From Lagopus muta (lineage: Eukaryota > Chordata > Aves > Galliformes > Phasianidae), in the NCBI RefSeq assembly GCF_023343835.1, contig NC_064439.1, forward strand, positions 29,675,933 to 29,739,932: a stretch of DNA of 64,000 nucleotides. The letters are read 5' to 3'. Shown here piece by piece: positions 1 through 64,000 of the stretch. Numbering within the stretch: position 1 is the first letter of the stretch; every line of letters starts with the position of its first letter. The notes below the pieces were generated by a model that saw nothing but the letters and a program-made list of their open reading frames with translations, did no database searches and was not told the origin of the DNA. The translations under genes and the position numbers were made by a program.

Positions 1-122
1 CAAGAAACATGAGATGTTGTTCTAAGAAACATGGTTTAGTGTGGTAGGTGGATGGTTATACTAGGTGATCATGGAGGTCTTTTACAACCTAACGATTTTG
101 TGATTCTAGAGTTCTGTGAACA
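1..122 (+). repeat. CR1 retroposon, 3' end, cut by window edge
   Basis: This is the 3' tail of an avian CR1 LINE in the sense orientation. It has the typical run of a 'ctaggtgatca' block, a 'gaggtctttt' block and a closing 'gtgattctagagttctgtga', which is a diverged form of the short ATTCTRTGA repeats that end CR1 copies. The 5' part lies outside the window. It sits in what should be intron 1 of ITGB8. Confidence 0.75.
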
Positions 123-3100
123 ATGATGGTCATGTTTTGTACCTTTCTTTTGCTCACCGCATTTTTCTTAGAAAATACCCATCTTATACACCCAGGTTTT
201 GTATCTGGGCTCCTTTTGCTGCTTTTCTTGCTGGAGAAATGTTTTCAAATCCATACAGCTTCGTTCTTGTTTAAACAAAACAGGAGAGTAGAAAGCAGAA
301 AAATTGTCTGGTAAGTTCGTTCAAGTAATCTTAGGAATTTATTCTCAATCACAATAGATTACAATTTTCAAACTGAAATATTTTTGGACAAAGGGGAGGA
401 CCACCTCCTATTCAGAGGAATACCTTGTTACCCTCTTGGGAAAACGTGGTGACAAAGCATGCTTTTGAAGCATGACATTGTACATCAGGGGCAAAGAGAC
501 TGCTTATTGCTTGCTTGGAAAAAGGGGAGATGAAGCCCTAATGCCAGGATTAGGTTTTAGGATTGGTGGTTAAAGCACAGCCTCTCATTTTTTCCTTGTA
601 ATCTGAGTAAGAAAGTGTCAGACACAATAATCATGGAAAAAAATTCCCACTCTAACATTTTTACAATGCTTTTCATTGTATCTGTGCGTTCAGCCAAAGT
701 GCATGGAGAAGCTGCACATTAGCTAGGGCAGCTCCTGGCTGCCTGGGTGTAGGAGTTGCCCTGTGCGGCTCCCAAGGAAGGACAGAAAGGTGGAGGTGGT
801 TGCAGTGTGCTGTGTGAACTGCAGCATCCCTCAGAAGCAAGGCTCTGTTCTAGTTGCTGAAGGCACATCATCAGAAGAGATGGGCAGCCAGGCTGACTGC
901 TTACGTAGAACAAGATTGGATGCAGATTTTTAGGGTAAAAAATGTATAGACAAAATGACATTGTATCTTACCTTAAGTAGTGCTCAGCAGTCTGAAGACC
1001 ATGATCAGGAAGTATAAACCGTTAGTTATTTTTTGGCTTTCTGTTTCAAGAAAGCAAAGTGTGCATTCCAAAAACAGCATAAATGTGCAACTACAGCAAT
1101 GTCAATAAACGTCTAAATTCCTGGATGCACATGAACAACATACTGGCTGTTGGAAAACCAAGTGTTTAGCATTCACTCCAACCCTAGAACACATTATTAT
1201 TATTATTATTCCTACTCTCAGATAAATGCTCTGATCATGATAAAGTTACTTTCATAATATGGAGGCAGGATGTGATTATAACGTATAAAATCCTTGTCTA
1301 GTCTTGATCCCTTTTGTTGCTGAAGTTTAGGCTTGTCCTACCTGTGCTTAGTAGCTGGAGCACAGTTGAATGATGTGGGGGAGGCAAGAAAAGAGCAGGT
1401 TAACCTCCAGCACTCATTTTTTATTATATGCATATGCCTGTGCAGTTCCCAGCACAAAGGTTGGCCCTTGTTGAAAATAGCTTTTGGCATACATCAGTTC
1501 TAGTGAAGCCAGTAGAAACTTGCCCTTAGCTTTGGCTGAACAGTAACTCAGTCTTGTCTGGACTCTGTTTTTGGTGAAGTGGCAGGAAAAATCTCAGTTC
1601 TTTGTTAAGCCAACTCATATAAAAATGTTTCTTGCTCTAGCATGTGATTTTTAAAATAAACTGAGAAGTTTACACTGAATCAGTTAAGGTTTTGGAGTAC
1701 ATTTATAACCAAATAGTAAATAATTGGTGAATGAAAGCATTTCCATAAATGTTACTGCTATAAGGGACTACATACTTGGGAACTATAGTAGTGATGTAGC
1801 CAGAATGTGTCTCAGGCACTAATAAACCTTTTCAAGTTTCTCTTTATTCCAAAAAAATCATTTTTTGGAGCCAATGGCACCAAGCCTGTCAATTGCCAGT
1901 GCATGACTTCACATTGCAAAAATGGAGCTCTGAGTCTGGAGAGTGATCTGCAGAGAGATTTGCATCCAACAGTACTGTGTACCTCATTTGGTAAAGTATT
2001 TAATCTTCTTTGATCACCCTGAAAACCCATACTGGATTTTGAGATCTTTTCTTCTCACTTAGCAGTTTGGAATGACACAAAGGAAATCATATCTTTTAAA
2101 AGATAGGCTATATTTATAAACTAAATCAGACTCCAATAGATTGAGTGCCTAACTCATACAGATAAAAAAGATTCAGCACCAAACCACACTGAAAAAAAAT
2201 CTGTGGCAGTTATATGTCAGCCTGTTTTTTAATGGAAATACTATACCCATTCCAGTCATAGACTCTTCATAGTGTGTGCGCATTACAGTAAAAAGTGAAT
2301 GTCTTCTTACATCGTCAACAGTTTTTAGAAGTGTGAGAATTTGTGAGTGCATTGTCTGTGTTATGCAAATAGGACTATATGTTTTAAGATCAGAAATTAT
2401 TATGGGTAATGAATTAAGTCAAACTCACTGTTTTGTTTACTTTGAATATTGGTTGTGATGACCAGGAGTTGATTTGTCTTCTTCATCTTTTTAGCTAGAT
2501 ACAGTAGTCCCTCACTTTGTTTCTGTCAACAGTTTATTAGAATAGTTCTTTCTCCTAGGGTGGCTGTTGCTTGGTTGCTAGCCTCAAAGTTCATGGTGTC
2601 ATCTCCCTGTTCTGCCCCATCTTACTCTTCAGCCACCACTGTGCTGCAAATCAGCAGTTCCTGCCTTTTCTTGCCACTTCTACTGAACCCACCTTTCTCT
2701 TTCACTTGGCATTCAGCTGAAGATGGAAGTGATGCTTCTGACCCAATAATAATTACATTCCTGTTAGTTGTACTCCTTCAGCAACTCTTCACCTGGCTTT
2801 TGTGCTTAGCTGTGGCTAGGAGCAGGTCAGTGTTAAGCTCTACAGCTCTGTGACTGCACCAACCTGGGATCCTGCTATCGCTCTGCCCCATGGCTGCAGT
2901 AACTCTTTCATGGGCTCCAGCTCTGTTCTTACCATTATCTTACACATGCAAAGAAGTTTTCTTGCATCAGTGCCGAATGAGCTTTTTTGCGTACCCCATC
3001 CAAATCAAACTTGCTGTGTTTGTTTTTACAACAAGCAAAAACCTTTTGGATTTTGTCTTGCCTTCTTCTCTCTCCTTAGCAGCCCTTCCTGCATTTATCC

Positions 3101-4670
3101 CTGCCCATCTCTTTTTAAATATTATTTTTCTTTTCCAGTGCCTTCCTAGGCTCCTTTCCTGTTTGTTTTCTTTTATTTATTTGTTTTGTTTTACTTTTTT
3201 AAAAAATCACATCTGTAATTATTTTTTCTTCCTTTCATATGCATTTCTTGTGCTGAATTCATGGCGTAAATTGTAAACATCAGTTTATGTGAAATATCAG
3301 TCTGACCTTTGAAATCGATGGAATTGCTCCAAGCCTGTTATCAGTGTAATGCTGCAATTGTGCTTTATTAAGCTTTTCTGTCTTGCTAGTACTTATGGTG
3401 GTGCATATGTTGCTGATGGCAATAATGTGCAAGCTATGATTAGTTCCTTGAATCATCTGTTATTCAGAGGGCCAGCTCAGTAGGGAATCTCATCTTTAGA
3501 TCCGTAGCTGAAATTGGTTAAAGAAAGATTTTAAAAAAAAGGAATTTTAGTAAATGTGATCCTAATGCTGCCTTTCGCTGTGTGAAGTTGCTCTCACTGC
3601 TCTAAAAAGAGAGATGGTTTGCATTGTGGAAGGTTGGAAAGAGGTAACCTGAGAGACAGCACTTGGTCACAACTTTGGATGACAAGCTTTTCTCCAACTG
3701 CTTTGATGTGGTGATATGCCTTTTATCATAGTGGATCAGACAAAAGACTTAGATTTTCCTGTATGTAGTAATTCATTTTATTTCATTTCCATTGTGTTGT
3801 ATAGCCATATGGTAATCCATGCTGAATATGCCACTGAGCAGTGGAGTGGCACCATGCTGCTGTGTTCTGACAGGTCATATCCTGCACCTTCTTCATGGCT
3901 GCTGTAAGGCCAATTCTCACACAAAAGAAAAGGGAGACATCTAATCTCAGTTCTGCCTGCTAGAGTTTCATAGCAAAAACACAAAAATACTAGTAACATA
4001 AGCAGTGATCTGTAAGGCACAGGTGTAAAGAGGATATGAAGGGCTTTACCCATAGACCTGCTGTAGGCACAGCTTTTTGTTGTTGGCAGTGCAGAATTAT
4101 GTCTTCAGTCTATGACACACTTGGATAAGTTTGTGTTGACTTCTGCAAAGGAAAAAAAAAAAAAAAGAAATCTGCCTCTTCTGGGAAACTATTCATTCCA
4201 GTATTATATGTACGGGGGAAATACTATAGAAGGTGAGAAAATATTTTGGGTTCCATGAAGAGTGAATAATGAATAACTCAGACAAGTGTAAATAACTTAA
4301 AATGAAAATGTCTATAAAGAGATAAGCTACCTGGTAAACATGTTTCGTTGGGCAGTAAATCAGCAAAGTATGTGCCAAAGATGGATTTTCACTTCAAAGT
4401 TATTTTATGTCAGGATTTTAAAAATTTGGCCTTGAGAATGAATTTTATACTATCTATCTGTACATGCAGTTCTAAACTGTAGATACAAAAAATGCTGTAA
4501 ATATTCTCTCAGCAGGCTGCTTTTGTTCTGTTTTACTTCTGTTTGGATACGTTGTCATCGCTCTTAATCTGGTGAAGCAATTTTTGAAATCTTGGTTTGA
4601 AATTAGGTATTTTACAATTCCCCCATACCTTCATAAATCATTAAATGTTTGGTTTTGTATTTCATTGCAG
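123..4670 (+). other. 3' part of ITGB8 intron 1, no gene seen
   Basis: AT-rich noncoding DNA upstream of the first recognisable ITGB8 exon. The open frames here are short and have no recognisable domain. A short (ATT)n run lies at 1193-1210, and a T-rich stretch covers about 3060-3240. No first exon with a signal peptide and no CpG-rich promoter is visible, so the ITGB8 promoter and start codon must lie further upstream. The intron ends in a good acceptor, 'ttcattgcag', at 4661-4670. Confidence 0.7.
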
Positions 4671-4756
4671 CGGAAAACAGATGTGCTACTTCAAATGCAG
4701 TAACATGTACAAAGTGTCTTGCTCTGGGTCCAGAGTGTGGATGGTGTGCTCAGGAG
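4671..4756 (+). CDS. ITGB8: ITGB8 exon 2: PSI domain, first part
   Basis: Flanked by acceptor 'ttcattgcag' and donor GTATGG (4757). It begins with the last two bases of a split codon and ends in phase 0. The 28 full codons carry the Cys-rich PSI pattern ([14 protein letters not shown], then CGWC), typical of the N-terminal plexin-semaphorin-integrin domain just after the signal peptide. The PSI domain acts as a disulfide-bonded knee linked to the I-EGF modules. Confidence 0.93.
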
Positions 4757-7700
4757 GTATGGCATTTTGGTTTTTGCTTACTTATTTTTTACTTTACATT
4801 TTAGCTGCTCATGATCTTTATAAAGATAAAAGACTTCTAAACTGTGAAAATTATAGTGAGAAATAACAGGAAAATCTTTAAACGTCCTCTGGACACAGCA
4901 CCTGGAGAAATCATGTTAAATATATTTCATTTCTAAAGGAGAAAATACGATCTTTTATTTGGAAAATTGCAGTAATTTTAAATAAAGTGAGAACTTTTTA
5001 ATGTGTTCCATCTGCTTTGTAGACAGGTTTGGCGGGTTTATAATAGCTTTGAGAGTTCAGAAGTTTTTGGCATCAAAATTAAAATTATTTATCAGTATTT
5101 TGTATTAATTCCTTATATATCAGAGCAAGTCTATACATATGTATCTATTGTACTTAACAAGAGTGGAGTTAGCTTTGACTTCACCATATTTTATGCCCCC
5201 TCTTGCAAGTTGAAAAAATGATGCTTTTCTATTTTGACATCTATTGGTTCTGAGATTTGTAATAGAATATGAATCTCAGATAGGAAGAAGTAAGCTGAAA
5301 TTGGTATTGCTTTGGCAACTGTGAGAATATGTTTGGGTTTTTTGTTTGTTTTTGTTAGAGGAAAAAAACCCAACATGTTTATGTGATTTCAAATAATGTT
5401 GGACTATTTTAGCAGTTCAGAGGAGCGAAGTTTTTAAGAATATCACTGAGTACTGCTAATATGCTAATAAGCTAATATGCTCTTCAAGGTCGTAAGCAAA
5501 TCATTTCTTGTGTCTTTCAGGTTAGCAGAGAAGGCAAATAGATTCCTAGGGAGTGCATAGAAGAGACAAAGAGCATAAAGCATTAGCATAACTTTATCTG
5601 AGAAACATTGTCTTAGAATGGTTAACTTAGTCTGAAACAAGTGTTAATAATGCAAGGATGAATAGAGGCAGGGAGAACTTGTTGTCCATGAGTTCTAGGG
5701 CATATGTACATGGCACAATGGCTTAAAATGTGGGGTGGTTCTTTATTTTCACGTGATGTCATTACTTACAGAAGGCACAATTTATTTTCCTGTCAGGTCT
5801 GTGTTTACCGTGGAGTAGTACTTCTTAGCCTTCTACTGTTATGGGGCTGTAGAAGGTTTCTTTTAAACAGATGCTCAGATCTGACTGAGTTTGACTTCTG
5901 CTCTGCTTCTTGTGCCTCACTTTTCACATCAGTCCTAAGAGTTTCATGGAAGGCGGGGGTTTCTCAAACCTCTTTACATCGTGCTTTGACAGTCAGTTCA
6001 CCTATGCATTGTCCGTGCTTGTGGAATGTCAAAACCAATATTAATTCAGATAGAAATTTTTCAGAGTAAAGGTACAGGAGCAGTTTTCAGCTTAGTGCAG
6101 CTGTTTCATCTGCCTCTATTATAGTAATAAAAACAGTCATAAAGAATACTTGAGATTCTTTAATTTTACATCCCCGCACAGTGAACTTCAGAAAATGTTA
6201 TATCTGTTCATTTCCAGTGATAACAGTGAGAGTGAATAAGTTCTTAGGACATTTAAAAATCTATCTTTGTGAAATTTATGTAAATCATGAAAGGAGTATA
6301 AATAGGAGAGACCTACGAGAGTAGTCTCTGTTGTGTACATTGAAGAAGGTTGTGAAAAAACAGTATCAGGTACACTACAAAAAACAGTAGGAACTTAGAA
6401 AACAAGATACATGACTGACAAATCTCATTCTTCAGAGGCTTTCTCCAGTCTTTTCAGAGTCTGAGTGACAATTTATTCTCTATTACAGAGTGGGCTGTAT
6501 GCACTTTTTGATTGTTTATTTTCCCCATCTGCCTCTGAAGTATCAGAGATTGTCCATTGTTTGGTCTCCAGCTGTGGCTGCAATGGATTAATGGCTTCCA
6601 AGAGCACAAAGGATCTTGTCAAGCCTTTTTTATTTCTTGCATGATCAGGATCATGCTAATCACCAGATTTGTGGTCAGGAAGGAATTTTGCACTGGTTCA
6701 TGTTGGCACAATCTTGGCAGCTTTGCCCTTTTACTGCTTCTGAGATCATCCTACTACTAACCTTTTTTCTGTTGCTACAGAGACTTTTTTTCTTATTGGT
6801 GGCATATTAAACTCTTCAGTCCCATTGTACATAAATTCCTCTTTCTAGAGATATAGTCCAGCTGGTCTTTCGCTTCTGTGCAGGCTACAGGATAAAGTTT
6901 AAAAATCTGTAATTGTCAAATTCAGGTTATAGAAATGTAAAACTTTTATTGCAGCTTTTACTTTTAAATTGTAGCCTACAATTTATTTACAGAGATTACT
7001 CTGACTGTAAATATGCTTAGAAATCATGCGAATGACATTTTCTTGGTGGAACTAATTCATAGCATAGCACAGAACTTTTTTTACTTACAGTGACAGTACA
7101 TAGTTTCCTTTTCCTCCAAAGTCATCTTGTTCTGTTTGTGCAAGATCTTCTTTCTCACAAAGAGTTTTGTCCTTTATAGAAAAATAGTCATTGTAGCAAT
7201 TAGGTTAACATCTAATTTAAATATTTTGACATTACTCTTATTTAAAACATATGGCTTCCATGAACTACTTTTATTTATGCAATTATAGTAGCATGTTTTA
7301 TTGTTTCAAAGACTGTTAGTTTGTTTTTCTCTTTCCTTTGAAGATACTACAGTTGGGGTTTTTTCAGCTCAAATTTTTTGTACTTTTTATCTCTCATAAA
7401 ATAGGATTTCATGGCTGACTCAACACAGAAGGGACGCTGTGACACTGTTTTCAACTTATTGAAAAGAGGCTGCCAATCGGATTTTGTAGAAAGTCCCACA
7501 GTTCATGTTACAATACCCAGTGACCAAGAAACAAATACACAAGTGACTCCAGGAAGAGTTTCAGTCCAACTGCGTCCAGGTTGGGTTTTCTTTAATACAC
7601 TGATACTATAGTCAATTAAAATACAGCACAATAATATTTAAATGCATTTTGAAAAGAAACTGCTGGAATCGTCTTGACGAATGATGCTATAACATTACAC

Positions 7701-10700
7701 TACATGTGTAATATGTTGCTCCCATAGTCAAGTACAGTCTTCAGTAAGAAGTGTTTCTAAAAAACACAGCTTATGGTGAAAATAATGCAATTAGTGAGTA
7801 GAAAAGGGATCTTAGGCAGTCTTTTCTATTTTCTGTTATGATTTTCTGATTCTTTTTCTTTTCAAACCTAATTTTCCCTTACATCCGTATAAAATGTGTT
7901 CTTTACTGTAAGTAAATTGGACTGAAATTTATAATTCATAAATTAATATGTTGATGAGCTTCTTTATTATTTGCTTATGCTTAAGTGCACTGAGTAAACA
8001 ACTGTGAAGACAGCCAATGTGAAAGAGAGGACTGGTCTTGTAAAGAAGACTTAGATATTCAACGCTTAATTTTTCATTTAAAACACATGAGACACCTGGC
8101 CCTGACAGAATCAATATCTCCTTTTATGGATTTGAGTCTTTTTAGAATACCTCTATTTGCCCTCTACTGAACAGATCAATTTTTGGTAGAAAAATACTTA
8201 GTTAATATGAGAAGTCTGAATTACTTTTGTATCTTGCTGATTTTAATTGTGTAAAAGATCAGTCTTTTTTTACGAGTAATTTTCTGTTAATTGCAAGGAA
8301 AAAGAAAGAAGTTGCAGGAGCATAAAGCACGAAGTAACTCTAGTTTTCTTTGTAATTTGTTGTCTTTGTAATGATAAAACTGGAAAAGCAACGTCACCAC
8401 TTCTTCTCCTTTCCCCAGCCTCCATTCAGAAAAGTGACTGATAATCTGCTTTGCACTGAGTCATGGTATTGGGAACCAAGCTAGCTCTAGAAATGTTTGC
8501 TATTGCATTTATTTCTGAAGCTTTGACACAACTGGATTCATAGAAAACAATCTGCTTTGTAAACTTGGGCTTAATGAACCATTTTGCCAGTAGTGAAACT
8601 AAGCTGAGGGTTCCATAAACTGTACTGAAGCTTCTGCTTGAAGGAGACAAATGCAGAAGACTAATATTTGATATATAGACATTTAATCCCATTTTAATCC
8701 CTAGGGAAATTCACTGATATACAGTGTCAGTGGGACAAATATATTTTTTTTTGCAGTAATTAGACCAAAAATGGTTTTGTTTTGATTCCATTTTTTCATC
8801 ACTATTTACAAGAATCCCAACTATGATGAATGGGAGAAAATACAAGTTGTATTTGCTGTATGCAACCCGGTCATTTAAAAACAAAACAAAACAAAACAAA
8901 ACAACAACTTCAAACTTACATTGGCAAAGAGGAAACAGAAGTTACAATATACTGAAATTCTGTTTTCTTCATGTGAGACCCAAAAAAGATACATCTTGAA
9001 ATATCCGGCTGTATTATGTTTGAAGAATATTGGAAGAAAAAATATTTAGGTAGCCTATTTAAAATGTACTTTGCATGCTTAACATTTCTGAGTCAGATCT
9101 TTGATAGAATTTAACACACTTCACAAATGAAATGATTCTGTAGGAAATACAGACATTTATTATCTTGAGATAATAAAGACCATTTTTTTCTATTTTTTTC
9201 AATATTAAAACCTGCTTTGTTTACTTTCATTTCGTTCCTACTGAGTTTTCTCATCAAGTCTTTGGGAACAAATTGATCTAAGCTTGTTGTTTAACTTACC
9301 TGAGTTCTTCAGGCTGTGCTTTTGTCAAGAAATGTACAGTTCTATACACACATGATAGGCTGTTTGCAGGATACTTTGATATACTTTCAAGTGTCAGCCC
9401 TGAAGTGAGTGGCCACAATTTGTATGCGTCCTTTTTCAGTTGTAACTGCTGTTTGGTTCAACGTAAAAGGGATTGCATAACCAGGAATTTAGAAGAAAGT
9501 AGGGGGAAGTCAGATTTTCAGGAACGCTCCTGTGAGAGGAAAAAAAAGCAAGATGTTTTCTAAGAAGAGTTCCCTTGTGGCTTATTTTTGAACTATGCTT
9601 CTAGGTTTCATTGACTCTTGGGAGGTTTTCTTATTTCCTTGTTTTTCTTTTTGCTGACACAAACAACTTTGTGCTGAGGTTGCTGCAAAGATAATGCATT
9701 TTTAAGAGTGTATGTTGAAAAATAGTACCTTAATTTATTTATTTCCTTTGAATCAGGAAGTGAAGCAAGCTTTATATTAAAAGTTCATCCTCTGGAGAAG
9801 TACCCTGTGGATCTTTACTATTTAGTTGATGTCTCAGCTTCTATGCACAACAACATAGAGAAACTAAATTCTGTTGGATTTGCTTTATCTAAGAAGATGG
9901 AGAATATTTCTCTTGATTTTCGACTTGGATTTGGATCCTATGTGGATAAAACAGTGTCACCCTATATTAGCATTCACCCAGGTAGAATCCATAACCAATG
10001 CAGGTATGTAATCTTTTGATATTTACTGTAGAACTGAGAACTAATCTAATTACACAAATATGCATTATGTGTATGTATTTTAAAAGCTCTCCAGAATCTG
10101 CTTCACTATACTAGGAGTTTCCAGCAAAGTTCCTAAAAAAATATTGAAAATTATTATTCAGTGTTTACTTCTGAAATATCTGGTGAATGCTTTTTAAAAA
10201 GTTTGTTGCCATATAAGAAAAAATGTGCAATGTTTTCTTTATAAAAACAAGCCTTCTTTAGTCTGTTTGAATATGTTTTTCATTTAATTTTATAGCAAAC
10301 TGTTATATTCTCAGTTTGGATATATGTTGCATAGATTCATTACGAAGAATGATACTTTCTGACCAAAGACTTCTCTTCTGGTGTATGGTCCTGCGTTCAT
10401 TAGCTCTTTTCTTCAAAGTCTAATTTTGTCGATGTGATGCAGTTTCTTTCTTCCATTTCTTGAACAAAAAGAAATCCTTTGATTCAATTTCACCATTGTT
10501 TTATGAACAAACGCCCATTTAAAATGAGAAAGGTGTTCTGGCTTGAATTTCTTTTTTCATGTCCTTTATTCCTTGCATTCAACACATAGGTAAAGTGAGG
10601 AATCACTTTGGAAATGTTCCAGAAGACACAATTTTCACATTAAATTAAAATCTCTATAATGCATAATACTTGGTAAGCACATATTAACTGCTTGCATCTT

Positions 10701-13700
10701 CTTGCTTGTTATAATCTTTACTGGGAAGACATGATTAATGGTTCCATGAAGTCCATGAGCATCTTTTTTTTTTATTCCAATGATTTTTTAATTTGGTATT
10801 AGTGGAGAAATTACCTGGATAGATATAAAATGTCAGTGTTTGAAGTAGTAAACTAAACTGTCTACTATGGTAAGTAGAAGTCAATTATCACTTCCAGGAC
10901 ATGATTTATTTTGCCTAAAAGTAGATGTCTGCAGATGTATTATACCTTACAGTGCCAGTTTCTATTCATTTACTGCGAACTGAGTTCAAAGAGGGTAGGT
11001 TGCAATCAGTATGCAGCAAAAGGTGAGGTGGAACCTGCTCAGCATCTCTGAATCAGATGAGCTCTTCCATTTCTGCTGTAAATACTTTTGTAATATATGG
11101 GTCACAGAGCAATGACCTGTAAAAGTCCTACGGCATTATCTTACTTGTGTCAAACTTAATCCTTTCCCCTTTTGTATATAATTGTTTCTATTGAATGTAG
11201 TGTTATGTGGAGTTATTTTTTCTCTTTAGGTACTTATTTTAAAATTCATATATACACTTTCACTAGTAACAGGATTTTGTGTGGATTGGTAGGGAATATT
11301 TACATCTCCTTCAAATGGAAAATGTGGACTATAATAGACTTTTTTGCTAAATTTTGTTTTGTTTTTATTTTGTACAGTGATTATAATTTAGATTGTATGC
11401 CACCTCATGGTTATATTCACGTGCTATCCCTGACTGACAACATAGCAGAATTCAGAAATGCAGTGAATAAACAAAAAATTTCTGGGAATATTGATACACC
11501 TGAAGGGGGTTTTGATGCAATGCTCCAAGCAGCTGTGTGCCAGGTAAGGAATATATCAACAAAAGACCAAATGGTACTTCGGACATGAATATGTATGTCA
11601 CAACTGTGCTCAAGTGATACTGAATTCAAATTGTCAATTATAGGCCAAAAAATAGTAAGATTTCTTCCTCCCGTTTCATAATTTCCTTTCAAGCTATGCA
11701 TTTTGGTTTCCAGATGAAACTGAGAAAGGATAGAATTAAAAAACAGAATGCATAAGGAAATCAACTGCTTCATGCTTGAAACATGAATTACTTTCAGTCA
11801 ATTACAAAATCATTGTCAAAAGTCACTGATGATTTTCTTGTGTTCCCAATGAAGGACATACCATTTGGCGTTTCTGCTACTTAAGAAAACTGAAGAATCA
11901 GTTACATGTTTGCTTGTGTAGATAAAGAAAACATATGCATTTTGGTGTTATCTCAGCTTTTAACGAATTAATATTTGAAAAAATACAAATAAATTAAAAA
12001 CTAATATATTATATTGATAAAATTATGTCCCCATCTCTCCCATGCAGAAAGAGATGGAAAAGATTTGCATCTGTAAGACTATTAAATGACAGTGATTTGT
12101 TTTCTGTTCAAGGCTTTTTTGCACGGTTTTCCTTGAAGTAGTGCAACAGAGATTTTGAAAGTTTACTGATTCTTGGGTTTACTAATGCTCTGTAGAATAA
12201 CTCTTTCTGATAATTCTGCTCCCAGCCAAACCACAGGCTTCTAGTGCAGTTCTTGTTTCTTGGGATGATGTCAATGTAACTCTTTTATCTTGACCATTTT
12301 CACATTCTCTCTTGGAGCAGAAGGAGTCAAACCCAAAAAGGAACCCCAAGTATGATAACAATGAATAGTTTGGTTCCATTTTTATTTTCAGTTTTTGATT
12401 ATCTGTAACACAGGTAAATAGTTATTATTCTCAGCTGTGTTCACAGCTGTTAGAAAAAAAATATTTACAGAAGCTTTGGAAAAATTCCTTAGATTGCAGT
12501 GTTTCTCATTGGATACATTCCACACTTACGACTTGTGAGTTTTAGAATCATCCATGCTTCCTAAAGCAATAGAATGAAATGGAATGAAAACATGGGCTAA
12601 GGAGCACCTCTCCTATGAAGAAAGGTTGAGGGAACTGGACTTGTTTAGCTTGGAGAAGGGAAGGCTCTGGGAAGACCTCATTGTGGACTTCCAGTACTTG
12701 CAGGGAGCAAGGACAAGGGGGAATGGTTTTAAACTAAGACAGGAGAGATTTAGGTTAGATATTAGAAGTTCTTCACTCAGAGGGTGGTGACATACTGGAA
12801 CAGGTTGCCTAGAGAGGTTATGGATGCCCCATCCCTGAAGGTATTCAAAGCCAGGCTGGATGTGGCTCTGGGCAGCCTGATCTAGTGGTTGGTGACCCTG
12901 GCCATGTCAGCAGGATTGAAACTAGATGATCTTTGAGGTCCTTTTCAACCCAGGCTATTCTGTGATTCTGTGAAGTTTGCAGATGACACCAAGTTAGTAG
13001 GGAGTTTCAATCTGTCTTTAGAGGAATCTGAACAGGCTGGATCACTGGGCTGAGGCCAATGGGATGAAGTTCACAGAAGACTAAGTGCCAGGCCCTGCAC
13101 TTTGGCTGCAATAATAACCCCTGGCAATGCTATAGGCTTGGGGCAGAGTAACTGGGAAACTCTGCAGAGGAAAAGGACTTGAAAGCGTTAGTCAATGCTA
13201 GGCTGAACAAGAACCAGCAGTGTGCCCAGGTGACAAAGAAGGGCAATGGCATCCTGGCTTGTATCAGAAATAATGTTGCCAGCAGCACCAGGGATGTGAT
13301 TGTCCCCCTGTATTTAGCTCTGGTGAGACTGCACTTTGAGTGCTGTGTTATACTTACCACAAAAAAAAAAAAAAAAGCACTGAGGCCCAGGAGCATGTCC
13401 TGAGAAGGGCAATGAAGCTGTGAAGGGTCTGGAGCTCAAGTCTCATGGAGAATGGCTGAAGAAACTATTATTGTTTAGTATAGAGAAGAGGAGGCTCAGA
13501 GGTTACCTCATAGCCTTCTACAACTACCAGAGAAGAGGTTGTGATGAGGTGGGGGGACGGTATCTGGCAGTGTTAAGGGAAATGGCAGAGATGAGGCAGA
13601 GCTGTAGGAAGGAAGAGCAAGAAATGAGGCAAAAGGAAGAAAAAAATGGAATTAGTCAAGAAAATAGAATAATAAAGATGGGAATGAAAAAGAAAATGAG

Positions 13701-16700
13701 GTGATTCATGTCTTCGTCTTCAAAGTTTTATTTAAAGCAGTCATTCATTCTTTGGAGGGAAACAAATGTTCTGGAAATAAGCACCCAACCCAGTATAGAT
13801 CTAAGCTTGCCCTGCTATCATGTTTCATGTTTCATATCACTGAAGTCCTAAAGCACATTGGATTTATATTTGTTGTTTGTAATGCAGAAAATTACACAGA
13901 TGTTACATGTATATCTTTTTATGTACTAACAGTGTGTCAGCTGTTAGTCATGCCCACTATATAATGCATAATTTGTTTATATTTTGAGGGATCTTCCTTC
14001 AAAAATGAAAGCAAGTGGTAAGTGGATCTCTGACTTTCAGAGTAGTTTTCAGACATAGGATGTGAAATCCACTTACACTCAAAAAAAAAAGAAAAAAAGA
14101 AAAGAATGCTTTAAATATCCTCATTATCCTGGTTTAAACCCGGTGTTTCTAAATATCCCAACACCTGGAAGCAGAAGTATGTAGTTACCTCTCTTATGTT
14201 CTATTTTGTTTCCTTTTCAGAGCCACATTGGATGGCGCAAAGAAGCCAAGCGACTACTTCTAGTGATGACAGACCAAACTTCTCATCTAGCCCTAGATAG
14301 TAAATTAGCAGGGATTGTGATTCCCCACGATGGAAACTGCCATTTGAAAGATAATGTTTACGTCAAAGCTACGAGTATGGTAAGGTATATGTCATACCTT
14401 CTGCCTTCAGGGGAGTGGTGTAAATGAGGTTTTTAGGTCAGTGTCAGAGCATTGCTTTTAATTCACTCATTAAAATAATATTTTCCCAGGTAGGCAAGAC
14501 TTGTAATAAAGAATCAGTTGCCTGGTAATACTGGCATCCTTTTCATCTGAGATAAAGTGTTTTGTAGTCTGAATCAACAGTACAGAGCACAGTGGAATAT
14601 ATTACTGTTTTTTAATATGTTTTTTACTGTCATCTCACAGGAATGGCAAACATTCTGTATAAAACATAAGTAGAAGTCTGTGATATATTTTACAGAAGAA
14701 GCTCATAATGTGTCAGAATTACATATGCTAATGAGACAAAGGAATTGATCATGCTTTATGGTCAGAAGATGCATAGTTGCATTGTTTGAAAATACTTTGT
14801 AAGAGAAAACTGAAGATGTGCAATAGTGATGAGCTATTCCAAATTTGATGGACTAGAAAATACTTAGGTACCACAAAGCTTTGCTGTTGTTAATGCAACA
14901 TTAAATATATTCAAATCTTACAGTATAAAACAAATGTGTTGAAATACATGCCTGTGTAAAAAGTTGCTTCAAATCCACTGTAACAAAATGATAAGCCTTC
15001 AGCAGATAATTTTAACTTTTGAAAGGATTTCTTCAAGTATGTACAAAATAGTTATGAGTGATTAAGAAAGAATTGCTTTCATGAGATCTGTACAATTGCA
15101 ATTGCAATTTCCTTGAACAAATGTTATTCATTCATTTTAAGAAACGTGAATCAATACTAAATTGCTGTGTAATCACCAAAAAATGGAAATATGAGCTGTG
15201 GTATCATTCAGCACTCAAGAGTTTTCGCAGTTTTGTTCATTGCACTTAGTTGAAGCATCCAGCCCACGTTCAGGCCAGGCCATTCAGGAAATCAGCGAGA
15301 GCTGCATGCAAACTGGCTCTGAACTGGATTCCAGCACAAATGCTTACTGGGATGGAGAAGCAAAAGGAGATTATAGTGAAATACAGGAGATTTCCAGTAA
15401 TAGGGGGGTGTTCACAACCTTGTTGAGTGGAGGAGGCAGCCAAGCATATGCTGAGGGGAAGGTCATCTGGATTTCTGATTATATGATGTTCTTACAGTAA
15501 CTCACTCCCTCTGTCACCTTTTGGATAATCCCTCACTGATGTCAGAATTATTTATTTCCCTTTAACTAGTCTGTCCATTTTCAGTGTTTTTAGTGTCCCT
15601 AGGATAAAAACAATGCCTCCCTTTGTTCTGCAAGAGCAAAGAAACCAGAAACTTTCCTTTCCCAAAGCAGAGCATACTTATAGGTTATGATGTACCTATC
15701 TCTACTTTTTTTTCCACTGCTTTATTAAACAATTGGTGTAATACAAGTCTGTCTCTTGGATTCAGGATTTCTTGGTTCATAAAGGCATTGTCAGTTTCAG
15801 AGAACAACAACCAGAAAAAGCTGTCCAACATGAGAAATTAAATTCTCTTTCTATCTGAAAAGCTTCACCAATATAAAATGCAGACAAAAATCTATTTACA
15901 GGCAAAATTAATCTCCTTCAAAGTATGACTGATGGCTGACTAATGAAATTATTATTTTTTTTAAATTCTGGGATGAAGAATCATGATTTTATTATCTTAT
16001 TTGCAGTAAGAAATCTCCATTATTTTTTGTATTGATGCTTTTGTGAGATTATGTAGTCTTTCAGGCTGTCCAAATGAAATGACCTTCAAGGATACTTAGA
16101 TCAGCACATCTTGGCCCATGTGTTGTCTGGGGGCTGGCACGTACTTTTTTCAGCCACTGGCTAATTCTTGTGTGCCTGCATCGAAACTTTAGTAATGGAA
16201 CAGGTGCATAATGGAAATCTTTCTCAGTATCAGATATTTTCTGGAACAGATTTGACAAGATAGCACAGTAATGTTTAGAAGAGTAAGTGTACTGGGTTCC
16301 TATTTTTTTCCTTCTCAGTAATATATTGTCTGTGATTATTTCAGATATATCTCATTAGCTGAAAAAAGAAAGTCTATGTAACTAATATTTAAATGAGATG
16401 TTATGGAAGTCTATCAATTCTTTTTTAAATAAGTTGCAAAGAAGAAACAGAGCTTTCTTTTTTTTCTTTTTTCTTCTCAGTTCAATTTTGAAGTACTATG
16501 TTAAATTAAAGAGCCATCTGTGATAATATTGTGCTTCTACTTTCATTCCTAGCACCTGATAGTCTAGAGAGGATTGAATTCTGGCATACTTTGATTTTTT
16601 TCTTGTTCCAGTTAAGAGGACCTCTCCTTATTTATTTGTATAAGCCTAATCTTTAAATCAGAAATGTTTCCAGTTATTCACTTTTCTTCTCACTTCTTTC

Positions 16701-19700
16701 TAACTTTTGTTAAGTAGTCATGCACAGATCAGCAAAAAGCATTAAGCAAGAAAGAAATCCAGTTCCTTTTTATTAGATTCGTGCTCAGTTCACTCCCTTT
16801 CTGAAATACTTAACGTCTGTTTTAGTTATCTTCTAAGTTTAACACAGTAGGTTAAAATAATAAAATGAATGATGTAATTGGAACAAGAAAGAAGATCTAA
16901 AATGGGAATATATTCTTCTAAACAGTAGTGGGAGTAGATAAGATAAAAATACTTAGAGTATACCGAGGTTTTTACCAGAAGTGGAGTGTGACTCCTCAAG
17001 TGACCAACAGTCCCTTATGTCATCTCTCTATGTGCTTAAAATAAAAAAAATAGTGTGATTCTTTTGGGGCTTTAAAAATATATATCCATTCTAATACAAA
17101 GGAATTTTGTCTTTCTAATCTGTAGTGAGACTTGGATGTACTATTAACCAAAACAAGCACTGTAATGAGTTAGAACTTGCAAGAAGATGGAGGTTCAGTT
17201 TTTCTTATGAGCAGATTATGTAATTTAGGATCTGGTCCCTACAGCTTTTGCATGTCTATGTATGTCATCCATCTGAATAAGCTTTTGTTTCATAGAAACC
17301 CATTTCAGCTACTACCAATCTCGAACTTTTGCCATTAGTTGCAGAGATGTTGAAGGGTCATTTTACCAGAATTTGGACATGTCTGGTGTCATATGGTGAG
17401 CAGGACACTGACTTGTTTGAGCACCCTCTGATGGTCCCTCAACACTGCTCTGCATTTGGAATGCAGGGGGTATTTATACAACATCTAGTTTCAGTAGCCT
17501 GTGTCCTGGGAGCACCTGGTTCATGTGTGATCTGCCAGTCATCTGCATGTGGCAAATAGCTTGTGCAGGCCAAGGAGGCCTTATCACTGTGGTCTGTGGC
17601 CATGGAGAAGGGAGCAGGTCTTAACACAGTGTTGTGAGAGCAACAACGAGGCTTCTGCTGCTGCACTTCAGTCTTAAGTAAGGAATGTATATTGTCTGGA
17701 CCCTCATGTATGACACACTGAGAAGCTGCAGCTGTAAGAATGTCGATTTATCTCTGTCTTACCCAACATCTATCACTTACCTTAAAAAATATAATCTCTT
17801 ATCAAAGGATAAATGAATGGAGATCCTGTCTAGGATCAAACTGCAGCAAGGAGCTCCTTTGTTCTTTCTGTCCAAGGCTATTTATCATAGTGCAATGTGG
17901 TGGAAAATGGATTTTATCCCCTTGCATAACGTTGTCTCTGCTGTCCTGGCTTTCAAATTACTGTTAGGATAGCATTTGACTTGCAGGCTGCCTTGAATAA
18001 CAAGTGGCACTCCGAGGAGTAATGAATTGTGCAAGAAAACTGTGAGAGCATGTTTGTGTAGGAGAAAGGAAGAAAGAAAATGTGGGACAGATGCTGAAAA
18101 ATGGCAGGAAGAGAAAGACCGCAGAAGTATGTGGGGTAATGCGGTTGTCTTGACATGTGTATAGGTGTCCTTACGAAATCTCTGGGAAGACACACGAGCC
18201 CCAGTCACTTCACTGTGTTTTATCATTAATTTTAGATGTTGAATTTACTTCTTAGGAAGTATTCCCAGACTTATAGTAAATCAGCAGTGACTTTCAGATT
18301 CAGTTTGCTTTGGAGTAGTGGAATTGAAAGGAATCCCACACTGTCCAGATGTACAAGCCCACTGAGGCCACAAACACCTTTGTTCTTCCCAATATCTTGA
18401 ATGAATGGATAGCAACATACATCTTGTTCCCAAGTCTGTGTCAGATCTTGCAGCAAGAAGTGTAGAAGGGCAGGTCATAGCACAGGACCTGCCCTCATAG
18501 GTACCCCACCAAGAAGAATAATGTCCACAGTGTGAAGAGAAGTGAAACTCCCTCTACCTTCCTCAAGGAGAAGCAGGGTTCAAAAACTGTAGCAAGACAT
18601 TGCAGTAACAGCTGAAGACATTGCTCCTTAGGCAAGTCTTGAAGAAAGCTGTCAGCTGTAAGATATATATAGGATATTGACATTGCTAGAACCTGAGCCA
18701 ATGGTTTCATTTTGGTGATATGTCTGATCCCTAGTGCCAAGAAATAAATCCCTGGTGCTGAGAAACAAATTTAATAACTTGCCTTGCCACTCTTCAAATC
18801 ACACCTCATCTTGGTGCCCTCATGTCATTCCTTCTCCTTGACTTTTGAGCAAGAACCCACTTATCGTTCTCAGGAATCTTTTTAGTATTCTGGGCAGACC
18901 GTGGAAAATACCATATCCAGCAGCTGTTTCATAAGCATTAGACTCCAACAGAAAGGTACTGTGTGGAGAGTTCAGTTAGTCCTTAGACCAGAATGGTCCT
19001 TAGACCATTCTGCAGCACAGCTGCAGAGCTGACGATGGAAGAGTATTGCAGTTCACCTGATGCACTGATTTTGTTATGTCGTTGTGGTGGTTTTTTTTAA
19101 TATTCAGTCAGCCCTACCTTCTTTTGGATGTAAGCCTAGCATTTCTCTGTACATTTAGAAATAAGGATTGGAGTGGCTTTGTAGCCCTGTATTGTGACAA
19201 ACATAAAATCTAAGGTTGTCTCTTACTAAACTGCAGTCCTCTGTTTTATTTTGCAGGAGCATCCATCTCTTGGTCAGCTCTCTGAAAAATTGATTGACAA
19301 TAACATCAATGTCATTTTTGCAGTTCAAGGAAGCCAGTTCCATTGGTATAAAGTAGGTTAGAAACCTGATTCCTTTTCTAAATTTGAAAACACAGTATTT
19401 TATTAAATATATTGAATGTGCATCAATTAATGTATTTTTTTTGTAGGATTTGTTACCTCTGTTGCCTGGTACTGTTGCGAGACAGATAGAATCACAAGCA
19501 GCAAATCTCAATGATTTGGTGGTAGAAGCTTATCAGGTATGATCAGAATGACTGTGCTGGATGCTGTCTTTGTACAGGGTTTTTTTGTTTGTTTGTTTTG
19601 TTTTGTTTTGTTTTTTTACTTTTCACAGTCTAGAGCCTAAAGTTGGAATTTCCAGGCCTCTATCTAAAGTCCACGTTCCTACTTTTCTGAATGTCCAGGT

Positions 19701-22700
19701 TGGTGATGGCAGTATCCCTAAACAACTCTCAAATTCCCAGGCTGTTTGTGTCTCAAAATCAAAAGCTAATTTTATACTAAGTATGCTCTTTTTTATACAG
19801 TGTTTGATTCTTTGCCATGTTACATCAAAAGAAATTTCTGTTTCATTTGTATTTTGGGATCTCAGATCTTTGGTTACATACTAGATACTACTGCCTAGGC
19901 ACCATACAAACTCAGAGCCAAAGGACACTACAAGATTTAGAGGATTTTACCTCACAGTTCTTAGAAAAAAGGGAAAAAAGTGGAAATTTACAAAAAGAAT
20001 ATTTCCACAAAGAATACTGTGGAAAGCAGCATTTACATTGCATAGGGCAGCATAATGTCTCAGGGTTTTAATACATTGCAGTAAAAAAAGTTTTGATAGG
20101 GATTTGAGAGAGAACAAAGGAAATGGCTCTGTGTGCTTCCATGTAAAGTTCTCAACTGGAAGTAGTATGGGAAAAAGCATTTTCACAAATGATTGCTGAG
20201 GAATGTCAGCTTTTAAGGGGAGACTGTCATCTTGATAGTGTGTGAAAGGGGGGATAAACAACTCTAAAATGAAGCATTGTAGTATACATTTGATCCTCTA
20301 GAGCAAAGGGAGCACATAGAGCAGGAGTAAAATAGGAGTAAAATAAGATAGTAGGCTAGATAGCTGAATGTTTTCCAGGTGTGCAAGTTGCATAAACATG
20401 CAAGGTTAAGAAATTAGAAAATTAGTTATAAATCTGTACGCAAGGTATCAGTGTGCATCGCATTAATTTGGATTACTTGGAGATGAAAGAATGAAATTGT
20501 CCATTATGCTAGGTTAACCATCTAAATGAGGCTCTTTGGTTGCTTTCAGCAAATTAGCTCTAATGAGAAGCCAAGTCCCATGTCTATTACTAGCAGTAGA
20601 GTGGGCTTGTCTGTGTTTTCACGCTGTCATATTGGGAAACATTGTGCAGACACCAAAGGCATTCAAAAGCTGAGGAAGTATAATCAAATTGCAGATAAAT
20701 TCTCCCTGGTATTAGATTTTCTCTTCTAAAATCAAGAAATCTCATTTTGAATATAGATATTTGTAGGAAATAGTGAAATACTATTTTGTGAATAGTGAAA
20801 TAGTGAAAAAAAAAAAGTAATAATTTGCAGATCATGGTTCTGATTGCCACTTTTACACCATCCACTCTTAATTGTATCCAGGTTTTTATAGGATAATCCA
20901 GGGCAAGCATTCAAAGAGAGAAAATAAAAATTTACAAAATAATCCTTTCCGTTAAATTGAAGATTCTATGGGACTTTCCTTCTCCAGCCACGCCCAGTTC
21001 ATTCTTGCTCTATTTTCTGGACAGTATCATCCTTCCTCTCTTAAATCACACTGGATTTGGTACTTCTGAATACTTTTGTCATGTTTTTAGTTTCTAGTAA
21101 GATGCAAACAACACAGTGAACAGTGTTTTGAATGTTTTGCCTCTGGGATCGCATAAGTATTTACATAAGAAAATTTAGTTTTGATGTCTGATGGTAGTGG
21201 GCCTCTTGTATTCTTTTTCTAAGCAGGGAAGCCTTAGGCTTAGTTGTGGAAAACCTTGTCTGGAAATCCCTAAAAAGTCAATGATGAGTCACTAATTTTG
21301 AAAAAGTTACTTAGCTAAACATGTGTTCAGATTCATACAATTAAATTTTCATTTGTAACACTAATGTCCCACAAAACTAATTTTAAAAATAGTAAGATGC
21401 AAGGAATTTCACTATTTGCATGGAAATTTAATATTCTCTTGGTGCAATAAATGTTTACAGAGTTTTAATATGTTTGCAAAAGGCAAAGAAGTAATATTTC
21501 TTTTGTAATTACTAAATAGTATTTATGAGGACATGGAAAATACTGGTTACAAAGCAGGCCTTTTACTTACTTTGCATTGTCAAAAGCTCACTTGGGAATT
21601 AACAGATTGTTGATTTATATAGTCCTATCTGACCCAAATAAATCAGGAAGGGTAATCTCAGTACCCTTTATATCACCCTAAGATCTGCTCAGGGGAAACT
21701 TTTCCAAGACAGATGCAAAATATCACAAGTTTAAAGCATCGATTCGATTAGTAACCTTTTCTGCTGAATAAGAATAGTAGTATGCATGTTTTCTGTTTTT
21801 ATTTCAAGTGTGCAGCTAAAAGACAACATAGTCTCTCAGATAATAAGCAGTTTTTGTTACACATAGTTGTTAGAACAGATTTTCAAATTGCCAAAAATGC
21901 AGCCTCAAAACCATTTTTGAAAAGCTGAAAACATTTTTATCTGGAAAATGTAATCCACTTTATCAGAGCTACCAGTTCATTGATTGTGTATTTTTGGAAC
22001 GTAATTGGTTCTTTATATGGGAAACAATGCTTTAATTCATTCCTTTATTCACACAGACAAGCTTTCTTCATTTTTAGTCAGTCGTTGTAGCAGTACTTGG
22101 TATTAGTCATTAATGCACATTATATGTGGGAATGCAATGCAACTATAAGTTATTTTCTGGTTACAGAAACTAATCTCTGAAGTGAAAATACAAGTGGATA
22201 ACCAGATCCAGGATCTTAATTTCAATATCACTGCAATCTGTCCTGATGGAAGCAAAAAAACTGGCATGGAAGGATGTAAAAACGTTGGATATAATGAAGA
22301 AGTATGTTGGTAGTTTTCATTCTTCAAGGAACTGGAATACTTATTTTTCTGTTTGGTTGAGTTTCAATGGTGTGAAATCTTCTAGGGATTTACTCAAACT
22401 GAAACTGCACTTTAGTGATTAATGATCACAAACTCTCTATTATTCTGTGTTTTTTTTTTCCCAATCTTGTTTTAATTCTCACTAATCTCGTGGGACTCAG
22501 GCTCAAAGCTTTTCCTGAAAGCTAATGTCCATTAAAACTGTTCTCCTTTGTCCTTCGATGGTCACAATGGCCATGTTCATTGTGATGAAATTTGTACTTA
22601 AAGAGGTTGAAAGATAATCACTCAGTGCAAAAAGAATCGTTGGAATTTGTGCTGCTTGGATCTGTTCAAGACACCACCTTTCTCTCTCCTTGCTCCAGTA

Positions 22701-25700
22701 GCCTTTGTGCACATTCAGAGTCATGGGTAATTGGTTTATCTTATAAATCAAATTAATAAAATGATTAATTCCCATTTGGATCAGTACCATGTACTGAATG
22801 AATTGGATTATAAAACTGGAGCATCATGCACCATGAAAATGTGTGGGAAGATGTCTGGCTAATATAAAAGACGTGGTTTTCTTCCCAGAACAACTTTTCT
22901 GTGTGTTGATATATTTATTTGATTGCTTGGATCAGTAGAGTAATTCCTGTAGTTTGCCAGGAAGAGGTCTGTGTTTCTGGAGAGCAGGGTCAAGGAGTTC
23001 TTTCCTTGTGGTGTACACACAGATCAGTTGATGGGATTTGATTGTGTTTGTGCATAGAAGTGGCAAAACGATAGATTAAATGTGTGAATTTTAAATATGT
23101 TCATTTAAATGTATTTTATTCTCTTCTCTATTTTGTCTGCACGATTTGCAGCTGATTAACTGCTACACTTTAGGTAGATGTGATAGGTTTTTGTTCTTAA
23201 CTCTTCTGAAATGTCATTCCCTGTGTATGTCATAAGAAATAGGAATGGAATTCGTTCTGTTTAACGAAAAGAAAAATATTTATATCTGGTTCTTTTTAAT
23301 AAAAAGACAAGCCAGTTGATTGTAAAAGATCACATGTGGTCTTACAGCTTACTGCAGTTGAAAATGAGCCATCTTCAAGAGATTAATTTATTTTTAACCG
23401 CAAAGCCTCCTTTCAGTATTTGTTTACAGGCAGAATGCTTGTTCTTAATTCTCACATTCCTTTCATTGTCTAATCCTTCTTCCTTCCTTTCCTTAGTAAA
23501 ACACAAAAGTGCATTATAGTCTGGAAGAATCCTGTGGCCTCTTCATGGTGCAAAACTAACTTTGATTATTAGTGAGTTCATGGTGTCATAATTATTTAGT
23601 GGCAATAACTTTAATCTTTCTGCTGCTAGCCATCATGTTTCATGACTTTTAGACAAGCCGTTTTTTGCTCTTCCCTCCAATGTTGTACTGGAAGATCACA
23701 TTTTCTAACAGGGTCCCGTGCTGTACACAAAGCTCATTCTCTAGCTGCAGCCTTTCCTCCCCTCTTGACATGCACCTGCTGTATGAATTATGAGTGCATG
23801 TCCACGCTTCCTCATGGAAGAAGTCTCGAGCACAGAGCCTGCTGGCAGCTGGGGGTTATGCATGCAGCAGAGCACTTGAAAAACAAGAAGAAAAGCAAAG
23901 AGAGGGACAAAGCCTTTGTGCACCCTCGATGGGATGGTTAAGGAGTGCACGCTCTGCACTGCATTCTTCTCCTGCTGGTGTAGGCAGCCGCAGCCCGGCT
24001 GATCACAAAGCTGCCTTTGTGGAGCCGGAGGGGGAGACCGCCATGGGGAATGAATGCCACAGTCTTTGTGGGGAGTTTCAGCCTCCCACAACACAGCTTT
24101 CTTATGTTTTCAATTCTTTTGATTTGGAAATCGTTGATGATAAAAAGTAAAGGCACTTGCATGCCCCGGGTTCTTTTCTCACCTTTTCTATTTGGTGATA
24201 CTTTCTCTGCAAGAAGGCTTAGAAGAGCTGTTCTCAGTTAGCTGATGGCATATACCTCATCAGAGTCATATGTCATCAGAACACTAGCAGTCAAACAAGT
24301 AAAAAAAAAAAAAAGTGCAATGCAAAGATAGCTGTTATGAAATCACCACAGATATCAAAACTCAAAAAGTTTTAGCAGTCAGAAATGCCGACTCTATGGC
24401 AGCCAACTAACCCCTAAAAGAGCCGTGACAAGGTGCCAGGGCTGGGGAAGGCATCAGGTGCCACTGCCGCCATGAGCACAGCCACAGGCTGTGACCCAGG
24501 GCATGGTACTGGTGGCCTGGCTATGGCCAAGGGTGAGTGCAGGGCTCCTCCCAGAGCAGGGCTGCAGCCAGAGCAGCAGCACTTTCCTGCTTCACTTGCA
24601 TCACAGGAAAGGCAAAAATAAGCTGCTGCTAAGGTGTGAGCCATTTCTGGGCCTTCCAGAAATGCCTGTGTATTTTGTTTCCGCAGTCTGTTTCTGCAAC
24701 AAGGACATTTACTCTAGATTGTTTTTATGATGAGTATCTGTTTCAGCTTGTGTTGGTCTTGCTCAATCAATTCTGATTTGCATTTCTATAATATAAACAG
24801 AATGAACATTTAAAAAAAAAAAAAAGAGGAGGTGGAAGATGGTATTTATCCAGCGTTAAACTTGCTTTCTGCAGCTATGCTTTCTTAACATGAAAAGTAG
24901 ACTACTGCCAACTTCATGCTGTTAGGGTTTAATTGTGTATATGATGCTTATGTTTGCTAATATGTGGCCACTAAGCGCTATTAGCAGCTACTGAACATTC
25001 ATATGTAATGTGAGATTCTTTATTTGTACATTAAGAATTGTAAGTAACTTATAGGGGAAAAAAATAAATGCAGAATATGTTTTTATTTTTCCTAGGTTCT
25101 TTTCAATGTATCAGTCACAATGAAAGGATGTGATACAACTGGGGGAAGAAAATATGCAATACTTAAGCCTATTGGTTTCAATGAAACCACCATTATTAAT
25201 GTACAGAAAAGCTGTGCCTGTCAGAATGGAGACAACGCAAAGCCCAAGAGAGTGTGGACTGATGAAACCTTTCCTGATGTCAAACAGCCCCATTGCAGTG
25301 ACAGCAGTTGCAGCTACAGCAGAGAGATGTTTCCTTCTGAAGAGTGCAGGCAGCACAAGGACCAGCCCATCTGCAGTGGCCAAGGAGATTGCATAGAGGG
25401 AAAATGTTTCTGCTACAAGAACAAGCTAGGCAGGGTGTATGGCAAATACTGTCAAATGGATGATTTTTCTTGCCCATATCACCAGGGAAACTTATGTTCT
25501 GGTAAGCTGCAGAATTTAGGCCTGTGCTTTGCTTTTTTTCCTTGTGTTTTGTTTTCTGAAACTTAGATACATTATGCAGCTGACAACAATGATGTAAGGC
25601 TGTCAAGTATAAGAATTGCGTGTGCAGAATTAGGAAATATAAATGAGATACTGAGAGAATAAAAGGAGCCATAATGTCTACATGTAGTTCTGATTTTCTA

Positions 25701-28700
25701 ACACCCTAAATCAGTCTTGCCAGACATACAGTGATGCTTGGTTTCTAATCCTTATGTATATACAAACACTTTTTGGAACACTTGCTTCAAGTAGAGGACA
25801 GTGAGCAAAACATGACAAGGGAGAGTAGATGGAAATCCTCTTTTTCCTCTTTTTTTTTTTTTTTTTTTTTTCAGCCTACTTTATGTTTTTTAAGAAATCA
25901 TACAAATGAAAATTGTATATGAACTAAGTGAAAAAGCATGTATCTTTAAGTTAATGTTGTTAAGGAAAATAAGTTTTAATCAGTATCATTATCTGTACTG
26001 AAATATATTTTTTACCCTCAGAAGTTATATTTCAAGTATTTAAAATCTGTACTGCTGTTCTGCATCCTTTCATTTCACTCTGTACTGAGTGAGACATTGA
26101 CTGATGTGTTGCCAGGCCACTCTTAATGATGATTGAAAAGTCATGGCAGTCAGGTGAAGTCCTTGGTGACTGGTAAAAAGGTGATGTCACACCCATTTTC
26201 AACAAGGTTAGAAAGGAAAATCCAGGAAATTACCAGTCTGTCAGCCTCACTTCTGTGTTGGGGAAGACCATGGAGCAGATCCTTCTGAAAGCTATGCTAC
26301 AGCACATGGAGAGCAGGGAGGCAATATGGAACAAGTAGCATGGCTCCACCAAGTCCTGTTTGACCAGCATAGTGGTCTTCTATGATGGTGAACAAGGAAA
26401 AGGCCACTGATGTCATCTATCTGAACTTCAGTAAGGCTTTTGACAAAGTCCCTTATAACGTCCTTCTCTCCAAATTGAAAACATATGGATTTAACATGTG
26501 GGCTGTTCAATGGAAAAAGAATTCCCAGTTACTCCCCAGAGCGTGGTGTCAAAGACTCAATGTCCAAATGGAGATCAGTGGCAAGTTGTGTACCTCAGGT
26601 GTCAGTGCTGGTACAGATGCTCTTTAATATCTTCATCAGTGATAATGACTGTGTGATAAGTGCATTCCCAATGAGTTTGCATGAACCATGCTGTGTGGTG
26701 TAGTCAAGATGCCCGAGAGATAAGATATCATCCAGAGAGACCTAGACAAGCTCGAGCAGTGGGCCCAGGTGAACCTCATGAGGTTTGACAAAGCCAAGTC
26801 TTGTACCTGGATCTCAGCAGCCCCCACTACAGATGCAAGCTAGAGGATGCAAAGATAAAGCACAGCCCTGTGGAAAAGGATTTAGGGACACTGGTGGATG
26901 GCAGCTGGACACAAGCCAACAATTTGCCCTCGCAGCCCAGAAAGCCAGCTGTATCCTGGGCTGCATCAAGGGAAGCATGGTCAGCAGGTCAAGGGAGGTG
27001 ATCCTGCCTCTCTGCTCTGAGCTCACCTGGAGTAATGCGTGTGCAGTCCTCAGTACAGGACAGACATGAACCTTTGGAGCATGTCCAGAGGAGGGCCACA
27101 AAAATGATCCAAGGAATGGAACACCTCCCCTGTGAGAACAAGATGAGAGATGTGGGGCTGTTCAACCTGGAGTAGAAAAAGCTCCAAGGTGACCTGATAG
27201 TGGCCTTTCTGTATCAAAAGGGGGGTATAAGAAAGAAGATGACAGACTTTTACCAGGATCTCTTGTGACAAGACAAGGAGAAATGGTTTCAACTGAAAGA
27301 AGATTTAAACTAGATATATGAAAAAATGTTTTCTAAAATAAGAGTGGTGAGGCAGGTCGCCCAAAGAGATGGTGGAAGACATGCCCCTGGAGATATTCAA
27401 TATCAGGCTGGAGGGATCTCTGAGTAACCTGGTCAAGCCGTAGATGTCTTTGTTAATTGCAGAAGATTGGACTAGATGACCTTCAAGAGTCACTTGTAAT
27501 TCAAAAAATCCTATGATCTTATGATTCATTCCAATACTAAGAATTGTGGTTCATGTTCTCAATCTTCTTCTGTAACCACAGCAAAGTCTGGGAATTCAGT
27601 TTTTCTTAACCTAAGCAGAACTTTCAAATTTGCAAGTTCCCAAAGTCTGAGATGCAGTGGGAGAGAAAACAGGGAGATGTTTGTCAAAGACATGTTGGAG
27701 ATTCTCATATTGATGGAGTCTCCTGCCCAACCAACATGCGACCATGGCTGTATGTGTGCCCCTTAGTGGGATATTTTACAGCACAGAGCCCGGGCAGAAA
27801 AAGGGGCAGCCTATACTTTGGTCACACTGCCTGCCTCCCCCAACCCTCAGGGGATTCCATGTAGTTACATGGGATTGTCTCTCTGCATCTGCTCTGAAGG
27901 TCCCTCTGAAGGAGCACAAGAAAGACCACTGCAGTGCATGTGAAGCCTATGTACTGCTGAGGGCATGGCTGAGGAAGTCTCATAAGATTTGCTATAGCTG
28001 CAAGCTATAGCTGCAAGGTGCTCTCTGTTTTTATACTTCCTAAAGGTGTTTTCCTATGCTTTAAAACTATGGCTAATCATTACCAGGTTGATGTACTAGG
28101 TGTACATCAATTGTACACCTGCCTAAATGTACTGCATTGTGAAAAACGTCTGGATTTTGCCCTAAAGCTCCCTCTGATTTGCCTGGAAGATTATAAAGGC
28201 CACCAGAGGTTCTCTGTACCCTTTGAGTACTTGAAGCATACATTTTAAGCTCATATTACACAACTCACTGTTCATAAACATAGCGTATTTATCTCACCTG
28301 TTCAGTCATCTGTCCCTTTAAAAGGCTTATAAACACTGTTGTAACGCGTGCTTCTGAAAAGAAAATGAGAAGAACTGGCTTGAACACATGAACTCAGTAC
28401 TCCTTCCTCTCAGAATTTTGCAATTTATTTGAGCTGAATGCTTAACTGCTACAGAGAAGTTTGTTTAGTTTGCTTGATTTTCCTGAAAGTTGTGTAATTT
28501 TTAATCTCTGCTGCTTTGATCCAAAGCAACAAGGAAAATTGTGGTAAAACATTTTAGGACACAATCAAGGTAGCAGCTTTTGCTCAAAGTAGCGACAAAG
28601 AGCAGCAATAAATATGTATCATGGTGATAATTTCAGCCTAATCGTTAACTTAAAAAGCTTATCAGCAGGCCAAGGACTACATTAGCTGTTTGATAAAGGT

Positions 28701-31176
28701 ACCTGCAATACAAATATATGCATATAAAAATTGACTTTCTGTGTTTTATAAAAGCATTTGACTCAAGGTTATCTGATGTTTTAGGTAATGGTGAATGTGA
28801 AGCTGGTAAATGTAAATGCTTTGCTGATTGGGAAGGTGACCGTTGCCAGTGTTCATTACAATCAGCAAAGCAGTGCCTGAATTCAAAGGGCCAGATTTGC
28901 AGTGGAAGAGGAAATTGTGTATGTGGAAAATGTGAGTGCACTGACCCAAGAAGCTTTGGCCGTTTGTGTGAATACTGCCCTGCTTGTAACAAAGCCTGTG
29001 AAGAAAACTGGTAGGTTTTCCTTGTGCTACACTTCATGTTTAACTCTGTAGTGTTGAAGCAAGGAGAAATATTTCTTCTTGGCTATGTGTACTATGTGCT
29101 GTTTTCCTTAGATGTTTAGATTATAGGAAACTTGAAACATTTCCTACTCAAGGCTTCCTATCGTGTAGTTGGGTTTTCATGCTAACAAAACAGCTGAATG
29201 TCTACATCTATGTTCACCAATGTTTCTGCTTTGGGAAATCATAGGTGATATGTGGTGTGAGTATAGTTTTTTCATATGTACTAAAGTAAGGAAGACTAAG
29301 AATGAACATGAGGCTGACAGTGGAAGAGATGGTGCAAGACCCCAAAGGAACACATCTGAGAATGCAAAGCAGGGGCCAGATGAAGGGGGCTTGAAACCAA
29401 ACAGATGTTTTACTTACTAATTCTGAGTGGTCAGCCTTCAGAAGTGTCACAGGGATAAAATGCTGAGGAAGGCATCGCATTTCAGAAAAAAAATAAATGT
29501 CGCAATGTTTTTACTAACAACAGGAAAACATAATACGTCAGCTTGTTGATAGAATCTCTGTAAGAAGAGTGCAGAGAAAGACATAATGTTTTAATTACAT
29601 TTCTCTTACAGGAATTGTGTTCAGTGCCATCATTCTAACAATGCATCTCAAGCTAAACTTGACCAGTGTAAAACCTCATGTGCTTACCTATTGCATTACG
29701 TTGACCAAACTTCAGGTATGTGATATTTTCTGCATAATTTTGGTGAGAGTTCAAAATCTGTCCATATTGATGTTTGAAATGGTCACTGTTACAATGTATT
29801 TCAAAAGTGTGTCAGTATTATTACAGTAAGAAAGAGGGAAAGCAGAAAAAAAAAATTCCTTCTTGCTTCAGGGAAAGTAAAAGATAAATAGTAACAGGAA
29901 ATGTTATTGGCAAGCATTGCTAAATAGATTTCCCATTTCCTTGAGAAGTCACATCTAATAATAATGAATCCTGCCTGAGCCATGCTTAAAGAAATATTTA
30001 TAAAAGTCCATTATGACATTTGCATGTTATATTACATTGGATATGTTTACATTATTTGACATTACCAGAAATGAAGAAGGATGAAATAGAATGCTTACTT
30101 CACTGTCAGTAATGTTTAAATCTCCTTGCAAGTACAAAAATGTTGTAGTTTTGAGGACCTTGGAAGAATAAAAATGCTTTTTTATAAAATATCATTGAGC
30201 TTAATTAGTCCACACTGCATCAAAAATGGAAGTAGATAGTTACCTTATGTAACATCATATTTTTGTATGTCATTTTCTCTTGAAAATTTTTATGAATGGA
30301 AAAACTAGTTGAGAATACTTTTCTCGTGACCTTTTTAATTAGAAGAAAGTCTACTCTGTGAGAGCATTGGCCAGTGAGGGCAATACTGCACAAGGAATCA
30401 AGAAACTATGTTTTCTTTCATATTTCGCCTGTGATCTGTACTGTGAACCTCATGAAAATTAAACTGTTCTGGCCCTGAACATCTCTAACAATTCACCTTC
30501 TCAATTTCAGCTATAAACTCACTGGTTTGCAGTGTGGCTAGCACAGCAAAGCCTTAGTCCTACTTCTGTAGATTAAAAGGATGATATTTGAACATTTTTC
30601 TATGCTTGCTCTTAATCAGAGTTCATGATGTTCTTTGCTTTAAAAGTTTGTGTATGGTAACATGAGCAATTTTCCCTTATTGTTTTATGTGTTACATTTA
30701 TGCTCCTATAAAGTGCAGAGGTAAATGTAAATGTGCTTTAGTGATGTGCTTATTCTGTACATTAGGCTTTATGCTTGTGTTTTCCTTTCATTGCAGAATG
30801 TTTCTCTGGACGAAGCTACTTTAGAGTGTTTTCCATAATCTTTATAGTTACGTTTCTGATTGGGTTGCTTGTTGTACTTATCATCAGGCAGATAATTCTG
30901 CAGGGAAATAGCAATAAAGTTAAATCTTCAGCTGATTACAGAGTCTCTGCGACAAAGAAGGTAATTGATTTCAGAGCCATCGTGTTCAGTAATTTATTTC
31001 TTGCACATAAAAGTTAGCTAATTGTTGATAAAAATTGTATCTTCTCCTTCAAGGAAAAGATGTTTTTGCCTACTGTTTGTACAAGAACAGTAACATACAG
31101 ACGTGACAAACCAGAGGAAATAAATATCGACATCAGCAAGTTGCGGTTAAATGAAACTTTCAAGTGTGAATTCTGA
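4671..31176 (+). CDS. ITGB8: Integrin beta-8, exons 2-14 (5' exon outside window)
   Basis: Beta subunit that pairs with alpha-V at the cell surface. In mammals alpha-V/beta-8 binds RGD in latent TGF-beta and promotes TGF-beta activation. I recognise the protein by near-identity to mammalian beta-8 across the PSI, hybrid, beta-I, I-EGF, transmembrane and tail segments. Joined exons: 4671-4756, 7405-7579, 9757-10003, 11378-11543, 14221-14379, 19257-19352, 19447-19536, 22167-22301, 25096-25501, 28785-29010, 29612-29715, 30797-30960, 31054-31176. All introns are GT-AG and phases agree throughout. The sum is 2177 bp, or 724 residues plus a split first codon; the human protein has 769, so only exon 1 (signal peptide) is missing. 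Beta-8 traits are present: MIDAS DVSAS, then NN instead of the ADMIDAS Asp pair, and a tail without NPxY. Oddities: four fewer Cys in I-EGF1/2 than I recall for human, and Val for the membrane Lys. I see no frameshift or premature stop, so the gene looks intact. Confidence 0.97.
4757..7404 (+). other. ITGB8 intron 2, nothing else seen
   Basis: 2.6 kb of AT-rich intron between a GTATGG donor and an 'ataaaatag' acceptor whose pyrimidine tract is interrupted near the AG. I see no repeat family or coding segment in it. Confidence 0.8.
7405..7579 (+). CDS. ITGB8: ITGB8 exon 3: end of PSI and start of hybrid domain
   Basis: 58 codons plus one base, phase 0 in and phase 1 out, donor GTTGGG at 7580. 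It contains the last two PSI cysteines (KGRC and KRGC) and the first hybrid-domain strands, ending in VSVQLRPG. Mammalian beta-8 has a closely matching segment ending QLRPG. The donor GTTGGG is weaker than its neighbours, but the next exon joins in frame and restores GSEASF. Confidence 0.94.
7580..9756 (+). other. ITGB8 intron 3
   Basis: 2.2 kb AT-rich intron. It holds an (AAAAC)n microsatellite at about 8877-8905. No coding or regulatory element is recognised. The acceptor is 'cctttgaatcag'. Confidence 0.8.
8877..8905 (+). repeat. (AAAAC)n microsatellite
   Basis: About five tandem AAAAC units followed by AAC units, inside ITGB8 intron 3. It is visible directly in the sequence and is a probable length polymorphism. 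Confidence 0.9.
9757..10003 (+). CDS. ITGB8: ITGB8 exon 4: hybrid to beta-I domain with MIDAS
   Basis: Encodes the hybrid/beta-I junction and the first beta-I strand. The metal-ion site DVSAS (MIDAS) follows VDLYYLV and is directly followed by MHNN. In most integrin beta chains this position carries two Asp residues (ADMIDAS), and Asn here is a known beta-8 feature. [19 protein letters not shown] is conserved. An NIS glycosylation sequon (KMENISLDF) occurs where, as I recall, human beta-8 has AFFSRDF. Enters in phase 1 and leaves in phase 2 with donor GTATGT. Confidence 0.96.
10004..11377 (+). other. ITGB8 intron 4
   Basis: 1.4 kb AT-rich intron with no recognised repeat or gene. The acceptor 'tttattttgtacag' has a good pyrimidine tract. 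Confidence 0.8.
11378..11543 (+). CDS. ITGB8: ITGB8 exon 5: beta-I domain, ligand-specificity loop region
   Basis: Starts with the third base of a Ser codon (ag|t), followed by [18 protein letters not shown] and then [20 protein letters not shown]. The disulfide-bounded loop (HNQC in exon 4 to DC here) is the specificity-determining loop of integrin beta subunits. The NIDTPEGG stretch supplies metal-coordinating residues of the beta-I domain. The sequence reads LTDNIAEF, so it lacks the NIT sequon I recall in the human protein. Ends in phase 0 at donor GTAAGG. Confidence 0.96.
12592..12973 (+). repeat. CR1 retroposon, 3' end fragment
   Basis: Sense-orientation CR1 3' region. It runs from the 'gagcacctctcctatgaaga' block through a block resembling 'caggctgcccagagaggttg' and the 'ggatgtggctctgggcagcc' block to the closing 'ctattctgtgattctgtga'. 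It is diverged and has an internal deletion relative to the usual CR1 3' end. The terminal repeat ends at 12973, exactly where another CR1 segment begins. Confidence 0.9.
12974..13560 (+). repeat. CR1 retroposon, ORF2 C-terminal part, decayed
   Basis: Begins 'agtttgcagatgacaccaag', which is internal CR1 sequence coding for the reverse-transcriptase FADDT region. It continues through the usual 'atcctggcttgtatcagaa' block and fades near 13560. It is interrupted by stops and by an A-run at about 13360-13376. It resembles the copy at 56215-57065 more than the other CR1 pieces here. It has no terminal ATTCTRTGA repeats, so its 3' end is lost. Confidence 0.85.
14221..14379 (+). CDS. ITGB8: ITGB8 exon 6: beta-I domain core
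   Basis: 53 codons, phase 0 on both sides, donor GTAAGG. Encodes [20 protein letters not shown] and then [12 protein letters not shown]. This covers the hydrophobic beta strand and the MTDQT segment, whose Asp belongs to the MIDAS coordination shell, plus the GNC cysteine of the second beta-I disulfide loop. It is nearly identical to mammalian beta-8. Confidence 0.96.
14380..19256 (+). other. ITGB8 intron 6, largest visible complete intron
   Basis: 4.9 kb of mostly AT-rich sequence. The open frames at about 15198-15500, 17329-17559 and 17885-18226 lack splice signals or recognisable domains, and I regard them as chance. No interspersed repeat family is clearly identifiable. The acceptor is 'ctgttttattttgcag'. 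Confidence 0.7.
19257..19352 (+). CDS. ITGB8: ITGB8 exon 7: beta-I domain
   Basis: 32 codons in phase 0: [20 protein letters not shown], then FAVQG, ending HWYK. It matches mammalian beta-8 except for Ser in place of Lys after QG. It forms a late beta-I helix and strand pair. Donor GTAGGT, followed by a 94-bp intron. Confidence 0.96.
19447..19536 (+). CDS. ITGB8: ITGB8 exon 8: end of beta-I domain
   Basis: 30 codons in phase 0, starting [11 protein letters not shown] and ending VVEAYQ. This is the alpha-7 helix region of the beta-I domain, which couples ligand binding to hybrid-domain swing-out. The acceptor is 'attttttttgtag' and the donor GTATGA. Confidence 0.95.
19537..22166 (+). other. 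ITGB8 intron 8
   Basis: 2.6 kb intron with GTTT/GTTTT-rich DNA at about 19577-19620 and a short tandem of 'atagtgaaat' units at about 20767-20807. No gene or recognised transposon. The acceptor 'ttttctggttacag' is good. Confidence 0.75.
22167..22301 (+). CDS. ITGB8: ITGB8 exon 9: hybrid domain, second part
   Basis: 45 codons in phase 0. Encodes [13 protein letters not shown], then [13 protein letters not shown] and GMEGCKN. It carries the FNIT glycosylation sequon and the hybrid-domain disulfide (AIC to EGC). Human beta-8, as I recall it, has a further NVT sequon at the end that reads NVG here. Donor GTATGT. Confidence 0.95.
22302..25095 (+). other. ITGB8 intron 9
   Basis: 2.8 kb intron. 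About 23690-24090 and 24420-24640 are more GC-rich than the surroundings and hold overlapping open frames on both strands, but I see no splice signals or recognisable domains there. A-runs lie at about 24301-24314 and 24812-24825. The acceptor is 'tttttatttttcctag'. Confidence 0.7.
25096..25501 (+). CDS. ITGB8: ITGB8 exon 10: end of hybrid, I-EGF1, I-EGF2, start of I-EGF3
   Basis: Largest coding exon (135 codons plus one base; phase 0 in, phase 1 out, donor GTAAGC). It starts [13 protein letters not shown] with an NVS sequon and a second sequon in GFNETT. It continues into the Cys-rich stalk: [60 protein letters not shown] count 13 Cys. By my recollection of human beta-8 the same exon has 17; the missing ones are the third Cys of CxCxC, one before DETF, one before HCSD and one in GDCIEG. 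The reading frame is intact and DETF, KDQP and YGKYC are conserved, so this looks like substitution rather than decay. Confidence 0.93.
26109..27530 (+). mobile_element. CR1 LINE, 5'-truncated copy with decayed reverse transcriptase
   Basis: Longest CR1 copy in the window, sense orientation, 1.4 kb. It begins inside ORF2 at the sequence for 'kattlndd..ks' and runs to a 3' tail of 'cctatgatcttatgattc'. The frame around 26382-26490 still reads [20 protein letters not shown], the RT motif with the conserved YLDFSKAFD-like core. Stops and frameshifts elsewhere make it inactive. CR1 elements insert by target-primed reverse transcription and are usually 5' truncated, as here. Confidence 0.93.
28088..28120. 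repeat. Two overlapping 9-bp inverted repeats
   Basis: TTGATGTAC (28088-28096) is the exact reverse complement of GTACATCAA (28102-28110). AGGTGTACA (28098-28106) is the exact reverse complement of TGTACACCT (28112-28120). Both have five-base loops and share the middle arm, so the two hairpins exclude each other. The element lies in intron 10, and its function is unknown. Confidence 0.9.
28785..29010 (+). CDS. ITGB8: ITGB8 exon 11: I-EGF3 and I-EGF4
   Basis: Enters in phase 1 and leaves in phase 2 (the codon tg|g encodes Trp). It encodes [21 protein letters not shown], then [25 protein letters not shown] and [12 protein letters not shown]. The GxGxC...CxC pattern is typical of integrin EGF modules, which form the extended stalk of the beta leg. 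GECEAGKC lacks a Cys present in most beta chains, a feature shared with human beta-8. The donor is GTAGGT. Confidence 0.96.
29011..29611 (+). other. ITGB8 intron 11
   Basis: 0.6 kb intron with no recognised element. The acceptor is 'acatttctcttacag'. Confidence 0.85.
29612..29715 (+). CDS. ITGB8: ITGB8 exon 12: beta-tail region
   Basis: Short exon encoding [20 protein letters not shown], then [14 protein letters not shown]. It is the reduced membrane-proximal beta-tail segment of beta-8, with an NAS sequon. The [11 protein letters not shown] portion is about two residues shorter than the human form I recall. Leaves in phase 1 at donor GTATGT. Confidence 0.94.
29716..30796 (+). other. ITGB8 intron 12
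   Basis: 1.1 kb AT-rich intron with nothing else recognised. The acceptor is 'tttcctttcattgcag'. Confidence 0.82.
30797..30960 (+). CDS. ITGB8: ITGB8 exon 13: transmembrane helix and proximal tail
   Basis: Encodes [12 protein letters not shown], then the single membrane helix [18 protein letters not shown], the stop-transfer RQ, and the first cytoplasmic residues ([18 protein letters not shown]). The membrane helix has VV where human beta-8, as I recall, has KV; the snorkelling Lys is thus replaced by Val. The tail has no NPxY talin/kindlin motif, as is known for beta-8. Ends in phase 0 at a weak donor, GTAATT. Confidence 0.96.
31054..31176 (+). CDS. ITGB8: ITGB8 exon 14: cytoplasmic tail and stop
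   Basis: Encodes [20 protein letters not shown], then [10 protein letters not shown], ending FKCEF and TGA (31174-31176). It matches the unusual beta-8 tail, which diverges from all other beta subunits and lacks NPxY and the HDRRE-type motif. The intron before it is only 93 bp, with acceptor 'cttctccttcaag'. Confidence 0.96.
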   Translation, partial: EKMFLPTVCTRTVTYRRDKPEEINIDISKLRLNETFKCEF

Positions 31177-31425
31177 AGACAGTGTGTTTTCTGCAAATGT
31201 CTATTTCCATCATTCTCTACTTTTTAGAAGTTACCACTCTGTCAGAATCTCGACTGTTGCTGTTTGTCATGCATTTTGTTGGATACTGTAACAACGTGAC
31301 ATGTAAGCATATTCACATAAGGTGACTATGTCTGAAACTATAGCTGCTGGTTTTTTTGTTTTGGTTTTTTTTTTTTTGAAAGAAAATGTGCGTTACTACT
31401 GTTCAGGAACATTAGTGTTGATGTA

Positions 31426-31433
31426 GCACTTTA
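31426..31433 (+). promoter_or_regulatory. Candidate miR-17/20/93/106 site in 3' UTR
   Basis: GCACTTTA is an 8-mer match (seed complement plus A) for the miR-17 seed family. It lies 250 bases after the stop codon. A further 7-mer GCACTTT occurs at about 33551. Human ITGB8 is a known target of miR-93, a member of this family. Activity here is an inference from the match alone. Confidence 0.4.
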
Positions 31434-31705
31434 ATGTATTCTAATTTATTTAGTTCTGGCATAGAATGTAGATACAAACAGATCTGACAAAGCACTGATC
31501 TCACTCTACTTGTAGTTAGTACTGATGTGCTGTGTGGGAATGAACAAAAACTGTGACTGAAATATTAACATTGCTGTATATTATAGCAATAGATGAAACT
31601 TTTCAAATGCTCTTAAATAGAGCAAATGGTACTTTTATAGTTCTCTCAGTTGACTAAATTCCACTGATTTGTCTGCTTTAGCCTCTTAGCTTTTCCTCAT
31701 TGCTT

Positions 31706-31711
31706 AATAAA
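31706..31711 (+). terminator. Proximal polyadenylation signal AATAAA
   Basis: Canonical AATAAA 530 bases after the ITGB8 stop, in AT-rich DNA. It would give a short 3' UTR isoform if used. A GT-rich stretch (31744-31755, 'gttgtgggtgta') follows within 45 bases, as a downstream element would. Confidence 0.4.
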
Positions 31712-34700
31712 AATGACTGGATTAAATGAGTGCTTAGTTACTAGTTGTGGGTGTAGGCACACGCACACACACATGCACACAGACAAATATATATGTAGGT
31801 TTTTTATGTGTTATGTCACCTAGAGATAATTTATATCTGACAAGGAGTGCTTTTTAGCTTTTTTTTGCTTTCTTCAATGTAAAACTTTCATGTGAATATG
31901 AAGATATTCAAAAAAACTGAGTGGCTACAGAAAATGAGTTCCTCTGTCCACAAGCACCACCTTCACTGTAACTACTGCCTGCTGACTGCGCCTTTGGAGT
32001 CGGCAGCGTCAGCTCCAATCTGATAAACTGCACCAGAGATGTCTTTGGTCTGCTAGCTACATGTCAGTGTTTTGGCAAGTAAGGACTTGTTCCTTTTGTA
32101 TGTGAGAAATAAGTCTGATGTTACACACGTGTTCTTCTTTCTTTGTAAATTAGTTGACAGGATTCTTTTTTCTCATTCTGTACTTCACCACTTTAATTTT
32201 TGTTGCTGTGCATTGAGAAACGTGTCTGGTTTGCTGTGACAAAGAATCTGCAGTTTGAGAGAAGTGGAGGAACTTAGGAATCATTTTCTCAAGAGAACAT
32301 ATTAACTGACTTCATAAATGTAGGACCAAATTCTGCCTTCAGTAATGGGCAAAATTCTTCTAAATACAGTGGGACCAATATAAGCTCGTCTGAAAGCAGA
32401 ATTTGAGCTAGAATTTCTAGCACAAGTATTTTCTCACCCTTGAAACTGGTTGTAGTGGTAGAGAGCAGGTTATTGATGTACACTAATGAGAAGAGTCAAC
32501 CAGCATGCTGGCTTACTTACATTATGTTGCCAAAATCCTAAGAAATTCTCATCAGTGTCTCTGAAATATGCACTAAAATTTTGGTAGTGGAAAAAAAAAC
32601 ACAAAAAAACTGTCTCATAGGACATTATGCAGTGTGTCATTTTAACAGTTGTAATTACTGGTACTAAATTTGATCTGTAATTGCCATAGGTAAGAGTTAC
32701 AGAAACAAAGCAGGACTTCCTTACATGAAATTTGGTAGCAATTGGTATATAGTAGTATTTCCTATTCAATATTCTGTAAATTCCCACAGGTGAAAGGAGG
32801 ATGTGGAACAAATAATTATGATGTGAGAGTTCACAATGAATATTTTGGATCATGCAAAAAAAAAAAAAAAAGTTTTAAACTGGTCTTTTAATTGTTTCTG
32901 AAGCAATCCTCAGAGTAGCCCCTTAGCTTCCCACCATTCAGGTAAAAGTGTCTCATTTAAATTGATTACCTTACACTGACCTTGATTTTACTGGTAGCTT
33001 CATCATAATATCTTATCTATACATTCATTCTGACTCAAGCATTACTCTGTAGCATATCAGGAATACCTTGAGCTTTCCTTTTCATTTGAAAATGCATTTT
33101 CTTTCCATGTAAATTAACAGACTCTGAACCACTGTTTTCAGGGGGATTAAGATAAAAAACCTATTAAGGTTTACTTACTATTGTTCTTGTCACATGGTTT
33201 TTGAGCAGGTAAAAAAGTCTATGGTTGCCTATTTCACTTAGGAAAACAAAATAAAGAAACAAAACCTCACAGGAGAATACCTGCATATATAACAAAAGCT
33301 ATGATTATGTTCCTTAATAATATAATTTTTTTAACAGAAGAGATTCATCAAAATGTGTTTCTCCTAACAGCCCATAAGCCACTTTCTGAAGTGACAGCTA
33401 CTGTTTTTTTCTCTAAAATTTATTTTTTTCGCTGTTAGTGGAAGCTAAATTTGGATAGGGGGCAATTAAGCTGGTGTCTTTGGAAGAAAGATATGATCTG
33501 TACCCTCTTCATCCAGACACATCCTATTGCTGCCACTTTTCTCCTGTAGCACTTTGTTGGCACTGCAGTGTTGCCTATGCAGGAGTGTGGACAGTATGTC
33601 TTTATCAGACACCTGCCTGAGTGTGTGATACGCTCTGCTCAAACACAGCAGGCTTGCACTGCAAAGTCTTAAATAAAAAAAAAAAAAAAAAAGAGAAGAA
33701 GAGAAAAGAAAAAAAACATATTTTATAAAAAGGCTTTTCTTGCATCTCGCTCATTGCTTTGCTGTATTTTAGAGGGATCTAGTGAAAAAAGAATAAGCTG
33801 TTGTTAATGTGACAGGTCAAGGCTTTTAGAAGGCCCATGGGGAGCCCACATAGGGCAGGATCCTTGGGAGAAGGCTTTGTTTCTGAGGATGGAATCTATC
33901 CATGAGAAACTCTGGCTTTACTCAGTGCTTGTTTCCCTCTGCCTTTGACCATGTTTTTCAGAAGAGCTGCTGCAGGAGATGAATAGACCAACAAAAGCCT
34001 CACTATTTAGGGAGCTGTGTTCCCTCAGCACATGACCTTGAATGAGAAAGCAGCCTGTAATTCACAAGGAATTTCCTCAGCAGTCACAGAAGGATTGTGC
34101 TTCCTATAGCACTTAGTATGGGAGATATCACAGAGAAATTAGTTCAGATTAACTTTCAAAGTACTGTGCATCAAAGATGCTTGTAAAAATACAGGAAAAA
34201 CATCTAGCCTCAGTGTAGCATGTTTCAAACCTTTGAAATCAAGTAGAATATTTTGAAATATACTAGGCTGCTTGAAAAAATGGAAAGAAGGTCAGATAAT
34301 TTGACTGCATGCCTATACCTAATAGCATGCTTACAGATACTATGGCACTTCATTGCTGATTTGCAGCATTTATTCTAGATTTTCTCCTAGAAACAGAGCA
34401 TCTTCCTGGCTCTTCACAGCAGATTTGTACATGTTAAAAATTCTAATCCCACATTATTTTTAACTTTGTTTTATTAACTGTGTAACATTTCAGAAATGTC
34501 ACATTCATACAATTAAAACGCACACATCTTCAGATTTGTTTTTTGAGGCTCTGAGAGAGATGAAAAAATGCTGTGCGCTGATTGTTTCCAAGCATCATGA
34601 GTATGTTAATAACACCACTACAGATGTGTGTGGGAAAATATCTGTTTCATCCAGAAAACGTGCACATGGTATGTGAGAAATTTTCATTGTGACTAGCTGA

Positions 34701-36472
34701 AATTCCCTTATGTTCACATGCAATGTTGCGAGTGAACCTTAAAAAGGAAGGACATGTGTGTAGGCATAGTTTACATTTTAGCCACTATAACTAACTGGAT
34801 TTATTTTTTCCGTTCTATGATATCACAAAAACCTGCTATGTAAAGTATTCTTCAGACCACAGTGGAAAAAAATATTTTCCCAATCTGATCATACATTTGT
34901 TTTCTGCTTAGTATGCATACTTAAATGCATGTGCAGCATAAACTGTGGAAGTGAATGTGTGAAGCAGCTTCAAGCAACCCTTACTCCTGCAGGTGGCCAT
35001 AAGGGACAGCAGTGCCCAGGACAAAAGGATGTAGGGGCCCTATTGCCTTTGCAGTAGGCATCCCAAGCACACTGCTGTTCCTCATGGCATCTCAACAGAG
35101 ATGGCACTCCGGGACTGTATTTCTCCATCTGTCAGGGCAGGAGGCCTTGTCAGAGGAGGTAATCCTAATGGCCACACTGGAGATGCATGACGTGCAGCCC
35201 ACAGTCATCAACACTGCAGCCTGTTTGCATCTTTACTCATCAAACACTGCTTGCATACAACCTAGTGAGGTACTGTAAATCTGGGTGCTGCAGCCCTCCT
35301 TGAGAGAGAAAGCAAGCCTTCCTCCTGTAAAGTCCTTGGGCATCTGTACATCATCTTCTCCCCAGCCCCAGGATTTGCATTGCCAGGCCTTCTGTGATGT
35401 TTTCAGTAGCTAGGAAGGGCGCTTCTCATAAGGGTGCTGTGTGACAATTACTCTGCTCTGTGAATGAACTGTGGTGCCAGTGTTCTTGCTCTCCCTTTGA
35501 AATAGAGGTGCAAGATCTATTTGGTAAAAAGGAGTGAAGCAGCGTTAAGAATGACACTACTTTACCATGGTAATCTTGATGCTTCTTGATGCACAGACAT
35601 CTCATGGATATTACACAGAACAGAAATTCATGGAGAGAAAGAAAAGGTTAGGCGTAGCTAATGTGAATGTTTTTCTATAGCGAGTCAAATCAGTGGGATT
35701 TCACTGAGTGCAAGCCAACTCAGAATGATTGGTCATTCTGGGAAAAAAAAAAAATAAAAAAATATTAAAAAAACCCACAAAATTAGTAGATTCTTAAGTT
35801 TTAGAAATGTTTCTCTTTGTTTAGATTTCTGGTTATTAAAAAAAAAATTTTAAACATGACTTTTGTTTAAACAACAGCTTCTGTTCAAATCCTAACTTTT
35901 CATCATGATACCTATGCGTGAGTTGTTTGTATTTTGAAGGGCGAGGCTGAAAGATGAGAGATTAATTTAGGAAGGCATTTGTTTTAGAAGAATTCACTGT
36001 GCTAACATCTTCACTTTTACTTCACTACTGCTTCAAAGTGTCTTATTAAGCGATGATGTGACAACTATTAATATTACTACAGTTTTTAACTTTCTATTTA
36101 ACATATACTACCTTTTGTAAAAAAAATTATATACAGATGAATAATGTTTCTCTAGATTTTATGCATAGAGAATGTTAGTAAGGGAAGACGGTTTAATTAT
36201 ATCTGTAACTTCTTACTGTCCATCTTCCATTTTAAATGATACTTTTAAATCACTACTTTTTTTTGTCTGGAAATATTCTGAATATTTTATTATTTAAAAT
36301 AGTATACTTTTATAGCTGTTTATTAATTTCAGTTGACTACTAACTTCTATTTTGATATTTATTAATGAGTTGACACTGTAGTATATTGAGATGTTTATTT
36401 TTCTATCAGAGCTGTAACAACTATGACATAGCATTATTTTAATGCAACATCATTGTACTTGCTCTCTAAAAA

Positions 36473-36478
36473 AATAAA
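36473..36478 (+). terminator. Distal polyadenylation signal AATAAA
   Basis: Canonical hexamer at the end of a long AT-rich tract. I take it as the likely end of the long ITGB8 3' UTR because the sequence character changes soon after. This is not proven. Confidence 0.4.
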
Positions 36479-36495
36479 ATCAATATTTAATCTCT

Positions 36496-37146
36496 ATGGA
36501 ATTTTCATATTTTTAATGCCTAGGTAAGATAAGGAAGATAATTCTTTTTTAAGAATTAACATGTTTTCATCAAGGTGTGCAAATACGTCCACAAAGAGGA
36601 TATGCTTATGTTGTTTTTCAAATGGTACAAGACATTGTCAGGAGAATTCAAGCTAAATAAAAAGAATACCTTGATGTTCAGATGTTGCCTAACAAATAAA
36701 CACACATTCAGGATGGGGACAAGAAAATACTTCCGACAGAAATATAAGCTATCTATTAATAGATGGTTACAGTATCCTGCTTTGCTCTGCTTTGATAGCA
36801 GAGGAGCTCCTGTCATGCGTATGGGTCAGTTTCTTGCAGATGCATTGTCCATGCTGCTTGCTGCAGACCCATGTTGCTTTTGAGGTCTGGTGAAATGCAT
36901 CAGTAGACTGGGACACCTCCGTTCTCCTGCACAGTTGGTAATAGTGTACACTCTGCGCAACATTATCACATTTCTTGTAGAAATCACTGCTAAACTGAAG
37001 GGGTTCTTTCACATGAAGCTCCTAGGAAGATCCAGGTTTTTCTCTGGGGGTAGGAAAGAGGTAGAATCAAATGTTGACTGGTATAAACCCAGTCATTAAG
37101 CCATGTAGTGTGCAGGCCTTAACAGTACACTAGAAAAATACAACAG

Positions 37147-37182
<36 letters not shown>

Positions 37183-37621
37183 ACAAACCAACTGGGAAAA
37201 GATGCACAGAAAACCTAGAAAGAAAAAAGTAATCACAATGGCATTGTGGGCATCTTTGTTGCGTTTTTCTGCAAAGTAAGGAAGGTAAACCCAATTTAAG
37301 CCCGATGAGACAGAGGCAGAGGAATTTCCTTTTGCAGAGGCAGAAGATACATAAGCATTAATTAACAGAGAGAGCAGGAACTTGCAACCACTCCCACAGA
37401 GGAAAAACACATTTTCTACAACAGCTTTTTATGGAGGGAATGTTAATGTTGTCAACACCTCTGAGTAAACATCCTGGATCAGACACACAGTTTTAGCAGC
37501 TTGAGCTACAGGCACAGGGCTGCTTTTTGCTGCTTCATGTACAATCTCAAAGTCAGTGGTAACACTAATCAAATCTCTGACAGACTGGCACTAAGTCTAT
37601 GCCTACCCTCTATGTTTTGGA
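36496..37621 (+). other. Spacer between ITGB8 and candidate small gene
   Basis: 1.1 kb. It holds an open frame at 36575-36883 without recognisable features, a 34-base A tract at 37147-37180, and a perfect forkhead-type GTAAACA at 37465-37471, about 155 bases before the candidate start codon. No CpG island or clear TATA box. Confidence 0.6.
37147..37180 (+). repeat. Poly(A) tract, 34 bases
   Basis: Uninterrupted A34. CR1 does not leave long A tails, so its origin is unclear. No retrocopy could be recognised in the DNA just upstream. Confidence 0.95.
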
Positions 37622-38285
37622 ATGATGGTAAGTGATCTGTTTGAAGCCTTCCATCCTTACTGTGTCCTGAAATCCTAAAAACATGCCTATGTACCTTAAA
37701 ATGTCCAGGTATTGGTAGGGTTTTGACAATGGCAGCACCATATTTAGCCAGTTTCCATTTGTGCCCATGAAGTTGTCAGTGAGGGCACAGTGGTGCTCTA
37801 ATTTGACTAATGTAATGCAACTGCTATTTTGTTGCAGATACCATTGACCAGAAAAAGGCTTGCTGCTCAAGCTCTCCAAAGAGGAATGAAACCTAAGTTA
37901 CAGCCTCTAAAGCCGGAGGAGGAAAGAGATCCTTCTTTCAGCCACTTTTTTGACACCAGTCATGTAGGTGCACACTATTACAGAATTTCTCTCCCTGCAT
38001 GATTCCCATTGTGGCGGGTGCAGAATTTGACCTGATATACAGAGAGGATGCAGGGGACAAAAGTTCAGCATGTAAGTTATCTGCTCAGCACAGCGTTTGA
38101 GTGAAGATCTGAATTTGTGTGATAACAGCCGGAAGGCAATTGTTGGAATAACAAATAAAGGCTTTGTTAACAGGCTGATTTTAACTAGTGAGAAGTTAAT
38201 CTGAAAAATGGTTGGTTTGTTCTCCTTCCAGGTCTACAACAAAGAGAAGAACTTTGGAAACACACTCCTGCTACCCTGGGCTTGA
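37622..38285 (+). CDS. Candidate three-exon gene for a 60-61 residue protein, unrecognised
   Basis: Predicted exons: 37622-37627 (ATG ATG, then a consensus GTAAGT donor at 37628), 37838-37963 (126 bp, acceptor 'ctattttgttgcag', donor GTAGGT), and 38232-38285 (acceptor 'ttctccttccag', ending TGG GCT TGA). All joints are phase 0, and only one frame of the middle exon is open. The product would start M(M)IPLTRKRLAAQ. A basic first half (RKR, QRGMKPK) leads to an acidic PEEERDP patch, then SHFFDTSHVYNKEKNFG and a hydrophobic LLLPWA end. No signal peptide, membrane helix or Cys is present. AATAAA follows 28 bases after the stop. I do not recognise the family. Alternatives: these are the last two exons of a larger gene, or an alternative 3' end of ITGB8, whose exon 13 also ends in phase 0. 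The first exon is the least certain part. Confidence 0.5.
37838..37963 (+). CDS. Middle exon of candidate small gene
   Basis: 126 bp, 42 codons without a stop in frame 0, while the other two frames stop early (TGA and TAA). The strong polypyrimidine acceptor and GTAGGT donor are visible in the sequence. Residues include LTRKRLAAQALQRG, KPKLQPLKPEEER and FSHFFDTSH. The composition is protein-like, unlike the low-complexity frames nearby. Confidence 0.6.
38232..38285 (+). CDS. Terminal exon of candidate small gene
   Basis: Starts after a textbook pyrimidine tract (tttgttctccttccag). It encodes VYNKEKNFGNTLLLPWA and a TGA. The 268-bp intron before it is compact for a bird gene. The 3' UTR would be only about 50 bases. 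Confidence 0.58.
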   Translation, partial: VYNKEKNFGNTLLLPWA

Positions 38286-38312
38286 AACCAAATAGTTTAA
38301 ATGTATTATAAT

Positions 38313-38318
38313 AATAAA
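38313..38318 (+). terminator. Polyadenylation signal of candidate small gene
   Basis: AATAAA 28 bases after the stop codon, followed by a GT-rich stretch ('ctgtgtttgggg', about 38363-38374) at the distance expected for a downstream element. Confidence 0.55.
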
Positions 38319-39172
38319 TTAAACAGAAAATCTAGTTTTACAGAAACCTGAATGGTCTGGAACTGTGTTTGGGGCACAGGTATCCTCAGTGCAGTTCATG
38401 GGCTTGATGCTTGTCTTCTGTTTGGGAGTCCTGTGTTCATCCAAATTCCGCCTGTTCTGAATTTACATTACTTAGGCATAGGCTGCAAGTCTGATTTATT
38501 AGTTCTAGTGGCCCGACGTTATGATCTTCTGGCCCTTTATTCAAGGAAATAGTGGTGGGTGGCAGAAAGCAACGTTCCTTCTTGCAAATCATTCATCATC
38601 TGCTGAGCCCAAGCATAATATGGCCTCTAGCTGTTTTCTTGGCCTTGAACTCGATGATTAATGAAGGACAGTTACTGTTTAATAAGATGATGTGCGTGCA
38701 AGCTGATAAAACTAAACGATTAACCAAAAAACATAACATTTCCAAGTGACATCACATTATGCTTATTGAAATCAGGGCACATGATGTACTTCTTCCAGCT
38801 TTGCAGCTTGCCAAGTTCCCTTTTTGAACCCCTAACCAACATTTCATCCTAAGCCTCTGTTTATGCCTCAGCAATCTGGAGAGCCCAGGACCTGTTCCTG
38901 AGATTCCTGTGCTCCCAAAACTGCTCAGTTTCTGTTCTCCCTCACATCCTCTTCTTATTTGTCTATCACCACATCCTTAAGGTATGTGATTTAACTGCAA
39001 TGAAAATGAGACAAATCAATGGATAATTTTATGTGGGATTTTTAGACAAACATTTGCTTTACTCTGCTTTAGACAAAACAAGACTTTTAAAGACTTCTAC
39101 ATGTTAATCCTGGTGCTCTCTACAGCTTTCTTCTTTCCTTCAGTCATTCTGCATTTGTGCCTGGACTCCTGT

Positions 39173-39206
<34 letters not shown>

Positions 39207-41347
39207 CCAGAAAAAGGTCCTTCCCATTTTTTCCTCAAAATTGTGTCATCTGAAATTATGCTTTCCTTGAAAATCAGAGGCACTGAATCAGAAGGCTTCA
39301 TCAGTGAACAGCTCATTTATCTTCAGAAGAAATTTTTTTTTTTTTGGTCTTCGAGCAGACAGGAGTGAGTTCAAGTCTGTAAGACAAAGCTAAACAGAAC
39401 ACCTCCCAGCTTTCATATTCCTCTTCTTTCCAGTGCTAAGAAGTCAGATCTGTTCCTTGCTGTGCTAGACAGTTCTAGAATAGGGACTCTATCTCTAGGT
39501 ATAACCTTTAAATCTGACACCTTCACATCTTCTGCAAGGTATATGCAACACACAAGATCCAAAGACAACCCATTTTAAGTGCCATCGTTCTGGTATTCCT
39601 TATACTTTTTCATGTATTTCTTTATGACTGCATATTCCATCCAAAGTAACTTTTCTTCAGTATCAAGAAACCCATCTCTGTATAACCTGCTAGACCAGAC
39701 AATATAGATGTATATACTAATATGTACTATCGATCCAAATACACCCTCACAAACATATTTTTTAAATGGGATTCCTCCCATACTTTCTCATGCATTGCAG
39801 GATCTTCCCTTAAGGTTTCCTGTACTTATCCAAGGTTCTCCTGGTGACTATGCTGCTATCACATTGAAATCATAACTCTAAGTGTTCCCCAGTATTCATC
39901 TCCTTTAGCCTTTGCACTTTCCTGTTTACCTTTTTTAGCTGCTGTCCCACATTGCATCTAAATCATGGAAGACAAACACAGCATCCCGCTCAGTGGATTC
40001 TTCGGTCATAGTCATAATTTTATAAGTCAGAAAAAATATTTCTCTATCTAGTTTATTCTTCATTACTGTGAGTCTGGTATCTTGGTTTCAAACATGAAAA
40101 GTTTATTTGAGCTGATGTTGCCTCCTGGATCAAAAAGAGTTTATCCAAGCAACTGTTGTATTCTTATATTTTCTGTTTATACACTTTCCACTTACTGAAA
40201 AATTAGCTGCTTTTTGAACTACCTGAAAACAATGCAATGTAAAAGTCACTGTACTATCCAGGAATTTTGCTCACCTAGTTAACTGGCATTTCTTCAAGTG
40301 TGTTAATGAAAAATGTATTCAAACATTGTTATTTTGTGAAAAAAAAAAAAAAAAGTTTATCAAATGACTGTCAACATAACTCAATATCTTGAAGGAAAGT
40401 GTGTTACTGAGTGTAACTGCTATCATTTACACTATTTGATACATTTGGTGACCTAATTCAAATGGAATTCATGTGCTTTTATCTTGACAGATTTTACTCC
40501 TTCCTTGATTATGGCCCAGTTACTACTGCTTCTCTAAGCCAACATAGGTGCTTGCCAACAAAGTGAAGTCTGCACTATCTTATTGAACTACTGAGATAAG
40601 GAAGCTGTTTTTCTTGAGCAAGCTCTGGCAAAGATATTATAATTTTGGTATGCTTGCAACACCTGTGTTAATGCAGTTTTACCAGATTTAAAATTTATAA
40701 GGAAACTACAGTAGCATAGCTACTCCTGAAGTTCAGCAAACCTGAAATTAGCTCACTTTCCTCTAAGTCAGCTATCCTACCATGACAGCCATACACACAG
40801 ATGGTAGTTTCTCCACAGGGGAAACACTAATAATAATTTCTCTCTCCTTATAAGAAAAAAAAGCTTACAAAGTTTTTTTCTTCCTTCCATCTTTCTGAAT
40901 AGCTGCAAGAACAACTCCTAAAGCAGGCCCTTCTGCCAGTTTTCTTCCATTAGCATCTCTAAGTACATGCATAAAACAAAAGGCATAAAAACACAGTTAT
41001 CGATTTTTTCCACTTCTCTACTAGAACAAAAAAACAAAAAAATCTTGTCAAGCTATTTAATTCCAGACTTGTATTTACTCTATGCTAGAGCCAGCCCTCA
41101 AGGAACAAGGCATCTTGCCCCCAGCCTCTGGCTTGGTACCTGTGGCTGGGTAGCCTCCTCCCACACATCCCATTTCAAATTCTTCCTAGATGGGCTGTTG
41201 TCCTTGAATGCTCTTGCTTGTCTACTTGATTAGCTTATTAATGTCTTGGCTCTGTATGGAGGTTTCCAGGAAAGAGAAAATTTCATTAAGGGGATACTGA
41301 ATTAGTCCTGCAATCTACAGTTACATGAAGGATATTGTACAGGAACT
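38319..41347. other. Intergenic, no gene seen
   Basis: 3 kb without a credible coding exon. It holds a 31-base A tract at 39175-39205 and shorter A-runs. The open frames at about 38352-38552 and 40967-41233 are unsupported by domains or splice context. Confidence 0.7.
39175..39205 (+). repeat. Poly(A) tract, 31 bases
   Basis: Uninterrupted A31 in intergenic DNA. No recognisable retrocopy precedes it. Confidence 0.95.
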
Positions 41348-41634
41348 GCTGAATCATGGCCTGAACCTCTGATTGATCGCCTGAGGTGAGCTGGTGCTAC
41401 CAGAAGGGGTGGAGCCAGGCTCCATCTCTGCTACACCCACTTAGGAGCTGACTATCAGTGGGGATGGGTCTCTTTCTGGAGATCCCTCCTTTGGAGTTTT
41501 ACAGGGAGCCCAGGATAAGGGTAAGCACTCTGTCTATTTTCTTTTTAGTATTATAAGCTGCTCTGCTAAACTCTCTTGTTTATTTCATAATTATAGCATC
41601 TTCATATTCATTGGCTATACAGATATGGAAACAA
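41348..41634 (+). repeat. Interspersed repeat, copy 1 (possible solo LTR)
   Basis: About 290 bp clearly related to 62653-62976 in the same orientation. Shared blocks include 'ctgaatcayggcc', 'gaacctctgatt', 'cctgaggtgagc', 'ttctggagatccct', 'ctttggagtttta', 'gagcccagga', 'aagggtaagcact' and 'tttcataattat'. The family is not recognised. Length and layout would suit a solo LTR of an old endogenous element, but no TG...CA ends or target duplication are clear. Confidence 0.6.
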
Positions 41635-42255
41635 ATATTTATTTAATGAGATGTACTATTTATAACTAAATGGACCATGAAACTTATATTTCTTTAGTAG
41701 ATCTATATCTTCAGCTCCTAGTGCAGCTACAATTTCATTTTAGATTTTCTGCCTTCTATCTAATCTACAGCTCCCATAGCAGGAAGGTAACTACACTATT
41801 CCAACAGTTACTTGGCAAATCAGCTATCTACCTATTCTCTGAGCTTTACAGCACGCGTTCCTTCAGTGTCTGAGCCTGGTTTCCTATGAATCATTTCTAC
41901 CTCTTTTGGTCTCTATAATTTCCTATCTTAAGAACTTCTGAAAAAGTATATTTTAGGAACAAAAAAACCCACCTTATTTGGTAGTAGGGTAACTTAGAGC
42001 CTAGAAACCTGAGATTTCAAAGACTGTTTGTCAGTTTTGGCAGTAAGTCATGCAGATGATATAGTTTTCATATGTAGTCACTGGACTGTCCTGCTGTCAG
42101 TGATACCATCTGATAACCAGGTCATTTGGCAGGTGCCCAGAATTACAAACTGAATTTTTAATTAGGCATCACTATGACAAAGTAAAGGATTATATCTAAA
42201 ACAAAAATAAAATGAGACAGAAACAAGGGTACCTCTGAAAACAGTTATGCCAAAG

Positions 42256-42640
42256 ATTAAGGCTGCGGGGTGACCTCATTGCAGCCTTTCAATACCTAAA
42301 GGGAACCTACAAACAGGAGGGGAATCAACTCTTTGAAAGGGTTGATATGTGTAGGACGAGGGGAAATGGTTTTAAGTTGAGGGAGGGGAGATTTAGGTTG
42401 GATGTCAGGGGGAAGTTCTTTACAGAGAGAGTGGTGAGGTGCTGGAACAGGCTGCCCAGAGAGGTTGTGGATGCCCTGTCCCTGGAGGTGTTCAAGGCCA
42501 GGTTGGATGGGGCCCTGGGCAGCCTGGTTTAGCATTAAACGTGGAGGTTGGTGGCCCTGCATGTGGCAGGGGGGGTTGGAGATTCATGATCCTTAAGGTC
42601 CCTTCCAACCCTGGCCATGCTGTGATTCTGTGATTATGAT
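42256..42640 (+). repeat. CR1 retroposon, 3' end, relatively young
   Basis: Sense CR1 3' region starting near 'aaggctgcggggtgacctca' and ending 'gtgattctgtgattatgat'. It is less diverged than the other copies and retains an open frame (42347-42532) across the usual 'cccagagaggttgtggatgc' block. It is 5' truncated. Confidence 0.93.
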
Positions 42641-42929
42641 GTCCTCTGCTATAGCAACTATTACCTTAAGGATGGTTTTCTGGGGTGGGAAATCGTTATT
42701 TTATCCCTAGGCTCTGTTCAAAGTCTAAAGTTCTGAACTTAAAAATTCAGGCAGAGATTCCTTCTGCGCAGCAGAGACCTAAATACACTCCTACATTTGC
42801 TGAATCCCACAAAGTGGAAAATTTAAAAACATGACAAGACTATTGGGATAGCTCTGAAAGACAGAAATCTATTAAGATATTTTCCATAGGATGGATCTCT
42901 AAGGTTTTTTCACATGGGATGAATATTTG

Positions 42930-43715
42930 GATTGAGGTGGACATCTTGAAGGATGGAGGAATGGGCCAACAGGACTTTCAGCAAGGACACATGCCAAGTC
43001 CTGCATGTGGGACCAGCTAACCCCTTGCTCTGATCCAGGCTGGGGTCTGCCTGGCAGGAGACCCTGGCTGGAAAGGGACTGTGATTCCTGATGGATACAA
43101 TATGGAAGTGAGTCAGCTGTGAGCCAGTGCATCCTGGGCTGTACTAACATAAGTGTAGTTAGTAAAAAGATGGAGGCTTTGTAGTTAGTAAAAAGAAGGA
43201 GTCTGTGCTTATACTTGTCAGACAAAATCTAGATAGTGCATCTGTGGCCCTCAAGTCAATGAAGACTGGCAACATGGAGTAAGTTCAGTGTAGGGCCACT
43301 GAGATGACTGAGGTTTATTACTTGCTTATCAAGGAAAGGCTGAAGGCTGGTCTCCCTCAAAGGAGAGGCTTCAGGGGGCTGAAAAGTAGTCAACCAGAGT
43401 CTATGGGGAGGTTATCAAGAGGGCATTCAGGTTTTTCTCAGTGGTGCACGGTAAGACCACAGATGTAAAATGAAATAAGAACTTGAGGCTAGATATAAAG
43501 AAAAATGTTCACTCTGAGGCTGATTAAGCATTGGAAAAGGTTGCTCAGAAAGGTTCTAGTGCCTATCTCCTTCAGTGTGTTCAAAATCCACGTGGGCAAT
43601 GTTCTGAGCAATCCAACGCAATACACTGTTGATCCACCTCTGAGAAAGAGTTTGGACTTGATATCTTGCAAGGTCCCTTCCACCCTGAATAGGCCTGTGA
43701 GTCTGTGGTAAGTTG
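42930..43715 (+). repeat. CR1 retroposon, older 3' fragment
   Basis: Diverged sense CR1, from a block related to 'gtgggccaacaggaacctca' through 'agtgcatcctgggctgtact' and 'aatgttcactctgaggctga' to 'aggtcccttccaccctgaat' and 'ctgtgagtctgtgg'. It contains an internal repeat of 'tagttagtaaaaagaaggag' units near 43157-43202. Confidence 0.85.
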
Positions 43716-46700
43716 TGGAGCCTGGCCATTCCTCAAAAATACATTATCTTTATTTCCTTACTATCTGCATTTACCTTAAGAGGCCTGCTGTATGCAAGTG
43801 ATAAAGACCGGTACACTGGACACTGGTAACAATCATTTCCTAAGACTGCTGGGAATGAAAAGCTGCCATTTCCAAACTCCTTTACAAAGCAAACAGATCT
43901 TCTTCATTGAAGGAACAGCTATATAAAGAAATTCAATACAGTGAAATTTATAGCATACATTGATTTATGAATGCATATTTTCCATCTGTCCATGGAAAAG
44001 TTTTGCCATCTAAAGCAAGTGATAACATATCCTCTCTGAGGCATCTACAAATCCACTTAGCTTCAGTGGGAGCATCATATACATAGATGAGGGCATGTTT
44101 GGCTCATTGTCAGTATTACCCTAAAAGCTTTTTTATTGCATTTTTTTTTTTCTTGAAGTATTTATATCCCAAGGTCCTGATGTAATTCCTGTTGTTGCAA
44201 TTATAGAGTTCATCTGCATTTGTGGGAAGACCTTTGAAGTCTAATAAGATTTCTTGAGAAAGACCATGGGTAATCTGACAAAATCACGAGATCACTTCAG
44301 GCCAAAAGTGTCACACAGTAATATTAGACCAAATATTATGCAATTTTTCTGAAATTTGTGCTCTCTTCCCACTCATGAATTGGGTTCAAAAAACGTATGG
44401 AACTTATATGACATATCAGAGAAGTTCCAAATGTTCCTCATATAATTTATATTCATATTTCCTATGGAAAATGTCCCTTCTCACAGTCTTTCCCTATTAA
44501 GCTAGTTTGTCCATCACAGTAGGGTAATCATTTATGTCTGCAGAACTGCAGAATGGAACTTCATTCACTGTAATTCAGGATTACTGTGTAGGCTATTTTT
44601 ATTTCATAGGGAATTTAAAGGGTATTTACTAAACATGTATGAGAAACATTGCAACAGGCTGATATCCACCATATGTCAGTACCAGACAGGAAAATATTCT
44701 GTGTTGTGTCATCACTGGCCAGAAGAAGGATCTACCCCAAGGCATAAGAAAATAACAGCAGAGGAAAGAATGTGCTTGGGTCTTGCCTAGGTGGAGCCAT
44801 CTTCATAGACAATATCACTCCTGTGACTTTTCCAAAGACAGCCTTGAACATACCCAAGATCTGTTCTGATTCCAGTGCTTAAGTCCAGGTGCAGGAACTT
44901 GCTGTTAAGCCATCAGCACGAGGACAGCAAGGCAGATGTCAGGCCTGTCCCAAAGTGTGACTGTCCCTGCTTGCTGAGCACTACCACATTCATCCCAAAT
45001 CATCTCAACTGCCCAGTGTGGCCACTGACACCCTGCTGCACTTCAGGAGAGGAAGCTATGAATAAGGGCTGCCCTGGGGGAATGGCTGCAAGGATCTAAC
45101 TGGCAAGATATGACAATGTAGGCTGAAATAGGGGGGGACACATCAACATAATAGCTGAGCAGAGGGCAAGGCACCAGCAAGTCCTTGATCCTTGTCCCCT
45201 CTGCACTGTTCCTACTGCTCTGGCAGGGATGGAATGAGTCTGCCAGCATACCCAGGGTTACCTCTTCCCAGATTGTCACTTCCTGTGAAAGTTTCACATT
45301 GAGGCATTGAGCATGCATGACACCATTAAGACACCATGAGAACATAGCCCAGGGTTGTAAGGTCACAAGCATTTACTAACAGTAACAGACTAGGAAAAAA
45401 AAAAAAAACAGGTTTTTTTTGCAAAATCCTTGAACCAACACAATAGAAACCATAAACTGGGTATGTGAGCTGCTCAAGGTCATGCAGAAATCTTCTGGGT
45501 TTTTTTTTTTTCTTGTTTGGTTTTCTCCTTCTCAGCGTCCATAATATCACCCAAACTATTGTTATGTAGTAGTAACATTTTTCTTATTAAACTGAAATCC
45601 TAAGGGTAAAATCCTTCTCATACATTTCTGAGGTGAAAACAACTTCATGGATAGATATAACCAAAGGAGAGAATTGAGCCCTACCCTTCTGACTGATTGT
45701 TTGTTGTTTTTTTTTTGTTGTTGTTGTTGTTTTGTGTTTTTTTGGTAAACTAATAGGGAAAAGTATGAGAAAGCTAAATCCCCTGTCAAATATTTTATTA
45801 CATTTCAGAATCAAATTGCAGGCTCCAAGCTATTTAAAATATTAAATATATATATAAAAAAAAGGAATATAACAATGTGATTCTATAAATAAGGTTAAAT
45901 GTAATACTATCCACAGTAACTTTAGGAAGGCACTCTGATATTACAGCAGGGAAGATAGATTGATTTCATACTAATTTTATAGGAAAAAGAAAGAACAAAA
46001 ATAAATAAATAAATATATATACACAAATAAAATGCCAGAAAAGAAAACTTAGATATGTATTTTGTTAATGTTTTTCATGTTCTAACAAAAAAATGGAATG
46101 ATTGACAGTCTAAAATGAGACTGCGTTAATTTTGATGTACTGGAGATAAAAAAAAAATGAAGATTTCCCAATCTGATGACAATTTCTCATTTTAAGTTGC
46201 AAAAATATAAAGAGTGAGACTAAAGAAAAGTTAGCTTTCTCATCTGAGCCTCTGCTGATGGTTAGAGATAGTTTTTTTTTTTTTTTAACTTGTTTAATAA
46301 ACAAGGAAAAAGGTTGAAGTCCAAGATTAAGGCAAAAGCTGAATATGTTCCAAAAATACATGTTAGTTTGATTAGTAATGGTTGCATTTCTATGGCTCTG
46401 ATAAAGAAATTTGAAAAATTCCAAAACAAAGCAAAATCGCTTTTTCTTCCTTGAAATTCAAGGTATATTAAAATATGTACCTGTAGGAATTGGTTCTAGC
46501 AAAACATAAGAGTTCCAATTAATTTCACAGTGTTTAAACAGAACTGCTTTCAGTTACTTTGTGGGTTATACATATATAGAAAGATATTCTTAACTTACTG
46601 TCATATTTTCCCACATTTTCATTCATGGGTGCAACGGTTCCATCTGAAAGAACTCAGTCTCTCTGCAAAGAGAACTCAGTCACTTTTCCTCCTGGGTAAT

Positions 46701-49145
46701 GGATCAATATGAATTTCCTTGGGGAAAGCCCCCGAGTAGGAGAATTAGAGAGGTTACCAATGACCTACATCTCCCCCAGGTCATGATGTTGGCAAGCCAT
46801 GTGCTTGCACTTCATGTTTGTTTGCTTGAATTAACATGGAAATAGAAAATAATCTAAGATTGCAGAAGGTACTTGGAGAAGGGATGTTATTTCTTAAATA
46901 AAAAAATATTTTTTCTTGTTTTCTTACTAGTTAATCTTGCAGTAATTTATGCACTAAACTGGTAACAATGAATGCAAACCACTCCTGAATTCTTTGCATT
47001 TGCAAGGTCAAGAGTCTTCTATTTGCATTGTGTGCTTTGCGTCAGACTAGGAAAAGCGACAGGCAAAATCTGGAAGGACTTCAGTCAATAGCAGATTGCT
47101 TATGTCAATAACACTGTACTTTAGTCAGTGTTACAAGAAACTTGATCAATGTTGCAACTGAGAAAGTCATTACCTTAAGGACAGCTGATATTGGTTTCCT
47201 CTACACTGCTTTGCTGTCCATTTCTGTAGAGCCTTTTGTTCTTCAGTCCAAGACATTTAGATTTGCACAAAACATGGGTATTACAGACCTAGTATTCTGG
47301 TGCTGCAGGAAGTGCAAAAACAGTGTACCCCAGAAAAAAGGCTCTATCTTCTCTCCTGGATCACACCTTCACTTAATTTAGGTGGGCACATGCCCTTTAG
47401 ATGGCCATAGAACAATATGGCTTCAGAGCAAATGAAAGACATCAGCTTGCCTGTAGAGAGACACACATCAATTTCCTACAAATGCCATATTTACATCTCA
47501 CAAAGCTATTGCACAGTTGAATTTTTGTGCGACAGATCAGCACACAAAGAAAAAACCAAAAACTCCCTCCAAGTATATTGTTCAATACATCTATTTTCTA
47601 ACATATTCCAATTCTTAGCCCATAGCCATAGTCCCTTCCTTAGACAGCTGTAGAAGACCAGTAGTGCATTTGTTCTAGTGGGCTCATGGCTACATTCAGC
47701 TGTTACTTGTCCAACAGGTAATAAGGCTGATAGTTAAAGAAAAATAAACTATTAAAACATTAAAAGCCAGAGTCATCCAAGCATCCTTCTAAAGTTACTC
47801 TAATGTAAATGCCATTTATAACATTGGCATTATGCCACAATGAATCAGGCCTCAAAACTATGTGTTGTGAACAGATGGTTGAAACATAATATAAGGTTTA
47901 ATTCACACAAAGGGTCTGTTGCTGTTCGTGGTTTTGTGGCATCAGTAAAGCTCTGAGAATAAATTAAAGCCTACAGTACACTTATTCTATGTGTTCTATT
48001 CTCTTGACAATTGCTTTGCATTCTCTGTGAGAAATAAGCAATAAATGTGTATAATGGAGATCTTTTATCCTCAAAGCTTTAATTTCAGAGCATCCAAAAC
48101 AATTCTGATTTTATCTGTGTATTCAATAGACTGTAGTAATGCCACATGTATCTGTAACTAGGTTCAAAATTAGGTTATTTGTTAATCCTCAGGAACAGAC
48201 CACAGTTGCTCACCATTGTGTTGCAGGCAAGACAAGCCCCACACAAAACACCAGTGCTTCTCCAACATACCATCTGTTGAAACCAGCGTGTCCCATCTGA
48301 GATGCTGTGAATGAGAGGAGTTGTCAATGTGGGGGCATTTGGGGACACTCCAGAGTGATGGGATGGGGCAGAGAGGGGGGAAAAAAGACAGAGGATGAAT
48401 AAAAGCTATCCAGCTAAACACCAAGACTGATGCTTTCCTCCTCACATTCTGTAAAATGGCTGTTCTGTAGTCCTGTGGGGTTTGGGGATTTCATCTCATG
48501 CAGGGCCATCAGCCCTGGGGCCATGACCAGTAGAGCCAGCTCAGAAGAAGCCCAGACACAGCTCAGGATCTGGGCACTGTGCCCTGTGCTCCAGCATCGT
48601 AGCCTCTCTGCTCATGGCAATGGGGCAATGGGGCTCAGATGCTGTTCTCTCTGCTCTTCTTCACCTCTTTTTCAACACGTAAGAGGAGAAAAAATTATAA
48701 TCCCTGACTTATTTTCTACAGGAGATCCAACTTGTACACTTCAGTTACCAGCAGTGCGCCAGGTCTTCTCATTTTCTTACAGAAAAACAAGCTCTTTCTT
48801 TTTGCTCATGTCTCGGGTGTGTGTAGGAGTCTTTGGTATTATTCAGTACGTGCATTTTTTTCAGTTTTATCCAGTGGTTTTAGGTCTCAAGGGTACTACT
48901 ACTTTTCCTCATCAAGGGGATTCCTCCTCCATGTATGAACTGGTCAGCTATTTGTACAAAAACTGTTTATTCCTCTGGTTTTGAATTATGCCTATTAAAG
49001 AATTTGCTTTGCTGCGAGAGCGGCGTCTCTGGGATTCAGTGCTGGCCCTGTGCCACTGTTTCCACATGCAAATGCTTAGAACCACTCTCAGCATTTCCAT
49101 CGTGGCTTTGGGCTTCTACAGCCTTCATGGGTATCATTATTTGTT
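43716..49145. other. Intergenic, no gene seen
   Basis: 5.4 kb AT-rich DNA with GTT repeats (about 45702-45731), an (AAAT)n run (about 46000-46022) and A/T runs. The longest frame of the window lies here (48430-48984, 184 codons, + strand). It has no recognisable domain, no conserved motif and a vernacular composition, so I treat it as chance. Confidence 0.65.
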
Positions 49146-49490
49146 TATGAGGGCTGCTCCAAAAGTAATGCCTCCTGCTTTATTACACCGGCCTACGACA
49201 TTAGAGGCAGATGTTAGTGGTATGGCAGTAGAGATTGAACCTTCCTGCCAGTATTCTGTAATGTGTTATTGCCCTGTAACAGATGGCAGCAGAGGAGCTT
49301 TCTGACAGAATGATTGCTGAGATGAAAGTGTGTATGAAGCAAAGGCGTGGAATGGAATTGCTCCATGCAGAAAAAATGGCACCCATGGACATTCAATGAC
49401 ACTTCTTGAATCATTCTGGAGACCAAATGGTGGGTGTTACCACAGTGGTGAGAGATGCATTTCAGCGGTGACAACAGCAATATGCCCCAA
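49146..49490 (+). mobile_element. Galluhop-type mariner DNA transposon, truncated
   Basis: Starts with TA and then TGAGGGCTGCTCCAAAAG, the terminal inverted repeat of the chicken mariner Galluhop. It continues through 'agtaatgcctcctgctttat', 'ttagaggcagatgttagtgg' and 'tatgaagcaaaggcgtggaa', the start of the degenerate transposase region. Recognisable similarity ends near 49490, and the matching 3' terminal repeat is not found in the following kilobase. The copy has no intact transposase frame. Confidence 0.85.
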
Positions 49491-52400
49491 ACCAGCATAA
49501 GCCAGCTTTAGAAAGGGCAAAAGACACCTGTTTCAATGTCTTGTCTATCAATGTACCATCTTGTTTCATACAAAACTGGGAGAAATGGAGAAATGTCTGT
49601 ATTTAAGAACCGTAGGCTGTTGCTGTCTTTCGGAAGTTGCCAAAGGCAAGTGGCCAGCTAAAAAACAATAAAAAAAAAAGTGCAAATCTCTCTCTCTCTG
49701 TTTTTTTTGTTTTATTTTGTTTGTGGGTCATTTTCTGTTTAATTTTGTTTTTTGGGGTTTTTTTTTGGTTGTTTGTTTGCTTTTTTTTTGTTTGGTTTGG
49801 TTTTTTTTACAAACCACAATGAAAGTTAAATCAGTAACTTGCAAGCCTTCTTCCTTGGTTGCTTTGGTAAAACAATGGTGGCCACCCACATTGCAGCTGT
49901 CACTAAGTATTCATCTGCCTACAAAAAAACAGTAAAAATCACAGCCAAACCCAGAGTACTGAGCAGAGGTCACTTATAAGCAACACTCTGTATGTAAGGC
50001 CTATCAAAAGGATGCTGCTGCTGTTACTGTGTATTATTATGGTATTATCGAGGTTGTATATCAGCCTTTTATGACTGCTGTTTCCTTGAAATACTGCTTT
50101 CATAACTTGTATCTCATTGGAGCAAACATCATATGTCAGAGACTTCTGGGCTATGACATATAAATCCTTCTCAATTGACCTCAAGGACAGAGAAAAAGGG
50201 AGGATCCAAAGGATATAAGAAAACATAAATAAATAAAGCCATTAAAGTATACTTGAAATCATGTACCACGAACAAGAGGCCATAAAGAAAATTAGGCAAT
50301 CATGTTCTGAAAAACTTTACTAGGAGTCATGGAGACTTCTGAAATTCCAATGTTTGGACTATTACTGATTTTAAAAACTGCAAACATTTGATCAAGAAGC
50401 TTGATTTCATTTTGCTGACCTTCATATTTATATTTTCTCAGCTGTTTTCCTTTTCTCTTTTGTTTTGATGAATTTGAAGACAGTGGAGCTATATAAACAG
50501 GAATGAAATCAAAGTTCAGTATTGTGGCAGTTGCTCAAATATCTGTGCTGGCTGCTCGATCTATTAAAGTAGCAGTGTTTGAGTGATGTCATAAATTTCA
50601 CAATAACAAATTGTACTTCCTATTTGCTGTAAGACTTTACTTACTTGTGTTTATTACATTGTACACAGGATAAATACTTTGCATCCAGATTGATTTATTT
50701 ATTCGTTTGCATCTGAAGAAAAACAATCCAGTTTTGCAATAGTTAAATAGAGCAATTCTGCCATCAAGTGGCTAGCTAAGCTAACTTGTCTTTTCTCATT
50801 GTAGAATATGAAATTACTCTAATGTAAAGTGTTTATTCCACAACTGTATTCCATTAATATATGTAAAAAAATTTCTACCTTGCTCACAAATTTTTCCTAA
50901 CATTGTATTGAAACTGGAGGCTCACACGAGAAGAAGGATGTCCCATAGACCTTTATGGATCAACTACAGGTAGGTTATAGGTTACTATACCTCTTACCAG
51001 AAAACGTCATGCCATCAAGCTGTCCACATCTATTTGAAGCAATGATCATAGGCAATTATTACTGTAGATGCTGCACTGATTTCTGCTTCCAGCTTTAACT
51101 TTACCTCTTAGCAGACTTCTGTTCATGATTCCATGGGACCATTGGTAATAGTACCCAAGAAGAGCAAAGCTCTCAAGCTCAGCTTGCCTACTTGAATCAC
51201 TGGCAGAGCATTTGTTGTAGTATCCCCAATATTACACTTTGTAGTAACAAGTAGAATTAATGTTACTGATCTGTGAAATATCTCAGTTTCTGATTGTTAG
51301 AAAAAAAAAAGAAAACTGTCTGAAGAGGTGAACTGAAATGACAGGGGAATGATTAAATACATGTGATCACTTTCATATGTAACCTCTCACACTCATTTCA
51401 CCACTATAATTCCTAAAGTAATGCTCTGGACCACAAGGTGAGACCTGGTCTTCATCATCTGAGCGTGTACAGAGCAGAATGGGAAATAAGGACTTGAAAA
51501 CACCTCCTCACCTCCAAAAAATCTACTATGATCACTTCTGAGGAATAAGCACTTTCCACATTGCAAGATTTTATTGGTGAATTACAAGCATGTTTTGGAG
51601 AATTGTTTCACTGCACAGATTACAATTCCGTGAAGCTCTGCACTCCCATGACCCTGGCAATAAGTGAGAGGGGAATGCCCAACCACCTCACTCTTAACAG
51701 AAGCTCTCTCTGTTTATTTTCACTTGGATTTAATTACATATTTTCATCTTCTTGGGATCTGCCCACAGCCCCGCCACAGCAATCCTTCCTCGAGCAGCAC
51801 AGCCAGCCGTGATGACCCCACACAGAGCACACAACAGCAGGGAGGGCTGCCAGCATCACTCCCTTTTTGAGCTGTCCTCCCCATATCCCACATCCCCTGC
51901 ATTCCCAGCATAGGTGTGACTGATTTTTATTCCATGAGAATTAAGTATTTCCCAAGAAATTGAATACAAATTTTCTTGAACACAAGCAACAACTTCCCCT
52001 GTGCCAAGCAAAACTTCCAGGGAAACCTCTGTGTAATTCTGTGAGAATTATGGGAAGGCTCTCCCACAAGGAAATTCTTCAATCTAAAGTAAATTGCATC
52101 TTCAGCATGGGCTGAAGTTTAGAAGATGTCTAGAAATTAAGAAAGTGTCTCAGCTCATAGGGAGCAATCCAAGAGGGACTTGAAACAACTTTTCACCTAA
52201 CAAAAATTCATCATTTTCTGGGCTTTTTAACAACAAGTCAGCAAATCACTCTATTCTCAGAATAGAGATGAATTACAGCTAAATGCAGAAAGTCTCTGCT
52301 AGCTGATTTCTTTCTTTTCTAATTTACGTTATTAAAAAATGAACGCATTATAAAAGAAGAAAGCAAGCAAAACCTAGTGTCAAGAGATCCAGAGGGATGG

Positions 52401-55400
52401 AGAAGCAAGAACTTCCCAAGCCACATTTCTCTCACCTCTTCAGTGGCAAAACTTTATCCTGAGCAGCCCAAATGAGAGTTTAGAAGATACATGACAAAAT
52501 ACTTTTTCCCTAAGAGCAGGACCCAGACTCCCAAAGCAGGTGAAGAATTCATCGTCCTGAGGTTCTCTGAAAAAGGAAGGAGCTAACCATCATCACTGTA
52601 TACTTCCCACTCAGTGCATGTCTTCTAGATCTCTACCGCTGCTCCTGAATAGGTTGCACTGACCGAATCCAGCTGAAGGGGGAGCCAGCCAGATTTGTGA
52701 CTGAGATCAGCATTGCTTGGATGGCCGTGGTTCTGACTGAAGGAAAAAAGTGATTGGTTGGAAAAACATTATTGAATTTTTACTGAAAGATTTTTATTGA
52801 ATGGAATGACTTAGTGTGGTCTTGGAAAGCTTAACTCTTACATTCTTGGTAAATATTTTCTGGGTATCCAATAAACCACAGTCCTCGTATTTAGCACTAA
52901 TAAATCAGTATTAAGGCTTTATCCTGTCCATGTAGTTACCAAAGAGCCAAACAAAGAGAAGTGTTGGTATGGATTTTCCATTCTCACTGTATTTCTGGGA
53001 AAGTTAGCAAATCTTTTGGAGTAACATCTGAGCAGGAAGGAGATTAGGCCATGATTATTTGATATGGCAAGTCTCCCTACCATAGGTTGTCACAGTAGAT
53101 GTCCAAATTGCATGAACTCCTGACCAGTAGATTTCTTGGGGAAGATTTTTTCAAAGGCACAAAAAGAGTTTTGGAGTTTTGGAAACTTCCCCAGAAAAAA
53201 TTCAAAGTTGGTCCCTAAGTAATAGCTGGTGGTTTTCAAAACCTTACTCGTCCAGAGCAGCACATTCATCTAAATTCCTTGACACTGGTGAAGTCCTGGT
53301 GATTTCAAAGTAGCTGTGGCAAGTCTTTTGCTTCAATTCACAAGAACAAGCTACCCATACCCCCAGAAACTCAGTGATTTCCTTGGCAAGACCCTCTGCA
53401 GTCCCCAGGATGCTCTGAGCTAGTTTTGTGTGTCCTGGCCATCTTTCAGGATCTGCTCTATTAAACCAGAAACACAATGATGTCATACTCAATGCTTTGT
53501 AGGACCATATATTTTCCCAGGAGTGTCTTATCTGCAGCAAGATAACAGATAAGCTTGACCTTTTCTGAGGACACTTTTATTTGTGTAGTGTTAACTGACC
53601 TTTTTCATTACTTCTAAGAAGTAATCTCACAAGTTCATTAGGAAAACTGTGTGAAAAAAAATTGTCAGATGTGATTCTTTGTACTTTTGATTACAAATAC
53701 TTCCTTAGCAGTAACATTTGTGAGCTACCCTTGCATAAATAAATTTCTCTTGCAGCCTGAATAGTTACCACCCAGGAGAGGGTGCCCAACCTCCTTTTCT
53801 GCTCTCTCGATAGTTATAAGAAATGGCCATGTGTACAAATTGCAACTCCAATTTTTAAAACTTCAGACACAGTAGCAGCATCGGTGATAAACTAATGAAA
53901 CTTGGCAGCAAGTTTACTTCTGGCTGCACTGTTTCATGTCCTCATGCAGATCTACAGCCACTTGGTAATTGTCATTAACTCATCTTTTCTCACCACTTCA
54001 GGTAATGGTAAACAGATTTTTTCCTCCTTTGTAGTATTGTGTTCCATGTTTCATTTTCCCACTGTGCTTTCCAGTGGGCTTTTCATGTCCAACACCTTTG
54101 TCATAGGACTTCATTTTTAGAAAATTTATGGTTTTATTTTAAATGTCTGCACTGGTATGTTGCACCAAAAGCTCAGGAGCCAGTCAGCATTTACTGCTTT
54201 TCAGTGCTGGTCTGGACTTTCATGGATACAACAGCTCCCCACATTCGTTCCTGTTACTTGCAAAGAATTTCTCTCACTGTGGTTGCTAATTTATCATGCA
54301 GTGTAGCTGTGAAGAAAACAGACTAGCTGCGAGATAGCTCTAATTTATAAGGCTACCTGGTTGTATCTTTCATAAAGCTGCTTCTGTAGCTTAACACACA
54401 CTTGCTCATTGTCTTTGGTCACATCTGCAACATCACCAACTTTCCAGAGAGGAAGCAAAGTGATTAAGCAGGCAATCTGTAGATTATTAGAATATTAACA
54501 GCATTGAAAACTCTTTGGCCCATTACATCTGACATTGGCTATTTTCAGGCATGAAGATGAAATGCCTGATTTCTTTCCTTTTTCATAAATTGGCTTTCCT
54601 CAAACTTGTTTTTCTGTCCGTGATAACATATGCTGTGAAAGTATTGACTCAGGGTTTGTCTTTTATACGTATCCAGCTATGATGAGTCATAAATACACCT
54701 TGTTTGGCTACAGGTGGAGTTACTAATGAGGTAACTGACTACTGAGTGGGCACAAGAGGTGTAAAGTCTAACTGGAAATGATCATCCTCAGTCAATTCTA
54801 ATAACAACCACACATCATGTTACATATGGATCAAAGCATATCCCTCACTGCTGTTGCTTTCATTCTTCTAAAAGAATTTCTCTAGTTGAAAGTTTCCATG
54901 CTTCATTTCAGTCTGATTTTGGTTGATTTAACTATCTGATTTGTGTGGATTTGGCTGTTGTTCTTATTGAGTTTCTATTTCATATGACTATTACAGATGG
55001 GCTTTGTGGAAATACATTGTGCCACTTGGGGATGACCCTCCAAAAGGTCCCTGTGCTCAGCAAGGCTTCGATGGTCATGCAGGAGCAGAACCACATGCTC
55101 ACTGAACTGAATGTCCGGGGAGTGGGTAGCAAAGGTATCAGCAGCAAGGAAAGTGGCTGCTCAAAACTGATGTGAGAAGGAGACATTTTCCATTGGTTGG
55201 TGTCAGCTGACAGAGAGGAGTTGGTGCCAGTTTCCTCCTGTGAAATAACAATTCTCAAATGACACATAGCACCCCATTAAAACGGATGTGACAACACTGC
55301 AGTGAGCATGTATATTTACAAGCCTATCCTTTGAGGAAATAAAGAATAAGCAAAGGTCAAGGAGCATGGCAATGACAGTTTGACAAAGATGAGAAAGTAC

Positions 55401-56214
55401 TGAGGACTGGGAAAACCACAAGCAAGTGGCATGATCAGTGCCGGAACAGAGTCCAGCTGTGGGACAGATGTGTCCTGGCACATGCTGCCACTCCTGGAGC
55501 CCCGTGGTGGCTGTGCCAACTGTGTGCAGTTTCCTTCCAAATCACTGGGAGAGATTTCACTCTGACCCTGTAAATTAACATCAGCCACTCTCAGAGGGCT
55601 AGATCTGATCATCTGGCCAGCATTGGAATGGGAAAGCAAAGCTTTGGAGCAAAGCAGTGGTAAGGTTTCAGTTTGCATGTCATCTCCTGGAGCTGCTAGC
55701 ATGAACAAAATGTATGTGCATGAGTAGGCTGCACAAAATTTGGCAGTTTTGAAAGTTGCTTTCAATCTGAATCAGCTCACAGATTGAAGAGCTGCCTGGA
55801 CAGCCCTGCTGGTAAGAGGAACATGTAAACTACAATTTGCTGGTATCTCCAGTTATATCACCAGGATATATAGGAAGACAGAGTCATGGAGGCTATCCTC
55901 CACAGCTCTTCAGTTCAGTCAATAGAAGAAAGATGGGAAGATTGAAGCAGTGACAGAGTTCTAGGGATTCAGTGCCCCCTGGCATCCTGTCCTAATCAGA
56001 GAGAAGCCTCTTCCTCTCGCTACTTGGCTGTGTCATTTGCTTTTGAGCCAAATTAATCAGAGAACAAGTCCTGGCATGAACTGGAGGAAATTGAAGGCTT
56101 TGGGAAAACTCCAAGCTTTATTCCATGAATATTCATTTAATATAGAAGTACAATTTACCACAGGGTATAGAATACTGAATCTAATGACACAAAGTAGAGA
56201 AGAAGTATCAATAT
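49491..56214. other. Intergenic, no gene seen
   Basis: 6.7 kb. T/G-rich low-complexity DNA lies at about 49690-49810. Frames at 51561-51870, 53244-53540, 53902-54326 and, on the minus strand, 55203-55765 were examined and show no domain, splice structure or repeat family I can name. Confidence 0.6.
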
Positions 56215-57065
56215 GCCAGGGGGTAGGAAGACTGTTCAGAGGGATCTGGACAGACTAGATCACTTGTCTAAGTCCAAGGGGATGAAGTTCAACAAGACCA
56301 AGTATCAGGTTCTATATTTTAGCCACAGTAACCCCAGACAATGCTACAGGATTGGGGCAGAACGTCTGGAAGACTGTGTGGAAGAAATAGACCTGGGTGT
56401 GTTGGTCAGTGGTCAGCTAAACACGAGCCAGCAGTGTGCCTGCATGGCCAAGGCCAGTGGCATCCTGGCTTGTATCAGAAGTAGTGTTGGCAGCAGGAGC
56501 AGGGAAATGATCATCCCCCTCTACTCAGCACTGTTGAGGCCACACCTCAACTACTGCGTTCAGTTTTGACCCCCTCACTACAAGAAAGACATCAAGGCCC
56601 TGGAACGTGTCCAGAGAAAGGCAACGAAGCTGCTGAGCGGTCTGGAGCCCAAGTCTCATGAGGATTGACTGAGGGAACTGGGGATGTTTAGTCTGGAGAG
56701 GAGGAAATTCAGGGGAGACCACGTAGCACTCCACAGCTGCCTGAAAGGAGGTTGCAATGAGGTGGGAATCAGCTTATTCTCCTGGGTAACTAGTGATAGG
56801 ACTAGAACGAATGGCCTCAAGTTGCACTAGGGGAGGTTCAGGTTGGATATTAGGAAAAAAATTATTCTCCCAAACTGATGCATTGGAATGGGCTACAAAG
56901 GAAGGTAGTGGAGTCGCCGTCCCTGGAAGCATTGAAGTAACATTTAGATGTTGTACTAAGGGACATGATTTAGTGAGGAAGTATCGGTGGTACATGGACT
57001 GTTGAACTAGATGATCTTGGAGATTTATGATTCTATGACTCTGTGATTCTATGATTCGATAATTC
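56215..57065 (+). repeat. CR1 retroposon, 0.85 kb fragment
   Basis: Sense CR1 from within ORF2 to the 3' tail. Blocks include 'aagttcaacaagaccaagta', 'ggcatcctggcttgtatcag', 'ctcaactactgcgttcag', 'gtccagagaaaggcaacgaa' and the end 'gattctatgactctgtgatt' with four ATTCTRTGA-like units. It is of the same subgroup as 12974-13560. A decayed frame (56213-56569) covers the C-terminal RT region. Confidence 0.93.
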
Positions 57066-60000
57066 TGAGTTGATCCTTTTCAAACATAGTCTATTCCATA
57101 ATTTCAAGTCACAATGTCTAATTACTGCAGTGAGTTTATTCATAAAGCTCTGGAAATCCTGACTGAAAATATATACTTAAAAATATACTTATTTTCTAAG
57201 CATCCTGCAGTGTGTGTGCTGGACAACTTCTACCAAGATCTTCCACTTTTCTTCCGTTTTCTTCACCTACCACATGCATTAGGAAATCTGGCTATTTCTG
57301 TAGATATTCTGTGTACTTTTTGAATGAGTCACATAAATTTTCACAGTTATAGGTCCAGCCAATGTGATAAACTAGTTAATTCAAGGATTTTTTTACATAA
57401 TAAATATTTTTAATTCTTGAATTCTTAACAAGAAAAGATCATACTTATTTTGTGGCAATTTATCTTTTCTTCTCTTTATTTCTGGGTATCCCTCAGAAGC
57501 ATTCCATTAGGTACTAGACAAACTGATTTTGTAAAAGGGTAGCTTCTTTCTTTATATTTATCCATACTTCAACAATTAAGTAAAAGCAGACTGTACGTTT
57601 GTTTCCTTATTAAATCTGTATCAGATCAGATAGCATGGACTACTTATTATCACAAGCTCAGTAAAGTATGGAAGCCATCAAATCATAGTGTTTTTCATTT
57701 ATATTTTCAGCCAACCTAATGAAGTTTTAAAAATGTAGTGAAAAATTTATGAAGTGTATATTTGGAAAGGCTTAAGCTACACAAAACAAGGTAAAGAACC
57801 CCAAGCATCCTCTGTCTGCAAAGCAAAATGCACTAACTGACAAGACTACTCACATCAAAAGGCCGTCCAAGAACAGATGCCGCACTGACTTTCTACCACA
57901 ATCCTTGGCAATGCTGCTCTCTTCTCTTCAGTTGCAGTGGCTACTAGTTAGTTACAGAACTAACTCCCTGCATGCTTACTGTATTGTGTCACTTCCTGTA
58001 ACTAACAAACATACAAAAAAAAATTTACAGAAGGATCAGCCCAGATATGACAAAGTACACGAAAAGTTTTCATAAATGCTCATTATATAACAAAATATTT
58101 CTCACAGTATTAATAACCTCAGCATCTTCCATTAGTCATATGGAGCACAATATCTTTTAACACCTCTATTGTCATCAGCCAGACTACTGTGCTATATATA
58201 TGTAACTATGTATTGAATATTTTTCAACAGTAACACAGGAGACATTGGTATCCGGCTGAAAAATACTGTGCCACTGATTTTTTTAATTTTATGCAATTAG
58301 AAAAAAATGTAGTGATTTGAATGTATTTGTACCTTAAATGCAACTTCTGTGGAAGGATTTCTAGACAGCTACTGAGGCCCTTTTAACAACTTACATTCCA
58401 GATCATTTAAATAAGGATAAGACCCTTTTTGAGTTTGTTTATTTATATGTTTGTTTTGAGAATGTTCTATATTTTTGTTCTGTTCCCCTTCAGCTGTTGT
58501 CAGCAAAAAGAAAAATCCTTCCTAAATAATGTAGCTGTCAAATTGTATTATGAACTGTGGTGCAAGTTGAAAAGAACGTCTGACTGTTTATCTTCAGGTT
58601 ACAAATGGGGACTATACTTTTTCAAAGCAATCTTCTTTAAAAGATTTAACTGCACTCCTTGGTTGTAAAATACTATGAGCATAACATTATTTTTTTTTAT
58701 TTTTTTATTTATTTAAACAGCATTTTGGCTTTTCTACTTACAGTTCTACTGCATCCTTCAGTTCTGAGATAAGCAAATAAAAATAAACTTTGCTAAGAGA
58801 GTCAGTTTGAGCAAACCTCCAAAAGAACTGAATGCCAAGTTTGGGACAAACTCAAATACATTTTTTATGTCAGCAAGTTCCACTATCTGACATTTGAAAA
58901 GTGTTTCAGAAATAGAACGAGCATTTCAGTGAATGGCAGTGAATAGTTAACTGTGAGGAAAGGCAGTATCTGCCTCAGTATTTCTGGACCATTAGTTTTG
59001 ACTTTATTTTTTCTTCCTGAAAGTATGTATGCTTATTAGTTTCCTGAAAGCGCGCAATGTGTTTGCAAGTTCTCTGAACTGACCAACTCACCTCATGTGA
59101 CTTACACAGTTTTCTATGGCTATAATCTTTTTCATATATTAAAAATGTAATAAATACAAAGTCAAAAAGGTCTATGATTTTTCTAGTGCTAGTGAGGTCT
59201 CATGTGACCAACCTGCTAGGTAGTGCATGAAACACTAAGAAATAAATGTTCCACGAGACAGGAACTTCACATGGTAAATGGAGCAAAGCATGTTTTAATG
59301 CATTTATGAAAAGTTCTGCATTGTTTTCCCAAGGGTAAATGAATATTTTATTATTTTTGGTTGATACACTGAAAATCATGAATACACTAGTACCAGTTGT
59401 GAACATAATGGCCTATGAAGCTAATGGACGAAAAAATAGGCAAACTACACGTGTGGGGAGAGAAAAGGGCTTACAGCATTTGTCTGTTTAATGTCAAATA
59501 CCCAAGTTTCCAGCTTATTTTGAAATGTGTGTGTAAAACACATTAGTTTTCAGTTTTTGTGGCACACTTTTTATATTTTAATAAATATAAAAGTAAACAA
59601 AAGAAAGTTTATTACTTACATATATTCATTATATTTTGTGTTTTATATGAAGCCCAAGATAATTCCTCTTCACTTTGCAGCTCAGGCAAGCCAAAATTTT
59701 GAACATCCTCATTTTAAAAGGTTGACCATTCTGTTTCATTTACACATCAAGGCTACCTCCATTAGTCCAGCAATATTTTCCTCACAAGAAAACCTCATAT
59801 TATTCCACATTGCTTTCCCAGTTATTGCTTAACAATATTTGTGCAAATCTATACCTGCTAAAGTTTGACATGTATTTCTACACATAGTGCCTTAGCTAAA
59901 GCAGTAACAAATGATACATAATCTGGAGCAAACACATCTTCACATTAGAAATCAGCGGTCCAATCAAGAAAAGGTATGAACTTCAGAAAGATCTCATTGT

Positions 60001-62652
60001 GTTTTATGAGGTGAAGATAATAAGCATACCTCTTTTGATGTCTGACTTTTCAAGAAGCAGCATGCATTTCGGACATTCTGTCTATAAACCATGTCATTTT
60101 AGAGCTGTTTTGACAGTAAGGTCAACATCTTTTGTTGACCTCTTTCAACTATTGTACAGGTAAGAACCTGCCAACACAGACACTGGGAATTACAAGGACA
60201 TCAGCCACTGGGATAATCTGACCAAGGAATGTTAATGTCTTTTGGAAAACTCCAACAGAAATGCCACCTGATAGGAAAAGTGATTCAAGTGTTGTAAAAC
60301 AGATGTCAAAATTGGCAGGAGTCTGCTTCAGTCAGCTTCAGTCTGCGTCATAAGATAGGTCAGAAGAACAAGTGGGAGCTGATTTATTTCTAAGGAGTGA
60401 AAAGCACAATTTTGTGGATATCTTCTAGTCTGATGTGGAGCAATTCCAGCTTTCTCGGCCATGGTTTCCCAGGTGCTGGAGGAAATGATAGAAAACACTG
60501 TATTATAGGAATATATAGAAGATTAGTTAATGAAGAAGTAAATAATAATCCATAATATTATAGATACTAAATTATCTGACAGATCTAACACATGTGACAG
60601 GCCAATTAACCAGAGAGTATAATTTTCATTACATTTCTACCCTAGGAACATTCACACACCATCACTAATGCTGAAAATGATCCATATTCTATGGAAAAAA
60701 ACTTTATGTTATGAAATGTACAGCAACTTATTAATTTTATGTAGGACCTCCCTGAAAGTACTGTAATTTTGATAAGGAGAAAATAATCAGTTGTGAGAGT
60801 TATCCTTGGAGAGGCAGTTTATTTTGTCTTTTGTTTGTTTGTTTAAATGTTTGAGAAATTAGACAACTTTGAAAAACTTTAAAGTGAAATTTCCCTACCT
60901 CCCAAAGAACATCACTGTGCTTGTTCCCAGATAAGAGTGTGTCCAGAGTTAAAAACTGTGACGTAGGATGAGCACAAATTCAGAAAAGTGGTTCTAGAAA
61001 GAAATAACTGGACAAACATAAATATCTCCTTTTGTCAGAGCAAATTATTTTAGTATATCATCACACAATTTTATAGACATTGTTCTTTTTCATCTGCAAG
61101 CATACTTCACCATGGCATACAAAATACACAGCTGACTTACACAGCATCCATTTAGATTAATGAGCTAATATGTAAAAGGGAAGAGTCTGATACGACATCC
61201 ATGGCAAAAGGTATCTTTTCGATAAGGAAAATAAGCTGAAATTAATTCCTCCACTCCTTGTTTCTGTCAACTCATTTGAATATCAGGGGCAAGTTCCTGG
61301 TTCACAAACTTTATCTCTCGAAAATATTAAACAAAAACCACCCTCTGATAAGCAGAGACAGTGCATTTTACAAAGGAGTTTTAGAACGGATAAGATATGT
61401 AAGAAACCCAACTTAAACTATTCTCTCTGACACATGGTAAGTTCCTGTTCTTTGTGTACTGAATCAGCCTATAAGAGAGATAATAAAAAGGGCCGAATGT
61501 AGGTGTAAATTACTATACATCTTGTGCCATAATTCTAAGTGATAAGAAGGGATGGGAATTGTGCCTTGTTGGAACATCTTTTTACTGGTTCTATCCAGCT
61601 GCCTGTCAGGCGGTGTATAAACTTTCAGTCTATTTGCTAGTAGTTTGTTATCAAAAGTTTTAAGTAATTGAAATAATTTAATTTTTATAACATCTAACAC
61701 ATTTAAAATACATGTAGTATACACATGATTTAGTAGCAAAGTTCAGATAGAACCTTGATCAAACAGCTCCCCAAATATGTCCCCCCTGCATTTCCCACAC
61801 TAACCCATGAGCTTCAAAAGCCTTGTGGCGAGCACAACATCTCAAAATTTTGTCTACCTTGAATGATGATTTTACCATAACTTTACAAATTTTCATGCCT
61901 GGTTTTATGGCTGGAGTTACCTGAGGCTGAGCAGGATGGAAAGCTCCAGGAATTAGAGCTACAAGGTCTCCTGGTTGCCCCAGTGCCTTTCAGTCGTGCT
62001 GTTTATTGCTATGTAATGCCCAACAGACAGGCAGGACTTTTACAGTGGTATGTAAATAGGAAAGACCTTGAAACACTGCTTCAAGTTTTGTGGTTTTTTA
62101 TTAGATTACCTTTGACATTGGTATCATGTTTCAGCTACAGCCCAGTCTGTAAATTCTGGCTGCTACAGAGTTAGGATGAGTGAGCTCTTATTTGTGTGTG
62201 TCCTTGCATACCCTTGCATACTGATAATTCACCAATGGGCTTATTTTTTCCTGACAGCGTTTTCATGGGTGCAACCTTACTGATTCACCACTGTGGCATT
62301 GTTACTACTAAGGTAGAAATGCATTTGGTTTCAGACACTTTCTTTAAAACAAATAATTCAACATACATGAGAGCATATGAAAGATGAAAAGTGAATTTTC
62401 AAAAAAATGCAATAGACACTCTTCTACAGTTTACAACATACAAAAGGAGTTACAAAATGCCTGAGACTGACTGAAAGTATGTTCTGTTGCAGGGTTTTCC
62501 TGGCCTACTCCTTTACAGTTTCATTCTGTCTTGAGAGAGATCAGCAGCTTATTTCATACACTGTAACATCAAGATCTGAACAAATGCAACTCATGTTAAT
62601 AAGTTCTTCTGCTCAGTGGGAAAGATCTTTGGCTTTAAGATTGTATTGGAGC
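57066..62652. other. Intergenic, no gene seen
   Basis: 5.6 kb AT-rich sequence. It holds an inverted repeat AGGTCAAC...GTTGACCT at 60119-60141. The short frames at 59527-59832 and 61464-61739 have no recognisable content. Confidence 0.65.
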
Positions 62653-62976
62653 TTCTGAATCACGGCCCGAACCTCTGATTAATCACCTGAGGTGAGCAGT
62701 GAATCAGCCATGGGAGCACAGGTGAAGCCAATTCACCTGTGCTGCCGGAAGGGATGGAGCCTGGTTCCATCTCTCCTAGACCCCATTTAAAAGCTGACTA
62801 GGAGGGGGGGAAGGATTCATTCTGGAGATCCCTACTTTGGAGTTTTATGGTGAGCCCAGGACAAGGGTAAGCACTATGTTTATTCTCTTTTTCGTGTAAT
62901 AACCTGCTTAGCCACAGTCTCCGGTATACTTCATAATTATGGCATCTGTATATTCATTGATTGTACAAACATGTAT
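62653..62976 (+). repeat. Interspersed repeat, copy 2 (possible solo LTR)
   Basis: Direct-orientation relative of 41348-41634, with the same order of blocks. It carries about 40 extra bases (about 62700-62745) containing a perfect 12-bp inverted repeat with CAGGTG/CACCTG cores, absent from copy 1. It keeps the splice-donor-like 'agggtaagca'. Confidence 0.6.
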
Positions 62977-64000
62977 AGCATTGCAGAGATGCTGGATTAT
63001 CTCTTGTGGTCAGCTGCCATTCCCAATTAAAAAATTATTTCAAACCTTTAACCCTCACATTTGCACCTTGAGAAGTGAAATTTACTGGATTTTTTACTAG
63101 TTTTGTTTGTTTGTTTCTTCCTTGAATAGGTCTTTGTAGACTTTAAAGCTACTGTACTTAGAATCCTTACGATTTCTTTAGTGTCTGGTATCCAACTTGC
63201 TTCTATGAGGAACATTTCAGTTTCTTTGTATTATCACAGCGTTTCTGTAGATCAGGAAAGGTGCATTTCATAATTATTTTTGCAGAAATAGGTAACAATA
63301 ATTCAAATAAAAAAAAATACTCTTATTTTATTTAATAAATCTAGGGAAAATGATCACTCATATTTGTGATAAGAGTTGAAAAAGTAAACAAAATCTAACC
63401 TTGTAGATGATCTCATCTTTAATATTTGTTTTCTGAGAAATAGAGTAGAAATCTAAAGATTCTTAGCAAAACTTTTACTGTTATAAGCCCATGAGAGTGG
63501 CATAATACAGTGACATAATAATAGATCTAATGTAAAGCAGGTTTTGTGTTGAAATATCAGTTTAATTCCCCACACTCACTTCTCTGAATGAAGTTTGAAA
63601 CACCCATCCACTTTGGTGACTGACTTACTTTTAATGAGACCTCAGCCTTCTGAGTACTTCAGTGTGGTTTCATCAGGGTATGCCTCTGTTTTCATGTTAT
63701 GTTTCCTCTCCTCTGTATTTAAAACTTCAAAAACTAAGTTAAGGAAGATGCTTTGAGCATTCATTTTGTAATATTTTATTTATGGAAAACTCTTGAAGTA
63801 TAGTAGTTTGAAGAGTATAAAAACAATCCAGATCTTTTGAGAGTATTATTTTATAAAACCATATATAAAAGTAATTTTCATTTTGTAGCTATTTAAAAAT
63901 TAAATTGATCACAAAACAATTTTAGATACACTTTGAAAACCCCTCTGACTGCAACACTCAGAGTCAGGTGCTCTTCCTACTGAAATCCATGGGAATAGAT
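62977..64000. other. Intergenic to window end, no gene seen
   Basis: AT-rich DNA with no coding, repeat or regulatory element that I can name. Confidence 0.7.

Follow-up and report, generated by a model that had tools for sequence, protein, structure and literature searches.

A candidate compact three-exon microprotein gene downstream of ITGB8 in Lagopus muta

We analyzed 64,000 nucleotides of Lagopus muta DNA (contig NC_064439.1, positions 29,675,933 to 29,739,932 of the forward strand; hereafter the window) and found the ITGB8 gene on its + strand. A 208-residue C-terminal part assembled from the exons matched integrin beta-8 (PDB 6uja chain B, which we take to be the human protein) with an E-value of 4.8e-104 and aligned to the last residue. 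A search of the 64-kb window for ABC-transporter nucleotide-binding motifs identified none, and a scan of 60 kb of the same contig past the window end located two such domains, ~26 and ~45 kb beyond that end and also on the + strand. We take these two domains to be probably those of ABCB5, which they fit by position. The candidate described below therefore probably sits between ITGB8 and ABCB5, with one gene before it and the other after it on the same strand, as the original prediction had placed it. That prediction had also put the candidate just downstream of ITGB8; ITGB8 does precede it, but 6.4 kb separate the two when measured from the ITGB8 stop codon. In a paper on goose, ABCB5, ITGB8, MACC1, OTUD1 and TWISTNB are assigned to one scaffold. 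Between the two ABC domains we also noted a 94-codon open frame rich in Glu, Lys and Ser (extended coordinate 95187) that may form the transporter's linker. Elsewhere in the window, frames at 26373-26624, 42239-42529 and 56198-56566 resembled, by eye, reverse transcriptase and C-terminal parts of CR1-type retroelements, and these fragments suggest a bird genome.

The features of the candidate and of the neighboring ITGB8 exons are collected in Table 1. Checked against the sequence, the ATGATG/GTAAGT start, exon 2, the terminal exon with its TGA, the AATAAA and the GTAAACA were all found where they had been reported. One frame was kept through both joints and gave a translation of 61 amino acids, with a computed mass of about 7.15 kDa and a pI of 9.87 for the joined frame. 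An in-frame TAA lies ten codons 5' of the first ATG, and both ATGs of the start carry a purine at -3. With a transcription start guessed to lie near 37455, three other ATGs, each having a pyrimidine at -3, would come before the ATGATG. The two candidate introns are 210 and 268 nt long. TTGTTGCAG directly precedes exon 2 at 37838 and CTCCTTCCAG directly precedes the terminal exon at 38232; in exon 2 the coding frame is the sole open one, since the two other frames contain stops. The TGA is separated from the AATAAA at 38313 by 27 nt, and a TG-rich stretch, TGTGTTTGGGG, follows ~45-55 nt 3' of that signal. The predicted tryptic peptides of the product include LAAQALQR and one that crosses the exon 2/3 joint, DPSFSHFFDTSHVYNK. 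The locus thus holds what a short spliced coding gene should have: a frame open across the joints together with a start, a stop and a poly(A) signal.

Table 1. Coordinates of the candidate gene model and of adjacent features in the window
Feature	Position	Strand	Basis and remarks
ITGB8 penultimate coding exon (transmembrane)	30797..30960	+	Integrin beta-8 match (E 4.8e-104) and translation; phase 0 at end
ITGB8 last coding exon with stop	31054..31176	+	Integrin beta-8 match and translation
GTAAACA, forkhead-like, not distinctive	37465..37471	+	157 nt 5' of first ATG
Candidate exon 1, coding part (ATGATG, then GTAAGT)	37622..37627	+	Sequence; donor rank 16/3611
Candidate exon 2 (126 nt, 42 codons, phase 0/0): IPLTRKRLAAQALQRGMKPKLQPLKPEEERDPSFSHFFDTSH	37838..37963	+	Translation; followed by GTAGGT
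Candidate terminal exon, coding part: VYNKEKNFGNTLLLPWA, then TGA (17 residues + stop)	38232..38285	+	Sequence and translation; acceptor rank 2/4449
AATAAA (putative poly(A) signal)	38313..38318	+	Sequence

We scored the splice sites with hand-entered position weights and ranked them among the 4449 AGs and 3611 GTs on the + strand of the window. On this scale the terminal acceptor (38232) ranked second among the AGs and the first donor (37627) sixteenth among the GTs. The sites flanking exon 2 had been described in the original prediction as strong, a description that did not survive the ranking, as both were mediocre: the acceptor ranked 119/4449 and the donor (CAT/GTAGGT, with T at -1) 118/3611. 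That observation thus stood for its features and its reading frame but overstated the exon 2 splice sites. The exon 2 donor is not strong, yet it is not disqualifying, since the ITGB8 donor at 30960 ranked only 71/3611 on the same scale. An alternative exon 2 donor four bases further on (37968) ranked 524/3611 and was rejected. When we searched 31.2-37.8 kb for an upstream extension, seven open phase-0 donors scored >2, and none was convincing except that of the ATGATG exon.

Purine-only hexamers resemble the sites to which splicing enhancer proteins bind. Counted with a simplified rule of our own, applied after the purine runs had been noticed, such hexamers reached a density of 0.116 in exon 2, within the top 1.0% of 126-nt windows, and of 0.122 in the terminal exon, within the top 4.0% of 54-nt windows. 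The density was 0 and 0.023 in the two candidate introns, and seven ITGB8 exon stretches showed no enrichment (0.006-0.055). Amino-acid composition, on the other hand, says little: 6.1% of 13181 open 42-codon windows scored at least as high as exon 2, and the measure is weak because the exons of ITGB8 itself did no better (five peptides). Codon usage was likewise discarded as a discriminator; with a chicken codon table exon 2 scored -3.4, but several ITGB8 exons were negative too, and the measure failed to single out most exons of that gene. In the ranking of 42-codon stretches by protein-like composition, third place went to a hydrophilic 83-codon open frame at 29169-29417, which lies inside the ITGB8 gene between coding exons and had no Pfam match.

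We searched for relatives of the candidate among protein families, structures and genomes. Pfam gave no match to the peptide at E-values up to 10, nor to any of ten open frames of the window, including that with exon 2, up to E 0.1. Among PDB chains, 31 sequences were returned up to E 10, starting from E 0.44 and nearly all of them cytochrome b562 constructs, which is chance level; the C-terminal 29 residues searched alone matched no PDB chain. Within its own genome (a 1.03-Gb assembly of 165 contigs), the DNA of 37500-38400 matched only itself in a search that skipped very common words and so does not prove rarity, and the peptide, searched in six frames up to E 10, matched only its own two exons, leaving no detectable paralogue. 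An origin as a repeat is therefore unlikely. A local search of the window and 27 loci returned, besides the gene itself, only chance-level matches at E 0.41 and above. Comparison of 36400-39400 with the rest of the window revealed similarity limited to simple, A-rich sequence close to 39.2 kb. Pure A tracts lie on either side of the candidate, at 37147-37180 (34 nt) and 39175-39205 (31 nt); they may be tails of old retrocopies or products of slippage. Viral and prokaryote collections gave 19 and 129 pattern matches, respectively, with none confirmed as a relative, as expected for a vertebrate sequence. Scans of the window with Rfam (gathering threshold) and for tRNAs were empty. Literature searches on the ITGB8/ABCB5 interval, C7orf78, chicken microproteins and bird cilia genes yielded nothing on the locus among the matches listed.

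Since short models of this kind may arise by accident, we compared the candidate with the best models in 400 order-5 Markov windows, using a summed score and both strands. When introns of up to 1500 nt and any phase were allowed, 210 of the 400 random windows matched or beat the candidate, and 50 did so in phase 0. With introns limited to 300 nt the counts fell to 10/400 in any phase and 0/400 in phase 0. The excess over chance hinges on the allowed model class. A slightly looser class, which admitted ATTAAA and a shorter exon 2, gave a null median best score of 30.4 (100 random windows), and the candidate scored 28.3. Models better than the candidate were also present on the real minus strand (35.4, at 27.0-27.1 kb) and in the window when read backwards (30.3). 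The minus-strand model, a three-exon arrangement at 27027-27129 in this loosest class, adjoins retroelement-like frames, and it demonstrates that such scores are easily reached. On the + strand of the window the candidate was the top three-exon model. In order-4 random strands, no such triple occurred among 120 when the thresholds were set to the candidate's own values, and 17/120 had one at looser thresholds. We also scanned 26 other 10-kb stretches of this contig on both strands, a count that loses models cut by the stretch ends: no compact model (introns to 300 nt) reached the candidate score, vs 10 loci in these 260 kb when introns of up to 1500 nt were allowed. Together with the random-window counts by class, this indicates that compactness is the unusual part of the model, a criterion that was picked after seeing the case.

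The open frame, the splice-like sites, the poly(A) signal and the synteny are observed features of this locus. The two top-ranked splice sites, the compactness, the enhancer-like hexamers and the open frame together somewhat favor a real spliced transcript. We tentatively read 37838-37963 and 38232-38285 as the coding exons of a short intergenic gene, or as the last two coding exons of a slightly longer one. As a single reading the small coding gene leads, short of an even chance, with chance close behind. Of the three-exon microprotein gene originally proposed, the compact model and the synteny held and the forkhead argument did not, and the coding role is a candidate reading. The prior for a novel coding gene is not negligible, because, according to the PhyloCSF study (PMC6886504), novel coding regions and pseudogenes that full curation could bring to light may number in the hundreds in chicken, fly, worm and mosquito. 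As presented there, chicken tracks were made too, and our candidate resembles the PhyloCSF candidate regions in its short open exons, conventional splice sites and possible gap in annotation. The evidence for those regions is the pattern of codon substitution over many genomes, whereas the present candidate is known from one.

The most serious rival is that intergenic DNA under no constraint happens to hold a 42-codon open frame flanked by usable splice-like sites and close to an AATAAA, and that the locus is neither spliced nor translated. We regard this as quite possible. The frequent matches in random windows when introns may reach 1.5 kb agree with it, and so do the undistinctive composition and the lack of a Pfam or PDB relative or of a paralogue in the same genome; by simple scaling, a 1.03-Gb genome would contain hundreds of accidental models at the compact any-phase rate of 10/400. 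Against it stand the lack of any equally good compact model in 260 kb of the same contig, the failure of random windows to match the compact phase-0 model, the occurrence together of two top-ranked splice sites, and the purine hexamers, which are specific to the exons.

A spliced non-coding transcript, either an lncRNA or an ITGB8 readthrough RNA spliced downstream, would also account for the splice sites, the enhancer-like hexamers and the poly(A) signal, as none of these needs a coding function, and the open frame would then be incidental. Everything observed is compatible with such an RNA, including the undistinctive composition and the ATGs upstream of the start. We nevertheless consider it unlikely, as the frame is open across both joints, though the frame helped to pick the candidate.

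Less probable still is an alternative ITGB8 terminus: the penultimate exon (end at 30960, phase 0) would bypass the usual last exon and be spliced to 37838, which would give integrin beta-8 a different 59-residue cytoplasmic tail. The splice is phase-compatible and the fused frame runs open as far as the TGA of the candidate, but such a phase match is expected one time in three by chance. The nearest AATAAA 5' of the candidate is at 36695 and the + strand has none from there to 38154, so that ITGB8 transcripts passing 36.7 kb could reach the signal at 38313. On the other side, the usual last exon is intact, and its match with integrin beta-8 extends through the last residue. The candidate shares with the integrin beta-8 cytoplasmic tail its neighboring position, its strand and the phase at the last intron, but the two sequences look unrelated by eye. 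The literature on integrin beta-8 isoforms listed no such isoform among its matches, which we take as silent either way. Readings that we have not thought of take the small share left after the four named here.

The original prediction had taken the forkhead-like site as fitting a gene of ciliated cells or testis. This argument is empty because GTAAACA or its complement TGTTTAC occurs 16 times in the 64-kb window, and the chance of finding one such site in the 200 nt before a given start is ~5%; the site carries no weight. After a motif search of the window we rejected both forkhead and X-box motifs as evidence. Ciliary and sperm microtubule inner proteins form a class of small and basic proteins, many of which are in the Protein Data Bank. 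The candidate is likewise small and basic, but it had no convincing match to any chain in the PDB copy searched, and its forkhead site is not distinctive.

If the small coding gene is real, a compact transcript would start between ITGB8 and ABCB5 at a promoter of its own, lose two short introns of 210 and 268 nt, and be cleaved after the AATAAA at 38313. Translation from the ATGATG start would then produce a basic protein of 60-61 residues (~7.2 kDa, pI 9.9). As no transmembrane or secretion signal was apparent by eye, the product may be a soluble intracellular peptide. Its basic N-terminal half could bind an acidic partner, and the C-terminal tail, with its aromatic and hydrophobic anchors, could dock into a larger assembly. 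A more specific proposal, which we consider doubtful, is that the ITGB8-ABCB5 interval of birds holds a previously unrecognized single-copy gene for this 60-61 residue protein, one that was either born in birds or is old and was lost from mammals, and that has no Pfam or PDB relative.

If the candidate is not real, it would illustrate how readily AT-rich intergenic DNA produces short open frames that have plausible splice sites, and how strongly their count depends on the chosen model class. If it is real, a well-studied syntenic interval would contain a tiny coding gene, which would make a concrete test case for lineage-restricted microproteins.
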